Below the pieces are notes generated by a model. That model ran no database searches. It saw nothing but the letters and a program-made list of their open reading frames with translations, and had not been told where the DNA came from. From NCBI RefSeq assembly GCF_003319115.1, contig NZ_QOHF01000015.1, positions 62,001 through 126,000 on the forward strand: a stretch of 64,000 bases of DNA, in the 5' to 3' direction. A program made the translations under genes and the position numbers. Source of the DNA: Geodermatophilus sp. TF02-6. Lineage in GTDB: Bacteria; Actinomycetota; Actinomycetes; Mycobacteriales; Geodermatophilaceae. Shown here piece after piece: positions 1 to 64,000 of this stretch; the stretch's first letter is position 1, and each line of letters starts with the position of its first letter.

Positions 1-191
1 CCCGCGGCATCCTGGTCAGCTGGCGCCAGCACGACCGGATGAGCCGGCAGCAGGTCCGGGGCGCGGCGCCGGACGCGGCGGTGCAGCAGGCGATGAACGC
101 CGCGGTCGCCGACGTCCTGACCCACCTGGGCTTCGCGGTCGAGCCGCTCGGGTCGACCGGTTGCCACCTCGTCGCCCCTGGTCAGCGGTGA
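1..191 (+). CDS. Hypothetical protein, C-terminal fragment
   Basis: Only the last 62 codons are in the window, read in frame from base 3 to a TGA at 189-191. The peptide contains SWRQHDRMS followed by an alanine-rich helix and a short C-terminal strand. It closely matches the C-terminus of the complete gene at 50194-50802, so the two are paralogues. No catalytic motif is visible and I do not recognise the family. The start lies upstream of the window. Confidence 0.75.
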   Translation, partial: RGILVSWRQHDRMSRQQVRGAAPDAAVQQAMNAAVADVLTHLGFAVEPLGSTGCHLVAPGQR

Positions 192-206
192 CGGGGACGA
201 CCGCGG

Positions 207-233
207 CCGACCCCGCCGGGCCGGCGGGGTCGG
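207..233. terminator. Hairpin between convergent genes
   Basis: A perfect 13-bp inverted repeat (CCGACCCCGCCGG and its complement) with a minimal loop sits between two converging stop codons, at 191 and 244. Position and symmetry suggest a bidirectional terminator. There is no clear T-run, so the termination role is inferred. Confidence 0.55.
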
Positions 234-243
234 CGCAGCCGGG

Positions 244-1815
244 TCAGAGGGCCTGCTGGGCCAGCTGCTCGGCGATGTGGTCGGCCTGCCGGATGGCCAG
301 CGCGACGATGGTCAGCGTCGGGTTGGCCGCCGCTCCGGTGGTGAACACCGAGCCGTCGGAGACGAACAGGTTGGGGACGTCGTGCGCCCGGCCCCACCGG
401 TCGACCACGCCGTCCTCGGGCCGCTCGCTCATCCGGGCGGTGCCCATGTTGTGCGAGGCCGGGAAGGGTGGGGTGCGGATCGTCTTGACCGCGCCCACCG
501 CCTGGTAGAGGGTGCGCGCCCGGTCCGCGGCGTAGTCGCGCATGTCGATGTCGTTCTTGTGGTCGTCGAAGTGCACGTTGGGCACCGGGAGCCCGTGCTG
601 GTCGGTGACGTCGGGATTGAGCGTCACCCGGTTGGTGGCGCTGGGCATGTCCTCGCCGACCAGCCACATGCCGGCGAAGTTCTCGTAGGCGTCCATCAGC
701 TCGGTGAAGTCCCGGCCCCACGAGTGCGGGTTCATGAACGAGGCCATGAACGCCGGCCCGAGGTGGATGGTCTCCATGTAGAACCCGCCGACGAAGCCGC
801 GGTCGGGGTCGTGGTACGCCTCGTCCTCGACGATGCCGGCCATGGTGTTGCCCCGGTAGAAGTGCACCGGCTCGTCGAACACCCCCCAGCAGGTGTCGCT
901 CATGTGCCGCATGTAGTTGCGCCCGACCTGGCCGGAGGAGTTGGCCAGCCCGTCGGGGTGCAGGTTCGAGGCGCTGCCCAGCAGCAGCCGCGGCGTCTCG
1001 ATGGCATTGCCGGCCACGCAGACCACCCGGGCCCGCTGCAGGTGCTCGGCGCCGTCGGCGTCGGCGTAGACGACGCCGGTCACCCGGCCGGCGTCGTCGT
1101 GCTCGATGCGCAGCACCATGGACTCGGGCCGGACTTCGAGGTGCCCGGTCGCCTCGCCCTTGGGCAGGTCGGAGACCAGCGGGGACCACTTGGCCCGCGA
1201 CCGGTTGCCCTCGAAGCAGAAGCCGTCCTGGACGGTGGCCGGCCGCCCGTCGTAGGGCACCGAGTTGTGCGCGTAGTGCCCGGTCGAGTACTTCTGGTAG
1301 CCCATCCGGCGGGCGCCCTCGAAGAGCACCTTGGCGTTGTTGTCCGGCTGGTGCAGCGGCATCCCGTGGGTGCCGGCCACGCCCATGTTCGCCTCGGCCC
1401 GGTCGTAGTAGGGCTCGAGTTCCTCGAGGGTGATCGGCCAGTCGAGCAGGGTGGCGCCGGGGATCTCGCCGTAGACGGTGCGGGTCCGAAACTCCCAGTC
1501 CTGGAAGCGCGGGCAGCAGCCGGCCCAGTGCACCGGCGACCCGCCGACGCACTTGCTGTGCCAGGCGGGCAGGTTGGGGAAGTCCTCGGCCAGCCGGTAG
1601 GTGCCGCTGTTGGTGCGCATGTCCAGCCAGGCCAGCTGGTTGAACGCCGGCCACTCGTCGTCGACGTGCTCCTCGGGCTCGACGCGCTTGCCGGCCTCGA
1701 GGACGACGACGTCGATGCCCTTCTGGGCGAGCTGGTTGGCCAGGGTGCCACCGCCGGCGCCGGAGCCGATGACGACGACGACCGAGTCGTCGGTGAGGTC
1801 GAACGGTGCGGGCAC
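244..1815 (-). CDS. GMC-family FAD-dependent oxidoreductase
   Basis: A 523-residue flavoprotein with a GTG start. The N-terminus has the FAD-binding dinucleotide fold (VVVIGSGAGGGTLANQLA, near residue 15). The C-terminus carries the GMC_oxred_C signature (HNMGTARMS and TGAAANPTLTIVALAIR). The family oxidises alcohols, sugars or sterols. The gene lies 3 bp downstream of a gluconate-2-dehydrogenase-subunit-3-like gene, the usual pairing for membrane-linked GMC dehydrogenases of the gluconate/sorbitol type. No cytochrome c subunit is present, so the electron acceptor is unknown, as is the substrate. Confidence 0.9.
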   Translation of the reverse strand: MPAPFDLTDDSVVVVIGSGAGGGTLANQLAQKGIDVVVLEAGKRVEPEEHVDDEWPAFNQLAWLDMRTNSGTYRLAEDFPNLPAWHSKCVGGSPVHWAGCCPRFQDWEFRTRTVYGEIPGATLLDWPITLEELEPYYDRAEANMGVAGTHGMPLHQPDNNAKVLFEGARRMGYQKYSTGHYAHNSVPYDGRPATVQDGFCFEGNRSRAKWSPLVSDLPKGEATGHLEVRPESMVLRIEHDDAGRVTGVVYADADGAEHLQRARVVCVAGNAIETPRLLLGSASNLHPDGLANSSGQVGRNYMRHMSDTCWGVFDEPVHFYRGNTMAGIVEDEAYHDPDRGFVGGFYMETIHLGPAFMASFMNPHSWGRDFTELMDAYENFAGMWLVGEDMPSATNRVTLNPDVTDQHGLPVPNVHFDDHKNDIDMRDYAADRARTLYQAVGAVKTIRTPPFPASHNMGTARMSERPEDGVVDRWGRAHDVPNLFVSDGSVFTTGAAANPTLTIVALAIRQADHIAEQLAQQAL

Positions 1816-1818
1816 GGC

Positions 1819-2466
1819 TCAGTCCTCCTCGCCGCTCCGGGCCTGACCGGCCTCGGTCTGGATGCGGGCCTCGTCGCCGTCGCGCTCGTCGCCGATGGTC
1901 TCGGCCACCGGCGCGTCGCGGCGGTCCGGGGCGTCGTCGAGCCAGTCGACGTCGTCGAAGCCGCGGTGCAGGTAGCCGCCCTCGTCGGTGGACGGGCCCT
2001 CGTAGCCGAAGTACGGCCACACGTCGTGCTGGCTGTAGAGGTTGACCACGACCTCGGCGGCGACGGCCTGGAAGAACGGCGTCTCCTGCAGCCGGGTCAG
2101 CGCTGCCACCTGCGCGGCTTCGGGCAGGCCGCCGAACTCCGAGGGGTACCGGCCGGTCGTCGTGGCCAGCCAACCCACGCCCTCGGTGAGCAGGATGCGC
2201 ATCCGGGCGTCGGCCGCGGCCTTCTCGTCGAGCGCGGCGACCACCCGCTCGTAGTGCACGTCCGGGAGCCGGTCGTGCGGGTACATGGCCCGGGTCATGC
2301 TGACCAGCGCCCGGGCGGTGCCCTGGTCCAGGGCCCGCAGGTCGGCGAGCCCCCCTGTCCGGTCCGGGTCGGTGTCGAGCCGTTGCCCAGCGACGGCGGC
2401 GTCCGCGACCCGGATGCCGCCCTCCTCGCTGACCTGTCCGTCCAGACCCACTGACTGCGTCGTCAT
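1819..2466 (-). CDS. Gluconate 2-dehydrogenase subunit 3 family protein
   Basis: A 215-residue protein beginning MTTQSVGLDGQ. I chose this ATG over longer upstream readings because the protein-like composition begins here. The middle contains ALVSMTRAMYPHDRLPD and later NLYSQHDVWPYFGYEGPS, typical of the small subunit that accompanies GMC dehydrogenases. It is followed after 3 bp by the GMC gene, so the two probably form an operon. In related enzymes the subunit is needed for export or assembly of the large subunit, often with a Tat signal. I see no twin-arginine signal here. Confidence 0.8.
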   Translation of the reverse strand: MTTQSVGLDGQVSEEGGIRVADAAVAGQRLDTDPDRTGGLADLRALDQGTARALVSMTRAMYPHDRLPDVHYERVVAALDEKAAADARMRILLTEGVGWLATTTGRYPSEFGGLPEAAQVAALTRLQETPFFQAVAAEVVVNLYSQHDVWPYFGYEGPSTDEGGYLHRGFDDVDWLDDAPDRRDAPVAETIGDERDGDEARIQTEAGQARSGEED

Positions 2467-2751
2467 CTCGGCGCCTCTCCCGTCCTCGCGCCGGTACGAC
2501 CCGTCGGGGCACCGGCGTCTGTTTCTGGGAAACCGGTTGGTCGTGCAGCTGGACGCTCTGCTCGTCCCGCTCCGTCGGCGTGCGCGTCGACCGCGGGACC
2601 TGGAGGGCCGATCCAGGGTGGGCGGAGTGTAGGCCCGGCGGCGGCCGGCCCGCAGCCCGACGAGGCGGTGGCCGGGGGCCGCGGTTCGACCCGAGCCGCG
2701 GGGGGCACACCGGCGTCCGCAGTACCCGCCACTCGGCACCGGGAGGACGAG

Positions 2752-3078
2752 ATGATCTTCATCACCGCCAAGTTCCGCATCAAGCCGGAGGACGCCGACC
2801 GGTGGCCGGAGATCGCCCGCGAGTTCACCGAGGCCACGCGGTCCGAGCCCGGGTGCCTGTGGTTCGACTGGTCGCGCAGCCTGGACGACCCGACCGAGTA
2901 CGTCCTGGTGGAGGCCTTCCGCGACGACGAGGCCGGCGGGGCGCACGTGCAGTCCGACCACTTCGGGAAGGCCCAGGAGACCCTGCCGCCGCACCTGGTC
3001 GAGACCCCGCGGATCGTCAACTTCTCGATCCCGCAGGACGACTGGTCCGAGCTGGGCGAGATGGCCGTCTCGAGGTAG
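2752..3078 (+). CDS. Antibiotic biosynthesis monooxygenase (ABM) domain protein
   Basis: A 108-residue single-domain protein starting MIFITAKFRIKPED, with a good ribosome-binding site (GGGAGGAC) just upstream. The pattern of FRIKPED, then EFTEATRSEPGCLWFDWSRS, then YVLVEAFRDDEA and a histidine in HVQSDHF is the ferredoxin-like ABM/quinol-monooxygenase fold. Members act as dimers, either as cofactor-less monooxygenases or as small stress proteins. It is divergent from the GMC pair across 285 bp. That gap holds a small GTTTC-TGG-GAAAC dyad near 2520 but no gene. The substrate is unknown. Confidence 0.85.
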   Translation: MIFITAKFRIKPEDADRWPEIAREFTEATRSEPGCLWFDWSRSLDDPTEYVLVEAFRDDEAGGAHVQSDHFGKAQETLPPHLVETPRIVNFSIPQDDWSELGEMAVSR

Positions 3079-3122
3079 CCGACCGGCTCGGCGTCCTGCC
3101 CGTCCGCGTCTGGCGGCCCTCC

Positions 3123-3152
3123 GGGGGGCCGAAGTGGCCACTCCGGCCCCCC
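3123..3152. terminator. Near-perfect palindrome between convergent genes
   Basis: A 30-bp palindrome with one mismatch, centred on TGGCCA, with arms of GGGGGGCCG-AGTGG type. It sits between the converging stops at 3078 and 3165, and a bidirectional terminator is likely. Confidence 0.55.
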
Positions 3153-3164
3153 CCGGGCGGGCGC

Positions 3165-3800
3165 TCAGCGGCGGCCGGCGGCGACGAGGGGTGCCCGGCG
3201 CGGGTAGAGGTGCTGCTCCAGGCAGTCGACCAGGAAGGCGGCCAGGTCGGCTCGACTGATCCGGGTCGACCGGCACGACTCCGATGCGTGGTGCTCGACG
3301 GCGCCGGTCGCGGGGGTGTCCGTGAGCCGGGGTGGGCGCACCAGCGTCCAGTCCCGGTCGCTGGCCGCCCAGACGGCGTACTCGGCCGGCTTGTCGGCGA
3401 CGACCGCGCCGCCGAGCTTCTGGATCAGCGTGGAGATGACCCGTGCGCTGGGCGACTTGCGGTCGCCGGGGACGTCGATGCCGGCGCCGGAGACGCCGAC
3501 GAAGCGGTCCACCCCGGCTCGCTGCATCGCCGGGACCAGCGCCGCCGCGGTCTCCCGGTGCAGCGTCGCGTCCTTGCCCACCGGCCCGAGCGCGGAGACC
3601 ACCGCGTCGGCGCCGGCGACGAGGTCGGCCAGCGCCTCCGGGTCGCGGCTGGACCCGGTCACGACGCGCACCGACCCGGCCGGCTCGCCCAGCTTCGCCG
3701 GGTCGCGGGCCAGCACGCTGACCTCGTGCCCGCGGCGCAGCAGCTCGGCGACGACGGCCCGGCCGGTGCGGCCGGTACCACCCAGGACGGCGACCTTCAC
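3165..3800 (-). CDS. NAD(P)-dependent oxidoreductase, NAD(P)H-binding (atypical SDR) family
   Basis: A 211-residue protein with a GTG start preceded by GAGGAGGAC. The N-terminus KVAVLGGTGRTGRAVVAEL is an atypical-SDR Rossmann motif, and GVSGAGI and WTLVRPPRL are typical of NmrA/BVR-B-like reductases that bind NAD(P) as reductases or redox sensors. The gene overlaps the upstream reductase gene by four bases (GTGA), indicating translational coupling. Both are divergent from the MarR gene at 4711. The substrate is unknown. Confidence 0.85.
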   Translation of the reverse strand: MKVAVLGGTGRTGRAVVAELLRRGHEVSVLARDPAKLGEPAGSVRVVTGSSRDPEALADLVAGADAVVSALGPVGKDATLHRETAAALVPAMQRAGVDRFVGVSGAGIDVPGDRKSPSARVISTLIQKLGGAVVADKPAEYAVWAASDRDWTLVRPPRLTDTPATGAVEHHASESCRSTRISRADLAAFLVDCLEQHLYPRRAPLVAAGRR

Positions 3801-4675
3801 GACTGTCCTCCTCGGGGGTTCTCGGGTGTGCGGCGCCAGGCCGCCTGCTCCCGGACGGCGGTGGTGCGCACGCTCGCCGGCGGCCGCCCGGTGACCTGCT
3901 CGACGTGGTCGGTCAGCCCGGCGGCCAGCCCCAGCCGCGCCGTCGTGTAGATCGCGGCCGTCACCACCGCCATGCCGACCGGCATGCCCAGGACGGTGCG
4001 CGCGTGCCGGAACCAGCCGGGCAGCCCCGGGTCGCGGTAGGTGATCGGGCGGCCCAGCACGTCGGTGAGGACGTCGGCGACCTCGGTGTAGGTCAGCGCC
4101 TCCGGGCCGGTCGGCGTCCACGCCTGGTCGCGGTGCGCGGCCGGGTCGAGCAGGGCCGCGGCGGCCACCGCGGCGACGTCGCGGGTGTCGACGAAGGCGG
4201 TGCGGCCTCGGCCGGCGGGGACGACGACCTCGTCGCGGTCGCGGATGTCGGGCGCGTGCGTCGTCGACAGGTTCTGGGTGAAGAACGACGGGCGGACGAA
4301 CGTCCAGCCCAGCCCCGACCCCTGCAGCCAGCGCTCCACGGTGGCGTGCGGGACGACGCGCAGCCGGTCGGCGCCCTGGATGGACAGGAACACGACGTGC
4401 TCGACGCCGGCCTCCCGCGCGGCCGCGACGGCGGGTAGCAGGTCGCGCCGCACGTTGCCGATCGCCGGCGGTCGGACGAGGAACAGCGCGCGGACGCCGG
4501 CGAACGCCGCCGCCCAGGTGCGCTCGTCGGTGAAGTCGAACCCGACCGTGCCCTCCGGCAGCTGCCCGGAGGACGGGGGTCGGACCGCGCACCGGACGTC
4601 GGCGCCGGCGGCGTGCAGCTCCTCGCCCACCCAGCGGCCCACGTTGCCGGAGGATCCGGTCACCAGGACGGGCAT
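3797..4675 (-). CDS. NmrA-family NAD(P)-binding protein
   Basis: A 292-residue protein starting MPVLVTGSSGNVGRWVGEEL, a GxxGxxG Rossmann motif of the NmrA/quinone-oxidoreductase-2 group. Later segments (FLSIQGADR, TFVRPSFFTQNL, YTEVADVLTDVLGRPI) fit QorB/azoreductase-like enzymes. I chose the ATG at 4675 because it lies immediately beside the palindromic operator and no convincing ribosome-binding site supports the longer reading. The gene is coupled to the next reductase by a GTGA overlap and divergent from a MarR regulator, so it is probably that regulator's target. Confidence 0.85.
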   Translation of the reverse strand: MPVLVTGSSGNVGRWVGEELHAAGADVRCAVRPPSSGQLPEGTVGFDFTDERTWAAAFAGVRALFLVRPPAIGNVRRDLLPAVAAAREAGVEHVVFLSIQGADRLRVVPHATVERWLQGSGLGWTFVRPSFFTQNLSTTHAPDIRDRDEVVVPAGRGRTAFVDTRDVAAVAAAALLDPAAHRDQAWTPTGPEALTYTEVADVLTDVLGRPITYRDPGLPGWFRHARTVLGMPVGMAVVTAAIYTTARLGLAAGLTDHVEQVTGRPPASVRTTAVREQAAWRRTPENPRGGQS

Positions 4676-4676
4676 A

Positions 4677-4691
4677 CATGTACGGTACATG
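4677..4691. promoter_or_regulatory. Perfect palindromic operator between divergent MarR and reductase genes
   Basis: CATGTAC-G-GTACATG is a perfect 7+1+7 dyad. It lies within the 35-bp gap between the ATG of the NmrA-type gene (4675) and the GTG of the MarR gene (4711), so a bound dimer would block both promoters. Assigning the MarR protein as the binder is inference from position. Confidence 0.75.
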
Positions 4692-4710
4692 CACGATCGG
4701 GGCGGGGGAC

Positions 4711-5181
4711 GTGGACGAGCACCGGGACGGCGCGGTCGAGACCTCCCTCGAACGCGTGGACCGGGCGCTGCTGCGGCTGCGGCGGATGTGGGACGCGCCG
4801 GCCGGCATCGAGCACGAGGGCGCCCTGGTCGAGGGCTCCACCCTGCTGGTGTGCCTGGCCGTGGAGGAGGGGCTGGCCGGGGCGGCGGAGGTCGGCGTCG
4901 TCGAGGTGGCCGCGGCGCTGGGAGTGACCCACTCGACGGCCAGCCGGCTGGTGACCCGGGCCGTCGCGGCCGGGATGGTGGCTCGGCGCCCCTCGTCGAC
5001 CGATCCGCGCCGGACCTCGCTGACGCCGACCGCGGCCGGCCGCCGGCTGGTGGCGGCGTCCCGAGCGTTCCGCACCGCGCGTCTGGCGGCGCTGCTCGCC
5101 GGCTGGCCCGACCGCGACGTCGCCGCCCTGGCCGACCTGCTCACCCGCTTCGCCGCCGCGGCGGCCGGCCCACGCCCGTGA
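4711..5181 (+). CDS. MarR-family transcriptional regulator
   Basis: A 156-residue winged-helix protein. The central VAAALGVTHSTASRLVTRAV is the recognition helix region, followed by the wing RRPSSTDPRRTSLTPTAAG. I chose the GTG at 4711 because GGGCGGGGGA precedes it at the right distance. The in-frame ATG at 4678 would lie inside the palindrome. It probably represses itself and the divergent reductase operon and responds to a small electrophilic or phenolic ligand, as is usual for MarR proteins. The ligand here is unknown. Confidence 0.85.
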   Translation: MDEHRDGAVETSLERVDRALLRLRRMWDAPAGIEHEGALVEGSTLLVCLAVEEGLAGAAEVGVVEVAAALGVTHSTASRLVTRAVAAGMVARRPSSTDPRRTSLTPTAAGRRLVAASRAFRTARLAALLAGWPDRDVAALADLLTRFAAAAAGPRP

Positions 5182-5204
5182 TCACCTCGGAAGGGGCGGC
5201 CCTC

Positions 5205-5365
5205 CTGCAGGTAAGAGGACCCCCTCCTCCCCCCCTCGCTCCGCTCGGGGCGGTGCCCGGGAGGGGGCCTGGCGCGAGCCTCGGACGGCCCCGTCCGGAG
5301 GCTCGCCCGAGCCTGCGAGGGATGAGGAGGACGGGGTCCTTCTCGGGGGGCAGGAGGGTCCTTCC
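5205..5365. repeat. Intergenic repeat, family E
   Basis: A G+C-rich non-coding block containing GAGCCTGCGAGGGATGAGG and two GGGTCCTTC boundary motifs, the second ending right at the stop codon of the minus-strand MerR gene. It shares its core and boundary with about nine other gaps in the window. Confidence 0.6.
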
Positions 5366-6121
5366 TCAGCCGTCCTGGCGGGCGGCGTTGGTCTGGACGG
5401 CGGTGCTCACGTACTGCGCGAGCCCCGGCGCGACCTGCTCGTAGTGGGCGGTGAACCGCTCGTCCTCGACGTACACCCGGCCCAGGCCGGCGTGCATCTG
5501 CGGGGAGCAGTCGTAGAAGTTCCGGCTGATCTGCTGCCGGTGCTCCTCGGCGAGGTCCATCGCCTGCTCCGAGTCGGCCGGGACGCCGGCCCGCATCGCC
5601 TCGGCGAAGCGGCGCTCGACGTCCTCCCCCTCGGCCTTGACCCGCAGCCAGTCCTCCTTGGTGTAGCCGCGGGTGCGCCGCTGCGACTCGGCGTAGGCGT
5701 CGGTCTCGCCCCAGCGTTCCCGCACCTCGGCCTCGTACTGCGCCGGGTCGTGCTCGCCGAACACCTCGAACCGCTCCTCCGGGGTCAGGGAGATCCCCAT
5801 CGCTCTCGCCTCCAGCTCCTTCTCCACGGCCGCGATCACCGCCCGGGTCCGCTCCAGCCGGTCCTGCAGCAGCCGGTGCTGCCGGCGCAGGTGCTCGGCC
5901 GGGTCGGCGGACGGGTCGTCCAGGAGGGTCGCGACCTCCTCGAGGGGGAAGCCGAGCTCGCGGTAGAGCAGCACCTGGTGCAGCCGGTCCAGGTCGGCCG
6001 GCGAGTACTGCCGGTAGCCGGCCGCCGTCCGGCCCGAGGGTGACAGCAGCCCGATCCGGTCGTAGTGGTGCAGCGTGCGCACCGTGACCCCGGCCAGGGC
6101 GGCCACCTCTCCCACGTTCAC
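5366..6121 (-). CDS. MerR-family regulator with TipAS ligand-binding domain
   Basis: A 251-residue protein from a GTG start (VNVGEVAALAGV) preceded by GAGGAGG. Residues 1-70 are the MerR winged helix (VRTLHHYDRIGLLSPSGRT), followed by a long coiled coil. The C-terminal half is the TipAS domain, recognisable from QQISRNFYDCSPQMHAGL and DERFTAHYEQVAPGLAQY. TipA-type activators bind thiopeptides or other amphipathic drugs and switch on their own promoter. A MerR-type promoter lies directly upstream (6148-6178). The divergent DinB gene could be co-regulated. Confidence 0.92.
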   Translation of the reverse strand: MNVGEVAALAGVTVRTLHHYDRIGLLSPSGRTAAGYRQYSPADLDRLHQVLLYRELGFPLEEVATLLDDPSADPAEHLRRQHRLLQDRLERTRAVIAAVEKELEARAMGISLTPEERFEVFGEHDPAQYEAEVRERWGETDAYAESQRRTRGYTKEDWLRVKAEGEDVERRFAEAMRAGVPADSEQAMDLAEEHRQQISRNFYDCSPQMHAGLGRVYVEDERFTAHYEQVAPGLAQYVSTAVQTNAARQDG

Positions 6122-6147
6122 GGCTCCTCCTCTCTCCGACGGCACCG

Positions 6148-6178
6148 AGTGCACAGCCTGACGTCGCGTCAGGGTCAA
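6148..6178 (-). promoter_or_regulatory. MerR-type promoter with 19-bp spacer and central dyad
   Basis: On the minus strand a TTGACC -35 box is followed after exactly 19 bp by TGCACT as a weak -10. The spacer contains the perfect dyad CCTGACG-TCG-CGTCAGG (6157-6173). An over-long spacer with a dyad is the hallmark of promoters twisted open by MerR activators, and it lies just upstream of the MerR/TipAS start. Confidence 0.75.
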
Positions 6179-6213
6179 GCAGGATGTCCCCGGGATGCAG
6201 CAGGGTGCCCGTC

Positions 6214-6798
6214 ATGGACGAGAAGGGGACCCTGCACCGGTACTTGCGCCTCCGCCGCGACGACCTGCTGGCCAAGCTCGACCGCCTCGACGAGTACGCC
6301 GTCCGCCGGCCGATGACGCCGACCGGCACGAGCCTGCTCGGCCTGGTCAAGCACGTGGCCCACGTCCAGCTGGGCTACCTCGGCGACGTGTTCGGCCGGC
6401 CCGGCGGCCGCCCCTACCCGTGGGACGACGGCGGCGAGGCCGACGCCGACATGTGGGCGACCGCGCAGGAGAGCCGGGCGGACGTCGTGGAGCTGTACCG
6501 GTTCTCCGCCGCGCACGCCGACGCCACCGTCGAGGCGCTGCCGTTCGACGCCGTGGGCGAGGTGTCCTGGTGGCCGCAGGAGCGGCGGCACCCGACGCTG
6601 CACACGATCCTGGTGCACCTGTGCGTCGAGGTCGCGCGGCACGCCGGGCACGCCGACGTGGTGCGCGAGGTGATCGACGACGCCGTGGGCATGAGCCCGG
6701 GCAGCCCGAACCTGCCCGAGCGCAGCACCGAGGAGTGGGCGGCCTTCCGCGCCCGCGTCGAGGCGGCCGCCCGGCAGGCGGCGCGGCGGGCACCCTGA
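6214..6798 (+). CDS. DinB-family (DUF664-type) protein
   Basis: A 194-residue protein starting MDEKGTLHRYLRLRRDDLL. The pattern MTPTGTSLLGLVKHVAHVQL, then TILVHLCVEVARHAGHADVVREVID supplies the three histidines (HV, H, HAGHAD) of the DinB/YfiT metal site. Actinobacterial members include mycothiol-dependent enzymes, but most have no assigned substrate. It is divergent from the MerR gene across 92 bp. It is the same broad family as the gene at 53250-53831. Confidence 0.85.
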   Translation: MDEKGTLHRYLRLRRDDLLAKLDRLDEYAVRRPMTPTGTSLLGLVKHVAHVQLGYLGDVFGRPGGRPYPWDDGGEADADMWATAQESRADVVELYRFSAAHADATVEALPFDAVGEVSWWPQERRHPTLHTILVHLCVEVARHAGHADVVREVIDDAVGMSPGSPNLPERSTEEWAAFRARVEAAARQAARRAP

Positions 6799-6801
6799 GC
6801 C

Positions 6802-7075
6802 TCACCCGGCCAGCAGCCGCTCCACCGCCGCCCGCCCGACCGGCGGCTCGTCGGGATCCGCGGGGACGACGACGTCGAGCACGAGCCGCGCTCCCGCGGC
6901 GGCCACCAGGCGTGCGGCCGTCTCCAGGCTCGGTCGCCGTCGGCCGTTCTCGTGTGCACCGACCACGCTCTGGGCCACACCTGGCGCGCCGGCCCAGCTC
7001 CGCCTGCGTCAGACCCGCTCGGCGGCGGGCTCGAGCGATGGGTTCTGCCGCCGCCGGTGACACGAGGACGGCCAC
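6802..7075 (-). pseudogene. XRE-family helix-turn-helix protein, frameshifted
   Basis: From a GTG at 7075 the frame reads an XRE helix-turn-helix start (IARARRRAGLTQAELGRRA). Near 6980 one extra base breaks the frame. Dropping that base restores a typical continuation (VAQSVVGAHENGRRRPSLET, then AARLVAAAGARLVLDVVVPA) to a stop at 6802-6804. The intact product would be about 90 residues, like small XRE regulators found beside nucleotidyltransferases or toxins, but no partner is next to it. Either it is a recent pseudogene or there is a one-base sequence error. Confidence 0.75.
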
Positions 7076-7134
7076 AGCGGATCGTGTGTGGAGTCGAACG
7101 GGTGCCCGCGGGGTGCATGGGTGAGGATCGGGGC

Positions 7135-8040
7135 ATGGCTGCCGACGACGTCTCGCCCGAGGACCCCTTCCCCCGCAAGCGCGTCCGGGTGGACCGGCGG
7201 GCCGACGGCACCCTCGAGATGGCCTACGTCGAGGTCGGCGAGGGCGACCCGATCGTCTTCCTGCACGGCAACCCGACGTCGTCCTACCTGTGGCGCAACG
7301 TCATCCCGCACGTGGCGCGCCTCGGGCGCTGCCTCGCCCCCGACCTGATCGGCATGGGGGAGTCGGACAAGATCGCCGATCCCGGCCCCGGCACCTACTC
7401 GTTCGCCACCCACGCCGGGCTGCTGGAGCGGTTCCTCGACCAGGTCGGGGCCCGGGAGCGGGTGACCTTCGTGCTGCACGACTGGGGCTCGGCGCTGGGC
7501 TTCGACTGGGCTCAGCGGCACCGCGACGCCGTCCGCGGCCTGGCCTTCACCGAGGCGATCGTCGTCCCCCTGACCTGGGCGGACTGGCCGGCGGCCGCCC
7601 GGGGGATCTTCTCGACCATGCGCGGCCCGGACGGCGAGGCGGCGGTGCTGGAGAAGAACGTCTTCGTCGAGCGCATCCTGCCCGCGTCGGTGGCCCGCGG
7701 CCTGAGCCGGCAGGCGCACGACCGCTACCGGGCGCCGTTCCGCACGCCGGAGGAGCGCTGGCCCACCCTGGAGTGGCCGCGGCAGATCCCGATCGAGAGC
7801 GTGCCGCCGAAGGTGCACGATGTGGTGTCCCGGTACGGGCAGTGGCTGCGGCACAGCGACGTCCCGAAGCTGTTCCTCGACGCCGACCCGGGCTCGATCC
7901 TGGTGGGCCGGCCCCGGGCGTTCGTGCGCAAGTGGGCGGCGCTGAGCGAGGTCACCGTGCCGGGCGCCCACTTCGTGCCGGAGGACTCGCCGCACGAGAT
8001 CGGCCGCGCCCTGGCCGAGTGGATCCCGACCCTGCGCTGA
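7135..8040 (+). CDS. Haloalkane dehalogenase (alpha/beta hydrolase, HLD-II-like)
   Basis: A 301-residue hydrolase that releases halide from haloalkanes. Counting from the ATG at 7135, the nucleophile is D116 in LHDWGSALGF, the acid is E140 in FTEAIVVP and the base is H279 in GAHFVPEDSP. The halide-stabilising pair is N46 (HGNPTSSYLWRN) and W117. This arrangement is that of DhaA/LinB-type HLD-II enzymes, and length agrees with the family (about 295). GAGGATCGGGG before 7135 supports this start; an in-frame ATG at 7117 is the alternative. It stands alone with no catabolic partners. Confidence 0.92.
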   Translation: MAADDVSPEDPFPRKRVRVDRRADGTLEMAYVEVGEGDPIVFLHGNPTSSYLWRNVIPHVARLGRCLAPDLIGMGESDKIADPGPGTYSFATHAGLLERFLDQVGARERVTFVLHDWGSALGFDWAQRHRDAVRGLAFTEAIVVPLTWADWPAAARGIFSTMRGPDGEAAVLEKNVFVERILPASVARGLSRQAHDRYRAPFRTPEERWPTLEWPRQIPIESVPPKVHDVVSRYGQWLRHSDVPKLFLDADPGSILVGRPRAFVRKWAALSEVTVPGAHFVPEDSPHEIGRALAEWIPTLR

Positions 8041-8071
8041 CGGTCGGGGGCCGCACGGGCTCGGCCCGGGC

Positions 8072-8683
8072 CTAGCGGGAGGTGAGCGCCAGCCTGACGC
8101 CGAGGCCGAGGAAGCAGGCCGCGAACGCCTGCCGGATGCGGAGGACCAGCCGTGGCCGCTCGAGCAGGGTGCGGCGCACCGCGGCGGCGGCGACGCCGTA
8201 GCCGGTGAACACCACGAACGTCATCGCCATGAACACGCCGCTGAGCGCGAGCACCGTGCCCAGCTGCCCGTCGGCGCCGACGGGGACGAACTGTGGCAGG
8301 AAGGCGAAGAAGAACAGCGTCAGCTTCGGGTTGAGCAGGTTGACCAGCACCGCCGAGCCGATCACCCGCCACGCCGAGCGGGGCGCGCGGTCGGCGTCCA
8401 CGGCCAGGGCGCTGCGGTCCCGCCAGGTCGCCCAGGCCGTGTACAGCAGGTAGGCCACCCCGGCGGCCTTGACCAGCTCGAAGGCCAGGCCGCTGGCCCG
8501 CAGCAGCGCCGCCGTGCCGGTGATCGCGGCGGCCAGGTGGGGGACGGTGCCCAGGGTGCAGCCGGCCGCGGCGACCACGCCGGCCCGAGCGCCCCGCGAC
8601 AGGCCCGCGGCGATGGTGAACAGCGCGCCGGTGCCGGGGGTGGCGACCACGACCAGGGACGTCAGCAGGAAGGCGACGCTCAC
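8072..8683 (-). CDS. LysE/RhtB-family amino-acid exporter
   Basis: A 203-residue membrane protein with about six hydrophobic segments. The N-terminal VVVATPGTGALFTIAAGLSR matches the LysE/RhtB signature, and LLNPKLTLFFFAFLPQF is the conserved NPK segment. It starts at a GTG. The family exports lysine, threonine, homoserine and similar amino acids, but the specific substrate cannot be read from sequence. It converges with the dehalogenase gene. Confidence 0.9.
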   Translation of the reverse strand: MSVAFLLTSLVVVATPGTGALFTIAAGLSRGARAGVVAAAGCTLGTVPHLAAAITGTAALLRASGLAFELVKAAGVAYLLYTAWATWRDRSALAVDADRAPRSAWRVIGSAVLVNLLNPKLTLFFFAFLPQFVPVGADGQLGTVLALSGVFMAMTFVVFTGYGVAAAAVRRTLLERPRLVLRIRQAFAACFLGLGVRLALTSR

Positions 8684-8726
8684 GCGGGCTCCTCTCCAGG
8701 ACGCGCAGGGCGGCTCGAGGGGCTGG

Positions 8727-8875
8727 TCAACGCGTCTTCCTGCCGGCGCGCAGGGACTCGGCGGTCTTCGCGATGCGGGCGGCGCGCGTCTCGGGCCTCT
8801 TCGCCTCCTCGACCCAGCGCACCCACTCCTCGCGGTGGGAGGGGGCCAGCCCGTCGGAGGTGGCCCGTCCGGAAC
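8727..8875 (-). pseudogene. YdeI/OmpD-associated family remnant
   Basis: A minus-strand reading ending at 8727 gives LAPSHREEWVRWVEEAKRPE and then TRAARIAKTAESLRAGR. This is the characteristic C-terminal helix pair of the YdeI (bacteriocin-protection/OmdA) family. No start codon or upstream YdeI domain exists in this frame, so about three quarters of the gene is missing. It lies directly upstream of the lysE gene. Confidence 0.7.
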
Positions 8876-9099
8876 CGCATGTCGCGCATCCTGTCACTCC
8901 GGCGCCGGGCCGGGACAGGGCGCCGGGCGGTTGGGTCGACCCGTGGTGGCGTCACGACGCGTGCTCGCGGCGACGGCGGGCACGGGGACGGCCACCCCGA
9001 GGCCGGGGAGGAGACCGATCCGGGGAGTGGTGGCGGATCGTGTGCACCGCCGTGCCGTCAGCGGTCCCGGGCCACCGCCCCCGACGGTGGCCCCACCGC
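8876..9099. other. Intergenic, no gene recognised
   Basis: About 220 bp of G+C-rich sequence between the YdeI remnant and the stop of the UPF0016 gene. I see no convincing ORF, hairpin or member of the repeat families. Confidence 0.5.
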
Positions 9100-9702
9100 T
9101 CAGCCGGCGAGCGTGCGCACCGTCTCGACGGCCGCGACGACGGCGAAGACGAGGAACAGCGCCGCCGCCACCCGACGGATGAGCGCGACCGGCAGCCGGT
9201 CGGCCAGCTCCTTACCGAGGAACACGGCCAGGCCGGAGACGGTGAGCAGCGCCGCCCAGGCGCCGACGAAGACCGACAGCGGGTCGTCGAAGCGCGCGGC
9301 GAGGCCCGCGGTGGCCAGCTGGGACAGGTCGCCCCACTCGGCCGCGAACAGCACGCCGAAGGAGATCGCGGCGGCGCGCAGGAACGAGGTGCCCTCGCGG
9401 GCGTCGGCGACGTCCTCGGCCTCCTCCGGGCCGGCGGTCGCGCTGCGCCACAGCAGCACCGCGCCGACCAGGAACAGTACCGCCACCACGCCGCTGACCA
9501 GCGCCTGGGGGAGCAGCGAGAGCAGGCTGCCGGCGGTGACCGCGATCGCCACCTGCAGGCCGAACGCCGTCCCGACGCCGAGGAACACCGGCCAGGACGG
9601 GAACCGGGTGGCCAGGACCAGGCTGGCGAACAGCGTCTTGTCCGGCAGCTCGACGGGCAGGACGAGGATGAACGCGGTCGCGATGACCGACAGCGACAGC
9701 AC
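9100..9702 (-). CDS. UPF0016/TMEM165 (GDT1) family cation exporter, probably Mn2+
   Basis: A 200-residue membrane protein made of two homologous halves of three helices, beginning at a GTG after GAGGGA. The duplicated E-x-G-D-(K/R)-(S/T) signature appears as ELPDKT in the first half and EWGDLSQ in the second. Family members (Gdt1, TMEM165, cyanobacterial Mnx, bacterial MneA) move Mn2+ or Ca2+ out of the cytosol. The probable yybP-ykoY riboswitch upstream fits manganese-induced expression and strengthens the Mn2+ assignment. Confidence 0.88.
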   Translation of the reverse strand: MLSLSVIATAFILVLPVELPDKTLFASLVLATRFPSWPVFLGVGTAFGLQVAIAVTAGSLLSLLPQALVSGVVAVLFLVGAVLLWRSATAGPEEAEDVADAREGTSFLRAAAISFGVLFAAEWGDLSQLATAGLAARFDDPLSVFVGAWAALLTVSGLAVFLGKELADRLPVALIRRVAAALFLVFAVVAAVETVRTLAG

Positions 9703-9769
9703 GGTGTCCCTCTTCCGCTCGGCACTGCCGGGCGGGCACGGGCAGCCTCCGACCGGCCGGTGTGCGACG

Positions 9770-9875
9770 GTCGGGGGTCTGGCCCGCCCACGCCGGTGCG
9801 TGGGCCCGCTGACCGGGCGCCCGGAGGCGCCAGCGTGTCGACCAGCGGACGGGGGCTGCTCCCCTTCTCGGCGGT
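9770..9875 (-). promoter_or_regulatory. Probable yybP-ykoY (Mn2+) riboswitch upstream of the UPF0016 gene
   Basis: Read on the minus strand, the leader holds AAGGGGAGCAGCCCC, a G+C-rich helix closing around CTGGCGCC and GGGCGCCCGGTCAG, and a closing CCAGACC. This is the order of conserved pieces in the manganese-sensing yybP-ykoY aptamer. Downstream, CCGACCG and CGGTCGG can pair into a hairpin that may serve as expression platform. Its gene is a UPF0016 exporter, one of the classic yybP-ykoY targets. Boundaries are approximate, as no covariance search was run. Confidence 0.65.
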
Positions 9876-9995
9876 CCAGCCTAGCCGAGCGGCCCCCGGA
9901 ACCCGGGTGCGCCGAGGGGTGACCCGCGCTACGGTCCGCCCATGCCGTTCCGTTGACGCCGGTCACCGACGATCCCGGCGGCGGCCCGGCCGCTC

Positions 9996-11120
9996 GTGCG
10001 GCTGGCCGTGTGCTGGGCCGCGCTGTCCGAGCTGGTGCCCTTCTACCCGCTCTACGCCCTGCTCTTCCTCGACGCCGGGCTCTCCGACGCCCAGGTCTCG
10101 GGACTGTTCGCGCTGTGGTCGGTCACCGGCTTCCTCACCGAGGTGCCCGCCGGTGCGCTGGCCGACCGGTGGTCCCGCCGGGGGGTCGTCGTCCTCTCCG
10201 GTGTGCTGCAGGCGGCCGGCTTCGCGCTCTGGACGGTGGCCCCGACGGGGTCGGCCTTCGCCGCCGGGTTCGTGCTGTGGGGCGTCGGCGGGGCGCTGGT
10301 CTCCGGTGCCGCCGAGGCGCTGGTCTTCGACGGGCTGGCCGACGTCGGCGCGCAGGCGGTCTACGCCCGCGTCAACGGCTGGATGACCGCAGCCGAGCTG
10401 CTGGTCCAGCTGCCGACGGCGGCCGGAGCCACCGCGCTGTTCGCCGTCGGGGACTACCCGCTGGTCGGCTGGGCCAGCGTCGCGGTCTGCCTGGCCGCGG
10501 CCGGGCTGGCCCTGCGCTTCCCCGAGCCGCCGCGGACCCCGGACGACGACGGGGAGCCGGCGGGCGGGACGCTGCGGCTGGGGCTCGCCCAGGCGCTGCG
10601 CCGTCCCGACCTGCGCCTGGTGGTGCTCGCCGTGGCGCTGCTCGGCGGCCTGGACGCCGTCGAGGAGTACATCCCGGTCATGGCGCGCTCCTGGGACGTG
10701 CCCGCCGTCGCCGTCCCTCCCGCCGCCGTCGCCGTCGCGCTGGCCGGAGCGCTCGGCGCGGCCCTCGGAGGCCGGGCCGCCCAGCTGTCCACGCGCGGCC
10801 TGCTGGCCCTGCTCGCGGCGTCCGGCGCGTTGCTGGCCGGAGCCGCGGTGTGGGCCCACCCGCCGGCGCTGGCCCTGCTCGCCGCCTGCTACGGGCTCTA
10901 CCTGGCGGTGCTCGTGGTCGCCGAGGCGCGCCTGCAGGAGCGGATCGCCGGGCCGTACCGGGCGACGGTCACCTCGGTGGCGGGGCTGGGCCTCGAACTG
11001 GCCTCGCTGCTGGTGTTCGGCGCGTGGGCGCTGGGCGGGCCGGTGGCGGTCGCGGCGGTGTTCCTCGCCGCCGTCCCGGTGGTCGCCGCCGGGCTGCGGG
11101 AGCCGGCCAGGACGCCCTGA
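9996..11120 (+). CDS. MFS transporter
   Basis: A 374-residue major facilitator protein with about eleven or twelve hydrophobic segments. The loop between helices 2 and 3 carries the MFS signature as GALADRWSRRGVVV. It is short for the family, and the first helix begins almost at the start. The GTG at 9996 is the first start in the open frame. An in-frame ATG at 9942, just after a TACGGT box, is followed four codons later by TGA, so the true start or integrity is uncertain. The substrate is unknown. Confidence 0.8.
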   Translation: MRLAVCWAALSELVPFYPLYALLFLDAGLSDAQVSGLFALWSVTGFLTEVPAGALADRWSRRGVVVLSGVLQAAGFALWTVAPTGSAFAAGFVLWGVGGALVSGAAEALVFDGLADVGAQAVYARVNGWMTAAELLVQLPTAAGATALFAVGDYPLVGWASVAVCLAAAGLALRFPEPPRTPDDDGEPAGGTLRLGLAQALRRPDLRLVVLAVALLGGLDAVEEYIPVMARSWDVPAVAVPPAAVAVALAGALGAALGGRAAQLSTRGLLALLAASGALLAGAAVWAHPPALALLAACYGLYLAVLVVAEARLQERIAGPYRATVTSVAGLGLELASLLVFGAWALGGPVAVAAVFLAAVPVVAAGLREPARTP

Positions 11121-11974
11121 TGTCCCCGGGCCTCGCGGGCCCGCCGCAGGTAGGCCGACGGCGGCACCCCGACGACGGCGCGGAACTCGCGGCTGAAGTG
11201 GGCCTGGTCGAACCAGCCGAGCGAGACCGCCAGGTCGGCCAGGTCGGTGACCTCGCCGGCGTCGATCGCGGCCGCGGCGTCCTGCAGCCGGTAGCGGGCG
11301 AGCACCGCCTTGGGGCCGAGCCCGACGGAGGCGGCGAACAACCGCTGCAGCGAGCGGACGCTCACCCCGGCCAGGGCGGCCACCTGCTCGACCCGCACCA
11401 GCTCGCGGTCCTCGAGCATCTCCTCGACCAGCGCCAGCAGGTCGAGGTGGGTCGCCGACGGCTGCGGCGCGCAGGCCGCCAGGGCGGCGTCGAGCACGGC
11501 GGCCCGGGCGCCGTCGTCGTCCTCGGCCAGGACGGCGGCCATGAGCGCGTCGGGGGCCGGGCCGAGCTCGCCGCCCAGCGGGGTGACGCCGTCCGGCAGC
11601 GGCCGCCGGCCGGTGAAGGCCGCCCAGCCGCCCGGGCGGAACTTCACCGCGGTCACCCGCCCGACCCCGGCGAGGTCGACGGTGAACCGGCGGCGGACCG
11701 GCCCGTGCACGAGCACGGCCGGCAGCGCGACCCCGAAGCGGGGCCGGGTGCCCTCCTCGACCGAGACGTTGACGCTGGGATGGCTGAGCACCTCCGACCG
11801 GAACGGCGGCCGCCCGGTGCGGTCCCAGCGCACCGACCAGTAGCGCTCCACGAACGGGGCCAGCTCCGGCGCCACGGCGGTGTCGCGCCGCAGGTCGGCC
11901 TCCCGCGCGGTCTCGGCCGGGCACAGCACGCCGTGCGTCGTCCGCGGGGCTGTCGCATTCGTCCAAGACGCCAC
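10898..11974 (-). CDS. AraC-family transcriptional regulator
   Basis: A 358-residue protein with a GTG start six bases after TACCCT, probably leaderless. The N-terminal half (APELAPFVERYWSVRWDRT) is the DUF6597-type ligand region. The C-terminal AraC domain includes VAALAGVSVRSLQRLFAASV and SLGWFDQAHFSREFRAVVGV. The DNA-binding domain is complete by about residue 280. A low-complexity tail of some 70 residues then runs 223 bp antisense into the end of the MFS gene before a stop appears. The tail may be a lost-stop extension. Confidence 0.85.
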   Translation of the reverse strand: MASWTNATAPRTTHGVLCPAETAREADLRRDTAVAPELAPFVERYWSVRWDRTGRPPFRSEVLSHPSVNVSVEEGTRPRFGVALPAVLVHGPVRRRFTVDLAGVGRVTAVKFRPGGWAAFTGRRPLPDGVTPLGGELGPAPDALMAAVLAEDDDGARAAVLDAALAACAPQPSATHLDLLALVEEMLEDRELVRVEQVAALAGVSVRSLQRLFAASVGLGPKAVLARYRLQDAAAAIDAGEVTDLADLAVSLGWFDQAHFSREFRAVVGVPPSAYLRRAREARGHQGVLAGSRSPAATTGTAARNTAATATGPPSAHAPNTSSEASSRPSPATEVTVARYGPAIRSCRRASATTSTAR

Positions 11975-12001
11975 CGCCGCAGGGTAGGCAGGGTGGCGGA
12001 C

Positions 12002-12475
12002 ATGGCGATCACCGACGGCCGTCCCGACGGCTACACGACCCTCACCCCCTTCCTCGTCTGCTCCCCGGCCGGCGAGGCGATCCGCTTCTACGCAGACGTG
12101 TTCGGCGCCACGGTGGTCAGCCGGATGGACGGTCCGGACGGCACGGTCCCGCACGCCGAGTTCGACCTCGGCCTGGGCCGGCTGCAGCTGGGTGACCCGA
12201 ACGACGCCTACGGCCTGGTCGCGCCGAGCGGGCGGGCCGACGACCGGGTGAGCAGCTCGACCTGCGTCTACGTCGCCGACGTCGACGCGGTGGTCGCGGC
12301 GGCGGTCGAGCGCGGCGCGACCGTGCGGGAGGAGCCGGCCACCTTCGTCACCGGCGACCGGTTCGCGTCGATCTACGACCCGTTCGGCCACCGCTGGGCG
12401 GTGATGACCCGCGTCGAGGACGTGAGCCCGGAGGAGGCCGAGCGCCGGCTCGCCGAGTGGGCGGCGCAGCAGTGA
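12002..12475 (+). CDS. VOC-family (glyoxalase/PhnB-like) protein
   Basis: A 157-residue vicinal-oxygen-chelate fold protein starting MAITDGRPDGYTTLTPFLVC. Segments AIRFYADVFGATVVSRM, HAEFDLGLGRLQLGD and FASIYDPFGHRWAVMTR are typical of the PhnB/YdcA-like subgroup, with the paired beta-alpha-beta units and a C-terminal DPFGHRW. The subgroup has no single function; metal-dependent isomerase, dioxygenase or drug-binding roles are all possible. It is divergent from the AraC gene across only 27 bp. Confidence 0.85.
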   Translation: MAITDGRPDGYTTLTPFLVCSPAGEAIRFYADVFGATVVSRMDGPDGTVPHAEFDLGLGRLQLGDPNDAYGLVAPSGRADDRVSSSTCVYVADVDAVVAAAVERGATVREEPATFVTGDRFASIYDPFGHRWAVMTRVEDVSPEEAERRLAEWAAQQ

Positions 12476-12522
12476 CACCCGTCCGGCCGGGCGCGGACCA
12501 CCCGGGACGGAGGAGCCGAGCC

Positions 12523-12723
12523 GTGGGCTACACGAACACGTTCATCGCGGTGGCCGAGGACTGCCGGGCGGGCACCGGGGAGGTGCCTCCCGACCGGAGC
12601 GGCGTCCCCACGGTCGCCGCCGTCCAGTACGCCCTGCACGCCGTGGACTCGCCGTCGTACGCGCGACTGCGCGCCGACGGGCGGCTCACCCAGCTCCGGG
12701 CCATGCGCTCCCGCCGCGGGTAG
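12523..12723 (+). CDS. Short DUF6157-like protein
   Basis: A 66-residue ORF with a GTG start behind GGAGGAG. Its first half (GYTNTFIAVAEDC, then TGEVPPDRSGVPTVAAVQY) resembles the N-terminus of DUF6157 proteins, which are about twice this length. The second half ends early in SRRG without the usual remainder. It follows the VOC gene by 47 bp. It may be a truncated relic that is still translated. Confidence 0.5.
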   Translation: MGYTNTFIAVAEDCRAGTGEVPPDRSGVPTVAAVQYALHAVDSPSYARLRADGRLTQLRAMRSRRG

Positions 12724-12745
12724 CGGCGGGAGCGGCGGGAGCGGC

Positions 12746-13918
12746 TCAGCCGACCGGATGGGCGGCCTCGGCGGCGGCCGTGGCGGCGCGCAGCACCTCC
12801 TTCACCGGCAGGCCGCGGTCGCGGGCCAGCGCGGCGACGTCCTCGAACTCGACGCCCACGTTGACCACCCGGTCGCCGACCCGCGCGACCTTGACGCCGA
12901 CCCGGCCGCCGAGCACCTCGACCGACGTCGACGTCCGCTCCAGCGCGACCTTGCCGACGGGCACCACCCGCAGCCCGATGGTCGACGTGGTGGCGAACAC
13001 CGCGGCCTGCACCGCGGCGACCGCGTCCGGCCGGCACAGCGCGGACAGGGTGTGCGCCGGGCGCCCCTTCTTCATCAGGATCGGGGTGAGCCAGGCGTCC
13101 GACGCCCCGGCGGCCAGCAGGGCGTCGAGCACACCGGGCCACAGCCGGGGGTCGAGGTCGTCGACGTTGGCCTCCAGCACGACCGGGGACGCCGGCGAGG
13201 ACCCGGCCGGCTCGCCCAGGACCAGCCGGACGACGTTGGGCAGCTCGGCCGGGTCGCGGGCGCCGGCGCCCACCCCGACCCGGTCCACCCGCACCGGCGG
13301 CAGCGGCGTCCACTCGTCGACCCGGGCGGCCAGCAGCGCCGCGCCGGTGGGCGTGCACGTCTCGGCCGGCACCGGCCCGGCGTGCACCGGCGCCCCGGCG
13401 AGCAGCTCCAGCACCGCCGGCGCCGGGACCGGGACGACGCCGTGCGCGCCGCGGGACGAGCCGCTGCCCAGCGCGACCGGGGAGGCGCTCAGCCGGGTCA
13501 GGCCCAGGTGCTCGAAGCCGGCGACCACCCCGACGACGTCGGCCAGGGCGTCGAGCGCGCCGACCTCGTGGAAGTGGACGTCGTTCGGGTCGACCCGGTG
13601 CACCCGGCCCTCGGCGAGGGCCAGCCGCGCGAAGACCGCCAGCGCGCCGTCCCGCACGGCGGGAGAGAGGTCGGCGTCGGCCAGCAGCGTCCGCACATCG
13701 GCCCAGGTGCGGGTCGCGGTGGACGGCGGTGCCTGCACGTGCACCCGGGTGGCGCCCAACCCGTGCCGGGTCACCTGCTCGGCCAGCAGCCGGACCGGCT
13801 CGACCGGCAGCGCGGCGACCGCGGCCGCCGGCACCTCCAGCGGCACCCCGGCGTCGACCAGCGCGCCCAGCAGCAGGTCACCGCTGCAGCCGGCGGACAG
13901 GTCCAGCCACCCGATCAC
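12746..13918 (-). CDS. larC: LarC, nickel-pincer cofactor biosynthesis (Ni insertion)
   Basis: A 390-residue protein starting with GTG (VIGWLDLSAGCSGDLLLGAL) six bases after a TACGGT box, suggesting its own leaderless transcript. Diagnostic segments are HRVDPNDVHFHEVGALDALA, PTGAALLA, LEANVDDLDPRLWPGVLDAL and TPILMKKGRP. LarC is the CTP-dependent cyclometallase that inserts nickel into the pyridinium dithiocarboxylate nucleotide of lactate racemase and other LarA-type enzymes. The complete protein is one ORF; in Lactobacillus plantarum it is made by programmed frameshifting. larB is immediately upstream, but no larE or larA is in the window. Confidence 0.93.
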   Translation of the reverse strand: MIGWLDLSAGCSGDLLLGALVDAGVPLEVPAAAVAALPVEPVRLLAEQVTRHGLGATRVHVQAPPSTATRTWADVRTLLADADLSPAVRDGALAVFARLALAEGRVHRVDPNDVHFHEVGALDALADVVGVVAGFEHLGLTRLSASPVALGSGSSRGAHGVVPVPAPAVLELLAGAPVHAGPVPAETCTPTGAALLAARVDEWTPLPPVRVDRVGVGAGARDPAELPNVVRLVLGEPAGSSPASPVVLEANVDDLDPRLWPGVLDALLAAGASDAWLTPILMKKGRPAHTLSALCRPDAVAAVQAAVFATTSTIGLRVVPVGKVALERTSTSVEVLGGRVGVKVARVGDRVVNVGVEFEDVAALARDRGLPVKEVLRAATAAAEAAHPVG

Positions 13919-13937
13919 GGCTCGACCGTAGGGCCGG

Positions 13938-14741
13938 TCAGCCCCTCCGGGACCTCCGGGCGATCCTCGCGGCGAAGACGCCGGCGGCGTGGCCGTCGTC
14001 GATGTTGCTCACCACGACACCCGGCGAGGCCGAGTTGAGCACGGTGAGCAGCGCGCCGAACCCGCCGAAGGAGCCCGGCTGCCCGGTCGAGGTGGGGACG
14101 GCGACGACCGGCACGTCGGTCAGCACGCCGACCAGGCCGGCCAGCGAGGCGTCCGTCCCGGCCACCACCACCAGGCAGTCGACGTCGCCGGGCAGCTCGG
14201 GGGCCCCGGTGCGGCGGCCGCCGCTGACGTCGTCCACCCGCACCACCTCGGTGCCGGTGACCCGGGCGGCGAAGGCGGCCTCGGCGGCCACCGACCGGTC
14301 GCCGCCGACACCGCGCAGCACCCCGATGCGCCCGGCGGGCTCGGGCAGCGGACCCACCGCCGCCGACATCGCCGCGGCGTCGACCGTCGTGTAGGCGTCG
14401 TGCTCGCTGGCCAGCGCCACGAGCGTCTCGGCGGAGGCGCGGACGACGACCGCGGGCCGGTCCGGGAACTCCCGGCGGGCGGTGCGGACCAGCGCGAGCA
14501 CCTGCTCGGTGCTGCGCCCGGTGCCCCAGACGACCTCGGGCTCGGCCGGCCCGTCGCGCAGCGGCGCGGCGGGGGCGGTGCCGACCCCGCCGGACCCGGC
14601 CGGGCGCGCGGTCGCCGGCACCGGGCCCAGGGCCGGTTCGCCGGAGGTGCCCAGGCCGAGCGGCGGGTCGACGGGCTCGACGAGGAGGGAGGCGAAACCG
14701 CCGGGCGCGCCGGCCGGGTCGTCCAGCGGGGAGGGCTGCAC
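13938..14741 (-). CDS. larB: LarB, nickel-pincer cofactor carboxylase
   Basis: If translated from the GTG at 14741 this is a 267-residue protein. That start lies seven bases after TAGGGT, the same leaderless arrangement seen at many genes here. The PurE-like domain is clear from PEVVWGTGRSTEQVLAL, VVVAGTDASLAGLVGVL and NIDDGHAAGVFAARIAR. LarB carboxylates and hydrolyses nicotinic acid adenine dinucleotide to start cofactor synthesis. The first 60 residues are unlike usual LarB N-termini. The same frame is open all the way from the GGDEF gene upstream, so a fused product is also possible. Confidence 0.88.
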   Translation of the reverse strand: MQPSPLDDPAGAPGGFASLLVEPVDPPLGLGTSGEPALGPVPATARPAGSGGVGTAPAAPLRDGPAEPEVVWGTGRSTEQVLALVRTARREFPDRPAVVVRASAETLVALASEHDAYTTVDAAAMSAAVGPLPEPAGRIGVLRGVGGDRSVAAEAAFAARVTGTEVVRVDDVSGGRRTGAPELPGDVDCLVVVAGTDASLAGLVGVLTDVPVVAVPTSTGQPGSFGGFGALLTVLNSASPGVVVSNIDDGHAAGVFAARIARRSRRG

Positions 14742-16832
14742 GGCAGGGACCCTAGGGGCCGCGGAGGCGTCGTCCCGGGGCACGGCGCGGGCCGTGTCCT
14801 CCCCACCGGACCCGTCCGTCACAGCCGTCGCAGCTCGCCCCGGCGGGCCGAACAGCGCGTCCAGCGGACCGTCGCCGGCCCGGGTCTGGGTCACCGTCGA
14901 CAGCCGGACGACGCGGTCGCGGCCGCTGCGCTTGGCGTCGTAGAGCACCCCGTCGGCGGCGGCGAAGAGGGTGCGCCGGTCGTCGCCGCGGGTGGCCGAG
15001 GCGACGCCGACGCTGATCGTCACCGGCAGGTCGACGCCGAGGCCGGCCCAGTCGTGCTCGGCGACCGCCCGGCGGGTGCGCTCCAGCGCCCGCTCGGCCT
15101 GCTCGGCCGTGGTGTCGGGCAGCAGGACGACGAACTCGTCGCCGGCCCAGCGGCACACCTCGTCGGTGTCGCGGACCCCGGCGCAGAGCAGCTCGGCGAC
15201 CGTCCGCAGCACGGCGTCACCGGTCGGGTGGCCGGCGGTGTCGTTGACCTGCTTGAACCGGTCGACGTCGACCACGGCCAGCGCCGGGGCGGACCCCGAG
15301 GACAGCAGACAGTCCAGCGTGGCCTCCGCGTAGCGGCGGTTGGGCAGCCCGGTGAGCGGGTCCTCGTAGGCCTGCCGACGCAGCTGACCGGCGGCCCGCT
15401 CGGTCTCCAGCAGGCTCTTGCGCCGGCCGAACAGCTCCACCCACCGGGTGCGCCGCTCGTCGACCCGGTCCAGCTCGTCGGCGAGGTAGGCCTGCAGGTA
15501 GGGCAGCGCCCGGCCGGCGTCGTCCAGCTCGGCGTGCAGCGTGCACAGCTCGCGCAGCGCCGCCCGGCGCAGCCGCGGCAGGCCGTGCTCGGTCGCCGTC
15601 GCCAGGGCCCGGGCCAGCTGCTCGTCCGCTCCCCGGCCGTCGCCCTGCCGGCGCAGCGCGCGGCCCAGCGCCAGCAGCGCCGTGGCCAGCAGCGCCCGGT
15701 CGCCGGCCGCGGTGGTCGTCCGGACGGCGGCGCGCAGCGGCCCCGCGGCGGCCGCGTGCTCGCCGAGGCCGACCAGGGCCCAGCCGTGCACCACCTGCGC
15801 GCTGACCACGGGGTCGGCCGCCTCCGGCGGGAGCAGCGCCAGCGCCTGCTCGGCCAGCGCGCGGGCCTCGGCGAAGTGCGGCTGCGCCGACTCCGGGACG
15901 CCGTCGTCGAGCAGCGCCTCCCCGAGCTCGGCGCACAGCTCGCCGAGGCGGGTGGCGGCGCGGGCCACCAGGACGTCGGGCCCGCCGTCCGGGTGCCCGT
16001 CCCCGCGCCGTCCCAGGGCGCCGGAGGCCGCGGCCGCGACGGCGGCCTGGTGCGCCCGCCGCTGGTAGTCCAGGGCCAGCGGCATGAGCTCGAGGTCGGC
16101 CAGCACCCCGGCCAGCGCCGTCAGGGTCTCCACCAGCAGCGCGGACGGCGGCAGCTCCGGGTCGAGCAGGCTGGCCGCCTCCACGGCCTCGTCCATGGCG
16201 GCGTCGATGCGGCGGGAGAGCAGCTCGATGCGGGCGTGCCGGGCCAGGCCGGCGGCGCGCTGCAGCTCGTCGTCGGTGGCCTCGAACGCGGCCTTCGCGG
16301 AGCGGACCAGCGCGATGGCCAGCGCGGCGCGGGACGCCGGCTCGGTGCGCGCACCCCCGTCCTGCGCGCCGTCGATGAGCTCGGCCAGGCCGGCGTGCAG
16401 GTCGAGGGCGGGCGGGGAGCCGGTGCCGTGCGGGAGCCCGACCGGGTCGCCGAGGAGGGTGAACCCGGCCTGCCGCAGCCGGCGCACCAGCAGCTCGGCG
16501 CGCAGCGTGTCGGCCCAGGCCCGGCCCAGGTCGACGGGTGCAGGGTCGACGGGTGGGGAGCCGGCGGGTGCGTCGTCGGCCGCGCCGTCGCGCGGGGCGG
16601 GCGCCACGTGGGGGGAGGGGTCGGTGCCGACGTCGGCCAGCAGCTCCTCGGCGTCGTCGAGCCGCCAGCTCGCCAGGGCAGCGGTCACCCGCTGGTGCAG
16701 GGCTCCCGGTGGCACGAGCGCACTGTGCCCGCCGTCCCGGTCGGTGTCGAGCACCGGTGGGGAGGCGCGCGGGGCGCCGTCCCGCTCGCCGTCCGTCTGG
16801 CCACAGGGGTCCCACCCCGCCTCCGCCGTCAC
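13938..16832 (-). CDS. TPR-like/GGDEF diguanylate cyclase, in frame with LarB
   Basis: From the GTG at 16832, after GGGAGGAC, the frame is open for 964 codons. Residues 1 to about 500 are helical TPR-like sensor sequence, followed by a GGDEF domain (YEDPLTGLPNRRYAE, VDVDRFKQVNDTAGH). The catalytic motif is AGDEF at 563-567, and an inhibitory-site RxxD (RDTD) lies five residues before it. Cyclases of this kind make c-di-GMP from GTP. No stop separates the GGDEF domain from LarB, whose own GTG would be codon 698. The start overlaps the other GGDEF gene's stop by GTGA, so the two are coupled. Confidence 0.82.
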   Translation of the reverse strand: MTAEAGWDPCGQTDGERDGAPRASPPVLDTDRDGGHSALVPPGALHQRVTAALASWRLDDAEELLADVGTDPSPHVAPAPRDGAADDAPAGSPPVDPAPVDLGRAWADTLRAELLVRRLRQAGFTLLGDPVGLPHGTGSPPALDLHAGLAELIDGAQDGGARTEPASRAALAIALVRSAKAAFEATDDELQRAAGLARHARIELLSRRIDAAMDEAVEAASLLDPELPPSALLVETLTALAGVLADLELMPLALDYQRRAHQAAVAAAASGALGRRGDGHPDGGPDVLVARAATRLGELCAELGEALLDDGVPESAQPHFAEARALAEQALALLPPEAADPVVSAQVVHGWALVGLGEHAAAAGPLRAAVRTTTAAGDRALLATALLALGRALRRQGDGRGADEQLARALATATEHGLPRLRRAALRELCTLHAELDDAGRALPYLQAYLADELDRVDERRTRWVELFGRRKSLLETERAAGQLRRQAYEDPLTGLPNRRYAEATLDCLLSSGSAPALAVVDVDRFKQVNDTAGHPTGDAVLRTVAELLCAGVRDTDEVCRWAGDEFVVLLPDTTAEQAERALERTRRAVAEHDWAGLGVDLPVTISVGVASATRGDDRRTLFAAADGVLYDAKRSGRDRVVRLSTVTQTRAGDGPLDALFGPPGRAATAVTDGSGGEDTARAVPRDDASAAPRVPAVQPSPLDDPAGAPGGFASLLVEPVDPPLGLGTSGEPALGPVPATARPAGSGGVGTAPAAPLRDGPAEPEVVWGTGRSTEQVLALVRTARREFPDRPAVVVRASAETLVALASEHDAYTTVDAAAMSAAVGPLPEPAGRIGVLRGVGGDRSVAAEAAFAARVTGTEVVRVDDVSGGRRTGAPELPGDVDCLVVVAGTDASLAGLVGVLTDVPVVAVPTSTGQPGSFGGFGALLTVLNSASPGVVVSNIDDGHAAGVFAARIARRSRRG

Positions 16833-18478
16833 GGGTCCTCCCGCGGAGGCCGGCCGCCGGGGGCGCGCACCCGGTTGCGGCCACCGCGCTTGGCGGAGAA
16901 CAGGTACAGGTCGGCGGTGTCGAACAGCGAGCGCCAGCCGAGCGGCTCGTCGGCGGCCGGCGGTGCGCTGGCCACCCCGATGCTCACGGTCACCGGCTCG
17001 GGCAGCTGCAGGTCGTCCCAGTCGGCGTCGGCCACGGCAGCGCGCAGCCGGTCCATGGCGACCAGCGCCTGGCCCTCGGTCGCCGTCGGCAGGACGACGA
17101 GGAACTCGTCCCCCGCCCAGCGGTACACCTCGTCGCCGGCGCGGCTGTGCTCGCGCAGCAGGTCGGCCACCCGGCGCAGCACCTCGTCGCCGTGCGAGTG
17201 CGAGGTGTCGTCGTTGACCTCCTTGAACCGGTCGACGTCCACGACGGCCAGCGACAGCGGCTCCTCGCCGGTGCGCAGACCGGCCAGCCGGCGCTCGGCG
17301 CTGCGCCGGTTGCCCAGTCCGGTGAGCGGGTCCTCCAGCGCGTGCCGGCGCAGGACGGCGGCCTGGCGCTCGGCCTCCCGCAGCCGGCTGCGCCGCACGA
17401 ACATCTCCGCCCACAGCTCGCGGCCGCGGGCGTGCGCCCGGCCGGTGTCGGCGCGGTAGGCCTCCAGCCAGTGCAGCGCCTCGGCGGGCCGGCCCATCGC
17501 CGCGGTGCCCTGGCCGAGCTCCAGCAGGCACTGGCGGTAGCGCCGGCGGTCGCCGGTGGCGGCGAAGGCCCCGGCGGCGTCGACCAGCAGGTCGGTGGCC
17601 TGCCCGCCGTGCCCGCCCCCGGACTGGGCCTGGGCCAGGCGGGTGAGCAGCCGGGCGAGCACCAGGTCGGCGTAGCCGCGCAGCCAGGTACTGCCGTCGC
17701 GGTGGATGCGCCGGTGCGCCCGCCGCATCGGGCCGACGGCGTCGTCGACCTGGCCGCGGCCGGCCATCGCCCAGGCCTGGACGACGTCGAGCAGGTCCTG
17801 GTCGCCCGGGTCGGGTTCGACGCCCAGCTCCCGGGCGGCGCTCGCGCAGTCGACGGCCGTCGCGGCCAGCTCGGCGGAGCGCTCGGCCCGGCCGCGCCGG
17901 TGCAGGGTCTGGGCCAGCTCGGCGTGCTGCTGCGCGCACAGCTGCAGCAGCCGCCACCGGTCGGCCGGGTCGGGCAGCCGGGCGGCGACCCGGTGCCCCT
18001 CCAGCGCGGAGGCGACGGCGAGCTCCTCCAGGTCGAGGGCGGCCAGGGTCAGCGACAGCCACAGGTGGGCCTGGTGGAGGGCGCGGGAGGGCTCCGCGGC
18101 GCTCGGCTCGGCGAGCAGGCTGGCGTCGACGGCCAGCAGCATGGCGGCGTCGACGTGGTCGGCGGTGACCTCGACGTGGGCCAGGTAGGCCAGCGTCAGG
18201 GCGGTCTGCGCGTCCGGCCGGCACCGGCCGAGGGCCTCGCGGGCCGCCGCCACCCCGGCCGCGGCGGACCCGCGGTCGCCGTCCAGCAGCTGTCGGCGGG
18301 CGGCCAGCGCGTGCCGCCAGGCGGTCCAGCGGGGATCGGTCGAGGCGGTCAGCGCCGCCTCGGCGCGGTCGTGCTCGGCGGTGAAGGTGGTGGGGTCGTC
18401 GCGGTCGCTGGCGGCCAGCAGACGCCAGAGCGCATCGTCGAGGTCACCCTCGGTCAGGTGGCTTGGGCGGGAGGTCAC
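16829..18478 (-). CDS. TPR-like/GGDEF diguanylate cyclase
   Basis: A 549-residue cytoplasmic protein with a GTG start. Residues 1-370 are alanine-rich helical repeats resembling TPRs, followed by a GGDEF domain (LEDPLTGLGNRRSAERR, VDVDRFKEVNDDTSH). The active-site motif is AGDEF (455-459), preceded by RAGD as the product-inhibition site. No PAS, GAF or EAL domain is present. The same layout in the next gene and their four-base overlap suggest a tandem duplication. It is divergent from pheA across 77 bp. Confidence 0.9.
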   Translation of the reverse strand: MTSRPSHLTEGDLDDALWRLLAASDRDDPTTFTAEHDRAEAALTASTDPRWTAWRHALAARRQLLDGDRGSAAAGVAAAREALGRCRPDAQTALTLAYLAHVEVTADHVDAAMLLAVDASLLAEPSAAEPSRALHQAHLWLSLTLAALDLEELAVASALEGHRVAARLPDPADRWRLLQLCAQQHAELAQTLHRRGRAERSAELAATAVDCASAARELGVEPDPGDQDLLDVVQAWAMAGRGQVDDAVGPMRRAHRRIHRDGSTWLRGYADLVLARLLTRLAQAQSGGGHGGQATDLLVDAAGAFAATGDRRRYRQCLLELGQGTAAMGRPAEALHWLEAYRADTGRAHARGRELWAEMFVRRSRLREAERQAAVLRRHALEDPLTGLGNRRSAERRLAGLRTGEEPLSLAVVDVDRFKEVNDDTSHSHGDEVLRRVADLLREHSRAGDEVYRWAGDEFLVVLPTATEGQALVAMDRLRAAVADADWDDLQLPEPVTVSIGVASAPPAADEPLGWRSLFDTADLYLFSAKRGGRNRVRAPGGRPPREDP

Positions 18479-18555
18479 GCGTCCTCCCCTCGACGGTGCG
18501 GCCGTGCTCCTGCGGTGGAGCGACCGCTGCGACCCGGCCGCACTACCCTCGTCGG

Positions 18556-19482
18556 GTGCCTGGGACGCGGTACGCCTATCTCGGCCCCGAGGGTACCTTC
18601 GCCGAAGCGGCCCTGATCAGGGCGGTCGCCGCCGCGGAGGGATCCCGGCAGCCCGCCGGCAGCGTCGCCGCCGCGCTGGCCGCCGTCCGGTCGGGGGACG
18701 CCGACGCCGCGGTCGTCCCGCTGGAGAACTCGGTCGAGGGTTCGGTGCCGGCCACCATGGACGGGCTGGTCGACGGCGCCCCGCTGCTGATCACCCGCGA
18801 GGTGTTCCTCCCCGTCTCCTTCGTCCTGGCCGCCCGCCCCGGGACGGCGCCGTCCGACGTGCGCTCGGTGGCCAGCCACCCGCACGCGCTGGCGCAGACC
18901 GCCCGCCGGCTGACCGACCTGCTGCCCGGCGTCGTCCCCCTGCCGGCCACCTCCACCGCCGAGGCCGCCCGGCAGGTCGCGGCCGGCGAGCACGACGCCG
19001 CGGTGTGCGCTCCGATCGCCGCCGAGCGCTACGGGCTGACCGCGCTGGCCGAGGACGTCGCCGACCGCCCCGGCGCGGTCACCCGGTTCGTGCTGGTCAC
19101 CCCGCCCGGCCCGCTGCCGGAGCCGACCGGCAACGACAAGACCTCGCTGGTCGCCGTGGTCGGCGACCGCACCGGGGCGCTGCTGGAGCTGCTCGGCGAG
19201 TTCGCCGGGCGCGGGATCAGCCTGACCCGCATCGAGTCGCGCCCGACCCGCGAGCGGCTCGGCGTCTACTCTTTTTCCCTCGACTGCGAGGGGCACGTCG
19301 CCGACGCCCGGGTGGGGGAGGCGCTGGCCGCGCTGCACCGCGTGTGCGACGAGGTCCGCTTCCTCGGCTCGTACGCGCGCGCCGACGAGCGGGAGAACAA
19401 GCCGGTCCCCACGGCGTCCACCGATGCCGCGTTCGACGAGGCCGCGCAGTGGCTGGAGCGGGTGCGCGCCGGCCGCGCGTGA
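18556..19482 (+). CDS. pheA: Prephenate dehydratase
   Basis: A 308-residue enzyme converting prephenate to phenylpyruvate in phenylalanine biosynthesis. The catalytic domain opens with AYLGPEGTFAEAAL and has PLENSVEGSVPATMDGL and the family's conserved threonine region as VTRFVLV. The C-terminal ACT domain (KTSLVAVVGDRTGALLELL, then LTRIESRPTRERLGVYSF) is the phenylalanine allosteric site. The GTG start lies six bases after TACCCT with no Shine-Dalgarno, so the mRNA is probably leaderless. Confidence 0.95.
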   Translation: MPGTRYAYLGPEGTFAEAALIRAVAAAEGSRQPAGSVAAALAAVRSGDADAAVVPLENSVEGSVPATMDGLVDGAPLLITREVFLPVSFVLAARPGTAPSDVRSVASHPHALAQTARRLTDLLPGVVPLPATSTAEAARQVAAGEHDAAVCAPIAAERYGLTALAEDVADRPGAVTRFVLVTPPGPLPEPTGNDKTSLVAVVGDRTGALLELLGEFAGRGISLTRIESRPTRERLGVYSFSLDCEGHVADARVGEALAALHRVCDEVRFLGSYARADERENKPVPTASTDAAFDEAAQWLERVRAGRA

Positions 19483-19530
19483 CCCCGACCCCGGCCGTCC
19501 ACCCCTCCCGCCTCCCCTCCCCCCCTTCTT

Positions 19531-19606
19531 GAGTTGATCATGGGGTTGTTGCCAGCTCCGTCGGCGTGTCCGCGCGTGTCGGCGGCAAGAACCCCATGAT
19601 CAACTC
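19531..19606. repeat. Intergenic hairpin repeat, family B (copy 1)
   Basis: Left arm GTTGATCATGGGGTTGTTGC and right arm GCAAGAACCCCATGATCAAC enclose a G+C-rich loop containing GGCGTGTC and CGTGTCGG. It lies between convergent pheA and the MMPL gene. Three more copies are at 42535, 44281 and 49020. Confidence 0.85.
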
Positions 19607-19684
19607 GGGAGGGGGCGCGGGAGGGGCGCCCCCCTCCAGGGTCCCGCCCCGAGCCTGCGAGGGGTGGGAGGGAGGGGTCCTTCT
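19607..19684. repeat. Intergenic repeat, family E
   Basis: A block with CAGGGTCCCGCCCCGAGCC, then TGCGAGGGGTGGGAGG, ending in GGGGTCCTTC directly at the stop codon of the minus-strand MMPL gene. Confidence 0.6.
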
Positions 19685-21793
19685 TCAGACGCGTTCCAGC
19701 TCGCGCTCGGGTTCGGGGTCCGGGCGGCGGCGGGACAGTCGGCTCGGCCACCAGGTGCGGTCGCCGAGCAGGGCGACGGCCGACGGCACCACCAGCGACC
19801 GGACGACGAAGGTGTCGAGCAGGACGCCGAAGCCGACCAGGAACGCCACCTGGACCAGGAACAGCAGGGGCAGCACCGACAGCGCGCCGAAGGTCGCGGC
19901 GAGCACCATCCCGGCGCTGGTGATGACCCCGCCGGTGACGGCCAGCGCCCGCAGGACGCCGTCCCGGGTGCCGTGCCGGGCCGACTCCTCCCGGGCCCGG
20001 GTCATCAGGAAGATGTTGTAGTCGATCCCGAGCGCGACGAGGAACACGAACCCGATCAGCAGGATGCCGGGGTCGCTGCCGGGGAAGCCGAAGACGTGGT
20101 CGAACACCAGCGCGGCCACGCCCACGGTCGCGCCGACGCTGAGCACGACGGTCGCCACCAGCAGCACCGGGGCCACCAGCGAGCGCAGCAGCAGGGCCAG
20201 CACGACGCAGACGACGACGAGCACGCTGGGCACGATCACCCGCAGGTCGCGGGCCGCGGTCTGGCGGGTGTCGAGGTTGGTGGCGGTGTTCCCGCCGACC
20301 AGCGCGGCCGGGTCGGCGGCGTGCACCGCGGTGCGCAGCTGGGAGACGACGTCCTCCGCCCGGTCGCTGTCGGCGGGGACGGCGAGGACGGCGTCGAGCT
20401 GGACCAGCCCGTCCACCACCAGCGGCGGCGCGCCCGGCTGCGGTGGCCCGCCGGCCCCGGTGAAGGGCACGACGCTGGCCACGCCGTCCGTGGCGGCGGC
20501 CGCCCGGGCCACCGCCGGCCAGCTCGCCTCCGGGGTGACGACCACCGTCGGGCTGCCCGAGCCGGCGTCGAAGTGGCGGGCGAGGGCCTCCTGCCCGGCG
20601 ACGGCGTTGGACTCGCCGCGGATGGCCTCGGAGGTGGTGATGCCCGACGCGTCGAAGGTCGGGGCGAAGACGGCGGCGGCGACGAGCAGGAGCGTGCTGA
20701 CCGCGAGCACCCGGCGGGGACGGCGGCCGACGAGGGCGGCGACCCGCTGCCAGCCCCGCCCCCGCGGCGGCTCGGTGCCGTAGCGGGGGCGGAACGGCCA
20801 GAACGCGGCGCGCCCGAGCAGGGTCAGCGCGGCCGGGAGGAAGGTCAGCGCGGCGAGGACGGCGAAGGTGACGCTGACCGCCGAGATCGGGCCGAGGCCG
20901 CGGTTGGACTTCAGGTCGGAGAGCAGCAGGCACAGCACGCCGAGGACCACGGTCGCCCCCGAGGCCACGATCGGCTCCCAGGAACGGCGCAGCGCGACCC
21001 GCATGGCGGCGTACCGCGACCGCTCCTGGCGCAGCTCCTCGCGGAACCGGGCGACCAGCAGCAGGCCGTAGTCGGTGGCCGCACCGACGACCAGGATCGC
21101 GGCGATGCCCTGGCTCTGGCCGTTGACGGTGATCACCCCGTTGCTGGCCAGCAGGTAGGCGACGGCGTTGGCCGCGGTGAGGGCCAGGCCGGCGGTGCCG
21201 ATGACCAGGAACGGCAGGATGGGGCTGCGGTAGACGACCAGCAGGATGAGCAGGACGACGCCGAACGCGGCGAGCAGCAGCAGGCCGTCGATGCCGGCGA
21301 ACCCGTTGGCGAAGTCGGCGAACACCCCGCCGGGGCCGGTGACGAAGGAGTCGGTGCCCGCGACCGGGAGGGCCGCGCGCAGGTCCTCGACCAGCGAGAC
21401 GATCTCGTCGCCGACGTCCGGGGCCAGCGGCAGGACGACCTCCACCGCCGCGCCGTCGGCCGACGGCACCGGCGGGGACGGCTGGCCGGCCAGCGCGCCG
21501 GCGTCCTGGGCGATGCGGGTCGCCTGCCGGGCCCGGTCGCCGATGGCGGTCAGGGTCTGCGCGTCGAGGGGCCCGTCACCCTCCCACAGCAGGACGGCGG
21601 GGATCGCCTGGACCGGGGAGAAGCGCTGCTGCAGCTCGGTGACGCGGGTCGACTCGGCGCTGTCGGGCAGGAAGGCGGCGGCGTCGTTCTGCTGCAGGCC
21701 CGACAGCTTGCCGCTCAGCTGACCCAGGGGGCCGGCGCCACCCAGCCAGACCAGCAGGACGAGTGCGGGGAGGAGCCAGCGCCAACGACCCAT
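19685..21793 (-). CDS. MMPL-family RND transporter
   Basis: A 702-residue membrane protein with two repeats, each having one N-terminal helix, a large extracytoplasmic domain and a bundle of helices. Family hallmarks include VVGAATDYGLLLVARFREEL in the first half and LVALGIDYNIFLMTRAREES in the second, with the GxxxDY proton-relay motifs. Actinobacterial YdfJ/MmpL-type members export lipids or drugs. It is divergent from a MarR gene with a dyad between them, a common arrangement for drug-inducible efflux. The substrate is unknown. Confidence 0.92.
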   Translation of the reverse strand: MGRWRWLLPALVLLVWLGGAGPLGQLSGKLSGLQQNDAAAFLPDSAESTRVTELQQRFSPVQAIPAVLLWEGDGPLDAQTLTAIGDRARQATRIAQDAGALAGQPSPPVPSADGAAVEVVLPLAPDVGDEIVSLVEDLRAALPVAGTDSFVTGPGGVFADFANGFAGIDGLLLLAAFGVVLLILLVVYRSPILPFLVIGTAGLALTAANAVAYLLASNGVITVNGQSQGIAAILVVGAATDYGLLLVARFREELRQERSRYAAMRVALRRSWEPIVASGATVVLGVLCLLLSDLKSNRGLGPISAVSVTFAVLAALTFLPAALTLLGRAAFWPFRPRYGTEPPRGRGWQRVAALVGRRPRRVLAVSTLLLVAAAVFAPTFDASGITTSEAIRGESNAVAGQEALARHFDAGSGSPTVVVTPEASWPAVARAAAATDGVASVVPFTGAGGPPQPGAPPLVVDGLVQLDAVLAVPADSDRAEDVVSQLRTAVHAADPAALVGGNTATNLDTRQTAARDLRVIVPSVLVVVCVVLALLLRSLVAPVLLVATVVLSVGATVGVAALVFDHVFGFPGSDPGILLIGFVFLVALGIDYNIFLMTRAREESARHGTRDGVLRALAVTGGVITSAGMVLAATFGALSVLPLLFLVQVAFLVGFGVLLDTFVVRSLVVPSAVALLGDRTWWPSRLSRRRPDPEPERELERV

Positions 21794-21818
21794 GGTGTCG
21801 TCCCTCGAAGATCGATAG

Positions 21819-21833
21819 TCTCGACAGCCGAGA
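21819..21833. promoter_or_regulatory. Dyad between divergent MMPL and MarR genes
   Basis: TCTCG-ACAGC-CGAGA is a 5-bp-arm inverted repeat in the 81-bp gap, flanked by weaker ATA/TAT symmetry. By position it is the likely MarR operator, although the arms are short. Confidence 0.5.
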
Positions 21834-21874
21834 GGTTATGGGCGGGACCGGTGCGGGTGCAACAGGAGGTGGAG

Positions 21875-22354
21875 GTGGACGTCGAGGAGCGTTCGGAGAT
21901 CGCCCTGCTGCTGCGCCGGCTGACCGTCGAGCTGGACGCCGTCGGTGAGCGGTTCGCCGGGATCCACGGGCTCGGGCGCACCGACGTCCGGGCGCTGGTG
22001 GCGATCATGGACGCCGCCCGTTGTGGGCGGGCGCTGACCGCCGGGGCGCTCGGCGCCGCGGTGGAGCTGAGCTCGGCGTCGGTGACCGCCCTGGTCGACC
22101 GGCTGGAGCGCGCCGGTCACGTACGGCGGGTGCGTGACGCCACCGACCGCCGCCGGGTGGTGCTGGAGATGACCGAGTCGGCGCAGTCGGCCGGCGCGGA
22201 GTTCTTCGGGAGGCTGCAGCGCGACCTGGTCGCGGCGATGGGGGAGTTCCCGGACGAGGAGCTCGCCGTCGTCCGCCGGTTCCTCGAGCAGATGACCGAC
22301 GCGATCATGCATCACGCCAGGATCGATCAAACGCCGGGCGAACGCACGAACTGA
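21875..22354 (+). CDS. MarR-family transcriptional regulator
   Basis: A 159-residue winged-helix protein from the GTG at 21875, chosen because AGGAGGTGGAG precedes it. In-frame GTGs at 21851, 21857 and 21869 are alternatives. The recognition region is LGAAVELSSASVTALVDRLE with the wing VRDATDRRRVVLEMT. It faces the MMPL transporter gene and presumably represses it. Confidence 0.88.
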   Translation: MDVEERSEIALLLRRLTVELDAVGERFAGIHGLGRTDVRALVAIMDAARCGRALTAGALGAAVELSSASVTALVDRLERAGHVRRVRDATDRRRVVLEMTESAQSAGAEFFGRLQRDLVAAMGEFPDEELAVVRRFLEQMTDAIMHHARIDQTPGERTN

Positions 22355-22409
22355 GGGCCAGCGTGGGTCTGGCGGCCTCCCTCGGTCGTCAGCTTCGCCC
22401 AGTCAGTGG

Positions 22410-23747
22410 TCAGGCGAGCGCTCGCAGTCGTTCACTGAGGTCGCTCGGTGGCACGAAGACGAAGGCCTTGCTCTCTCTGCGCTTCTCGAGCAGGCCACGG
22501 TCGAAGAGATCGAGAAGGTCCGTCCGAGCTGTCTGATAGACGACGTTGTGGGACCGCCGGTGCCCCTCGATGGTGTAGTGCGCGTGGGGGTCCCGAAGTG
22601 CATCGCCGAGAAGTGCGCGCTGCCGGTGGTTCAGGCCACTGTCACCCCGGACCAGGGCTTCGACCTCCTGCACCTCGCGGATCTTGCGCTCCAGGTAGTC
22701 CTGGAGGTCACAAAGGGCACGCCTGAGGACCTCAAGGTGGTACCGGATGAAGTACGTCAGGTCGTTGTCGTCCGTCTCCGTCAGCAGGAAGCTCTGTGCA
22801 TAGGTCGTGGGTGCCTTGCGCAGGATGGTGCTGATGGTGAGGAACTCGGCTAGCCAGTACCCCTGGCGCAGCATCGACCAGTAGAAGATGGCACGTGCCG
22901 TCCTGCCGTTCCCATCCTCGAAGTAGTGATCGTATCCGAGCCAGAAGTGGAGGATGACGGACCGCACGACGGGATGGATCCAGGCGTCTTGCCCTCCTTC
23001 GTTGGCGAAGTCACAGAGGGCCCGCAACCGCTTGGGGAGTTCCTCGGCGGGCGGCGGCGTGTGCAGGAGTTGATCACCGTCGCCCCACACCTTCACTTGC
23101 TCCTCGTTCGGGTGCTGTAGGCGCCCCGCCGCGGTCGGATTGTCCAGAGTCCCGTCCGTGACCAGGCGATGAACCTCGAACACGAACTTCGGCGTGAGTG
23201 GTTGATCACGATGAGCCGTGACGTACTGCATGGCCCGGAAGTTGTTGACGATCATCTGCTCACTGCGATCACGGGGTTGCCGTCCCGTGCGGAGCATCTC
23301 CTTCGCCACTCTCCGGCTCGTGGAGGCACCCTCCAGTTGAGACGAGGTGATGGCCTCCTCCATGAGGCTCGTGATGACGTACCGGTCGCGCGTCGCGGGG
23401 TTGGTCACGCTGTCTGCAATCCCGATGCGCCCGCTCGCCTCTTGGTCGATCTTGTGCAGTGACTCGAGGGTGATGTCCGGGAGTGTGAACCAGAATGCCG
23501 AGCCCTCGGTGTCGAGGAGCGGGACGGACCGGCGGCCGGCCCCGCGGGTCAGCTTGAGCCGGAGCCACCACTCGCGGTGCGTCAAGCCCTCGGGGGCCGA
23601 CAGGTGCAGGAGCTTGTCCCAGTGCAGGTAACCGTCGTCTCCAGGTACGCCCGTCCCCAAGGGCTGTGAGATCACCCGGGCGATCCGCTCGGGGCGGATC
23701 TCCGCGAGTAGTTCGTCGAGGGAGGGTGGAGTCAGGGGAACGTGCAT
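22410..23747 (-). CDS. Fic-family protein with inhibitory helix and winged-helix C-terminus
   Basis: About 445 residues from the ATG at 23747 (a GTG at 23762 is also in frame). Fic enzymes transfer AMP or another nucleotide moiety to protein hydroxyls. The core motif is HYFEDGNGRTAR with the catalytic His at about 274. An N-terminal inhibitory helix TSSQLEGAS with the blocking Glu at about 139 marks a self-inhibited class II Fic. The C-terminus (GHRRSHNVVYQTARTDLLDL) resembles a winged helix. Base composition is visibly less G+C-rich than its neighbours, suggesting transfer. Two matched dyads lie just upstream. Confidence 0.92.
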   Translation of the reverse strand: MHVPLTPPSLDELLAEIRPERIARVISQPLGTGVPGDDGYLHWDKLLHLSAPEGLTHREWWLRLKLTRGAGRRSVPLLDTEGSAFWFTLPDITLESLHKIDQEASGRIGIADSVTNPATRDRYVITSLMEEAITSSQLEGASTSRRVAKEMLRTGRQPRDRSEQMIVNNFRAMQYVTAHRDQPLTPKFVFEVHRLVTDGTLDNPTAAGRLQHPNEEQVKVWGDGDQLLHTPPPAEELPKRLRALCDFANEGGQDAWIHPVVRSVILHFWLGYDHYFEDGNGRTARAIFYWSMLRQGYWLAEFLTISTILRKAPTTYAQSFLLTETDDNDLTYFIRYHLEVLRRALCDLQDYLERKIREVQEVEALVRGDSGLNHRQRALLGDALRDPHAHYTIEGHRRSHNVVYQTARTDLLDLFDRGLLEKRRESKAFVFVPPSDLSERLRALA

Positions 23748-23772
23748 CAGCTCTCTAATCACACCGGTGTCG

Positions 23773-23856
23773 TACTAATCAGATACTAACACGGGTAGTA
23801 GTTAGTAGGTCTGTCCGGGCCACCGGTGCTGCTACTAACTACCAAGGAAGTTGGTA
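23773..23856. promoter_or_regulatory. Paired TACTAAC dyads upstream of fic
   Basis: Two units of identical geometry, TACTAAC-N10-GTTAGTA at 23784-23807 and TACTAAC-N10-GTTGGTA at 23833-23856, are centred 49 bp apart. An extra TACTAAT half-site lies at 23773, 11 bp (one helical turn) from the first unit. The stretch is unusually A+T-rich for this genome. It looks like a two-site operator controlling fic; the protein that binds is not known. Confidence 0.75.
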
Positions 23857-23986
23857 GCAGATCAGTAGGACCCGGTCGCTCCTCGGGTCCCTCCAGCAGG
23901 GAGCGCGCATCGGGGCCCGCCCGCACAGAAACGGACGGCTTCGCACCCACTCGTTCGCGTCCGTGCAGTCCCGTGGAACGGCCACC

Positions 23987-24310
23987 TCAGAGGTAGAGGC
24001 CGGTGGACTCCTCGATCCGCTCGGCGGCCACGGCGTGCACGTCCCGCTCGCGCAGGATGATCAGCTCCTCGCCGTGGACCTCGACCTCGTGCTGGTCCTC
24101 GGGGGAGAACAGGACCTGGTCGCCGACCTTCACCTGCCGCACGCTCCCGCCGACACCCCGCGCCTCGCCCCACACCAGCCGCTTGGCCACCTGCGCGGTC
24201 GCCGGGATGAGGATGCCGCCACTGGAGCGACGCTCGCCGTCCTCCCTGCTCAGCGCCACCAGGATGCGGTCGTGCAGCATCTTGATCGGCAGCCCCTTGA
24301 CGTCAGCCAC
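23987..24310 (-). CDS. GroES-like co-chaperonin family protein
   Basis: A 107-residue Cpn10-fold protein starting at GTG, eight bases after TACCGT. It keeps the beta-barrel pattern (KMLHDRILVALS, SSGGILIPATA, VGDQVLFSPED, HGEELIILRERDVHAVA) but is divergent from housekeeping GroES and has no groEL beside it. It could be an alternative co-chaperonin or a GroES-fold protein with another partner. The 130 bp downstream of the fic dyads contain no other gene. Confidence 0.82.
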   Translation of the reverse strand: MADVKGLPIKMLHDRILVALSREDGERRSSGGILIPATAQVAKRLVWGEARGVGGSVRQVKVGDQVLFSPEDQHEVEVHGEELIILRERDVHAVAAERIEESTGLYL

Positions 24311-24339
24311 GGTCGATCACGGTACGCGGCGGCGAGGTG

Positions 24340-24520
24340 CTCGAGCGGCCCGCTCCCGGGACCCGCCGCTGGCCCCTGCAGGGTCCCGCCGCGAGCGGGT
24401 GAGGTGCTGGAACGGCCCTCCTGCCGGGCCCCGCTGGCCCGCTGCAGGGTCCCGCCGCGAGCTCGCGAGTGGCGGGGGGCAGGGGGTCCTTCTCCGAGCG
24501 GAGGGGGCAGGAGGGTCCTC
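24340..24520. repeat. Intergenic repeat, family E (two units)
   Basis: Two similar units each contain CTGCAGGGTCCCGCCGCGAG. The second continues through GCGAGTGGCGGGGG to GGGGTCCTTCT and a further GGGTCCTCT at the stop codon of the minus-strand zincin gene. No coding potential is seen. Confidence 0.6.
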
Positions 24521-24865
24521 TCACCAGCCGAGCTCGTGCAGCCGGTCGTCGTCGATGCCGAAGTGGTGCGCGATCTCGTGGACGACGGTGATCGTCACCT
24601 CGTCCCTGACCTCCTCGGCGGTCGAGCAGATCTCGCAGATCGCCTCGCGGTAGACCATGATCCGGTCCGGCAGGGCGCCGCCGTACTGCCAGCCGCGCTC
24701 GGTCAGCGCGTATCCCTCGTAGAGACCCAGCAGCTCCGGTTCCTCCTCGTTGCGGTCCTCCACCAGGACGACGACGTTGTCGAGCAGCGCCATCAGCTCG
24801 CCCGGGACGGCGTCGAGCGCGTCGGCGACGAGCTCCTCGAAGACCGGCAGCGGCAGCGGCCTCAC
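24521..24865 (-). CDS. Metallopeptidase family protein (zincin-like)
   Basis: A 114-residue protein with the zinc-binding motif HEIAHHFGID near the C-terminus, typical of the small Zincin_1 family found throughout actinobacteria. The N-terminal part includes LDNVVVLVEDRNEE and YREAICEIC. It starts at a GTG 13 bp downstream of guaB1's stop, in the same direction, so co-transcription is likely. The physiological substrate is not known for this family. Confidence 0.88.
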   Translation of the reverse strand: MRPLPLPVFEELVADALDAVPGELMALLDNVVVLVEDRNEEEPELLGLYEGYALTERGWQYGGALPDRIMVYREAICEICSTAEEVRDEVTITVVHEIAHHFGIDDDRLHELGW

Positions 24866-24878
24866 CCCTGCCGCCCGA

Positions 24879-26399
<1,521 letters not shown>

Positions 26400-26412
26400 T
26401 CACCGTGCTGGT

Positions 26413-27270
26413 ATGGACCGCCGGACCTTCCTCGCCGCAGGCCTCGCCGGGATCGCCACGATCGCCGGGTGCTCGGCCGACCGGTCGGCCGCTCCCCAGG
26501 CGGCGACGACGACGCCCTCCAGCGCGCCACCGACGACCTCACCCGCGCCGCCGGCGCCGCCGACCCCGGGCACGCCGCAGGAGGTCCTGGCCCGGTCCAC
26601 CGTGCCGGTGCTCTGCTTCCACCAGCTGCGCGAGTTCCGCCCCGACGACGGCGCCTACGCCCGCAGCATCATCACCCCGCCGGCGGTGTTCACCGCCCAG
26701 CTCCAGGCGCTGCGCGACGCCGGGTACACCCCCGTGACCGCCCCGGCGCTCGTCGACCACCTGGAGTACGGCACCGGACTGCCGGACCGGCCGGTGCTGC
26801 TAACCTTCGACGACGGGTCGGAGACCCACCACTCGGTCGCCCTGCCGACGCTGCAGCAGTTCGGCTTCGTCGGCACCTTCTTCCCGATGACCGTCGTCCT
26901 GGACAAGCCCGACTGGCTCAGCCGCGACCAGGTGCGCGAGTTGGACCAGGCGGGCATGACCATCGGCTGCCACACCTACGATCACCAGCGGCTCGACCGG
27001 CTGCCCGCCGACCAGTGGCCGGTCCAGTTGGATCAGCCGGCCGCCGACCTGGCCGAGATCGTCGGCCACCCGGTGGACCTGCTGGCCTACCCCAACGGCA
27101 TGTGGTCGCAGGAGGCGCTCGACCACGTGGCGGCCGCCGGCTTCCGGGCGGCCTTCCAGCTCGCCGACCCGCAGGACCCCCAGCGCCCGCTGCTGACCGT
27201 GCGCCGGGTCATGCCGCCGCCGACGTGGGACGGGCCCACGCTGCTGGCCCAGCTGGAGGCCGACTTCTGA
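26413..27270 (+). CDS. Polysaccharide deacetylase (NodB domain) lipoprotein
   Basis: A 285-residue secreted enzyme. The N-terminus [20 protein letters not shown] combines a twin-arginine motif (RRTFL) with a lipobox (IAGC), so it is likely exported by Tat and lipidated at Cys20. A proline/threonine linker follows. The NodB domain has LLTFDDGS (catalytic/metal Asp pair), the HTYDH metal histidines and a late LLAYPNGMW. It probably removes acetyl groups from cell-wall or extracellular sugars. It is divergent from guaB1 across 100 bp. Confidence 0.92.
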
Positions 27271-27368
27271 GGCGGACGAGGGGCGCCGGCGGCGGCGTCG
27301 TCCGGACACCCGGGGTCCTTCCCGGCACCTGGCCGCGGTGTCGTCCGGAGGATGACAGACTGGACAGG

Positions 27369-28664
27369 GTGATCGACCTGCGACTCGTGCGCGAGCACCC
27401 CGACCTCGTCAAGGCCAGCCAGCGTGCCCGCGGGGCCGACGAGTCCCGGGTCGACGACCTGCTCGCCGCCGACACCGCCCGCCGCGAGGCGGTCAAGCGC
27501 GCCGACGACCTGCGCGCCGAGCAGAAGGCGGCCTCGCAGGCGGTGAAGAAGGCCTCCCCCGAGGAGCGGCCCGCCGTCCTGGAGCGGGCGAAGGCGCTGG
27601 CCGCGCAGGTCAAGGAGGCCGAGGAGGCGCTGCGCACCGCCGACGCCGCGCTGCGGAAGGCGCACCTGCGCATCCCCAACGTCGTCGCCGACGACGTCCC
27701 GCCCGGCGGCGAGGACGACGCGGTGACCCTGCGCACCGTCGGCGAGGTCCCGGCGTACGACTTTCCCGTCCGCGACCACCTGGAGGTCGGCGAGGCGCTC
27801 GGCGCGATCGACGTGGAGCGCGGGGCGAAGGTCTCCGGTGCCCGCTTCTACTTCCTCACCGGCCCCGGCGCGCTGCTGGAGTTCGCCCTCGCCCAGCTGG
27901 CGGTCGGCCGCGCCGTCGCCGCCGGGTTCACCCCGGTCGTCGCCCCGGCCCTGGTCAAGCCGGCCGCGATGGAGGGCACCGGCTTCCTCGGCGAGCACGA
28001 CGAGGAGGTCTACCGGGTCGAGCGCGACGACCTGTACCTCGTCGGCACCTCCGAGGTGGCGCTGGCCGGGATGCGCGCCGGCGAGGTGCTCGACCTGTCC
28101 GGCGGACCGCTGCGCTACGCCGGCTGGTCGTCCTGCTTCCGCCGCGAGGCGGGCTCCTACGGCAAGGACACCCGCGGCATCATCCGCGTGCACTGGTTCG
28201 ACAAGGTCGAGATGTTCAGCTTCTGCGCTCCTGCGGAGTCCGCCGAGGAGCACCTGCGGCTGCTGGCCTGGGAGGAGGAGTTCCTCCAGGCCCTGGAGCT
28301 GCCCTACCGGGTGGTCGACATCGCCGCCGGCGACCTGGGCACCAGCGCCGCCCGCAAGTACGACATCGAGGCCTGGTTCCCGTCGCAGGGCACCTACCGC
28401 GAGCTGACCAGCACCTCGGACTGCACCACCTTCCAGGCCCGGCGGCTGGGCATCCGCTACCGGGACGCCGACGGGCGCAACCAGACCGCGGCCACGCTCA
28501 ACGGCACGCTCTGCGCGATCGCCCGCACCATCGCCTGCCTGCTCGAGGTGCACCAGCGCGCCGACGGGTCGGTGTACGTGCCCCGGGCCCTGCGCCCCTG
28601 GCTGGGCGGCCGCGAGGCGCTCACCCCCGGCATGACGCTGGCGGCGCCGGTGCCGGTCGCATGA
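27369..28664 (+). CDS. serS: Seryl-tRNA synthetase
   Basis: A 431-residue class II synthetase starting GTG-ATC ([18 protein letters not shown]). The N-terminal antiparallel coiled coil spans residues 30-105. The catalytic core has [10 protein letters not shown], motif 2 in [16 protein letters not shown] and motif 3 in [19 protein letters not shown]. It charges tRNA-Ser and selenocysteine tRNA if present. The stop overlaps the start of the next HAD gene by ATGA, so the three genes are a coupled operon. Confidence 0.97.
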
Positions 28665-29590
28665 CGGCTGACCGGTCGGGCGTGCTGCCCAGCGCCGGCA
28701 CCGCCGCCGCGGGTGCCGACGTCGTCGTCGAGCTCGGGGACGTCGGGTCCTGGCGGCCGAAGCTGGTGGCCAGCGACCTCGACGGCACGCTGCTGACCTC
28801 CGACGGCGCGGTCAGCCCGCGCACCCGGGCGGCGCTGAGCGCCTGCTGGGACGCCGGCATCCCGGTCGTCGGCGTGACCGGCCGCGGCCCCCGGCTGTTC
28901 GACAGCGTGCGCGCCGCGCTCGACGGGCGGGGCATCGCCGTCCTCGCCCAGGGCGGGTTCGTCGTCGACCTGGAGCGCGACGAGGTGCTGCGCACCGTCG
29001 GCCTGCCCCGGGATCAGGCGACGGCGGTCATCGAGCGGATCGAGGACGTCGCCGGCGAGCTGGTCGTCGCCGTGGAGGACGCCGCCGAGCAGGGTGAGGT
29101 GCACTCGCCGCTGCGGGTGCAGCACGGGTTCGACTGGCCCTACCCGGAGCCGGCGCACCTGCTGCCGCGCCACCAGGTGCTGCCCACCGGCGCGGTGCTC
29201 AAGGTGTTCCTGCGCTCGGCGTCGCTCGGCCAGGACGAGCTGCTCGCCCGCGCCCGCCGGGTGGTCGACCCGGCCGAGGCCGAGGTCACCCACGCCGGGC
29301 TGGGCTTCATCGAGGTGCTGCCCGCGGGGGTCACCAAGGCGACCGGGTTGGCGATCGCGCTGGAGCGCTACGGCGTCGGGTTCGGCGACGTCCTCGTCTT
29401 CGGCGACATGCCCAACGACCTGCCGATGATCGAGGCGGTACGCGCCGCCGGCGGGCGGGCGGTCGCGGTGGCCAACGCCCACCCCGCCGTCCGCGCGGCC
29501 ACGCCGCTGCTCACCAGCGGGCACGACGCGGACGGCGTCGCGCGCTACCTGGAGGCCCTGCTGTGCGACGGGAGGCAGCCCGGTGTCTGA
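28661..29590 (+). CDS. HAD-family (Cof-type) hydrolase
   Basis: A 309-residue phosphatase. Motif I is [11 protein letters not shown], motif [11 protein letters not shown], the lysine motif [10 protein letters not shown] and motif [14 protein letters not shown]. The cap is the large C2B type of the Cof subfamily. A 30-residue N-terminal extension precedes the HAD core. It is translationally coupled to serS and to the next paralogous HAD gene. Substrates of Cof enzymes are small phosphorylated sugars or cofactors. Confidence 0.9.
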
Positions 29591-30386
29591 CTGGCGGCCG
29601 CGGCTGATCGCCAGCGACATGGACGGCACGCTGCTGCGCGGCGACGACACGGTCAGCGCAGCGACCGTCGCCGAGCTGGAGCGCTGGCGGGCCGACGGCG
29701 TCCCCGTCGTCCTGGCCACCGGCCGGCCGCCGCGCTGGATGGTCCGGATCCGCGAGGTCCTGCGCTACGGCACCGCGGTGTGCTGCAACGGCGCCGTCCT
29801 GCTGGACCTGGCCGGCTTCGAGGTCGTCGACGAGGACCCGCTGGAACCCGAGGTGCTGCAGCAGGTCACCGCCGAGCTGCGCCGGCACCAGCCCGACACG
29901 TGGTTCGCCGTCGAGTACGGCCTGGAGTTCCGGCACGAGCCGGTGTACCAGCCGCGCTGGGACGTCGACGCCCCCGGCGTGGCGGTGGCCACGCTGGAGG
30001 AGATGGTCGCCGCGCCGGTGGCCAAGCTGCTGGCCCGGCACGAGTCCCTGCCCCGGGACGAGTTCGTCGCCCTGGTCGAGCGGGTCGTGGGTGACCAGGC
30101 GACGGTCACCAACTCCTCGAGCGACGCCCTCGCCGAGATCTCCGCGCTCGGCGTCACCAAGGCCACCGGGCTGGCCAAGGTCGCCGCGGCGCACGGGGTC
30201 GGCCCCGGGGACGTCGTCGTCTTCGGCGACATGCCCAACGACATCGCCGCCTTCGACTGGGTGCGCGAGGGCGGCGGCCGCGCGGTGGCCATGGCCCACG
30301 CCCACCCCGACCTGCTCGCCGCCGCCACCGACGTCACCGGCAGCAACGAGGACGACGGCGTCGCCGCCTTCCTGGCCTCCCTCTGA
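29583..30386 (+). CDS. HAD-family (Cof-type) hydrolase
   Basis: A 267-residue paralogue of the preceding gene, overlapping it by 8 bp and starting at GTG. Motifs are SDMDGTLLRGDD, LATGRPPRWM, TKATGLAKVA and [12 protein letters not shown]. Tandem Cof-type HAD genes after serS are seen in other actinomycetes. Whether they act on the same substrate cannot be judged from sequence. Confidence 0.9.
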   Translation: MSDWRPRLIASDMDGTLLRGDDTVSAATVAELERWRADGVPVVLATGRPPRWMVRIREVLRYGTAVCCNGAVLLDLAGFEVVDEDPLEPEVLQQVTAELRRHQPDTWFAVEYGLEFRHEPVYQPRWDVDAPGVAVATLEEMVAAPVAKLLARHESLPRDEFVALVERVVGDQATVTNSSSDALAEISALGVTKATGLAKVAAAHGVGPGDVVVFGDMPNDIAAFDWVREGGGRAVAMAHAHPDLLAAATDVTGSNEDDGVAAFLASL

Positions 30387-30413
30387 CCGGCTCGACTCCC
30401 CCCCCCCCGCCGC

Positions 30414-30470
30414 GATCATCGGCGGGTGACTCCTCCGCTCGGCGTGTCGGGCAGCCACTCTCCGGTGATC
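30414..30470. repeat. Intergenic hairpin repeat, family C (copy 1)
   Basis: Left arm GATCATCGGCGGGTGACT and right arm AGCCACTCTCCGGTGATC, with a loop containing GGCGTGTCGG. It lies between convergent genes ending at 30386 and 30512, preceded by a C-run. A second copy is at 47122-47180. Confidence 0.7.
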
Positions 30471-30511
30471 ACCCGTGGGGGCGGGACTGATCGCCCGGGG
30501 GGCGGGGCAGG

Positions 30512-31075
30512 TCACAGGTACTGGCCGCTGGGCCGCAGGTCGGGGCCCGGGGTGGGCTGGCCGCCGGGCAGCGCCCGGCGGCGCATCTCCTCGAGCTGGG
30601 CGCGGGCGGCCATCTGCTGGGCGAACAGCGCGGTCTGGATGCCGTGGAACACGCCCTCCAGCCAGCCGACCAGCTGGGCCTGGGCGATGCGCAGCTCGGC
30701 GTCCGACGGCGTCTGGTCCTCGCTGAACGGGAGCGTGATCCGCTCCAGCTCCTCCCGCAGCTCCGGGGCCAGGCCCTGCTCCAGCTCGCGGATCGAGGTG
30801 GCGTGGATGTCGCGGAGCCGGTTGCGGCTGGCGTCGTCCAGGGGCGCCGCGCGGACCTCCTCGAGCAGCTGCTTGATCATCGTGCCGATCCGCATGACCT
30901 TCGCCGGCTGCTCGACCATGTCGCTGATGCCCCCGCCGTCCGCGGGGCCGTCTCCACCGCTGCCCGGCCCTCCCACGCCGCCGTCCGGCACGGGCATCGT
31001 GCCGACCGGCCGGCCGTCGGGGCCGACGACGACGACCTGCTGTGGGCGTTCACTGCCGTATCCGGGTGCGGTCAT
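30512..31075 (-). CDS. bpa: Bacterial proteasome activator
   Basis: A 187-residue ATP-independent proteasome activator (Bpa/PafE). After a glycine-rich, disordered N-terminus, helices run from MVEQPAKVMRIGTMIKQLL to QLEEMRRRALPG. The C-terminus ends in GQYL, the HbYX-like motif that docks into 20S alpha-subunit pockets and opens the gate. A four-helix dodecameric ring feeds unfolded proteins such as HspR to the proteasome in mycobacteria. Its presence implies that this organism encodes a 20S proteasome. Confidence 0.95.
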   Translation of the reverse strand: MTAPGYGSERPQQVVVVGPDGRPVGTMPVPDGGVGGPGSGGDGPADGGGISDMVEQPAKVMRIGTMIKQLLEEVRAAPLDDASRNRLRDIHATSIRELEQGLAPELREELERITLPFSEDQTPSDAELRIAQAQLVGWLEGVFHGIQTALFAQQMAARAQLEEMRRRALPGGQPTPGPDLRPSGQYL

Positions 31076-31164
31076 GTCCCCATCCTCCCCCGCCCGACCG
31101 GCCGTCCGCCGGGAACCTCCGAGGCGTGCTCGGCCGCCGAGGGCTGCGTCTAGGGTCGCTGACC

Positions 31165-32388
31165 ATGGGACCGGGGGAGGGGCGGCTGGACGTCGCCCGC
31201 GTCCGGGGCCTGTTCCCCGGGCTCTCCGACGGCTTCGTCCACGCCGACGGGCCGGCCGGCACGCTGCTGCCGGAGAGCGTCGTGTTCGCCGTGGCCCAGG
31301 CGATGCGGGTGCCGGTCGCCGACCGCGGCGGGGTCTTCCCGGCGTCGGCCCGCGCGGAGGGGCTGGTGGCCAGCGCCCGGGCCGCCGTCGCCGACCTCGT
31401 CGGCGGGGTCGCTGCCGGTGTCGTCCTCGGGCCCGACCCCACGACGCTGACCTGGACCGTGGCCCGCGCGCTGGCCCGCACCTGGCGGCCGGGGGACGAG
31501 ATCGTGGTCAGCCGGCTCGACCACGACGCCAACATCCGCCCGTGGGTGCAGCTGGCCGAGCGGCACGGCGTCGGGGTCCGGTGGGCCGAGGTGGACATCG
31601 AGACCGGGGAGCTGCCCGACTGGCAGTACGACGAGCTGCTGACCGGCCGCACCCGGCTGGTCGCGGTCACCGCCGCGAGCAGCGCGATCGGCACCCGCCC
31701 GCACGTGTCGGCGATCGCCCGGCGGGCGCACGAGGTGGGCGCGCTGGTCTTCGTCGACGGTGTGCACGCGGTCGCCCACGACCCGGTCGACGTCGGCGAG
31801 CTCGGCGCGGACTTCCTCGTCGTCGCGGCCGACCGGTGGTGCGGCCCGCACGTGGCCGCGGTGGTGGCCGACCCCGCGCTGCTGGGCGAGCTGGCGCCGG
31901 ACAAGCTGCTGTCGGTGTCCGACCGGGTGCCCGACCGGTTCGAGAGCGGCGGTCACGCGTTCGAGCTGCTGGCCGGGGTCCCCGCGGCCGTGGAGCACCT
32001 GGCCTCGCTCAGCGAGGACGCGACCGGGTCGCGGCGCGAGCGGCTGCGCACCTCCATGACCGCGGTGGCCGTCTACGAGGGCGGGCTGTTCGAGTGGCTG
32101 GACCAGGCGCTGCGCGCCATGCGCCACGTCCAGGTGATCGGGTCGGCCGCGGACACCACACCGACGCTGTCGTTCACCGTCGCCGGCATGCGCCCGCGGC
32201 AGGTCGCCGCCGAGCTGTCCCGGCGCGGCGTCTGCGCCTGGGACGGCGACTTCTCTGCCCGCGAGCTCTTCGACGCCCTCGGGGTCAACGAGGAGGGCGG
32301 AGCGGTGCAGCTCGGGCTGATGCACTACAACACGGCCGAGGAGGTCGGGTACCTCGTCGACTCGGTGGCCGAGCTGCGCCCCCGCTGA
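31165..32388 (+). CDS. Cysteine desulfurase-like protein (aminotransferase class V), PLP lysine replaced
   Basis: A 407-residue fold-type I PLP-enzyme homologue. The ATG lies eight bases after TAGGGT (likely leaderless). DPTTLTWTVARAL, VSRLDHDANIRPW and FVDGVHAVAHDPVDV match the cysteine-desulfurase-like group (TIGR01976-type). Where relatives have Y-K before (F/W)-(F/C)-GPH, this protein has AADRWCGPHVAA. The Schiff-base lysine is therefore Arg224, which should abolish normal PLP chemistry. It faces bpa and sits beside a quinone reductase. Confidence 0.85.
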   Translation: MGPGEGRLDVARVRGLFPGLSDGFVHADGPAGTLLPESVVFAVAQAMRVPVADRGGVFPASARAEGLVASARAAVADLVGGVAAGVVLGPDPTTLTWTVARALARTWRPGDEIVVSRLDHDANIRPWVQLAERHGVGVRWAEVDIETGELPDWQYDELLTGRTRLVAVTAASSAIGTRPHVSAIARRAHEVGALVFVDGVHAVAHDPVDVGELGADFLVVAADRWCGPHVAAVVADPALLGELAPDKLLSVSDRVPDRFESGGHAFELLAGVPAAVEHLASLSEDATGSRRERLRTSMTAVAVYEGGLFEWLDQALRAMRHVQVIGSAADTTPTLSFTVAGMRPRQVAAELSRRGVCAWDGDFSARELFDALGVNEEGGAVQLGLMHYNTAEEVGYLVDSVAELRPR

Positions 32389-32395
32389 CGTTCCC

Positions 32396-32455
32396 GGGCA
32401 TGGGAAGCGATACCTGCGTCCTGCGCCCGCGGACGCAGGCATCGCTTCCTATGCC
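32396..32455. repeat. Intergenic hairpin repeat, family A (copy 1)
   Basis: Arms GGCATGGGAAGCGATACCTG and GCAGGCATCGCTTCCTATGC pair across a short C+G loop. It sits exactly between convergent stop codons, a position shared by all three copies of this family in the window (38195, 60829). Confidence 0.85.
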
Positions 32456-32481
32456 TCTCCTATGCCTCTCCTATGCCTCCG
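32449..32481. repeat. 11-bp tandem repeat at the end of a quinone reductase gene
   Basis: CTATGCCTCTC occurs twice in full, and a third near-copy (CTATGCCTCCG) contains the TAG stop codon of the minus-strand gene. The array is continuous with the right arm of the family A hairpin. Confidence 0.7.
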
Positions 32482-33463
32482 CCAGCAGCAGCACCTTGCC
32501 CACGTGCTCGCTGGCCTCCACCACCCGGTGCGCCTCGGCCGCCCGCGACATGGGCAGCCGGCGGTCGACGATCGGGCGGACCACCCCGCGCTCGACGTCG
32601 GGCCACACGTCGTGCCGCACCGCCGCGACGATCTCCGCCTTGCCGCCCGGCCCGGTCGCCGGCCGCGACCGCAGCGTGGTGGCGTGCACCGAGGCCCGCT
32701 TGCGCATGAGCGCGCCGAGGTCGAGCTCCGCCCGCGTGCCGCCCTGCATCCCGATGCAGACCAGCCGGCCGCCGGTGGCCAGCACCTCGACGTTGCGGGC
32801 CAGGTACGCAGCGCCCATGTTGTCCAGGACGACGTCGACACCGGCGCCGTCGGTCTCCGCGCGCACCCGCTCGACGAAGTCCTCGTCGCGGTAGTTGATC
32901 GTCACCTCCGCGCCGAGCTCGCGGCACACGTCGAGCTTGGCCGGGGTGCCGGCGGTGGTGAACACCCGGGCGCCGGCCCGGGCGGCCAGCTGGACGGCCA
33001 TCGTGCCGATGCCGCTGGACCCGCCGTGCACGAGGAAGGCCTCGCCGCGGCGCAGCCCGGCGAGCAGGAAGACGTTCGACCAGACGGTGCAGGTCACCTC
33101 GGGCAGGGCCGCTGCGGTGGCCAGCTCCACCCCCGCGGAGCGGGGCAGCAGCTGCCCGGCCGGGACGGCGACCCGCTCGGCGTAGCCGCCGCCGGACAGC
33201 AGCGCGCACACCTCGTCGCCGAGCGCCCACCCCGAGACGCCCTCGCCGACCTCGCTGACCACCCCGCTGCACTCCAGGCCGAGGATCTCGCTGGCCCCCG
33301 GCGGCGGCGGGTAGCGACCGGCCCGCTGGAGCAGGTCGGCCCGGTTGACCGCGGCGGCCACGACGTCGACGAGCACCTCGCCGGGCCCCGGCACCGGGTC
33401 GGGGACCTCCCCCCAGCCCAGCACCTCGGGGCCACCCGGTCCGCTCGTCGTCACCGCACGCAT
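32471..33463 (-). CDS. NAD(P)H-quinone oxidoreductase (zinc-independent MDR family)
   Basis: A 330-residue medium-chain reductase starting MRAVTTSGPGGPEVLGWGEV. The N-terminal GroES-like domain has VNRADLLQRAGRYPPPPGAS and LGLECSGVV, matching the PIG3/QOR type (TIGR02824). The Rossmann motif is VHGGSSGIGTMAVQLA. Zinc-ligand cysteines are absent. It catalyses NADPH-dependent one-electron quinone reduction or related alkenal reduction. Its closeness to bpa and the desulfurase-like gene looks like a recurring actinobacterial arrangement, though I recall this rather than having checked it. Confidence 0.92.
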   Translation of the reverse strand: MRAVTTSGPGGPEVLGWGEVPDPVPGPGEVLVDVVAAAVNRADLLQRAGRYPPPPGASEILGLECSGVVSEVGEGVSGWALGDEVCALLSGGGYAERVAVPAGQLLPRSAGVELATAAALPEVTCTVWSNVFLLAGLRRGEAFLVHGGSSGIGTMAVQLAARAGARVFTTAGTPAKLDVCRELGAEVTINYRDEDFVERVRAETDGAGVDVVLDNMGAAYLARNVEVLATGGRLVCIGMQGGTRAELDLGALMRKRASVHATTLRSRPATGPGGKAEIVAAVRHDVWPDVERGVVRPIVDRRLPMSRAAEAHRVVEASEHVGKVLLLAEA

Positions 33464-33477
33464 GCCTCGACCTTAGA

Positions 33478-33650
33478 AGGCCCCCGTGCAGGGTCCCGCC
33501 GCGCGGCTCCGTCCCGAGGCTCCGTCCCGAGGTTCGGCCTCCGTGCAGGCCGAGGGCCCCCCTCCCCGAGCCCGTCGTCGAAGGACCTCCTCCCCACCCC
33601 TCGCTCCGCTCGAGGGAGACCCGGGAGGGGGCCGCCGCGGGCCACCGGCA
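33478..33650. repeat. Intergenic repeat, family E (rearranged)
   Basis: It contains GTGCAGGGTCCCGCCGCG, two GAGGCTCCGTCCCGAG-like units and GAAGGACCTCC, a boundary in the opposite orientation. It lies between the quinone reductase start and the TMEM175-like pseudogene. No ORF is supported. Confidence 0.5.
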
Positions 33651-33693
33651 GCCGGGCGCCCGACACCGCGATGCTGCGCCTACCCTGCGGTCC

Positions 33694-34355
33694 GTGCCCC
33701 TGCGACGGGACGGATCGACCTGGCCCCCGCACCGCCTGAACGCACTGTGCGACGGCGTCTTCGCGATCGCGATGACGCTGCTCGCCCTCGAGGTGAGGGT
33801 GCCGGAGGAGACGCTCACCCGCCAGGAGTTCCGGTCCGCGCTGCCCGGCCTGCTCGCCCAGCTGGGTGCCTACTCCCTGGCCTCATCACCGGCCAGTACT
33901 GGCAGTCGCACCACCGGGTCATGAGCACGGTGCAGCAGATCGACAGCGACGTGGTCCGGCGCACTCTGGCGTTCCTCGTCGGTGTCGCGGCCCTCCCGGT
34001 GGCCACCGGCCTCATCGTGCACAACGCCCAGGTCCCGGAGGCGGTGGCGGTGACCGCCGGGTTGCTCGCGCTGACCAGCGCGCTGGCGTTCCGGCTCTAC
34101 CGGTGGGCGCTGGGACCCCGGGGGGCCGACGTCGACCCGGACCTGCGGCGACGGCTCCTGGTGCGGCCGGTGTCGTCGGCCGTGGTGTTCCTCGCCGCGG
34201 TCCCGCTGGCCTACCTCCTGCCCAGGAGCAGCTACGCCCCGCTGGTCTGGGGCGCCCTGCTCGTCACCCGTCCGGCCAGCGACCGGTTCGCCGTACGGAG
34301 GTCGACCGGGCGGCCCGGGCCCGACGGCCGTGTCCGGGTCGGACACGGTCACTGA
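33694..34355 (+). pseudogene. TMEM175/DUF1211-family channel, frameshifted
   Basis: The frame from a GTG at 33694 (seven bases after TACCCT) encodes HRLNALCDGVFAIAMTLLAL, the first TMEM175-family helix with its DG(V/I)FAIA motif. It loses homology near 33880. A different frame then continues with LITGQYWQSHHRVMSTVQQI and three or four hydrophobic segments to a stop at 34353-34355. Joining the frames near GCCTACTCCCTG restores a protein of about 220 residues. The family forms potassium or proton channels. Either a real frameshift or a sequence error is present. Confidence 0.75.
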
Positions 34356-34377
34356 GCACCGGGCGGTCCGCCGGGCG

Positions 34378-34454
34378 CGAAGGGCTCGGGGAGGGTGGCC
34401 CCCTCCCGGGACCCGCCCCGAGCCCGCGAGGGCTCGGGGAGGGGCCGGGGTCCT
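34378..34454. repeat. Intergenic repeat, family E
   Basis: Contains CTCCCGGGACCCGCCCCGAG, then CCCGCGAGGGCTCGGGGAGG, ending in GGGGTCCTTCA. The final TCA is the stop codon of the minus-strand acyl-CoA ligase gene. Confidence 0.6.
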
Positions 34455-36056
34455 TCAGTTCGCGGCCTTGAGGTCCTTGCGCAGGATCTTGCCCGCCGCG
34501 GACTTCGGTACCGCCTCGATGAACTCGACGAACCGGATCTTCTTGTGCGGCGCCACCCGGCCGGCCATGTACTCGACGACCGCCTCCGGGGTGAGCGTCG
34601 ACCCGGCGGTGCGGACGACGAACGCCTTGGGCAGCTCCTCACCGCTCTCGGCGTCCGGGACGCCGATGACCGCGGCGTCGGCGATCTCCGGATGGCCGAT
34701 CAGCACCGCCTCGAGCTCGGCCGGGGCCACCTGGTAGCCCTTGTACTTGATCAGCTCCTTGACCCGGTCGACGACGGTGTAGCAGCCGTTGTCGTCGACG
34801 ACCGCGACGTCGCCGGTGTGCAGCCAGCCCTCGGCGTCGATCGTGGCGGCGGTGGCCTCGGCGTTGTCCAGGTAGCCCTTCATGACGTTGGGGCCGCGCA
34901 CCCACAGCTCGCCCCGTTCGCCCGGGCCGGCGTCCTCCCCGGTGATGGGGTCGACCAGCCGGCACTCGCTGTTCGGGACGGCGAAGCCCACCGAGCCCTT
35001 CGGGACCGAGCCGGCCGGCGCGCCGGGCGGCTCGCACCCCGGGTCGGGGGTCGTGTGCGACACGGGAGAGAGCTCGGTCATGCCGTAGCCCTGCGCCACC
35101 GTCACACCGGTGTCGGCCCCCTTGCGCAGCCGCCGCTGGGCGGCCAGGGCCAGCTGCTCGTCCAGTGGGGCGGCGCCGGAGAGGACCGAGACCAGCGAGG
35201 ACAGGTCGTAGGAGTCGACCAGCGGGTGCTTGGCCAATGCGAGCAGGATCGGCGGGGCGACGAAGGCGCGGGTGATCTTGTGGTCCTGGATGGTGCGCAG
35301 GAAGTCCTCGAGGTCGAAGCGCGGCAGCGTGACCACCGCGCCACCCCAGGCCAGACCCTGGTTCATCAGCACGGTCAGGCCGTAGATGTGGAAGAACGGC
35401 AGGACGGCGATGATCCGCTCGTCCTCGCCCAGCTGGATCAGCGGCCGGCACTGCGCCACGTTGGCCACCAGGTTGCGGTGGGTGAGCAGAACGCCCTTGG
35501 GCAGGCCGGTGGTGCCGCTGGAGTAGGGCAGCGTGACCAGGTCGTCGGCCGGGTCGATGTCGACCTGCACCGACGGCGCATCGGTGGAGAGCAGGTCGAG
35601 CAGCGAGGCGTGCCCCTCGGCGCCGTCCATGACCACGATCTCGTCGACCGGTGCCTCCGCCACAGCGGCCTTCGCCCGGTCGAGGAACGGCGAGACGGTG
35701 ATCAGCACCTTGGCGCCGGAGTCGCGCAGCTGGAAGGCGATCTCGTGGGGTGTGTACAGGGAGTTGATCGGGCTCATGACGCAGCCGGCGGCGGCGATGC
35801 CGTGGAAGACCACCGGGAACCACGGCGTGTTGGGGCAGAAGACGGCCACCACGTCGCCCTTGCGCAGACCGCGCGCGTGCAGCGCCGCGGCCACCCGGTC
35901 GACGTAGCCGGCCAGCTGGCCGTGGGTGATCGTGTCGCCCGTCAGGCCGTCGACGAGCGCGGGCGCGTCGGGCCTGTCCCTGCCGGCCGCGAGGACGAAC
36001 TGGGGGACGGAGACGTCCGGGATCTCGACGTCGGGGTATCGGCTGGCCAGCGCCAA
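34455..36056 (-). CDS. Acyl-CoA / 4-coumarate-CoA ligase-like enzyme
   Basis: A 533-residue AMP-forming ligase. I prefer the TTG at 36056 because AAGGAG lies six bases before it; a GTG at 36098 would add 14 residues without ribosome-binding support. The P-loop is YSSGTTGLPKGVLLTHRNL, the A5 motif QGYGMTELSP and the A7/A8 motifs WLHTGDVAVVD and VDRVKELIKYKGYQV. The C-terminal lysine is in KSAAGKILRKDL. It activates a fatty or aromatic acid as the adenylate and then the CoA ester. Confidence 0.92.
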   Translation of the reverse strand: MALASRYPDVEIPDVSVPQFVLAAGRDRPDAPALVDGLTGDTITHGQLAGYVDRVAAALHARGLRKGDVVAVFCPNTPWFPVVFHGIAAAGCVMSPINSLYTPHEIAFQLRDSGAKVLITVSPFLDRAKAAVAEAPVDEIVVMDGAEGHASLLDLLSTDAPSVQVDIDPADDLVTLPYSSGTTGLPKGVLLTHRNLVANVAQCRPLIQLGEDERIIAVLPFFHIYGLTVLMNQGLAWGGAVVTLPRFDLEDFLRTIQDHKITRAFVAPPILLALAKHPLVDSYDLSSLVSVLSGAAPLDEQLALAAQRRLRKGADTGVTVAQGYGMTELSPVSHTTPDPGCEPPGAPAGSVPKGSVGFAVPNSECRLVDPITGEDAGPGERGELWVRGPNVMKGYLDNAEATAATIDAEGWLHTGDVAVVDDNGCYTVVDRVKELIKYKGYQVAPAELEAVLIGHPEIADAAVIGVPDAESGEELPKAFVVRTAGSTLTPEAVVEYMAGRVAPHKKIRFVEFIEAVPKSAAGKILRKDLKAAN

Positions 36057-36150
36057 CGGGGACTCCTTCGCGCTCGGTCGGTGTGGCGCCAGTCTCACAT
36101 CCCCCGGGGCCCGTCCGACGAGCGGGGTTACCCGCGGGTACCGGATCGGG

Positions 36151-36576
36151 TCACCGCGGCCACAGCACCGACTGCGTGCAGCGGAACAGCGCGATCGTCC
36201 TCCCCGAGCCGGCCGCGGTCACGACGGCGTCCCACACCTGCGTCGTCCGGCCGGCGTGGGCGTTGGTGGCCACCGTGGTGACCCGGCCCTCGCGCAGCGT
36301 GCCGACGAAGTTGCTCTTCAGCTCGAGGGTGGTGAAACCGACCGCCCCCTCGGGCAGCAGCGCCCGGGTGGCCAGCCCGCAGGCGGTGTCGGCCAGCGCG
36401 ACCACGGTCGCCGCGTGCAGGTAGCCGTTGGGGGCCAGCAGCTCCGGGCGCACGTCGAGGGCCGCCTCCAGCCGGCCGGGCTCGTGCGCGGTGACGGTCA
36501 GGCCCAGCAGGCCCGGGAGGGTGCCCGGGAGCAGGGCGTTGAGCTCGTCGGCGGTGAGGAACCCGGTGGCGGTCAT
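36151..36576 (-). CDS. PaaI-family hotdog thioesterase
   Basis: A 141-residue hotdog-fold protein. The ATG is seven bases after TAGGTT, with no Shine-Dalgarno. Typical motif LLAPNGYLHAATVVALADTA corresponds to the HGG-containing active-site helix of PaaI enzymes, with HA in place of HGG. It precedes the acyl-CoA ligase gene in the same direction, separated by 94 bp. A role in hydrolysing a CoA ester from the same pathway is plausible but inferred. Confidence 0.88.
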   Translation of the reverse strand: MTATGFLTADELNALLPGTLPGLLGLTVTAHEPGRLEAALDVRPELLAPNGYLHAATVVALADTACGLATRALLPEGAVGFTTLELKSNFVGTLREGRVTTVATNAHAGRTTQVWDAVVTAAGSGRTIALFRCTQSVLWPR

Positions 36577-36639
36577 GGAGCGGAACCTAGTCGCCGCTCG
36601 CATCCGCGCCGTCGCCCCCGGATGATGTCGCCCCCCGGA

Positions 36640-36721
36640 TGATCAGGTCAGCTGGTCGTCCGGCGTCCTGGCTCACCGTCGACGGTGAGCCAGGACGCCG
36701 GACCGTGAGCTCAGCTGATCG
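36640..36721. repeat. Intergenic hairpin repeat, family D (copy 1)
   Basis: The core is a perfect 42-bp palindrome at 36660-36701, centred on CACCGTCGACGGTG, with arms of CCGGCGTCCTGGCTCACCGT. It is flanked by GATCAGGTCAGCTGGTC and GAGCTCAGCTGATCG, themselves related inversely. A diverged copy is at 56682-56781. Confidence 0.85.
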
Positions 36722-36731
36722 TTCTCGGTGG

Positions 36732-36790
36732 TCGCCGCCCTGCAGGGGCCGCCGCGAGCCTGCGAGTGGCGGGGGTCCGCGGGTCACCGT
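36732..36790. repeat. Intergenic repeat, family E (short)
   Basis: GCCCTGCAGGGGCCGCCGCG and AGCCTGCGAGTGGCGGGGG make a short unit. It ends in GCGGGTCA at the stop codon of the minus-strand folP2-like gene. Confidence 0.5.
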
Positions 36791-37651
36791 TCAGGCCAGG
36801 CCGCGGGTGGTGCGGGCCGGCGGCCGGTCGCCGCGGATCGAGGCGACCATGTCCAGCGTCTGGCGGGTCGCCGCGACGTCGTGCGCCCGGAACACCGTCG
36901 CGCCCAGCCAGGCGCTCACCGCGGTCGCGGCCAGCGTCCCGGTCAGCCGCTGCTCCAGCGGGACGTCGAGGGTCTCCCCGACGAAGTCCTTGTTCGACAG
37001 GGCCACCAGCACCGGCCAGCCGGTGGCCACCAGCTCGTCCAGCCGGCGGGTCACCTGCAGCGAGTGCCGGGTGTTCTTGCCGAAGTCGTGGCCGGGGTCG
37101 ACCAGCACCCGCTCCCGGTCCACGCCCGCCGCGACGGCCTCCTCCGCCAGCGCCGTCGTCCGGGCGACCACGTCGGCCACCACGTCGGCGTAGGCGACCC
37201 GGTGCGGGCGGGTGCGCGGCGGCAGGCCTCCGGCGTGGGTGCACACGATGCCGGCGCCGGCCTCCGCGGCGACCGCGGCCAGCGACGGGTCGACCCCGCC
37301 CCACGCATCGTTGACGACGTCGGCCCCGGCGGCCAGCACCTCCCGCGCCACCTCGGCCCGCCAGGTGTCGATCGAGATCGGCAGCGTGGGGTGGGCGGCG
37401 CGGACCGCGGCGACCAGGTCCACCGTGCGCCGGATCTCCTCGGCAGGGGAGACGTCCTCGCCGGGCGCGGCCTTCACCCCGCCGACGTCCACCACGTCCG
37501 CGCCCTCGGCGACCACCCGGTCCACCCGGTCGAGGGCGGCGGCCATGGCGTAGGTCGCGCCGCGGTCGTAGAACGAGTCGGGTGTCCGGTTCACGATCGC
37601 CATCAGGACGAAGGCGCCGTCCGGCACGTCCAGCGCGCCGATCCGGAGCAC
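36791..37651 (-). CDS. folP2: Dihydropteroate synthase-like protein, FolP2 type
   Basis: A 286-residue TIM-barrel protein of the pterin-binding family, starting with GTG. The loop-1 motif reads MAIVNRTPDSFYDRG, the FolP2 variant, instead of the GxxNxTPDSFSDGG of true dihydropteroate synthase. VLVDPGHDFGKNTRHSLQV and FRAHDVAATRQTLDMV are conserved. In mycobacteria FolP2 is not the folate-pathway enzyme, and its gene adjoins gpgS (Rv1207/Rv1208). Here gpgS is about 25 kb away, at 62064. Its biochemical role is unsettled. Confidence 0.88.
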   Translation of the reverse strand: MLRIGALDVPDGAFVLMAIVNRTPDSFYDRGATYAMAAALDRVDRVVAEGADVVDVGGVKAAPGEDVSPAEEIRRTVDLVAAVRAAHPTLPISIDTWRAEVAREVLAAGADVVNDAWGGVDPSLAAVAAEAGAGIVCTHAGGLPPRTRPHRVAYADVVADVVARTTALAEEAVAAGVDRERVLVDPGHDFGKNTRHSLQVTRRLDELVATGWPVLVALSNKDFVGETLDVPLEQRLTGTLAATAVSAWLGATVFRAHDVAATRQTLDMVASIRGDRPPARTTRGLA

Positions 37652-37725
37652 CCCGTCCCTCCCTCGCCGACGCTGGTGTGGTGGAGTCAGCCAACCAGAC
37701 CACCGCAGGACGGGAGGACGGCGCG

Positions 37726-38187
37726 ATGGCGGCGACGACGGCGCAGGGCGTCGAGGGTGTGCAGAGCCTGGTCGGCGAGCACCTCGGCCACAGCGACTGG
37801 ACGACGATCACGCAGGAGCAGGTCGACCGGTTCGCCGACGCGACCGGTGACCACCAGTGGATCCACGTCGACGTCGAGCGCGCGGAGCGGGAGAGCCCCT
37901 TCGGCGGGCCGATCGCGCACGGCTACCTGACCCTGTCGCTGGTCCCCGTGCTGCTGGCGGGGATCCTGGACGTCGAGGGCTTCCGGATGGGCGTCAACTA
38001 CGGCACGGAGAAGGTGCGCTTCCCCACCCCGGTGCCCGTCGGGTCACGGGTGCGGGCCGGCGCGACGATGGAGTCGGCCACCCCCATCGACGGCGGCGTC
38101 CAGATGAACGTCGCCGTCACCGTGGAGGTCGAGGGCGCCAGCAAGCCCGCGCTGGTCGCCACCGTCGTCTACCGCCGCTACCTCTAG
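37726..38187 (+). CDS. MaoC-like (R)-specific enoyl-CoA hydratase
   Basis: A 153-residue hotdog protein with the hydratase-2 motif FADATGDHQWIHVDVERA (catalytic Asp and His) and GPIAHGYLTLSLVPVL. GGGAGGAC precedes the ATG. Members hydrate trans-2-enoyl-CoA to (R)-3-hydroxyacyl-CoA. It is divergent from folP2 across 74 bp and converges with a serine hydrolase gene through a family A hairpin. Confidence 0.92.
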   Translation: MAATTAQGVEGVQSLVGEHLGHSDWTTITQEQVDRFADATGDHQWIHVDVERAERESPFGGPIAHGYLTLSLVPVLLAGILDVEGFRMGVNYGTEKVRFPTPVPVGSRVRAGATMESATPIDGGVQMNVAVTVEVEGASKPALVATVVYRRYL

Positions 38188-38194
38188 CCGACGA

Positions 38195-38260
38195 CCCGGG
38201 CATGGGAAGCGATACCTGCGTCTTCAGCCCGGGAACGCAGGCATCGCTTCCCATGCCCGG
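38195..38260. repeat. Intergenic hairpin repeat, family A (copy 2)
   Basis: Arms GGCATGGGAAGCGATACCTG and GCAGGCATCGCTTCCCATGC are nearly perfect complements around CAGCCCGGG. It fills the gap between convergent stops at 38187 and 38264. Confidence 0.85.
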
Positions 38261-38263
38261 CCT

Positions 38264-39520
38264 TCAGTCGGCCAGGGCCTGGTTGACCAGCTGGCGGAGG
38301 AAGTTGCGGATCGGCAGCGTGCTCGAGGGCAGCAGCTGGGTGTAGAAGCCGACCGTGACGTCCTCGACCGGGTCGACGTAGAACGCCGTGGACGCCGCGC
38401 CGCCCCAGCTGTAGTCGCCGACGTTGGACAGCACGCCGTAGCGGACCGGGTCGATGACCATGGAGAACCCGAGTCCGAAGCCCACCCCGCGCAGCGGCGT
38501 CTCGGCGAACAGCGGCCGGCCGAAGGTCTCCAGATCGGCGTTGCCCGGCAGGTGGTTGCGGGTCATGTAGGCGATCGTGCGGGCGTTGAGCAGCCGGCCG
38601 CCGTCGTAGGACCCGCCGCGGCGCAACAGCTCGACGAACCGCAGGTAGTCGGCGGCGGTGGAGACCAGCCCGCCCCCGCCGGAGAGGAACGCCGGCTTGG
38701 CGTGCGCCGCGGTGCCCATCGCGTCGTACGGGGCGTACCCGGTGGGCGCGCCGCCGGGCTCACCGGGGACGGCGGCGTAGAGGCGGGCCAGCGACTCGAC
38801 GTCGTCGTCCCCGCGCAGGCCGAAGGAGGTGTCGGTCATGCCGAGCGGGGTGAAGATGCGCTGCTCGAAGAACTCGTCGAGGGGCATGCCGGAGACGACC
38901 TCGACCAGTCGTCCCAGCACGTCGGTGGAGACGCCGTAGTTCCACTCCGACCCCGGCTGGAAGGCCAGCGGGATCGCCGCCCACTGCCGGCAGACCTCCG
39001 CGGAGTCGGCGCCGGCCGGGGTGCCCCACTCGTGCCCGGCCGCCCGGTACATCGCGTCGACGGGGGAGGCGTGGTGGAAGCCGTAGGTCAGCCCGGAGGT
39101 GTGGGTGAGCAGGTGGCGCACCCGGATCGGCTCGACCTGCGGCTGCGTGACCGGCTTCTGCGCCGACCCGGCCACGTACACCCGGGTCTCGGCGAACTCG
39201 GGCAGCCACCGCGCGATCGGGTCGGAGAGCTCGAAGGCGCCCTCCTCGTAGAGCATCATCGTCGCGACCGACGTGATCGGTTTGGTCATCGAGTAGATGC
39301 GCCAGCGGGTGCCGGTCTCGACCGGCAGCCCCTCCTCGACGTTGCGGGAGCCGTAGCGGCCCACGTGGACCAGGTGCCCGTGCCGGGCCACGGTCACGAG
39401 GTGGCCGGGCAGCTGCCCGTCGTCCACCCAGCGGGCCAGCCGCCGGTCCAGCCGGGCCAGCCGGCCGGCGTCGAAGCCGACCTCGGCGGGGTCGGTGTCC
39501 ACCTGGAGTGCCGTCGTCAC
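38264..39520 (-). CDS. Serine hydrolase, class C beta-lactamase-related
   Basis: A 418-residue protein from a GTG after GGAGGACAC. The SxxK motif is SMTK in RIYSMTKPITSVATMM, the Tyr motif is NYGVSTDVLG and the third motif is WGGAAST. No signal peptide is evident, so it is probably cytoplasmic and may be an esterase or EstB-like enzyme rather than a resistance beta-lactamase. HLLTHTSGLTYGFHH is the usual family signature between the first two motifs. Confidence 0.9.
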   Translation of the reverse strand: MTTALQVDTDPAEVGFDAGRLARLDRRLARWVDDGQLPGHLVTVARHGHLVHVGRYGSRNVEEGLPVETGTRWRIYSMTKPITSVATMMLYEEGAFELSDPIARWLPEFAETRVYVAGSAQKPVTQPQVEPIRVRHLLTHTSGLTYGFHHASPVDAMYRAAGHEWGTPAGADSAEVCRQWAAIPLAFQPGSEWNYGVSTDVLGRLVEVVSGMPLDEFFEQRIFTPLGMTDTSFGLRGDDDVESLARLYAAVPGEPGGAPTGYAPYDAMGTAAHAKPAFLSGGGGLVSTAADYLRFVELLRRGGSYDGGRLLNARTIAYMTRNHLPGNADLETFGRPLFAETPLRGVGFGLGFSMVIDPVRYGVLSNVGDYSWGGAASTAFYVDPVEDVTVGFYTQLLPSSTLPIRNFLRQLVNQALAD

Positions 39521-39625
39521 GTGTCCTCCGTTCCCACCGCCCGCCGTCGGACGGCGACCACCTGCGCATCCTGACCCACGACGCTGCGGATCGGGACACG
39601 GGGGCAGCCGCCGCCCCGGGGTCGG

Positions 39626-39910
39626 TCAGACCGGCACGTCGCTCGCGGCCTTCTTCAGGGTCGAGCCCGCGGTGACCTTGACGGTGTTCGCGGCGGGGAT
39701 CTGCATCGGCTCGCCGGTCTGCGGGTGGCGGCCGGTCCGCGCGGAGCGCTGGGTGCGCTCGACGGTCAGCAGGCCGGAGACGGCGACCTTCTCACCGCGG
39801 GTGATCGCGTCGACGAGCTCCTCCTGGAGGCCGTCGAGCACGGAGTCGACGGTGGCGGTGGGCACGTCGGCCCGCTGGGCGATGGCGGAGACGAGTGCGG
39901 CCTTGTTCAC
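39626..39910 (-). CDS. HU-family DNA-binding protein
   Basis: A 94-residue histone-like protein starting with GTG (MNKAALVSAIAQRADVPTAT). The body ITRGEKVAVSGLLTVERTQR, then SARTGRHPQTGEPMQIPAAN is the HU beta-arm with GRNPxTGE-like signature, slightly changed. It lacks the long basic C-terminal tail of the main mycobacterial HupB, so it is a short paralogue. It bends and packages DNA as a dimer. Confidence 0.93.
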   Translation of the reverse strand: MNKAALVSAIAQRADVPTATVDSVLDGLQEELVDAITRGEKVAVSGLLTVERTQRSARTGRHPQTGEPMQIPAANTVKVTAGSTLKKAASDVPV

Positions 39911-40079
39911 GGGTGTCCTCTCTGCTGGGAACGGGGAGGCGCCGACCGCGGCGGATCCGTCGAGGTCAGGCCGGAGGGCACGCTGCCATGCTGCCCTGAC
40001 GAGCCGCCACCGCGGGGAGCGGACGGGTCCCTCCCGCCCCACCGGCCCCTCCGGGTCGGCCGGCTCCCGGACGGCGGCG

Positions 40080-40188
40080 TCGGCCCTCCTGCCTCCCGTC
40101 GCCGGCCCCGTCCAGAGGCTCGCCGCGAGCTCGCGAGCGGGGGAGGAGGACGGGGTCCTTCTACGACGGGAGGCAGGAGGGCCCTTCA
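40080..40188. repeat. Intergenic repeat, family E, upstream of an aldo/keto reductase gene
   Basis: CTCGCCGCGAGCTCGCGAGC and GGGGAGGAGGACGGGGTCCT match the family core and boundary. CCTGCCTCCCGTCG is repeated inversely as CGACGGGAGGCAGG. The whole 292-bp gap between the HU and reductase genes contains no ORF. Confidence 0.55.
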
Positions 40189-40202
40189 TCTAGCGTGGGG
40201 CC

Positions 40203-41126
40203 ATGCCACGGATCCCGGGGACCGACCTGACCGTCAGCGACCTCTGCCTGGGCGGCAACGTGTTCGGCTGGACGGCGGACGAGCCGACGTCCGCAGCCCT
40301 GCTGGACCGCTTCACCGACGCGACCGTGAGCACCCAGTCCCCGTTCGTCGACACCGCGGAGTCCTACGGTCGGGGCCGCTCGGAGGAGATCCTCGGCGCC
40401 TGGATGGCCGAGCGCGGCGTGCGCGACCGGATGGTGGTGGCGACCAAGGCCTCGCGGCTGGACAAGGAGCACCCGCTGTCCGCGGCGGAGATCCGGACGG
40501 CGGCCGAGGGGTCGCTGCGCCGGCTGCAGACCGACCGGATCGACCTCTACTACGCCCACTACGACGACGAGACCACCCCGCTGGAGGAGACGCTGCGCGC
40601 CTTCGACGAGCTGGTGCAGGCGGGCAAGGTCCGCTACGTCGCGGCGTCCAACTACTCCCCGCAGCGGCTGACCGAGGCCCTGGAGACCTCCGAGCGGCTG
40701 GGCCTGGCCCGCTACGTCGCGCTGCAGCCGCACTACAACCTGGTGGAGCGACCGGCCTACGAGGACGGGCTGCGCGAGGTCGTGGCCGCGCACGGGATGG
40801 GCGTGCTGCCCTACTTCGCCCTGGCCAAGGGATTCCTCACCGGCAAGTACCGGCCCGGCGAGCAGGTCGACTCGCCGCGGGCCGAGGGCGCGTCGGCCTA
40901 CGTCGGGGAGCGCGGGGACCGGGTGCTGGCCGCGCTGGAGCAGGTGGCGCAGGCCCACGGGGTGACGACGGCGGCGGTGGCGCTGCGCTGGCTGGCCGAC
41001 CAGCCGACGGTCGTCTCACCGATCGCCAGCGGCCGGTCGGTGGAACAGCTGGCCGACCTGCTGCCCATGCAGGACCTCGTCCTCACCGACGAGCAGCGCC
41101 GGCTGCTCACCGACGCCTCGGCCTAG
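40203..41126 (+). CDS. Aldo/keto reductase
   Basis: A 307-residue NADPH-dependent TIM-barrel reductase. The ATG is six bases after TAGCGT, so it is probably leaderless. The tetrad is visible as D in VDTAESYGRGRSEEI, Y in the same segment, K in VVATKASRL and H in LYYAHYDDE. The C-terminal cofactor region includes VVSPIASGRSVEQLADLL. It belongs to the YghZ/Tas-like group acting on small aldehydes; the exact substrate is unknown. Confidence 0.93.
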   Translation: MPRIPGTDLTVSDLCLGGNVFGWTADEPTSAALLDRFTDATVSTQSPFVDTAESYGRGRSEEILGAWMAERGVRDRMVVATKASRLDKEHPLSAAEIRTAAEGSLRRLQTDRIDLYYAHYDDETTPLEETLRAFDELVQAGKVRYVAASNYSPQRLTEALETSERLGLARYVALQPHYNLVERPAYEDGLREVVAAHGMGVLPYFALAKGFLTGKYRPGEQVDSPRAEGASAYVGERGDRVLAALEQVAQAHGVTTAAVALRWLADQPTVVSPIASGRSVEQLADLLPMQDLVLTDEQRRLLTDASA

Positions 41127-41131
41127 ACGAG

Positions 41132-41160
41132 GGACCCGGCAAGGGGGCCGGGGTCCTTTC
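41132..41160. terminator. Hairpin with T-rich tail between convergent genes
   Basis: GGACCCGGC pairs with GCCGGGGTCC over a short purine loop and is followed by TTTCT. It lies between stops at 41126 and 41163. The GGGGTCCTTT boundary also relates it to family E, so that family may have terminator function. Confidence 0.6.
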
Positions 41161-41162
41161 TG

Positions 41163-42416
41163 TCAGGCCGGGGCGACCTCGTAGGTGTGCCCTGCGGCGC
41201 GCAGCCGGTCGACCAGCACGTCGCCCAACGCCGTCGCCGGGGTGAGCGACCCCGCGCGGTCGGGCAGCCGGTCCTCGTCGAGGGCCAGGGCCAGCACCGT
41301 CTCCCCGAGCATGACGGCGGTCGCCGCGTAGCCCGGGTCACCCGGGCCGGCCGCGGTCGCCCGGTAGCGGCGGCCGCCCTCGGTCTCGGCGTCGACGCTC
41401 ATGCGGAACCAGCCGCGGCGGCGCGCCTGCTCGCTCGGGCCGGTGCCGGGGGCGGGCAGCAGCCGGTCGAGCAGCGCGCTCGTCGGCGGCAGGCTCATCG
41501 CGGCCAGGCCCGCGGCCAGCCCGGCGGTGACCCCGGCGGCGGTGAACGCACCCACCGGGCCGCGGCCGCAGCCCATCACCTCGCCGTAGCGCATCCCCCG
41601 CCCGTAGGCCCACTCCTGCAGCGCGTTGCTGCGCCGCACGATCCGGGTGTTGAACGGCGCCATCACGAAGGGGGCGGTCCACCGGCCGTCGCGGGTGCGG
41701 GTCGGCGGGCCGGCGTCCGCGGGCTGGCGGGTGCGCGGTTCGGCGTCCCGGTCCGGGCTGAGCGCGTACGGGTCGGCCGCCAGCCGCCGGGCGGCGGGGT
41801 CGCTGCGGACGGCGGCGAGCTGGCCCCGCACCGACTCGATCGTCCCGCCGCTGAAGCCGCCCCGGGCCGTGGCGACCAGCCGGACGTCGCCCAGCCGGCC
41901 GGCACCGTCGGCGGCGGCCCGTTCGGCGAGCAGGAGCACCGACAGGTCGGAGGGGATCGAGTCGTAGCCGCAGGCGTGCACGATCCGCGCGCCGGTGTCG
42001 CGCGCGACGGCGTCGGTGCGGTCGATCGCCTCGCGGACGAACAACACCTCGCCGGTCAGGTCGGCGTAGTGGGTGCCGGCGCGGGCGCAGGCCTCGGCCA
42101 CGGGCAGGCCGTACCGGGCGTAGGGGCCGACGGTCGTGGCCAGGGCTCGGGTGGAGCCGGCCAGGGCGGCCAGCGACGCGGGGTCGGTGGCGTCGGCGAC
42201 CACGACGTCCCAGTCCCGGCCGGCAGTGGGCAGCCCGGCGCGGACCTCCTCGAGCCGGTCCCGTGCGCGCCCGGCCAGGGCGATGCGGGTGCCGGCGGGG
42301 GCGTGCTCGGCGAGGTACTCGGCGAGCAGCCGGCCCACGAAGCCGGTGGCCCCGTAGACGGCGACGTCGTGGGTGCGGTCGTGGGTGCGGTCGTGGCTGC
42401 GCGTGGTGTCGGGCAC
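41163..42416 (-). CDS. Saccharopine dehydrogenase-like / trans-acting enoyl reductase family protein
   Basis: A 417-residue NAD(P)-binding protein from a GTG. After a short HDRTHDRTHD repeat comes VAVYGATGFVGRLLAEYLA, then TRALATTVGPYARYGLPVAE and ARIVHACGYDSIPSDLSVLL. This is the layout of mycobacterial Rv2449c/Rv2953-like proteins, the latter being the trans-acting enoyl reductase of phthiocerol synthesis. A lipid role is plausible, but no polyketide synthase is nearby. Confidence 0.88.
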   Translation of the reverse strand: MPDTTRSHDRTHDRTHDVAVYGATGFVGRLLAEYLAEHAPAGTRIALAGRARDRLEEVRAGLPTAGRDWDVVVADATDPASLAALAGSTRALATTVGPYARYGLPVAEACARAGTHYADLTGEVLFVREAIDRTDAVARDTGARIVHACGYDSIPSDLSVLLLAERAAADGAGRLGDVRLVATARGGFSGGTIESVRGQLAAVRSDPAARRLAADPYALSPDRDAEPRTRQPADAGPPTRTRDGRWTAPFVMAPFNTRIVRRSNALQEWAYGRGMRYGEVMGCGRGPVGAFTAAGVTAGLAAGLAAMSLPPTSALLDRLLPAPGTGPSEQARRRGWFRMSVDAETEGGRRYRATAAGPGDPGYAATAVMLGETVLALALDEDRLPDRAGSLTPATALGDVLVDRLRAAGHTYEVAPA

Positions 42417-42534
42417 CCGGCCATCCTGGCCCCCCGGCCACCGGGTGCGCGCGTCAGCCGCGGCGGCGCCACCGGATCCCGGACCGTTGCGCGGCCCGGG
42501 CCCGGACCGGCCGGCGGCGGCCCCTCGCCGGCCG

Positions 42535-42602
42535 TGATCATGGGGTTGTTGCCGGCCGCTGCGGCGCGTCCGGCCGTGTCGCCGACAACAACCCCATGAT
42601 CA
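42535..42602. repeat. Intergenic hairpin repeat, family B (copy 2)
   Basis: Arms TGATCATGGGGTTGTTGCC and GACAACAACCCCATGATCA around a GGCCGCTGCGGCGCGTCC loop. Unlike the other copies it lies between divergent genes (starts at 42416 and 42689), so a terminator role cannot explain every copy. Confidence 0.85.
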
Positions 42603-42688
42603 ACCCGGGAAGGGGCCGGCGATGCGGTGACAGGGCGGCGGGGACGCCACTAGCTTGCGGCCACACCTGCGCTCACCTGGAGGTCGCC

Positions 42689-44224
42689 GTGCCCGTCCGC
42701 CCGCCCGACGAGAAGGAGGTGGCCGCGCTCGCGGCCAGCTACGGCATGGAGCCCAGCGCCGAGGAGGTGGCCGCCTACACGCCGATCGTCGCGGCGTTCC
42801 TCGGCTCCTACGACGCGGTCGAGGAGCTCTACGCCGGCATCGCCCCGCAGCTCCCGGAGGGGCGGGCCGGAAGCCGCCCCGCCGAGGCGGACAACCCGCT
42901 CGGGGCCTGGTACGTGACCACGGAGATCCCCGGCGCCGCCGAGGGCCCGCTGGCCGGGCGGACGGTGGCGGTCAAGGACAACACCGCGGTCGCCGGCGTC
43001 CCGATGATGAACGGCTCGCACACCGTCGAGGGCTTCGTCCCCCGGCAGGACGCCACCGTGATCACCCGCCTGCTCGAGGCCGGCGCGACCATCACCGGCA
43101 AGGCCGTCTGCGAGGACCTCTGCTTCTCCGGCGGCAGCCACACCTCGGTCACCGGCCCGGTGCGCAACCCGTGGGATCCGTCCCGGACGACCGGCGGCAG
43201 CTCCAGCGGCAGCGCCGCGCTGGTGGCCGCGGGGGAGGTCGACCTCGCCCTCGGCGGCGACCAGGGCGGCTCGATCCGCATGCCGGCGGCGTTCTGCGGC
43301 ATCGTCGGGCACAAGCCGACCCACGGCCTGGTGCCCTACACCGGCGCGTTCCCCATCGAGCTGACCCTCGACCACCTGGGCCCGATGACCGGCACGGTCG
43401 CCGACGCCGCCCTGGTGCTCGACGTCCTGGCCGGCCGGGACGGCGACGACCCCCGTCAGCCGGCCGACCTCGCGCCCGAGCAGTACGCCGCCGCGCTGGA
43501 CGGGGACGTCACCGGTCTGCGGGTCGGGGTGGTCGCGCAGGGCTTCGGCTGGGAGGAGCTCTCCGAACCGGGTGTCGACGACACCGTCCGGGCGGCCGCC
43601 GACCGGCTGCGCGAGCTGGGCATCGAGGTCGTCGACGTCGACCTGCCCTGGCACCGGCACGCCCTGCACGTGTGGAACGTCATCGCCACCGACGGCGCGA
43701 CCGTGCAGATGATCGAGGGCAACGCGTACGGCTGGAACTACGAGGGCCGCTACGACCCCGAACTGGTGGCCCACTACGGCCGGCGGCGGCGGGAGGTGGT
43801 CGACCGGTGGTCGCCGACGGTCACCGCGGTGGCGCTGGCCGGGCGGTGGTCGCTCGAGCAGGAGCAGACCCGGCACTACGCCATGGCGCAGAACCTGGTC
43901 CCCGAGGTGCGCCGGCGCTACGACGCCGCGCTCGCCGACGTCGACCTGCTGGTCCTGCCGACCGTGCCGATGGTCGCCCCGGAGATCCCGGCACCGGACG
44001 CCCTGCTGGAGACCCGGATCGCCCGAGCACTCGAGATGATCGTCAACTGCGCGCCGTTCGACGTCAGCGGGCACCCGGCGACCAGCGTCCCGGCCGGGCT
44101 GTCGCAGGGGCTGCCGGTCGGGATGATGCTGGTCGGCCGCCGCTTCGAGGACACCACGTGTCTGAAGGTGGCGCACGCCTTCGAGCGGCTGGTCGGCGGC
44201 TTCCCGCGCCCACCCGCCCGCTGA
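42689..44224 (+). CDS. Amidase (amidase signature family, nitrile-pathway type)
   Basis: A 511-residue Ser-cisSer-Lys hydrolase from GTG after TGGAGG. The triad falls at K96 (VAVKDNTAV), S171 (TTGGSSSGSAAL) and S195 (GGDQGGSIRMPA). These are the same residue numbers as in the enantioselective amidases of Rhodococcus nitrile-degradation clusters. A helical N-terminal domain of about 90 residues is also typical of that group. No nitrile hydratase gene lies alongside, so the physiological amide is unknown. Confidence 0.93.
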   Translation: MPVRPPDEKEVAALAASYGMEPSAEEVAAYTPIVAAFLGSYDAVEELYAGIAPQLPEGRAGSRPAEADNPLGAWYVTTEIPGAAEGPLAGRTVAVKDNTAVAGVPMMNGSHTVEGFVPRQDATVITRLLEAGATITGKAVCEDLCFSGGSHTSVTGPVRNPWDPSRTTGGSSSGSAALVAAGEVDLALGGDQGGSIRMPAAFCGIVGHKPTHGLVPYTGAFPIELTLDHLGPMTGTVADAALVLDVLAGRDGDDPRQPADLAPEQYAAALDGDVTGLRVGVVAQGFGWEELSEPGVDDTVRAAADRLRELGIEVVDVDLPWHRHALHVWNVIATDGATVQMIEGNAYGWNYEGRYDPELVAHYGRRRREVVDRWSPTVTAVALAGRWSLEQEQTRHYAMAQNLVPEVRRRYDAALADVDLLVLPTVPMVAPEIPAPDALLETRIARALEMIVNCAPFDVSGHPATSVPAGLSQGLPVGMMLVGRRFEDTTCLKVAHAFERLVGGFPRPPAR

Positions 44225-44280
44225 CACGGCGTCCCTCTCTCCGTCGGGCACTCCTCCGGGCCCTCTCGCCCCTCCGGGCG

Positions 44281-44347
44281 TGATCATGGGGTTGTTGCCG
44301 GCCGCTGCGGCGTGTTCTGCCGTGTCGCGCGCAACAACCCCATGATC
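44281..44347. repeat. Intergenic hairpin repeat, family B (copy 3)
   Basis: Arms TGATCATGGGGTTGTTGC and GCAACAACCCCATGATC around GGCCGCTGCGGCGTGTTCTG, between convergent amidase and acyl-CoA oxidase-like genes. Confidence 0.85.
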
Positions 44348-44400
44348 GACTCGGGAAGAACTCGGGCAGAGCTCGACTCGGGAAGAACTCGGGCAGAGCT
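44347..44400. repeat. 27-bp perfect tandem duplication
   Basis: Two identical 27-bp units, each holding GACTCGGGAAGAACTCGGGC followed by AGAGCT, begin on the last base of the family B hairpin. They lie just beyond the acyl-CoA oxidase-like gene's stop. No coding role is seen. Confidence 0.85.
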
Positions 44401-44416
44401 CGGGGAGGGGCCGGGC

Positions 44417-46444
44417 TCACTGCGCGGGCGGGACCGCCACCGCGGTCGCCGTCCCCTGCAGCGGCCCGGCGTCGGGGACGGCCGCGTCGTGGGCGGCCAT
44501 CGCCTCCTGCCGGCCCTCCTCCTCGCGCAGGACGGCCGCGGCCTTCCAGCCCTCCGGGATGGCGAAGGCGTCCACGAGCGTGACCGCGTGCGGCCGCAGC
44601 TCCCGGACCAGCTGGTTCACCGTCGCGGTCAGCGCCTTCGCGCGGGCCGGGGTGAGCCGGCCGTGCTCGAGGAACCAGCCCTTGTCCGCCTCGATGGTCG
44701 ACAGCGCGTACAGGTCGCAGACCCGCTCCAGCAGGGCCCGCGCGCCGTCGTCCGTCGTCCGCTCGATGCCGGCGACGAAGGCCTCCAGCACGATCCGGTC
44801 GACGTGCGCCTGCGCGGTCTCGAGCACGTGGTCCTGGACGTCGTTGAAGACGTCGAACGGCGCCATCCCGGGTGTCTGGGCGTTGCGCCGCAGCCGGCGG
44901 ACGGCGCCCTCGAGGACGTGCTTCTCGCGGTCCTCGAACGCGCTCAGCTGCCAGCCGCGGTCGAGCAGCGGCACGTCGTCGTCCCGCCCGGGGACGGCGT
45001 CGACCAGCCGGGCGATCAGCCCGCGGGCCGCCGTCCGCTCGAGCACGGTCTCGCGGACCAGGTCGGCGACGAAGCCCAGCCGGCCCCAGCCGTCCAGCGA
45101 GCCGAACGCGTCGCGGTAGCCGGTGAGCAGGCCCTTGGCGACCAGCTGCATCAACACGGTGTTGTCGCCCTCGAACGTGGTGAAGACGTCGGTGTCGGCC
45201 TTCAGGTGCGGCAGCCGGTTCTCCTGCAGGTAGCCCGCGCCGCCGCAGGCCTCGCGGCAGGCCTGGATGGTGCGGGTGGCGTGCCAGGTCTGGGCGGCCT
45301 TGAGCCCGGCGGCCCGGGACTCGAGCTCTCGTTGCTGCTGCTCGTCCACCCGGTCGGCGGTCTGCAGGTCGTGCATGGTGCCCACCAGCTCCTCCTGCGC
45401 GAAGGTGTACGCGTAGGTGGTGGCCAGGGCGGGCAACAGCCTGCGCTGGTGGACGAGGTAGTCGTTGACGGCGACCTCGCGGTCCGCGCCGGGGACGGTG
45501 AACTGGCGGCGGACGTCGCCGTAGCGGACCGCGATGTCCAGGGCGAGCTTGGTGGCCGACGACGCCGCGCCGCCGACGCTGACCCGCCCGCGCACCAGCG
45601 TGCCGAGCATGGTGAAGAAGCGGCGGGTCGGGTCCGCGATCGGGCTGGTGTAGGTGCCGTCGGGCGCGACCTGCCCGTAGCGGTCGAGCAGCATCTCCCG
45701 CGGCACGCTCACGTGGTCGAACATCAGCCGGCCGTTGTCCACGCCGTTGAGGCCGGCCTTGGGGCCGTCGTCGGAGACGGTGACGCCCGGCACCGGGTCG
45801 CCGTGCTCGTCGCGGATCGGCACCAGCCAGGCGTGCACGCCGTGCCGCTCCCCGCGGGTCACCAGCTGGGCGAAGACCACGGCCATCCGGCCGTCTCGCG
45901 CCGCGTTGCCGATGTAGTCCTTGCGCGCGGCCGGGTGCGGGGTGTGCAGGTCGAACGTCTGCGTGGCGGGGTCGTAGGTGCACGTCGTCCGCAGGTTCTG
46001 CACGTCGGAGCCGTGCCCGGTCTCGGTCATCGCGAAGCAGCCGGGCAGGTCGAAGCCCATGATGTCGCGCAGGTACGCGTCGTGGTGCCGCTGGGTGCCG
46101 AGCGCCTGGACGGCGCCGCCGAACAGCCCCCACTGGACGCCGGCCTTGACCATGACCGACAGGTCCCCGAAGGCGAGCATCTCCACCGAGACGACCGACC
46201 CGCCCGGGTCGTCCTCCCCGCCGTACTCCTCGGGGAAGCCCAGGGTGACCCGGCCGGACCCGGCGAGCGTGCGGGCCATCCGGGTCACCCGCGCGCGGGC
46301 CTCGGCGACGGTCTCGCCGTAGACGGGCAGGAGGTCGGGGTCGTGCAGGTTCTCCCGGGCGTCGCGGCGCACGTGCCCCCAGCGCCCGTCGAGCACCTCG
46401 GTGAGCGCCCTCGGGTCGACGCCGGTCGGCAGGCTGGTGGTCAT
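44417..46444 (-). CDS. Acyl-CoA dehydrogenase/oxidase (ACOX-like)
   Basis: A 675-residue flavoenzyme, much longer than ordinary acyl-CoA dehydrogenases and matching the peroxisomal acyl-CoA oxidase layout. FAD and substrate motifs include CFAMTETGHGSDVQNLRTT and LGTLVRGRVSVGGAASSATK. The catalytic region CREACGGAGYLQENRLPHLK and TTFEGDN supplies the base Glu. It introduces the 2,3 double bond into acyl-CoAs. The start ATG overlaps the TetR stop by ATGA, so both are made from one transcript. Confidence 0.92.
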   Translation of the reverse strand: MTTSLPTGVDPRALTEVLDGRWGHVRRDARENLHDPDLLPVYGETVAEARARVTRMARTLAGSGRVTLGFPEEYGGEDDPGGSVVSVEMLAFGDLSVMVKAGVQWGLFGGAVQALGTQRHHDAYLRDIMGFDLPGCFAMTETGHGSDVQNLRTTCTYDPATQTFDLHTPHPAARKDYIGNAARDGRMAVVFAQLVTRGERHGVHAWLVPIRDEHGDPVPGVTVSDDGPKAGLNGVDNGRLMFDHVSVPREMLLDRYGQVAPDGTYTSPIADPTRRFFTMLGTLVRGRVSVGGAASSATKLALDIAVRYGDVRRQFTVPGADREVAVNDYLVHQRRLLPALATTYAYTFAQEELVGTMHDLQTADRVDEQQQRELESRAAGLKAAQTWHATRTIQACREACGGAGYLQENRLPHLKADTDVFTTFEGDNTVLMQLVAKGLLTGYRDAFGSLDGWGRLGFVADLVRETVLERTAARGLIARLVDAVPGRDDDVPLLDRGWQLSAFEDREKHVLEGAVRRLRRNAQTPGMAPFDVFNDVQDHVLETAQAHVDRIVLEAFVAGIERTTDDGARALLERVCDLYALSTIEADKGWFLEHGRLTPARAKALTATVNQLVRELRPHAVTLVDAFAIPEGWKAAAVLREEEGRQEAMAAHDAAVPDAGPLQGTATAVAVPPAQ

Positions 46445-47079
46445 GGGGTCTCCTCGGTGCTGGTGGTCACCACGCCGGACAGCCCGGCCCAGGCGAGGTC
46501 GGTGAGGTGGGCGGCGAGGTCGGCGCGCGGCATCGGCCGGTCGGCCCGCAACCACCAATCGGCAGCCGAGCGGACCAGGCCGACCAGGGCGTGGCCCCAG
46601 GGCTGCGCGGCGGCGGGGTCGCGGCCGGCCCGCTCGAGGGCGACGGCGACCAGCGCGGCCGCCTGGTCCCCCACGAGGGAGGAGAGGGTGCCGATCGGGT
46701 CGCCGTCGGCCGGCGGCCCGGAGACGACGAACCGGTACAGCTCCGGATCGGCCTCGAGGAAGCCCAGGTAGGTGTCGACGGCGGCGGCGAGCGTCTGCCG
46801 CGGGTCCCGGCTGTGCGCCGTCGCCGCGCGCAGCCGGGCGGTGAGGTGTCCGGCCACCCGGGCGCAGACGGCGACGTGCAGCTCGCCGCGGTCGGCGAAG
46901 TGCCGGTAGACGACGGTCTTGCTGGTGCCGGCCGCGGCGGCGATCTCGTCCATGCCGACGCCGGCGCCGTGCCGGCCGACCGCGGCGACGGTGGCGTCGA
47001 CCAGCTGCTCGCGGCGGGCGCGGCGGTGCTCGTCCCACCGCGAGTCTCGTCGGTCACGGCGCGCGGTGCCCGGTTTCAC
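46441..47079 (-). CDS. TetR-family transcriptional regulator
   Basis: About 212 residues from the GTG at 47079, which lies seven bases after TACTGT. An in-frame GTG at 47103 is less likely because it lies upstream of this promoter. The HTH is MDEIAAAAGTSKTVVYRHFA. Two TGGTACCG copies flank the -10 box (around 47080 and 47097) and may be its operator. It is coupled to the acyl-CoA oxidase-like gene, suggesting control of fatty-acid use. Confidence 0.88.
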   Translation of the reverse strand: MKPGTARRDRRDSRWDEHRRARREQLVDATVAAVGRHGAGVGMDEIAAAAGTSKTVVYRHFADRGELHVAVCARVAGHLTARLRAATAHSRDPRQTLAAAVDTYLGFLEADPELYRFVVSGPPADGDPIGTLSSLVGDQAAALVAVALERAGRDPAAAQPWGHALVGLVRSAADWWLRADRPMPRADLAAHLTDLAWAGLSGVVTTSTEETP

Positions 47080-47121
47080 GGTACCAACAGTACGCGGTAC
47101 CACGGGTATCGACGCATGTAG

Positions 47122-47180
47122 TGATCATCGTTGAGTGGCTGTCCCCACCGGCGGGTCCGGCAGCCACTCGCCGGTGATCG
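47122..47180. repeat. Intergenic hairpin repeat, family C (copy 2)
   Basis: Left arm TGATCATCGTTGAGTGGCTG and right arm CAGCCACTCGCCGGTGATCG. It lies between divergent genes (TetR and GH2), whereas copy 1 is between convergent genes. Confidence 0.7.
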
Positions 47181-47218
47181 ACTGGAGCGACGGGGTGGTC
47201 CTCGGGTGAGGTGGGCTC

Positions 47219-48967
47219 GTGCACCCGCTGGACGCCACCGCCCACCCCCGGCCGCTGCTGCGCCGTCCCTGGACCCCGCTCGACGGCGTCTGGGAGTTCG
47301 CCGCCGACCCCGACCTGACCGGCACCGTCGGGGGAGTCGCCTTCGACCGCACCGTGCGGGTGCCCTACGCCCCCGAGACCCCGGCCAGCGGCGTGCACTG
47401 GAAGGGGCCGCTCGACCGCGCCTGGTACCGCCGCCCGCTGCCGGGACGCGCCGGCGACCGGCGCACCGTGCTCCACCTCGGCGCCGTCGACCGGGTCTGC
47501 GACGTCTGGGTCGGCGGCGCCCACGTCGCGCGCCACGAGGGCGGCTACACCCCGTTCTCGGTCGACGTCACCGACGCCCTGGGCGACGGCGCGGACCTCG
47601 TCGTCCGGGCCGACGACGACCCGCTCGACCTCGAGGCGCCGCGGGGCAAGCAGGACTGGCGGGACGAGCCGCACGAGATCTGGTACCCGCGCACCACCGG
47701 CATCTGGCGCACCCCGTGGCTGGAGGAGCTCTGCGCCCGGCACATCGCCGACGTGCAGTGGCGCGGCGACCCGGACACGCTGCGGGTCGACGTCCGCGTG
47801 GAGCTGGCCGTCCCGGTCTCCGGGGCGCGGCTGCACCTGCGGCTGCGCGCCGGCGACCGGCTGCTGGCCGACGACGCCGTCCGCGTGGACGGCACCGTGG
47901 TCGAGCGGACCCTGCAGGTGGGGGACGGCGGCTTCGACGACCGGTGGGGCCTGCTGTGGGAGCCCGGCGACGGGCGGCTGCTGGACGCCGAGCTCGCGCT
48001 GGTCACCGACACCGGCGAGGTGCTCGACGAGGTGGCGAGCTACACGGCGCTGCGCTCGGTGGCGGTCGACGACGGGCGGGTCCTGGTCAACGGCCGGCCC
48101 GTGCCGCTGCGGCTGGTCCTCGACCAGGGCTACTGGCCCGACACCGGCGCCACCCCGCCCGACGTCGCGGCGCTGCGGCGCGACCTCGAGCTCACCCGGG
48201 CGCTGGGCTTCACCGGCGTCCGCAAGCACCAGAAGACCGAGGACCCGCGCTGGCTCGCCCTCGCCGACCGGGTGGGGCTGCTGGTGTGGGCCGAGATGCC
48301 CTCGGCCCACCGCCCGGGTCCGACCGCGGCCGCGCGGCTGCTGCGGGAGTGGCCCGAGGTCGTGGCCGCCCACCGCGGCCACCCGAGCGTGGTGGCCTGG
48401 GTACCGCTCAACGAGTCGTGGGGCGTGCAGGAGGTGGCGACCGACCCCCGGCAGCGGGCGCTGGTCCGGGCCCTGGCCGCGACCGCCGAGGCGCTCGACG
48501 GCACCCGGCCGGTGTCGGCCAACGACGGCTGGGAGGCGCTGGGGGGGAGCATCCTCGGCGTCCACGACTACGCGCAGGACCCGGTGGCGCTCGCGGCCCG
48601 CTACGCCTCCCGGGAGGACGTCGAGCGCGCCGCCACCGGCCGCCGTCCCGACGGCCGGCTGACCGACCTGGAGCGGGCCGGGGTCGCCGGCCGCGCCGTC
48701 GTCCTGTCCGAGTTCGGCGGGGTGGCGCTGCGGCACCCGGCCGACGACGACCGCGGCTGGGGCTACGCCGACGCCCGATCGCCCGAGGACCTGCTGGCCC
48801 GCTACCGCGACCAGTGGGCGGCGGTGCACGCCAGCAGCGTGCTCGCCGGGGCGTGCTGGACCCAGCTGACCGACACCTACCAGGAGGTCAACGGGCTGCT
48901 CACCGCCGAGCGGGTGCCCAAGTGCGACCCCGACGCCATCCGCCGGGCCACCCTCGGCGAGGGCTGA
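47219..48967 (+). CDS. Glycoside hydrolase family 2 protein
   Basis: A 582-residue enzyme of the beta-galactosidase/glucuronidase/mannosidase family, from a GTG. The sugar-binding jelly roll contains GPLDRAWYRRPLPGR and HLGAVDRVCDVWVGGAHVAR. The TIM barrel has the acid/base Glu in VAWVPLNESWGVQEV and the nucleophile Glu in VVLSEFGGVALR. No signal peptide is seen, so it is intracellular. Which glycoside it hydrolyses cannot be settled from sequence. Confidence 0.92.
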   Translation: MHPLDATAHPRPLLRRPWTPLDGVWEFAADPDLTGTVGGVAFDRTVRVPYAPETPASGVHWKGPLDRAWYRRPLPGRAGDRRTVLHLGAVDRVCDVWVGGAHVARHEGGYTPFSVDVTDALGDGADLVVRADDDPLDLEAPRGKQDWRDEPHEIWYPRTTGIWRTPWLEELCARHIADVQWRGDPDTLRVDVRVELAVPVSGARLHLRLRAGDRLLADDAVRVDGTVVERTLQVGDGGFDDRWGLLWEPGDGRLLDAELALVTDTGEVLDEVASYTALRSVAVDDGRVLVNGRPVPLRLVLDQGYWPDTGATPPDVAALRRDLELTRALGFTGVRKHQKTEDPRWLALADRVGLLVWAEMPSAHRPGPTAAARLLREWPEVVAAHRGHPSVVAWVPLNESWGVQEVATDPRQRALVRALAATAEALDGTRPVSANDGWEALGGSILGVHDYAQDPVALAARYASREDVERAATGRRPDGRLTDLERAGVAGRAVVLSEFGGVALRHPADDDRGWGYADARSPEDLLARYRDQWAAVHASSVLAGACWTQLTDTYQEVNGLLTAERVPKCDPDAIRRATLGEG

Positions 48968-49019
48968 CCCGACGCGGCGCCCCGCCCCGCCCCCGCCGAG
49001 CCCCGCCGAGCCCCGCCGA

Positions 49020-49090
49020 GTTGATCATGGGGTTGTTGCCACGGACACGCCGCCCGCCGGCGTGTCGTCGGGCAACAACCCCATGATCAC
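49020..49090. repeat. Intergenic hairpin repeat, family B (copy 4)
   Basis: Arms GTTGATCATGGGGTTGTTGC and GCAACAACCCCATGATCAC, with an inner hairpin GACACGCCG/CGGCGTGTC in the loop. It lies after the GH2 stop and is preceded by three CCCCGCCGAG units. Confidence 0.85.
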
Positions 49091-49188
49091 GGACGGCGGG
49101 GGCGGAGGCACGCCGGTCGAGCGGGGGGCCGCACCCGGGAGGTCACCGAGCACGGCGGGCTCCCCGTCACCTGTGCGAGGCTGCGGTG

Positions 49189-49896
49189 ATGGCGGCGGTT
49201 GAGCGAACGACCAGCACCCGGACGCAAGCCCACGGGTCCTACGCGGGGCACGGCATCCACGCCGCACCGGGTGTGCACGAGTACGCCGTCGAGCTGGTGC
49301 GGGCGGCGCTCCCCGATGGTGGGCGGGTCCTCGAGGTCGGCTCCGGGTGCGGGGCGCTGGCGCTGCGGCTCCGGGACGCCGGCTTCGACGTCGTCCCGAC
49401 CGACCTCGACCCGCCGCACGAGTGGATCCACCGGCTCGACCTGGACGACCCCGAGTGGACCGAGGAGACCCGCGGCCCCTTCGACATGGTGGTCTGCGTC
49501 GAGACGCTGGAGCACGTGGAGAACCCGCGGCAGGTGCTGCGCTCGATCCGGTCCCTGCTGCGCCCCGGGGACACGCTGCTGGTCAGCACGCCGAACGTCA
49601 CCCATCCGCACTCACGGTTGAAGACGTTCCTGCTGGGCGCCCCGTACGTCTTCGGGCCGGAGTTCTACCACCAGCCGGGGCACATCACGATCCTCCCGGA
49701 CTGGATGCTGACCGAGCACGTCCGCCTGGCCGGGTTCGACCGGACCGAGGTCACGACCGGCGGCAACACCTTCTACCGCGGCCTGGCCCGTCTCGCGTAC
49801 CGGGTGGAGATCGCCCTGCTCGCGCTGGCCGGCGTACGGCAGCGGGCGCAGCGCGGCGACGGCATCTGCACCTTCGTCACCGCCGTCGCCGCCTGA
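49189..49896 (+). CDS. Class I SAM-dependent methyltransferase
   Basis: A 235-residue enzyme with the SAM motif RVLEVGSGCGALALRLRDAG, motif II FDMVVCVETLEHVENPRQVL and motif III LLRPGDTLLVSTPN. The segment HITILPDWMLTEHVRLAGF resembles small-molecule or glycan methyltransferases of the Methyltransf_23 type. The substrate is unknown and no biosynthetic neighbours are present. Confidence 0.9.
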   Translation: MAAVERTTSTRTQAHGSYAGHGIHAAPGVHEYAVELVRAALPDGGRVLEVGSGCGALALRLRDAGFDVVPTDLDPPHEWIHRLDLDDPEWTEETRGPFDMVVCVETLEHVENPRQVLRSIRSLLRPGDTLLVSTPNVTHPHSRLKTFLLGAPYVFGPEFYHQPGHITILPDWMLTEHVRLAGFDRTEVTTGGNTFYRGLARLAYRVEIALLALAGVRQRAQRGDGICTFVTAVAA

Positions 49897-50193
49897 CCGG
49901 GCCGGCGACACGCCGGCGCGGCGCCGACCCGGAGGCCTCACCGACCCGGGGGCCGGGCTCCGCCACGCTCGGCGCCGGCCGCAGCGGTCGACAAGTGGTG
50001 CGGCGGAACGCAGGTCACCGTGCCCGGTCGGGGGCTCGGGCAACGATCCGGCAACGCGGGCGTCCGGGCCGGTTCCGAGGACGCGATCGGGACGGCGTCC
50101 GCGGCCTACGGTCTCCCCGCTGCGCGCGGCCAGGGACGGCCCGCGCGGCGCCGACGTCCTTCCCCCGTCGGCGATCCGTACCAGGGAGTGGTG
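49897..50193. other. Intergenic, no gene recognised
   Basis: About 300 bp between the methyltransferase and the next gene. Some open frame exists, but no homology or ribosome-binding site supports it. AGGGAG near the end is the ribosome-binding site for the gene at 50194. Confidence 0.5.
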
Positions 50194-50802
50194 ATGGTGG
50201 GCGCTCGTTCCGGTGCTGAGGTGCTCGACGGTGGCGCCGTCCGGCAGGGCTGGTGGCTGGTCGTCGACGAGGAGGACGGCCCCGGGCGGATCGTGGCCGG
50301 GCCGTTCGCGGACCGGGCCGAGGCCGGCTGGTCGACCGGCGCCCTCGAGCGGGGTGCCCGTCCGGTCCACGGCATCCGCCGGGCGGACGGCGCGCTCGCT
50401 CCCCGCCCGTCACCCCAGGAGTGGGCGTGGCTGGCACACCTCGGGGAACAGCTCGACCGGCTGCCCGAGGACTGGGACGCCGGACTCCCCGACGACGACG
50501 CCCTCGGCACCCTGGTGGTCGAGGTGGCCGCGGCGCTGTGCGAGGCCGGGTTGTCCCTGTACGACGCCACCGGAGCCGGGAGCGAGGCCGGTGGGGTGTG
50601 CCTGGTCCCCGAGCGCGACCTGGGCGGCATCGTCGTCAGCTGGCGGCAGCACGACCGGATGAGCGTCGAGCAGGTCCACGGCCCCGCCGCGGACGCCGCC
50701 GTCCAGCAGGTCGTGAACCGGGCGCTGGCTGACGTGCTGGCCCTGCGCGGCTTCGCCGTCGACCCGCTCGGTGGCGCCTGCGTCGTCCGCGCGGCCGGCT
50801 GA
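50194..50802 (+). CDS. Conserved hypothetical protein, paralogue of the window-start gene
   Basis: A 202-residue protein from the ATG at 50194, six bases after AGGGAG. It opens with WWLVVDEEDGPGRIVAGPFA, which resembles a small alpha/beta domain, and has a helical centre (PSPQEWAWLAHLGEQLDRLP). The C-terminus IVVSWRQHDRMSVEQVHGPA is shared with the truncated gene at 1-191. I see no catalytic motif, signal or membrane segment and do not recognise the family. Two copies 50 kb apart suggest a lineage-specific family. Confidence 0.75.
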   Translation: MVGARSGAEVLDGGAVRQGWWLVVDEEDGPGRIVAGPFADRAEAGWSTGALERGARPVHGIRRADGALAPRPSPQEWAWLAHLGEQLDRLPEDWDAGLPDDDALGTLVVEVAAALCEAGLSLYDATGAGSEAGGVCLVPERDLGGIVVSWRQHDRMSVEQVHGPAADAAVQQVVNRALADVLALRGFAVDPLGGACVVRAAG

Positions 50803-50883
50803 CCTCGGGCCCCGCGGCGCGGTTCGCGGGTCAGCTCCCTCCGGCGCCGCGCCGAGGTCGGTGTCGTCCGTGGCCTCCGCTGC

Positions 50884-51738
50884 TCACTTGACCGGTGCGG
50901 TGTTGACCCCGGGGAGGATCATGTGCCCGGCGTCGACCGGGATGGTGACCCCGGTGACCTTGGCCGCCAGGTCGGAGTTCAGGTACAGCGCGGTGTCGGC
51001 GATGACCTGCGGCGACATGAAGGTCGTGCCCTTGAGGGCGTGGAAGGAGTAGCCGCCCTCGATCAGGTCGGCCTCGGTGCCGCCCTCGTGGCCGGCGAAC
51101 ATGTCCCAGGCGCCCTGGTGGTCGGTCATCGGGGTCCTGATCGCGCCGGGGTGCACCGAGTTGCAGCGAATCCCGTACGGCGTGAGCTCCAGGGCGATGT
51201 TCTTCATCAGCCCGACCACGCCGAACTTCGCGGACACGTAGTGGGCGTAGTTCGGACCGGGCTCCAGGCCGTTGATCGACGAGGTGATGACGATCGACCC
51301 GGTCTGGCGCTCGATCATGTGCGGGGCGACCGCCTTGGCCGACTTCCAGACGCCGGTGAGGTTGACGCCGATCATCTCGTCCCACGCCTGCTCCGACAGC
51401 TCCCAGAAGGCACCCTGGGTCCAGATGCCGGCGTTGGCGATGAGGATGTCGATCTGGCCGAACTCGGCCAGACCGCGGCGGACCGCCTCGTCCATCTGTT
51501 CCTGGGAGCGGACGTCGGCGGTGACCGCGAGCGCACGGCGGTCGAGGGCCTCGACCTGGCGGACGGTCTCGTCGAGGTCGTCCTGTGTCGCCATCGTGTA
51601 CGGGACCGTCTCGAGCTGGTCGGCGATGTCGACCGCGATGACCTCGGCGCCCTCGCGGGCGCAGGTGGTGGCGTGCGCGCGGCCCTGACCGCGCGCGCCG
51701 CCGGTGATGAGGGCGACCTTCCCCTCCAGCATGCCCAT
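50884..51738 (-). CDS. Mycofactocin-coupled SDR-family oxidoreductase
   Basis: A 284-residue short-chain dehydrogenase. The cofactor motif is GKVALITGGARGQGRAHATT, with the GARGQGR signature and extended VDIADQLETVPYTM insertion typical of mycofactocin-associated SDRs (TIGR03971-type), which hold NAD tightly and pass electrons to mycofactocin. Active-site residues are S in ITSSINGLEPG and YxxxK in YAHYVSAKFG. It lies 126 bp downstream of a paralogue in the same direction. No mycofactocin synthesis genes are in the window. Confidence 0.9.
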   Translation of the reverse strand: MGMLEGKVALITGGARGQGRAHATTCAREGAEVIAVDIADQLETVPYTMATQDDLDETVRQVEALDRRALAVTADVRSQEQMDEAVRRGLAEFGQIDILIANAGIWTQGAFWELSEQAWDEMIGVNLTGVWKSAKAVAPHMIERQTGSIVITSSINGLEPGPNYAHYVSAKFGVVGLMKNIALELTPYGIRCNSVHPGAIRTPMTDHQGAWDMFAGHEGGTEADLIEGGYSFHALKGTTFMSPQVIADTALYLNSDLAAKVTGVTIPVDAGHMILPGVNTAPVK

Positions 51739-51763
51739 GTGGGCCTCCTCCTCGGTGTGGCGG

Positions 51764-51864
51764 CCCCCTGCAGGGCCCCCGGCCCGTCCCGGGTCCCACC
51801 CTGGGCCTGTGGAGGGTGGGGAGGACGGGGTCCTCCCCGAGTGGTGGGGGCAGGGGGTCCTTGT
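51764..51864. repeat. Intergenic repeat, family E
   Basis: GCCCCCTGCAGGGCCCCCGG, then GTGGAGGGTGGGGAGGACGG, ending in GGGGGTCCTTGT at the stop codon of the minus-strand SDR gene. It separates the two SDR genes. Confidence 0.6.
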
Positions 51865-52692
51865 TCAGAGCTGGCCGCCGGCGTCCACCACGTGGGTGGT
51901 GCCGGTGACGTAGCGGCCGTCGTCGGAGACCAGGTAGAGGACGGCGTTGGAGATGTCGACCGCCTCGATGGCCGGGACCGGCATCTCGTTGAGGGTCAGC
52001 GCAGCCTCTTCGAAGTCCGCCCGGGTGGGGTGCTCCAGGTCCGGGCGGAACAGTCGGTAGGTCGGCTCGTTGAGGATCATGTCGGTGGCGACCGTGGTGG
52101 GGTGGATCGTGTTGACCCGGATGTTCTGCGGCGCCAGTTCCTTGGCCATGACCTTCGCCAGCATGACCAGGCCGGCCTTGGCCGCGGAGTAGTGCGCGGT
52201 GCCGGGGTTGGCGTAGATGGCGGCCAGCGAGCTGGTGACGACCACCGAACCACCGCGGCCGCCGGCGACGATGTGCGGCACCGAGGCGCGGACGGTCTTC
52301 CAGACGCCGGTGAGGTTGACGTCGATCATCGTCTGCCAGGTCTCTTCGTCCATCTCCAGGGTGGCGGCGGGCGTGGAGATGCCGGCGTTGGCCAGCACGA
52401 TGTCGAGGCGGCCGAGCTGGGCGACGCCGTCCTCGACCGCCGTCGTCAGCCCGGCGAGGTCGCGGACGTCGACCTCGGCGGCGACGATCCGCCGGTCCAG
52501 GGCCTCGACCTGCCGGACGGTCTCGGCCAGGTCGTCGGGCGTGGCGGTCGGGTAGGGGACCGTCTCGACCTGCTTGCAGACGTCGACGGCGATGATGTCC
52601 GCGCCTTCCTCGGCCAGCCGGACCGCATGGCTGCGGCCCTGGCCACGGGCAGCTCCGGTGATGAAGGCGACCTTGCCCTCGACCCGTCCCAT
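51865..52692 (-). CDS. Mycofactocin-coupled SDR-family oxidoreductase
   Basis: A 275-residue paralogue of the preceding SDR, with ATG after GGGAGGAGC. The motif GKVAFITGAARGQGRSHAVR and the insertion VDVCKQVETVPYPTATPDD mark the mycofactocin-linked group. Active-site S is in VVTSSLAAIYA and YxxxK in AHYSAAKAG. The natural alcohol substrates are unknown. The pair probably arose by tandem duplication. Confidence 0.9.
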   Translation of the reverse strand: MGRVEGKVAFITGAARGQGRSHAVRLAEEGADIIAVDVCKQVETVPYPTATPDDLAETVRQVEALDRRIVAAEVDVRDLAGLTTAVEDGVAQLGRLDIVLANAGISTPAATLEMDEETWQTMIDVNLTGVWKTVRASVPHIVAGGRGGSVVVTSSLAAIYANPGTAHYSAAKAGLVMLAKVMAKELAPQNIRVNTIHPTTVATDMILNEPTYRLFRPDLEHPTRADFEEAALTLNEMPVPAIEAVDISNAVLYLVSDDGRYVTGTTHVVDAGGQL

Positions 52693-53044
52693 GGAGTGCT
52701 CCTCCCGGAGTCCCTGACCCCGACGGCCGAATGTGATCTACGTCGCCCGTTATGGCACTCGGTGCCACCGGAGAAGAGGACGTCGTCGCAATTCGGCTTG
52801 CTGCTGACCCTGCGCACGGCGTTCGCGCCGAGGCCCTTGAGGCCGTCGTGGATGCGGGTCAGTGAGATCAGGGGCACCCGGAGCGGGCAGTTGATCAAGT
52901 CGGTGATTCCGTAGCATGGCGTCTCGCGTGCAACATCCGTGCAACGAGCAGTGGCACGACGGAGTCTCCAGGGGCCTCCTAGGGGTGCTGACGGTTGCAC
53001 GATGAAGCGGCAGACATGCAGGTCAGGCGGCACATGACCTGCTG
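52693..53044. other. Intergenic, lower G+C, no gene recognised
   Basis: About 350 bp between the SDR start and tRNA-Ser. It is visibly less G+C-rich than most of the window and contains GTGCAACATCCGTGCAACGA, a near-direct repeat of GTGCAAC. Minus-strand reading gives a short protein-like stretch, but no start or family is supported. It may be old island flank. Confidence 0.45.
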
Positions 53045-53131
53045 GGAGGGCTCGCCTAGTGGCCGATGGCGGCGGTCTTGAAAACCGCTATGGGGTGACA
53101 CCCATCGTGGGTTCGAATCCCACGCCCTCCG
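53045..53131 (+). tRNA. tRNA-Ser (anticodon UGA)
   Basis: An 87-nt gene with acceptor stem GGAGGGC/GCCCTCC, anticodon loop CTTGAAA (UGA at 53079-53081), the long variable arm of class II tRNAs and T-loop GGTTCGAATCC. The discriminator base is G, as expected for tRNA-Ser. The 3' CCA is not encoded. The 3' part, from the anticodon on, is duplicated at 53945-54000. Confidence 0.96.
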
Positions 53132-53249
53132 CTCGTGACCTGCGTCTTTGCGCTGGTTGAGCCGGTTGCCACGGCTGTCGGCTACGCGCGCACGCCGCGG
53201 CACGGTCGTGCGGTCGGGCATGAACCGCGACGAGCCGCACCCGTGACCA

Positions 53250-53831
53250 TCACTGGCCCATGCGTCCGTCGATCCGTTCGCGCAACAGGTCGACGTGACC
53301 CATGTGGCGGGCGTACTCCTCGATCATCCCGACCAACACCTCGCGCAGCGACATGAGCCCGCCGCCGCTGCCGTGCTGGTTCAGGGGATCGTTGCCGGTG
53401 ATGTCGAGGCTGGGCGCGTCGGCCACGAACTGTGCGGCGAAGTCGACCTCCGCACGCCATGCCTCCCACGCCTCCGCGACGACCTGGGGGTCGGGAACGG
53501 CACCATCGAAGTCGCCGTCGCGGTCGGTGTCGGAGCAGAACAGCCGAGGCACGTCCTGCCCGGCCATCACCTTCCGGAACGTCGCACGCTCCACCTCGGC
53601 CAGGTGGCGCACCAGCCCGAGCAGCGACATCGTCGAGGGCTCGACCGAACGCCGCGCCATGGCCTCCGCATCGAGACCCGAGCACTTCAGCTGCAGCGTG
53701 AGGCGTTGACAGCGCAGCGATTCGACCAGCGTCGTGCGCTCGTCGCCCAACCTCGGTCCGTTCTCACGCGGGTCGTCGTTGGACGGCTTGCCGTCCGCGG
53801 TGAACATGTCGGCTCGTCGGCTCGTGGCCAT
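53250..53831 (-). CDS. DinB-family (DUF664-type) protein on a possible tRNA-linked island
   Basis: A 193-residue protein starting MATSRRADMFTADGKPSNDD. The DUF664 pattern is clear: TMSLLGLVRHLAEVERATF, and EVLVGMIEEYARHMGHVDLL with the closing histidines HMGHVD. It is the only gene between tRNA-Ser and the degenerate tRNA copy, and its G+C appears lower than its neighbours. A metal-dependent transferase role is possible; the substrate is unknown. Confidence 0.85.
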   Translation of the reverse strand: MATSRRADMFTADGKPSNDDPRENGPRLGDERTTLVESLRCQRLTLQLKCSGLDAEAMARRSVEPSTMSLLGLVRHLAEVERATFRKVMAGQDVPRLFCSDTDRDGDFDGAVPDPQVVAEAWEAWRAEVDFAAQFVADAPSLDITGNDPLNQHGSGGGLMSLREVLVGMIEEYARHMGHVDLLRERIDGRMGQ

Positions 53832-53944
53832 GGCCGCATCGTCGGCGCCCCGCATGCCAGCCGACAAGGGATGATCGAGCCGCTCAGCCCGACCAGCGCC
53901 TACGGACGAGACCGCACGACCCGGCCAACCGCGGTGTCGAGTGC

Positions 53945-54000
53945 GAAGACCGCTGTGGGGTGACACCCATCGTGGGTTCGGGTCGCGCGCCCTCCGCTCG
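53945..54000 (+). repeat. Degenerate copy of the tRNA-Ser 3' half (att-like)
   Basis: This segment matches tRNA-Ser bases 53080-53135 at all but six or seven positions, including the run GGGGTGACACCCATCGTGGG. The copy starts within the anticodon and ends just past the 3' end, at a constant offset of 865 bp. That is how a tRNA-integrating element leaves attR. The base changes disrupt the T-arm, so it is not a functional tRNA. Confidence 0.8.
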
Positions 54001-54033
54001 CGGGATCACACCCGGATGAGCAGCTGTCCGCCG

Positions 54034-55152
54034 TCAGCTCCTGACCGCCAGCCGCGCGACCGCGGCGGCCAGCGTGCGCGCGGCCAGTCGTCCGTCGGCC
54101 AGGCCGAGGGCCACCAGGTCGTCGAAGACCCGCTGGTCGGCGGCGGCGGCCCGGACGGCGGCGTCCATCAGCGCGGGCCAGCGGGAGAGCTCCGACGCCA
54201 GCCGCGACGAGCGCAGGTGCCCGGCCAGCCGCCGCCGCACCAGCCCCCGGTACCGGGCCCCGGCGCCCGCCCCGGCACCCGCCGCCGCGCCGGCCAGCGC
54301 GCCCGAGAGGACGGCGTAGAAGATCCCCTCCCCGGTCAGCGGGTTGACCAGCGAGGCGGCGTCGCCGGCCAGCAGCACCCGGCCGTCGGGCAGCCGCGGC
54401 CGGCCGGTGGACAGCGGCAGCCGGTGCGCGCGCAGGCCCTCGGGCGCCACCCCGGGCAGCAGCCGGTGCAGCCCCTCGACCAGCGTGGCCCGGGTCGCCC
54501 CGCCGGACACCAGCTCGCCGTAACCGACGTTGGCCCGCCCGTCGCCCACCGGGAACGACCACGCATAGGCCGGCCAGCGCTGCTCGGTGGTCACCAGCAC
54601 CTGGGTCAGCCCCTGCCCGGGCGGCGAGGGGGCGTAGCCGCGGATCGCCACGGCCAGCCGATCAGGGCGGTTGGTGGCCAGCCCCAGAGCCCGGCGGACG
54701 ACGGACTCCGCACCGTCCGCCCCGACCAGCACGCCCGCCCGCAGCACGCCGTCGACGGTCACGCCGTCCGGGTCGGCCTGCACCCGGCGGACGGCGTGCC
54801 GGCGGAACCGCGCCCCGGCCGCCCGCGCCGCCCCCAGCAGGCGGGCGTCGAGCACGGTGCGGGGGACCACGTGCGAGGGGCGGGCCGTCGCCCGCTCGAC
54901 CGCGGCGCCGCCCGGCGAGCGCAGCGCGAGGCGCGGGACCGGCGGATACCCGGCGGTCAGCTCCCCGGCATCGACGCCGAGGCCGGCGAGCACGTCGAGC
55001 GCCTCGGGGGCCACACCGTCGCCGCACACCTTGTCGCGGGGGAACGCGGCGCGGTCGACCACCAGCACCGAGGCGCCGGTGCGTCGGGCGGCCAGCGCGG
55101 CGGCCGCGCCGGCCGGGCCGCCCCCGACGACCACGACGTCCCAGCGCTCCAC
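54034..55152 (-). CDS. Geranylgeranyl reductase-family FAD oxidoreductase
   Basis: A 372-residue flavoprotein, GTG start seven bases after TAGCGT (leaderless). The N-terminal FAD fold is VVVVGGGPAGAAAALAARRT, followed by AFPRDKVCGDGVAPEAL, characteristic of geranylgeranyl reductase/ChlP-type enzymes, and LLAGDAASLVNPLTGEGIFY. Actinobacterial relatives reduce isoprenoid double bonds, for example in menaquinone side chains (MenJ-like). Since menB lies 1.7 kb beyond its start, a quinone link is tempting but unproved. Confidence 0.9.
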   Translation of the reverse strand: MERWDVVVVGGGPAGAAAALAARRTGASVLVVDRAAFPRDKVCGDGVAPEALDVLAGLGVDAGELTAGYPPVPRLALRSPGGAAVERATARPSHVVPRTVLDARLLGAARAAGARFRRHAVRRVQADPDGVTVDGVLRAGVLVGADGAESVVRRALGLATNRPDRLAVAIRGYAPSPPGQGLTQVLVTTEQRWPAYAWSFPVGDGRANVGYGELVSGGATRATLVEGLHRLLPGVAPEGLRAHRLPLSTGRPRLPDGRVLLAGDAASLVNPLTGEGIFYAVLSGALAGAAAGAGAGAGARYRGLVRRRLAGHLRSSRLASELSRWPALMDAAVRAAAADQRVFDDLVALGLADGRLAARTLAAAVARLAVRS

Positions 55153-55290
55153 GGGCCCGACGCTAGGCGGTCGGCGCGACCCGGGTCACGGCGGTGTCGG
55201 CGTCCACGAGGACCCGGTGGAGACGGCGACACGCACGCCCCCGAGCGTGACCCGGCGCCGTGGGCAGCCGGCCTCGGGTTCACTGGGGAG

Positions 55291-55755
55291 GTGTTCTCTC
55301 CGACCGACGGCTGGGTGACCTGCTCGTTCGGCCACCGGCACTGGGGACTGCTCGGCGCGGCGGGGCTGCTCGTGCACCGGGACGGCGCCGACGGGACGGA
55401 ACTGCTGCTGCAGCACCGGGCCGTCTGGTCCCACCACGGCGGCACGTGGGGGACGCCGGGCGGTGCCCTGCACGTGGGGGAGTCCCCCGAGCACGGTGCG
55501 CTGCGCGAGGTGCGCGAGGAGCTCGGCCTGCTCCCCGAGGACCTGCAGCTCGGCACGCGCTCGGTCGACGACCACGGCGGCTGGTCGTACACGACCGTGT
55601 TGGCCCGCCCGCTGCGCGGCATCGAGCCGGCCGACCTGCGGCTGGACGGCGAGAGCGACGGGGTCGCCTGGATCGCGCTCGGCGACCTCGCGTCGGTGCC
55701 CCTGCACCCGGGCTTCGAGGCCTCGCTGACCCGGCTGCACGACCTGCTCTTCTGA
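55291..55755 (+). CDS. Nudix hydrolase
   Basis: A 154-residue protein with the complete Nudix box GGALHVGESPEHGALREV-REELGL (G-x5-E-x7-REVREELGL) around residue 60. The GTG start follows GGGGAG closely. The family hydrolyses nucleoside diphosphates linked to other groups; the specific substrate is unknown. It is divergent from the geranylgeranyl reductase-type gene across 138 bp. Confidence 0.9.
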   Translation: MFSPTDGWVTCSFGHRHWGLLGAAGLLVHRDGADGTELLLQHRAVWSHHGGTWGTPGGALHVGESPEHGALREVREELGLLPEDLQLGTRSVDDHGGWSYTTVLARPLRGIEPADLRLDGESDGVAWIALGDLASVPLHPGFEASLTRLHDLLF

Positions 55756-55760
55756 GGCGG

Positions 55761-55859
55761 CGCCTCACCCGGGCGACACGGTGACGGGGCCGGCGCCTCA
55801 CCCGGGCGACACGGTGACGGGGCCGGCGCCTCACCCGGGCGACACGGTGACGGTGAGCG
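55761..55859. repeat. 33-bp tandem repeat (three copies) over a gene end
   Basis: Units begin at 55761, 55794 and 55827 with CGCCTCACCCGGGCGACACG. The third forms the last codons and stop of the minus-strand EEP-family gene. The first two repeat that end, each including the TCA stop complement, so slippage duplicated the gene's 3' terminus. Confidence 0.85.
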
Positions 55860-56655
55860 CCCGGTGGTCACCGACCGGCAGCGCGCTCGCCGTGGGGTCC
55901 CTGGGGTGCAGGCCGTCGCCGACCGCCAGCACGTGGTCCAGCTGCACCCGCGGGTCGACGGCGGGGAAGCTCGGTGCCCGCACCAGCGGCGTCGCGCCCA
56001 GCAGCCGGCCGGGCACCGCGCCGGGCAGGTTGAGGTCGCCGGCCAGCACCACCGGGCCGGCCATCCCGGCCATCCACCGGCGCAGCCGCAGCAGTTGGCG
56101 CACCGCCGTGTGCGGCGCGAAGGACAGGTGGGTGGCGACCACGGTGAGCCGCTCGAGCCGGGCGGCGACGGCGACCCGCGGTTCGTCGGGGAACCACCAC
56201 ACGCGCAGCCGGCCGGTGCGCGGGTCGGGACCCCGGACCGGCAGCCGCGCGCGGCCCGAGCCCAGCCCGTGCACCGACCACTCCAGCACCGGGAGCCGGC
56301 TGATCAGCGCGATGCCGTAGGCCGGGCTGTCGGGGGAGCTGTCCGGGCCGCGCAGCACCGGCGCGGCCGGCGTCCAGCTGCGGAACGGGTCGGGGGTGCC
56401 GGCGAGGGTCGCCGCGCCGCGCCAGTCCCCGGCGCCGAGCCCCACGGCCAGGACGGCGGCCTGGTCGACCCCGTGCGACCGCGGCTGCCCCGCGTCGACC
56501 TCCTGGACGGCGAGCACGTCGACGTCCAGCCCGGCGACCGCCGCGCCCAGCTGTGCGGGGGTGAGGACCGGGCCGGCCGGGCTGCGTCCCGAGGCGATGT
56601 TGACGGTGCCGACTCGCACGGCGGGCGCCCCGGGCACCCCGCCGACGCTACCCAT
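55831..56655 (-). CDS. Endonuclease/exonuclease/phosphatase (EEP) family protein
   Basis: A 274-residue phosphodiesterase. Catalytic motifs of the DNase I-like fold are VQEVDAGQP, VVATHLSFAPH, VVLAGDLNLPG, LDHVLAVGD and VGDHRALTV, so all metal-binding and His residues are present. Substrates in this superfamily range from DNA to phospholipids and nucleotides. No signal peptide is seen. Its stop codon lies within a 33-bp tandem repeat. Confidence 0.92.
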   Translation of the reverse strand: MGSVGGVPGAPAVRVGTVNIASGRSPAGPVLTPAQLGAAVAGLDVDVLAVQEVDAGQPRSHGVDQAAVLAVGLGAGDWRGAATLAGTPDPFRSWTPAAPVLRGPDSSPDSPAYGIALISRLPVLEWSVHGLGSGRARLPVRGPDPRTGRLRVWWFPDEPRVAVAARLERLTVVATHLSFAPHTAVRQLLRLRRWMAGMAGPVVLAGDLNLPGAVPGRLLGATPLVRAPSFPAVDPRVQLDHVLAVGDGLHPRDPTASALPVGDHRALTVTVSPG

Positions 56656-56681
56656 CCCGGCCGCGCCCAGCTCCCCGGAGC

Positions 56682-56781
56682 GCGTCCTGGCTCACCGCGG
56701 TGCGTCCGGGCTCACCGCGGTGCTTCCGGGCTCAGCGTCGACCGTGAGCCCGGACGCCGCACGATCAGCCCAGCTGATCGT
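56682..56781. repeat. Intergenic repeat, family D (copy 2, expanded)
   Basis: Two full GCGTCCGGGCTCACCGCGGT-type units and a partial third are followed by an inverted GTGAGCCCGGACGC. The block ends with the palindrome ACGATCAGC-NNN-GCTGATCGT (56761-56781). The motif words are those of the 42-bp palindrome at 36660, but partly in tandem. It lies between divergent EEP and menB genes. Confidence 0.75.
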
Positions 56782-56810
56782 GCCCGACCCGGGTCGCTAG
56801 GTTGCCTCCC

Positions 56811-57698
<888 letters not shown>

Positions 57699-57721
57699 CG
57701 GCCTTTACGCTCCGCGTCAGC

Positions 57722-57794
57722 GGTACCGGCGTCGCGGCCCCCTTCGGGGTCCCGGCGCGAGCTTGCGAGGGCTGGGGAGAAGGGGGTCCTTCTG
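57722..57794. repeat. Intergenic repeat, family E
   Basis: GGCCCCCTTCGGGGTCCCGG, then CGCGAGCTTGCGAGGGCTGG and AGAAGGGGGTCCTTCT, ending one base before the GTG of the next plus-strand gene. Confidence 0.6.
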
Positions 57795-58127
57795 GTGATC
57801 GTCGAGGTGGTGGGCGGCGCGGACGAGCTGCCCGAGGTACGGGTCGTCGACGTGGACGACCTGACGCGGCTGCACCTGGCGCTGGGGGCGGTGACCGACG
57901 AGGAGGCCGACCGCGTGCTGCGGGACGCCGGGCTGGGCCGCCTGACCGACACCGAGACCGGCGTCCTCGACGTGGCCGCTCTGCGGGCCGCCGCCGAGCC
58001 GCAGGTGACGGCCGCCGACTGGGCGCAGCGGTGGGAGGACATGGTCGAGCAGGCCTCCGGCGCGGGCTGGCTGGCCGACGACGGGGCCGGTCTGCAGGTG
58101 CACGTGGAGAGCGCCGCGGGGGCCTGA
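57795..58127 (+). CDS. Small conserved hypothetical protein
   Basis: A 110-residue acidic protein starting with GTG (MIVEVVGGADELPEVRVVDV). It has a short beta-strand-like beginning, an alpha-helical middle (TRLHLALGAVTDEEADRVLR) and DWAQRWEDMVEQA near the end. I do not recognise the family. It follows menB by 96 bp in the same direction, across a family E repeat, so co-transcription is uncertain. Confidence 0.65.
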   Translation: MIVEVVGGADELPEVRVVDVDDLTRLHLALGAVTDEEADRVLRDAGLGRLTDTETGVLDVAALRAAAEPQVTAADWAQRWEDMVEQASGAGWLADDGAGLQVHVESAAGA

Positions 58128-58257
58128 CCTCGCCGGGCGGGTGGGCGGGCTGGGTCTCGGCCGGAAAAAGCCCGTGAGTTGGTCGCCCGGTCATTGTGGT
58201 CACTCCACCGGGAGGTCACGATGTCGCGGTGACGTGCACCGATCAGGGGGGGCCGGC

Positions 58258-58851
58258 GTGACGGGGACGCCGGGCCGCCCGCTGAGCGCCGAGCTGTCCG
58301 ACCAGTTGCTGACCGTGGCGGTCGACATCCTGGCCGAGGAGGGCTGGGGCAGGCTCAACAGCGATCGCGTCGCCGCGCGTGCCCGGGCCGGCAAGGCGGG
58401 CATCTACCGCCGGTGGCCCACCATGGCGGCCATGGCCCGGTCCGCGGTGGCGCGGTTCCGGCTGGTGGAGGCCCCGCCCGACTGCGGGTCGCTGCGCGAC
58501 GACCTGGCCGCCCTGGTCGACCGCTGGCGGTGTCCGCTCGACCGTGAGGAGCGGGCGACCGCGAGCCTGGTCGGTGCCGCCCGCCACGACGAGGACCTCC
58601 GCGCCGGCCTCGACGCGGCGCTGGTGCAGCCCCTCGCCGAGGCGGTGGAGACGATCGGCGCCCGCGCCGCCGCCCGCGGCCAGGAGGTGCCCGAGTCCCG
58701 CCTGGCGCTGCTCGGCTCGGTGCTCGAGGCCTTCTGGTGGCAGCGGTTCACCTCGGCTCGCGGGGTCATGAGCGCAGAACAGCTGCAGCGCGTGGTGGAC
58801 GAGGTGCTGCTGCCGATCGTGCAGCCGGTCGGCGAGGACGTCCGCGTCTGA
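58258..58851 (+). CDS. TetR-family transcriptional regulator
   Basis: A 197-residue regulator from a GTG after GGGGGGCCGGC. The HTH is NSDRVAARARAGKAGIYRRW, and the C-terminal domain (TetR_C_16/AcrR-like) has LLGSVLEAFWWQRFTSARG. It converges on a second TetR gene with a 3-bp gap. Neither has an obvious target gene adjoining it. Confidence 0.88.
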   Translation: MTGTPGRPLSAELSDQLLTVAVDILAEEGWGRLNSDRVAARARAGKAGIYRRWPTMAAMARSAVARFRLVEAPPDCGSLRDDLAALVDRWRCPLDREERATASLVGAARHDEDLRAGLDAALVQPLAEAVETIGARAAARGQEVPESRLALLGSVLEAFWWQRFTSARGVMSAEQLQRVVDEVLLPIVQPVGEDVRV

Positions 58852-58854
58852 GGG

Positions 58855-59565
58855 TCAGCCGGTGCGCCGCAACCGGCTCTCGGGCGGGACGGACCTCTCC
58901 GGCGGGGCGGACATGGCCGAGACCAGCCCCGAGAGCACCTGGTCGGCCACCGTGCGGGCGACCGCGACGCCGGCCTCCGGATCGGCCGACGACACCCCGG
59001 CCGACTCGGTGAGACCCAGCCGCTGCTCCCGGACCAGCGTCCGGACGGCGGCCAGCCACACCGCCGCGGTGACCGAGGCGGCGGTCCGGGGGTCGCTGGC
59101 CAGCGGCGGGACACCGCCGTCGGCCTGCCAGGCCTCCAGGAGCGCCTCCGCCAGCAGGTTGATCGACTCGTGGTGCAGTTCGCGCTCGTGGGCGCGCAGC
59201 GCCGGGGACGCCTCCAGCGTCATCGCGAAGCTGCGGCCCTCGGGCGTGGCCAGCGACCGGACGTAGGCGCCCACCCGGTCGGTGAGGTGGGCGTGCAGCG
59301 CGGTGAGCGGCGCGACCCCGGGGGTGCGCGCGCGGACCGCCGTCGCCGGGCCGTCCACCCAGGGGATGTGCCCGTCGAAGAAGAGCTCCTCCTTGGTGGA
59401 GAAGTGGTTGAAGACCGTCTGCACCGCGACGTCCGCGGCCGTGGCGATGTCGACGATGGTGACAGCCTCGAACCCCCGCGCGGCGAACAGCGCCTGCGCG
59501 GTCTCGCGGATGAGCGCCCGGGTCTGCGCCTTCTTCCGGGCGCGCCGGTCGAGGACCTCACTCAC
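58855..59565 (-). CDS. TetR-family transcriptional regulator
   Basis: A 236-residue regulator. The GTG at 59565 lies six bases after TAGTGT, so the transcript is probably leaderless. The HTH is TIVDIATAADVAVQTVFNHF, followed by the wing-like STKEELFFDG. It is divergent, across about 240 bp, from the repetitive small ORF and Gfo/Idh/MocA gene, which are its most likely neighbours to regulate. Confidence 0.88.
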   Translation of the reverse strand: MSEVLDRRARKKAQTRALIRETAQALFAARGFEAVTIVDIATAADVAVQTVFNHFSTKEELFFDGHIPWVDGPATAVRARTPGVAPLTALHAHLTDRVGAYVRSLATPEGRSFAMTLEASPALRAHERELHHESINLLAEALLEAWQADGGVPPLASDPRTAASVTAAVWLAAVRTLVREQRLGLTESAGVSSADPEAGVAVARTVADQVLSGLVSAMSAPPERSVPPESRLRRTG

Positions 59566-59806
59566 GGTCTTACACTAACTCCGCTCCGTGTACCCCGTGT
59601 CGTGGCCCCGGTCGTGGGGTGACTCCATCCTGCGCCTCTTTCGACACGAGCGCGCGGGGCCGCGCCGCGACCGGTGCGGACGTGGGCGCGCCGGAGCGGA
59701 CGGAGAGGGGACCACGACCGGATCGTGCCGCACCGAACGCGGCTGTGGGGCGACCTGCCGACCGGACCAGCGGTTGCGTCGTCCGCCGGGTGGGCAGGAG
59801 GCCGGC

Positions 59807-59875
59807 ATGGGCCTCGCCAACGACACCCAGCCGACCAACGACACCCAGCCGGCCAACGACACCCTGCCGGCATGA
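59807..59875 (+). CDS. Short repetitive ORF coupled to the downstream oxidoreductase gene
   Basis: A 22-codon ORF with a strong ribosome-binding site (GCAGGAGG, six bases before the ATG). Its stop overlaps the next gene's start as ATGA. The peptide is three near-copies of A/T-NDTQP, because the DNA is an 18-bp tandem repeat. Signal quality and coupling suggest it is translated, perhaps as a leader that delivers ribosomes to the next gene. No peptide function is known. Confidence 0.55.
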   Translation: MGLANDTQPTNDTQPANDTLPA

Positions 59876-60822
59876 GCGTCCGGGTCGGCCTGGTCGGAGC
59901 CGGGGGCGTGGGTGCCCGCCACGGCCGGGTGCTGTCCGGGTTCGACGACGTCGAGCTGGTCGGGGTCGCCGACGCCGCCCCCGGGGCCGCCGGTGCGCTC
60001 GCCGCGGAGCTGGGCGTCCCGGCCGTCGACGACGTCGCCGAGCTGCTGCGCCAGCCGCTGGACGGCGTGTGGCTGTGCGTGCCGCCGTTCGCGCACGGGG
60101 AGCTGGAGCTGGCCGTCGTCGAGGTGGGGGTCCCGTTCTTCGTCGAGAAGCCGCTGGCCAGCGGCCTGCCGGTCGCCGAGGAGGTGGCGCGGGCGGTCGC
60201 CGCCGCGGGGCTGCCCACCGCGACCGGCTACCACTGGCGGCACCTGGACACGGTGGCCGCGGCCCGCGCCGTCTGCGCGGCCCACCGGCCCCGGCTGGTC
60301 GACGCCACCTGGCTGGACAAGGTCCCGCCCCCGGCGTGGTGGGCGCGGCGGGAGTCCTCGGGCGGGCAGGTGGTCGAGCAGCTCACCCACGTGGTCGACC
60401 TGGCCCGGCTGCTGGCCGGCGAGGTCGTCGAGGTGCGGGCGATGGCCGCGTCGTCCACCGCGGAGGGCCGCGACGTCGACGACGCGACCGCGGCGCTGCT
60501 CACCTTCGCCTCCGGCGCCGTCGGCACGGTGACCGCGGCCTGCTCCCTGCCGGGCAGGCTGCGCGCCGGCCTGGACGTCGTCTGCGACGGCGCGGCGGTG
60601 GAGCTCACCGAGACCACGCTGACCGTCACCACCGCGGACGGCACCGACCGGCGCGAGCCCCGGGTCGACGGGCGCACCGCCGTCGACCGGGCCTTCGTCG
60701 ACGTGCTGGCCGGCGGCGCCCCGGCCGAGGGCCTGGTGGACTACGCCGAGGCGCTGTGCACCCACCGGGTGGCGGTGGCGATCACCGAGTCGGCGCGCAC
60801 GGGGGACGCCGTCCGGCCCTGA
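59872..60822 (+). CDS. Gfo/Idh/MocA-family oxidoreductase
   Basis: A 316-residue NAD(P)-dependent dehydrogenase. The N-terminal Rossmann motif is VGLVGAGGVGARHGRVLSGF, and the conserved EKP motif is VPFFVEKPLASGLPV. The C-terminal domain has HVVDLARLL and LLTFASGAVGTV. Relatives act on inositols, sugars and related polyols. The ATG has no ribosome-binding site of its own but overlaps the stop of the preceding short ORF. Confidence 0.9.
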   Translation: MSVRVGLVGAGGVGARHGRVLSGFDDVELVGVADAAPGAAGALAAELGVPAVDDVAELLRQPLDGVWLCVPPFAHGELELAVVEVGVPFFVEKPLASGLPVAEEVARAVAAAGLPTATGYHWRHLDTVAAARAVCAAHRPRLVDATWLDKVPPPAWWARRESSGGQVVEQLTHVVDLARLLAGEVVEVRAMAASSTAEGRDVDDATAALLTFASGAVGTVTAACSLPGRLRAGLDVVCDGAAVELTETTLTVTTADGTDRREPRVDGRTAVDRAFVDVLAGGAPAEGLVDYAEALCTHRVAVAITESARTGDAVRP

Positions 60823-60828
60823 CCGACC

Positions 60829-60890
60829 GGGCATGGGAAGCGATACATGCGTTCTCGTGGTCAGGACGCAGGTATCGCTTCCCATGCCCG
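60829..60890. repeat. Intergenic hairpin repeat, family A (copy 3)
   Basis: Arms GGCATGGGAAGCGATACATG and GCAGGTATCGCTTCCCATGC around CTCGTGGTCAGG. It sits between convergent stops at 60822 and 60895, like the other two copies. Confidence 0.85.
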
Positions 60891-60894
60891 CCGG

Positions 60895-62067
60895 TCAGCC
60901 GAGCAGCGGCAGCGGACTGCGCACCCGCGCCATCGCCTCGGCGTAGACCCGCTCGTAGCCGTCGGCCATCACCGCGGGGGCGAACCGGCGACGGGCCTGG
61001 CCGGCGCACTCCTCGGGGTCGATCTCGTCCAGCCGGGACAGCGCCGCGGTGAACCCCTCCTCGTCGGTGGCGAGGAAGCCGGTGCGGCCGTCCTCGACCA
61101 GCGAGGGCAGACACCCGCGGGCCATGGCGACCACCGGCGTCCCGGCGGCCAGGGCCTCGCAGACGGCGGTGCCCCCCGGCTCCTCCCAGCGGATCGGGAA
61201 CAGCACCGCCCGGGAGGTCCGCAGGAGAGCGGCCTTTTCCTCTCCCCCCACGCTGCCGATCCAGCGGGCGGACACGCCGTCCAGGTGCGGGTCGACGTGC
61301 TCGGCGAACCAGGCGACGTCCGGGTGCGTAGAGGCCGGGTGGCCCGGCTGGGCCAGGGCGGCGGTCAGCGCCGGCCGGTCCGGCAGGCCGCCGACAGGTC
61401 CGGCCAGCACGAGCGGCACCCCGGCGGCCCGGCAGGCCCGCAGCGCGGTGTCCACGCCCTTGATCTCGCACAGCCGCGCCAGCACCAGCACCGAGTCGCC
61501 GCGCTCGGCCCGGGGCACCGGCGGCTGGTCGTCGACCGGCACCGACAGCGGGACGATGCCGATGACCTGCTCGCGCAGCCGCTGCGGCGCCTGCGCCACC
61601 TGGCTGTCGGAGACCCCGGCGAAGAACACCCGGTCCCGGCCGTCGAAGACCGACCAGAAGTCGGCGTTGCGCCGCGGGTCCCAGTGCAGCGTGGCCACCA
61701 CCGGCGGCCCGGCGTCCCCCAGGCCGCCCAGCACCGCCGGCCCGACCACCTCGACGTGCGTGTGCACCAGGTCGAAGGGCGCACCGGCCAGCGCGTGCTC
61801 GGCCAGCGTGGCCAGCACCACCTGCTCGTGCGCGTGCGCGGTGCCCACCACCTGCGGGTACGGCCCGCCCAGCTGCTCGAACCGGCCGGTGGGGAAGGCG
61901 CTGACCAGCCCGTCGACCGGCAGTGTCGACTCGCCCACCGACGCAAGGACGACGGTGTGCCCGCGGGCGCGCAGCTCGGCGGTCAGCGTGGCGACGACGT
62001 TCTCCAGGCCTCCGTAGCCCGGCGGCGGCACCGGCAGCCACGGGCCGGCGTCCATGAGGATCTTCAC
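60895..62067 (-). CDS. Glycosyltransferase family 4 protein
   Basis: A 390-residue GT-B enzyme. I prefer the GTG at 62067 (VKILMDAGPWLPVPPPGYGG) because it overlaps gpgS's stop as GTGA. An in-frame GTG at 62073 is possible. The glycine-rich donor loop is GYGGLENVV, and the C-terminal E-x7-E motif is visible in FPIRWEEPGGTAVCEALAAG. Acting directly after gpgS, it may extend or modify glucosylglycerate-type compounds or another glycan; this is inference. Confidence 0.9.
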   Translation of the reverse strand: MKILMDAGPWLPVPPPGYGGLENVVATLTAELRARGHTVVLASVGESTLPVDGLVSAFPTGRFEQLGGPYPQVVGTAHAHEQVVLATLAEHALAGAPFDLVHTHVEVVGPAVLGGLGDAGPPVVATLHWDPRRNADFWSVFDGRDRVFFAGVSDSQVAQAPQRLREQVIGIVPLSVPVDDQPPVPRAERGDSVLVLARLCEIKGVDTALRACRAAGVPLVLAGPVGGLPDRPALTAALAQPGHPASTHPDVAWFAEHVDPHLDGVSARWIGSVGGEEKAALLRTSRAVLFPIRWEEPGGTAVCEALAAGTPVVAMARGCLPSLVEDGRTGFLATDEEGFTAALSRLDEIDPEECAGQARRRFAPAVMADGYERVYAEAMARVRSPLPLLG

Positions 62068-63026
62068 GCCCACAGCCCCGGACGGCGGCGGGCGGCCCGC
62101 ACCGCCCGCATCGGCGGGCGCTCGACGACCGAGACGTCCCAGGTGACCTCCTCGAGGCCGTCGGCGGTGCGCAGGAACTGCAGCAGCTCGCTCTCCGGCC
62201 GGGCGGCACCGGGCAGCCGGGCGAGCGCGGTCTGCAGGATCTGCCCCGCCATGCGGCCGAGCGCCGCGTCGGTCTGGTGGCTGTGCTGCCGGGTGCCCAG
62301 GTCGACCTGGGCCAGCGCGTCGAGGCCGGCCAGCGCCACCAGGTCGACCAAGAGGCCCAGCTCCACCCCGTAGCCGGACACGAACGGCACCTGCTCGAGC
62401 AGCTCCCGGCGGCCGGCGTACTCCCCGGACAGCGGCTGCACGAAGCCGGCCAGCTCCGGCCAGAACGCGTTGAGCAGCGGTCGGGCGACCAGCTCGGTGA
62501 CCCGGCCGCCGCCGGAGGGGACGATGCCCTCGGGCGTGGTCAGCGGCCGGTCGTAGAGGGCCTTGACGTAGCCGACGGTGGGGTCGGTCAGCAGCGGGCC
62601 GAGCAGGCCGACCACGAACTTCGGGTCGAAGGCGATCAGGTCGGCGTCGACGAAGACCAGCAGCTCACCGGCGGTGGCGTGCAGCGACTTCCACAGCGCC
62701 TCGCCCTTGCCCGGCCGGGTGCCGTGGCCGGGCAGCACGCTGGCGACGTGGACGACGCGGGCGCCGGCGGCGGCCGCGACCTCCGCCGTCCGGTCGCTCG
62801 ACCCGCTGTCGACGACGACGACCTCGTCGACCAGCGGGCAGCGTTCGACCAGTGCCGCGCGCAGGGCCGCGACGATGCCGCCGACCGTGCGCTCCTCGTC
62901 GAGCGCCGGCAGCACCACGCTGACCGTGGTGTCGCGTTCCTGTTTGGCGGCGAGCAGCTCTCCGGCCTGCCAGGTGTCGGCAGTGTAGGTGCGCTGGTTC
63001 AACCAGCGTCGGACGTCAGAGCGCAC
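62064..63026 (-). CDS. gpgS: Glucosyl-3-phosphoglycerate synthase
   Basis: A 320-residue GT81 enzyme from GTG after AGGGAGAC. It opens WLNQRTYTADTWQAGELLAA and has VSVVLPALDEERTVGGIVAA, VVDSGSSDRTAEVA, the metal-binding DxD-like FVDADLIAFDPKF and GYGVELGLLVDL. GpgS joins glucose from a nucleotide donor to 3-phosphoglycerate, the first step to glucosylglycerate and methylglucose lipopolysaccharide. The coupled GT4 gene follows. The matching phosphatase gene is not in the window. Confidence 0.95.
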   Translation of the reverse strand: MRSDVRRWLNQRTYTADTWQAGELLAAKQERDTTVSVVLPALDEERTVGGIVAALRAALVERCPLVDEVVVVDSGSSDRTAEVAAAAGARVVHVASVLPGHGTRPGKGEALWKSLHATAGELLVFVDADLIAFDPKFVVGLLGPLLTDPTVGYVKALYDRPLTTPEGIVPSGGGRVTELVARPLLNAFWPELAGFVQPLSGEYAGRRELLEQVPFVSGYGVELGLLVDLVALAGLDALAQVDLGTRQHSHQTDAALGRMAGQILQTALARLPGAARPESELLQFLRTADGLEEVTWDVSVVERPPMRAVRAARRRPGLWA

Positions 63027-63336
63027 ACGTCTCCCTCGGCAGGGTGCCGACACCGATGCCGGCACGGGACCCCGTCGGCGACAGGATGCACGCCCGGCGG
63101 CGATCTGTCGCCGCCTTCCGTCGCCGACGCCGTGCGGCGCCGGTTGCTCGACGCTCCCCGCGATGCTCGCGCACCGCCATCCCGGGCGCTCGTCCTGGGA
63201 GCGTCCGCCCTGGTACACGGCCCAGCGACCGCTCCCACCCCCCACCCGTGGGGAGGAGAGCGCCTCGGCAGGGAACTCGACCACGTTCACGGTCGTGGAA
63301 CCGGGTGCAGGGGCCCACTCGTGGTTGCGGAGCGGA
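63027..63336. other. Divergent promoter region, no gene recognised
   Basis: About 310 bp between gpgS and the phosphopantetheinyl transferase gene. It has a few short symmetries (for example CGACCACG/CGTGGAAC around 63290) but no supported ORF or repeat-family member. Both flanking genes must be transcribed from here. Confidence 0.5.
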
Positions 63337-64000
63337 ATGGTCGGTCGGACGGCGGTGCGGACGCTCCCCGAGCCCGGCAGCCCGCGGATCACTCTCCGTG
63401 TCCTCGACCTGACCGATCCCGGGTGGGACGTGGCCGCCGCGGCGGCCGACCTGAGCCCGGCCGAACGGGCCCGGGCCGACCGCGGCACACCGGCGGTCCG
63501 GCGCCGGCGGGTCCTCGTCCGCTCCGCGCTGCGCTCGCTCCTCGGCGGCCTGCTCGACCTCCCCGCCCGCGCCGTGCCCCTGCAGACCGACCGCGGCCGG
63601 CCGTTCCTCGTCGGCTGCGGCCTGAGCTTCTCGTGCTCGGCCGGCGGCGACGTCGCCCTGGTCGCGGTCTCGGCCGACGTCTGCGTGGGCGTCGACGTCG
63701 AGCGCTGCTCCGGGGAGGACGCCGCCGTCGCCGCCGGTGAGGGCTGGCTGGCGCCCGTCGAGCAGGCGCGGATCGCCGCACTCCCGCCGTCCGCCCGCCC
63801 CGGAGCCGTCACCCGCTGCTGGACGCAGAAGGAGGCGGTGCTCAAGGCCCGCGGGACCGGCATCCTCCGGCCCCCCTCCGACGTGGTGACGCCGGTCGCC
63901 GACGCCGGGTGGATCGGGCCGTGGTGGGTGGCCGCGGTCCCCGTGCCCCCCGGCCACCTGGCCAGCCTGGCCTGCGACGCCGCGCTGCCCCCGGGCGCGC
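63337..64000 (+). CDS. 4'-phosphopantetheinyl transferase superfamily protein, 3'-truncated by the window
   Basis: The first 221 residues from the ATG at 63337 are present; the end lies beyond the window. The CoA/Mg-binding signature is VGVDVERCSGED and the second motif is CWTQKEAVLKARGTG, as in Sfp-type enzymes, with LSFSCSAGGDVALVAVS before it. It transfers phosphopantetheine from CoA to a carrier protein of a polyketide, nonribosomal or fatty-acid synthase. No synthase is in view. Confidence 0.9.
   Translation, partial: MVGRTAVRTLPEPGSPRITLRVLDLTDPGWDVAAAAADLSPAERARADRGTPAVRRRRVLVRSALRSLLGGLLDLPARAVPLQTDRGRPFLVGCGLSFSCSAGGDVALVAVSADVCVGVDVERCSGEDAAVAAGEGWLAPVEQARIAALPPSARPGAVTRCWTQKEAVLKARGTGILRPPSDVVTPVADAGWIGPWWVAAVPVPPGHLASLACDAALPPGA

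Follow-up and report, generated by a model that had tools for sequence, protein, structure and literature searches.

Diguanylate cyclases of the GGDEF type are the closest described systems for the front half of the protein treated here: the nearest NCBIfam models are SiaD and PRK09894 (PDB 7e6g), and the features in common are a complete GGDEF domain, an AGDEF motif, an RxxD site and the absence of an EAL domain. For the rear half, the comparison is with LarB of L. plantarum (PDB 7mj0/7mj1), which belongs to the established pathway of nickel-pincer nucleotide (NPN) synthesis (PMC11796402, PMC9283937); LarB hydrolyses a phosphoanhydride, too (PMC11796402). A third point of reference is the leaderless genes of Actinobacteria, whose promoters take the form of a TANNNT -10 box near the start codon (PMC3898074, PMC3160421).

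The stretch of DNA analysed here, called the window, is 64,000 nucleotides long and comes from Geodermatophilus sp. TF02-6, and the nearest named relatives of its genome are found in Geodermatophilus, Blastococcus and Trujillonella of the Geodermatophilaceae. Members of this family are desert and rock bacteria, and to our knowledge c-di-GMP signalling has hardly been studied in desiccation- and radiation-tolerant actinobacteria. On its minus strand the window carries a gene in which a GGDEF cyclase and a LarB-like domain, hereafter LarB', share one frame (Table 1). Its product differs from the GGDEF cyclases in the papers searched by pairing a TPR input with a LarB-like domain at the C-terminus, and it scores below the equivalog cut-offs of SiaD and PRK09894. 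Unlike LarB, LarB' falls under the curated cut-off, is fused to GGDEF and is kept without other lar genes. Within the gene lies a candidate leaderless start, which resembles those of actinobacterial genes in the type of its box and in the position of the box before a GTG, but which sits inside the frame of a larger protein and is known here from sequence. The earlier note on this DNA knew of no described cyclase-LarB fusion, and likewise in the open-access literature that we searched we found neither a GGDEF-LarB architecture nor a LarB pseudoenzyme, and no case of a regulatory domain for c-di-GMP that arose from an enzyme of cofactor biosynthesis. If the reading preferred below is true, desiccation- and radiation-tolerant actinobacteria would have in LarB' an input domain that is new to c-di-GMP signalling.

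Table 1. Features of the fused gene and its neighbours, in window coordinates
Feature	Residues	Position	Strand	Basis or remark
Fused gene, TPR - GGDEF - linker - LarB-like domain	964 aa	13938..16832	(-)	GTG start; in-frame homologues in relatives
TPR-like helical solenoid	198-435	15528..16241	(-)	Pfam TPR_MalT (MalT-like), E 7.7e-8, below cut-off
GGDEF diguanylate cyclase domain	488-640	14913..15371	(-)	Pfam, E 1.5e-38
RDTD inhibitory-site motif (RxxD)	554-557	15162..15173	(-)	Alignment; five residues before AGDEF
AGDEF active-site motif	563-567	15132..15146	(-)	Sequence and alignment
Pro/Ala-rich linker, predicted disordered	646-762	14547..14897	(-)	Length varies by multiples of 3 among relatives
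TAGGGT, TANNNT-type -10 box		14749-14754	(-)	Exactly 7 nt before GTG 14741
Internal in-frame GTG, candidate leaderless start of short LarB' product	698	14739..14741	(-)	Box spacing and conservation
Conserved short linker motif GGFA(S/P)LL	711-717	14682..14702	(-)	Alignment
LarB-like (LarB') domain	765-959	13956..14540	(-)	NCBIfam LarB, E 2.2e-35; Pfam AIRC, E 1e-8
Ala935 codon	935	14028..14030	(-)	Aligns with L. plantarum LarB Cys221 (7mj0 numbering)
Upstream tandem cyclase gene with GGDEF		16829..18478	(-)	TGA overlaps GTG of the fusion (GTGA, 16829-16832)
larC (nickel insertion protein), downstream		12746..13918	(-)	Orphan in the window's genome; not at this place in many relatives

One frame for cyclase and LarB-like domain

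The minus-strand frame from 16832 to 13938 runs for 964 codons without a stop and terminates at TGA, and the description in the earlier note, a stop-free frame opening at a GTG with TPR-like, GGDEF and LarB-type parts, is borne out by reading and by profile matches. In the AF2 model the TPR solenoid (with pLDDT values of mostly 84-97 between about residues 285 and 450) is followed by a long helix, residues 439-489, which we read as a signalling helix and which leads into GGDEF, and then come a linker of low confidence and the LarB-like domain. How much does such an open frame mean in GC-rich DNA? The same frame is also open upstream to 18224, across the neighbouring gene, a frame of 1156 codons runs over it on the opposite strand, and long spurious frames are common in the window. 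Thus, openness alone is no evidence for a fusion, and comparison has to settle the matter.

Among 37 Geodermatophilaceae genomes compared, the gene is present in 34 and was not found in three (G029, G032 and G034). When the end of GGDEF and the start of LarB were anchored in every locus, the two domains turned out to be in phase and free of stops in 38 distinct genomes, and five more bring the number to 43 distinct Geodermatophilaceae sequences. The sole exception found is locus L068 of G017, a genome without any other lar genes, where a single-base deletion in the linker breaks the frame; this may be a sequencing error or a recent mutation or loss. Linkers of the 38 sequences range from 198 to 495 nt with 29 different values, every one of which is a multiple of three, and the same holds for all 34 distinct lengths after the five further genomes are added. 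Of the 4038 linker codons read in frame 0 none is a stop; the other two frames contain 43 and 19 stops. Among 101 genomes sampled across the order, LarB' lies in a long frame only in Geodermatophilaceae, and LarB matches outside the family lie in frames of 227-590 aa. Frame conservation in relatives, proposed as a check in the earlier note, is therefore what was found, and as judged by these comparisons the open frame is a conserved cyclase-LarB-like fusion and not an accident of GC-rich DNA. Since LarB' lies downstream in the same open frame, a ribosome that has finished GGDEF must enter LarB', and in that sense the long product is conserved.

The cyclase half looks intact. GGDEF stands far above its curated Pfam cut-off (132.5 bits against 23.8), and the AGDEF motif and the RxxD site, both of which had been named in the earlier note, are present. 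Residues of the metal/GTP site, namely D491, N498, D522, K527, N530, D531, H535, D539, AGDEF and K634, are invariant in all 34 aligned proteins, and so is the RxxD inhibitory site; AGDEY replaces AGDEF in L054 only, a sequence additional to the 34. The cyclase half of the fusion should make the messenger c-di-GMP.

A LarB-like domain without the catalytic cysteine

LarB' is homologous to L. plantarum LarB over about 195 residues (phmmer E 2.8e-26), and the best Foldseek matches of its AF2 model, which is of moderate confidence (pLDDT 69), are 7mj1 and 7mj0 (E about 1e-9, TM about 0.6); matches of this LarB fold include AMP- and NAD-bound entries. The predicted fold is thus that of LarB, a PurE-like one. 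Its score, 122-126 bits, is under the NCBIfam LarB cut-off of 175, and the fused copies listed reach 61-170 bits. A complete LarB, as had been claimed, it is not: the match begins at profile position 12, the linker replaces the N-terminal segment of LarB, and Ala935 stands where the cysteine should be.

For a comparison of residues, 38 fused copies were set against 33 canonical LarB proteins and residues 48-243 of L. plantarum LarB. Cys221 of L. plantarum LarB, which we take to be the catalytic residue, is present in 33 of 33 canonical proteins and in none of the 38 fused ones, where the position is occupied by Ala in 26 and Ser in 7. Its catalytic role was reportedly described in Rankin 2021, the LarB mechanism paper, and the assignment rests on this and on the invariance of the cysteine in the 33 canonical proteins. 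Fused copies are also without K57, T126, H158, R159, Y204 and G205 (L. plantarum numbering), and the H-R and G-T-S motifs of LarB are lost, while R80, D128, E134, T200, S201 and D231 are kept in at least 95% of them. There are 55 columns conserved in both groups; 42 hold the same residue and 13 hold a different fixed residue in fused and canonical proteins, and fixed changes from canonical LarB include G to A895 (38/38), K to R773 (37/38) and G to R873 (34/38). In a tree the fused domains all group together as a single clade, set apart by a long branch (about 1.5 substitutions per site). Purifying selection acts on LarB': dN/dS in close pairs is mostly 0.06-0.37, with one pair at 0.43, which is similar to or somewhat above that of GGDEF, and pairs without other lar genes give 0.066 (L021/L026), 0.057 (L024/L030) and 0.13 (L024/L029). 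Constrained by purifying selection and carrying fixed substitutions of its own, the domain looks repurposed and not decaying.

Maintenance without the nickel-pincer pathway

Genome searches found no LarA, no LarC, and no LarE or canonical LarB over the cut-off in twelve carriers of the fusion (G001, G002, G004, G006, G007, G010, G011, G012, G017, G023, G026 and G028), and eleven of them keep the fusion in frame, the twelfth being G017 with its single-base deletion. In the window's genome (G000) there is one LarC, adjoining the fusion; neither LarE nor LarA was found there, and canonical LarB survives only as a remnant of 42-55 codons in a locus partly deleted relative to G022. In short, the fusion is maintained independently of other lar genes. 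As to the remnant itself, 42 matched codons lie at about L162:2565-2690 (L162 being G000 C42:261500-267500), where larB and larE stand side by side and intact in the relative G022; G000 has lost the greater part of the two genes by deletion, which leaves LarC an orphan. Many relatives with LarE carry a separate canonical LarB. A separate larA-larE-larB-larC cluster is seen elsewhere in G003, G008, G009, G013, G014, G015, G024 and G025, and it apparently replaces the larC beside the fusion. It is to be noted for annotation that 'LarB' matches in Geodermatophilaceae are no evidence of NPN synthesis.

The linker and a candidate internal start

Within the linker, F713 and L717 of the short conserved motif are invariant in 34 rows, and the only helix predicted in the linker spans residues 713-716. 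In L057 the linker grows to 495 nt through an in-frame tandem repeat of PPTAPPSAPPSV-type units.

That LarB' might also be made alone from the GTG at 14741, with TAGGGT seven bases before it, was a suggestion of the earlier note, and the box has proved to be conserved beyond chance: 14 of 38 genomes have a TANNNT with a spacing of exactly 7 nt to an in-frame GTG, against 0.08 expected from codon shuffling of the linkers, and the remainder of these frames, 76 kb in all, has no such box at that distance from an in-frame start. It is found in several genera, and its middle letters vary (TAGGGT, TACGGT, TAGTGT, TAGCGT and TACCGT). In the other 24 of the 38 genomes the box is missing, yet none of the 38 has a stop between GGDEF and LarB'. 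That the internal promoter serves mainly larC was considered and rejected, since presence of the box does not go with adjacency to larC. By its position and conservation, the internal leaderless start is credible, and it could yield a second, short LarB-like product in many species. This arrangement of a long and a short product is open to direct testing.

Possible function and origin

What, then, may a LarB-like domain do behind a cyclase? The best explanation, to which we give a probability of roughly 0.6, is a TPR-regulated cyclase with a C-terminal regulatory module derived from LarB but without LarB catalysis, made also in a short form in many species; the LarB' copy is now probably a regulatory part of a signalling protein. 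In one long protein, a TPR-regulated diguanylate cyclase would carry the PurE-like domain on a flexible C-terminal linker of about 120 residues. We infer that LarB' probably binds a small ligand in the rebuilt LarB pocket, or holds cyclase subunits together, or both, and that dimerisation of GGDEF and output of c-di-GMP would respond to it. The internal leaderless promoter would make the LarB-like domain alone in many species, and this short form could co-assemble with the long one and tune the cyclase. Against this reading, LarB' without its H-R and G-T-S motifs may perhaps bind no nucleotides, it could have an activity independent of the cysteine, or the TPR part may be the sole input of the cyclase, as inputs are usually N-terminal. 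In a bolder form of the same idea, a former nickel-cofactor enzyme would serve throughout the family as a C-terminal sensor of a ligand, possibly a pyridine or adenine nucleotide; it would control c-di-GMP synthesis, and the internal promoter would supply a free sensor copy tuning the long form. This form is tentative and on balance doubtful.

Other explanations have to be weighed against these. A chance opening in GC-rich DNA or an assembly error, an idea prompted by antisense frames of more than 1000 codons and encouraged by the many long spurious frames of the window, has practically no probability left: in-frame conservation rules out the former, and agreement of tens of independently sequenced genomes on the same fusion rules out the latter. 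Hardly more tenable is the proposal of the earlier note, in which LarB' functions as LarB and the fusion connects c-di-GMP signalling with nickel-pincer cofactor synthesis. Homology to LarB speaks for it, and so does the larC that follows the fusion directly in the window, as it does in several relatives, but this proposal is largely refuted by the loss of the cysteine in all 38 copies and of both motifs, by the twelve carriers without other lar genes, by the lack of LarE, LarA and an intact LarB in the window's genome, and by the separate canonical LarB of many relatives that have LarE.

It is improbable, too, that only a short LarB' from the internal start matters and that the long frame is harmless read-through. 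The excess of correctly spaced boxes across genera would suit such a view, but the frame stays open in all 38 genomes even though 24 have no box, the linker has not one stop in the frame that joins the domains, and a ribosome completing GGDEF has to continue into LarB' anyway. Somewhat less remote, though still unlikely, is an enzyme whose chemistry has changed and needs no cysteine. It might, for instance, cleave a dinucleotide of the pyridine or adenine type, and its fusion to the cyclase would let that metabolism be channelled or reported on. Strong purifying selection on LarB' and new conserved residues around the pocket (TSTGQPG replacing TSVGYGA) are in favour of this reading, as is the phosphoanhydride hydrolysis of LarB (PMC11796402); on the other hand, several canonical pocket residues, among them H158, R159, T126 and C221 (L. 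plantarum numbering), have no single conserved replacement, which suits binding over catalysis.

As for the origin of the regulatory module, a leaderless larB-like gene beside larC may have been joined to the cyclase through loss of the cyclase stop. Later the cysteine would have been lost, and some lineages would also have given up the box and larC.

The neighbourhood of the fusion

The order of the locus is pheA, cyclase, fusion, an optional larC and MFS; larC comes and goes, and the fusion stays. The tandem pair of cyclases is conserved in the relatives examined, and the GTGA overlap between upstream cyclase and fusion is seen also in L048 and L049. Co-translation of the two cyclases is conceivable, and so is heterodimer formation between them. 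A few kb from the fusion locus, at 22410-23762 on the minus strand, there is a gene for a Fic/DOC-domain protein (Pfam E 1.3e-14).

Follow-up and report, generated by a model that had tools for sequence, protein, structure and literature searches.

The A+T-rich element upstream of fic in the window (the whole 64-kb stretch of DNA that was analysed) is most likely a pair of operators for the C-terminal winged helix of the Fic protein itself, placed around the fic promoter and giving autorepression. The sites, their geometry and their conservation among fic relatives, the covariation of their letters with Fic residues and the insertion of the gene were all established computationally.

The inserted fic gene and its upstream element

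The features on which the analysis is based are as follows.

22413–23747, minus strand: fic, encoding a class II Fic enzyme of 445 aa with a winged helix at its C-terminus (Pfam Fic, model, orthologs)
22452–22628, minus strand: C-terminal winged helix, residues 374–432 (AlphaFold model)
22533–22541, minus strand: putative specificity residues V403-Y404-Q405 at the recognition-helix start (top columns for half-site letters 2–4)
22893–22928, minus strand: Fic active-site motif HYFEDGNGRTAR, residues 274–285 (invariant residues in 39 aligned relatives)
23328–23345, minus strand: inhibitory-helix motif SSQLEG, residues 135–140 (conservation in 39 aligned relatives)
23773–23779, no strand: TACTAAT, proximal operator, outer third half-site at 11 bp
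23784–23807, no strand: predicted promoter-proximal operator dyad TACTAAC-N10-GTTAGTA, 24 bp, read from the sequence
23833–23856, no strand: predicted distal operator dyad TACTAAC-N10-GTTGGTA, 24 bp, read from the sequence
23861–23867, no strand: ATCAGTA, distal operator, outer third half-site 11 bp beyond the dyad arm

The fic gene was inserted alone between marR and groES. Among the 19 congener loci read, none contains fic and 16 contain marR; the marR–groES gap is at most 156 bp in 12 of these 16 loci, compared with 1632 bp in the window. A search of the family (112 genomes, E <= 1e-30) matched only the window's own genome. We conclude that the window fic was acquired horizontally, and the lack of both gene and operators at the same place in congeners fits the self-contained, transferable unit proposed in the preliminary description. 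Within the phylum, 14 of 396 genomes carry an ortholog (own genome counted). Searches in other phyla gave 26 of 288, 17 of 294, 6 of 398, 3 of 241 and 1 of 45, in each case with the genome at the centre of the search counted in. The named ortholog loci come from Planctomycetota, Verrucomicrobiota, Actinobacteria, Proteobacteria and others.

The orthologs align to the window protein along almost its full length, and its Pfam Fic match is clear (E 1.3e-14, 55.2 bits against a cut-off of 24). In SSQLEG, S135, S136, Q137 and E139 are invariant among the 39 aligned relatives and L138 and G140 nearly so; the string S135-S-Q-L-E139-G140 conforms to [S/T]xxxE[G/N], and we take it to be the inhibitory-helix motif of a class II Fic protein. 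H274, D278, G279, N280, G281, R282 and R285 of HYFEDGNGRTAR are likewise invariant in these relatives, and the motif agrees with HxFx[D/E]GN[G/K]RxxR, with Y in the position after H where P is usual. In the AlphaFold model (mean pLDDT 87.9), the Fic core is accompanied by a long linker helix; the winged helix at the C-terminus is formed by helices 374–385, 393–400 and 404–416, the last being the recognition helix, and strands 421–425 and 428–432. Residues 403–405 lie at the N-terminal end of this last helix, the part that commonly reads bases in winged helices. Motif conservation and model agree with the earlier proposal of a Fic protein with an inhibitory helix and a winged-helix-like C-terminus.

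The two dyads described earlier, 24 bp each and spaced 49 bp apart from start to start, are borne out by the sequence, as is a further half-site one helical turn from the first dyad: TACTAAT lies exactly 11 bp before the TACTAAC at 23784. A mirror-image second half-site, ATCAGTA, had been missed; it is also listed as a half-site at −120. Read on the fic strand, the element is TACTGAT-N4-TACCAAC-N10-GTTAGTA-N25-TACTAAC-N10-GTTAGTA-N4-ATTAGTA, and 25 bp separate the end of its last half-site from the fic ATG at 23747. The low G+C content noted for element and gene was also confirmed (0.50 for 23748–23870 and 0.64 for fic, against 0.75 for the window).

With up to three mismatches, the dyad pattern has four strand-matches at two places in the 64-kb window, where 0.12 are expected. 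In the whole 4.73-Mb genome, the window's two dyads are the sole matches with at most one mismatch, so that no further targets were found at this level, and the next-best match has two mismatches. At up to three mismatches, the pattern gave 8 + 6 matches in this genome and a reversed-pattern control gave 16 + 16; because the control exceeds the pattern, the weaker genomic sites are attributable to chance.

Two other repeats are present in this region. The 8-bp palindrome CACCGGTG occurs at 23762–23769 and 23821–23828, 59 bp apart and interleaved with the dyads, and has four copies in the 64-kb window. It may be due to chance. The inverted repeat GGACCCG-N9-CGGGTCC at 23868–23890, between the operators and the groES end, is perhaps the groES terminator.

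Dyad conservation and covariation with the recognition helix

Conservation upstream of orthologous fic genes, the check named in the preliminary description, was examined in 138 distinct fic loci, window included (150 loci minus 7 duplicates and 5 without a start). A dyad was recognized upstream of 116 of 136 usable genes (the other 20 had none by our rule), compared with 23 of 135 downstream regions and 32 of 138 gene interiors; since this rule prefers an A-rich inner half, it is not fully blind. A sequence-free score (a 7-mer pair in inverted orientation at 23 or 24 bp, with a third 7-mer 11 bp away; maximum 14) reached at least 12 in 52 of 81 upstream regions, compared with 1 of 79 downstream regions, none of 80 gene interiors and 3 of 405 shuffles. 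In most relatives, from many phyla, fic is therefore preceded by dyads of this geometry, and the earlier proposal passed the check.

The earlier expectation of conserved TACTAAC dyads with a 10-bp spacer holds for the geometry and, as described below, for protein–DNA covariation, but not for the TACTAAC string: half-site letters vary among loci (TACTAAT, TATCAAT, TGCTAAT and others) and are consistent inside one locus. The usual dyad is also shorter, being 23 bp in 100 of 117 confident dyads compared with 24 bp in the window. Two loci with S403-Y404-D405 (L076 and L147) share the dyad TACTTGT-N9-ACAAGTA, in which the 23-bp geometry is kept and the AAT inner half is broken.

Two operators 30–60 bp apart were found in 60 of the 98 loci with a usable call, and the commonest spacing was 47–49 bp (27 of 60). 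Third half-sites were present on the outer side in 37 of the 60 two-operator loci for the distal-type operator and in 33 for the proximal-type operator, compared with 1 and 10 of the 60 on the inner side. In 15 of the 60, a TTGACA-like −35 sequence (at least five of six letters) begins 0–8 bp after operator 1, and in these same loci the −10 sequence overlaps the first half-site of operator 2. The window matches its relatives in the outer half-sites and the operator spacing but is without such a −35; no sigma-70-like −35/−10 was found in the window at the position seen in relatives.

For 98 loci, we then calculated mutual information between the half-site letters and the protein, taken over its full length as 364 variable columns. 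These loci represent 98 of 137 half-site calls, the other 39 having been left out either for a short protein or under a rule that looked at DNA only (confidence, A at position 6 and A or G at position 5); some retained automatic calls look wrong (e.g. AACAAAA in L009) and count as noise. For letter 2, the top column of all 364 was residue 404 (z 20.3); for letters 3 (z 21.0) and 4 (z 18.7) it was residue 405, and residue 403 came second for letter 4. Loci with Q405 have C3 in 68 of 68 cases and T4 in 63 of 68; A405 is accompanied by T3-C4 (11/11), D405 by C3-C4 (4/4) and N405 by C4 (5/5). At letter 2, Y404 goes with A in 69 of 73 loci and R404 with G in 4 of 4, and H404 has no single partner (G 4, C 3, T 1).

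The column ranking was unchanged with 81 strict calls, and residues 404 and 405 still ranked first in 45 loci with <60% identity over residues 1–364. In a tree built from only the Fic part, the half-site class changed repeatedly (TATC 6, TGCT 6 and TACC 5 times), and in independent tree pairs the residue either agreed with the letters or was unchanged, with no pair in the opposite direction. Strongly supported pairs (6 to 8 per test) showed four to five changes the same way and none opposite, numbers too small for significance. Since the half-site letters covary with Fic residues 403–405 at the recognition helix, the Fic protein very probably binds these operators through its own winged helix, as had been suggested for its own dyads.

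On the sequences compared, this code is good inside the orthologous group and partial beyond it. Among the 39 left-out loci, the prediction agrees with TATCAAT in L146 (AYA) and GGCTAAT in L120 (VRQ), and TATTAAT in L056 (TYA) goes against it; several Q/E405 loci (e.g. L002, L058, L088 and L130) have no dyad under the strict frame rule. A held-out test by a pre-written rule yielded only L151 and L152 from two further phyla, and because the upstream region of L151 looks identical to that of L004, L151 is not independent. Together with L151 and L152, distant relatives of about 28–40% identity from viral contigs and plasmids made up a set of 25 loci. N405 occurs in 13 of these records. The best dyad has C4 in seven of them (L154, L155, L162, L164, L166, L235 and L236, among which L164 and L236 look alike), the letter depends on a 24- versus 22-bp frame in L158, L163 and L167, no dyad was found in L156 and L165, and nothing usable in L169. 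The Y404–A2 rule fails in several distant relatives, several distant loci are without a clear dyad, and the TC predicted for L168 (SEA) is absent.

Mode of regulation and relation to known Fic proteins

The closest precedent is CccR of Yersinia pseudotuberculosis (PDB 7XUX), described in the available text of PMC9755527 as a class II Fic protein with a C-terminal HTH that represses its own promoter via inverted repeats. Both domains of the window model align to it (Z 27.8, rmsd 5.8, 327 aligned). The two have in common the class II Fic enzyme, the C-terminal HTH and inverted repeats at their own promoter. They differ in that CccR protects AGATAATCAT-N26-ATGATAATCT, whereas the window group has 7-bp half-sites with 9–10 bp spacing; third half-sites and a second operator also set the window group apart from CccR as described there. 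In addition, CccR is presented as a secreted effector, and nothing in the window points to secretion.

Given this precedent and the layout in relatives, where the operators abut the −35 and cover the −10, autorepression by Fic dimers is the best reading. Dimers would bind the inverted half-sites, and extra subunits may occupy the outer half-site one helical turn off; the outer half-sites suggest cooperative loading of additional subunits. With both operators filled, RNA polymerase would be kept out and fic expression held at a low level. Because residues 403–405 are predicted to read the outer half of every half-site, each fic gene would carry an operator matched to its own protein. Release might be triggered, as a guess, by a shift in the nucleotide or AMPylation state.

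A wider form of this model would make the group a portable family of one-gene toxins, in which a multimer on three-half-site operators both represses the gene and keeps the enzyme inactive or in a deAMPylating state, the DNA serving as antitoxin, and in which co-divergence of helix and operator prevents cross-regulation. We regard it as unlikely, if conceivable.

The available text of PMC10628234 reports that Coxiella burnetii CbFic2 binds DNA and is regulated by it in assays with random DNA. CbFic2 and the window protein are both class II Fic proteins with a winged HTH (8cil; Z 27.4, rmsd 11.0, 337 aligned over both domains). The stimulation of AMPylation and dimerisation of CbFic2 by DNA in that report raises the alternative that operator-bound Fic activates transcription or senses the DNA state, the DNA being mainly an allosteric switch on the AMPylation enzyme. 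We consider it distinctly improbable, since overlap of operator 2 with the −10 in 15 of 60 loci is a repressor layout and CccR is a repressor in PMC9755527. By analogy with CbFic2, the operator may also act on the enzyme.

Control by another host regulator, such as the neighbouring MarR or a silencer drawn to A+T-rich DNA, has in its favour the marR gene beside fic and the A+T-rich element in a G+C-rich genome. It would leave unexplained that the element accompanies fic into unrelated neighbourhoods, that the recognition helix of Fic, and not the host alone, covaries with the letters of the element, and that congeners retain marR without fic; we judge it very improbable. A DNA or RNA hairpin (insertion scar, mobile-element end or attenuator) in place of protein sites is hardly credible, because neither directly repeated third half-sites nor covariation with protein residues is expected of it, even though fic is an insertion and the 40-nt arms at 23769–23808 and 23832–23871 are 73% complementary.

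The window model also aligns to SO_4266/SoFic of Shewanella oneidensis (3eqx) over residues 78–443 (Z 28.0, rmsd 4.3, 312 aligned), with a Fic core plus winged helix in common. For the SoFic anti-phage defence family, the PADLOC SoFic profile matches residues 97–431 (E 1.7e-37), which denotes similarity only, and the NCBIfam SoFic equivalog scores 31.7 bits against a cut-off of 550. Phd-Doc and other autoregulated toxin-antitoxin modules combine a Fic-fold toxin with autoregulation through palindromic operators, and in the Phd-Doc type the antitoxin is the DNA binder. By comparison, the window Fic unites enzyme, inhibitory motif and DNA-binding domain in one polypeptide. The SoFic paper, in its available text, places a small antitoxin gene downstream (PMC12249575), and the available text of PMC2686095 mentions Phd and proposed in 2009 that HTH-Fic fusions control fic expression.

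Gene neighbourhoods and significance

Among the relatives, the upstream neighbour encodes UvrA in 9 of 73 cases and the downstream neighbour endonuclease V in 8 and HSDR_N in 3 of 75. In divergent uvrA–fic loci, the operators lie between both genes and might affect both. Of three relatives, one has fic flanked by BREX brxC and a gene for an N6-adenine methylase (L061:1–7305), one has it between hsdS and hsdR (L022:80–5583) and one before hsdR (L025:3001–7325). The presence of a few relatives among type I restriction or BREX genes is no more than suggestive of a phage-defence role. A restriction or defence partner as the main explanation was rejected: hsdS/hsdR or BREX genes stand beside few relatives, and no neighbour is general.

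Autorepression by a Fic-HTH protein is already known, with CccR as the precedent in the available text of PMC9755527. The discussion of CbFic2 in PMC10628234, as far as its available text goes, treats specific sites for HTH-Fic proteins in general as an open question. In the open literature searched, we found no earlier description of the paired three-half-site operator, its spread or a recognition code; as far as searched, therefore, this operator, its spread and the readable code are new. From sequence alone, the place and build of the operator and a residue-to-letter reading can be obtained for a broad, horizontally moving group of proteins. These yield direct predictions for binding assays and natural candidates for orthogonal repressor–operator pairs, and they provide a way to spot self-regulated Fic genes in other genomes.
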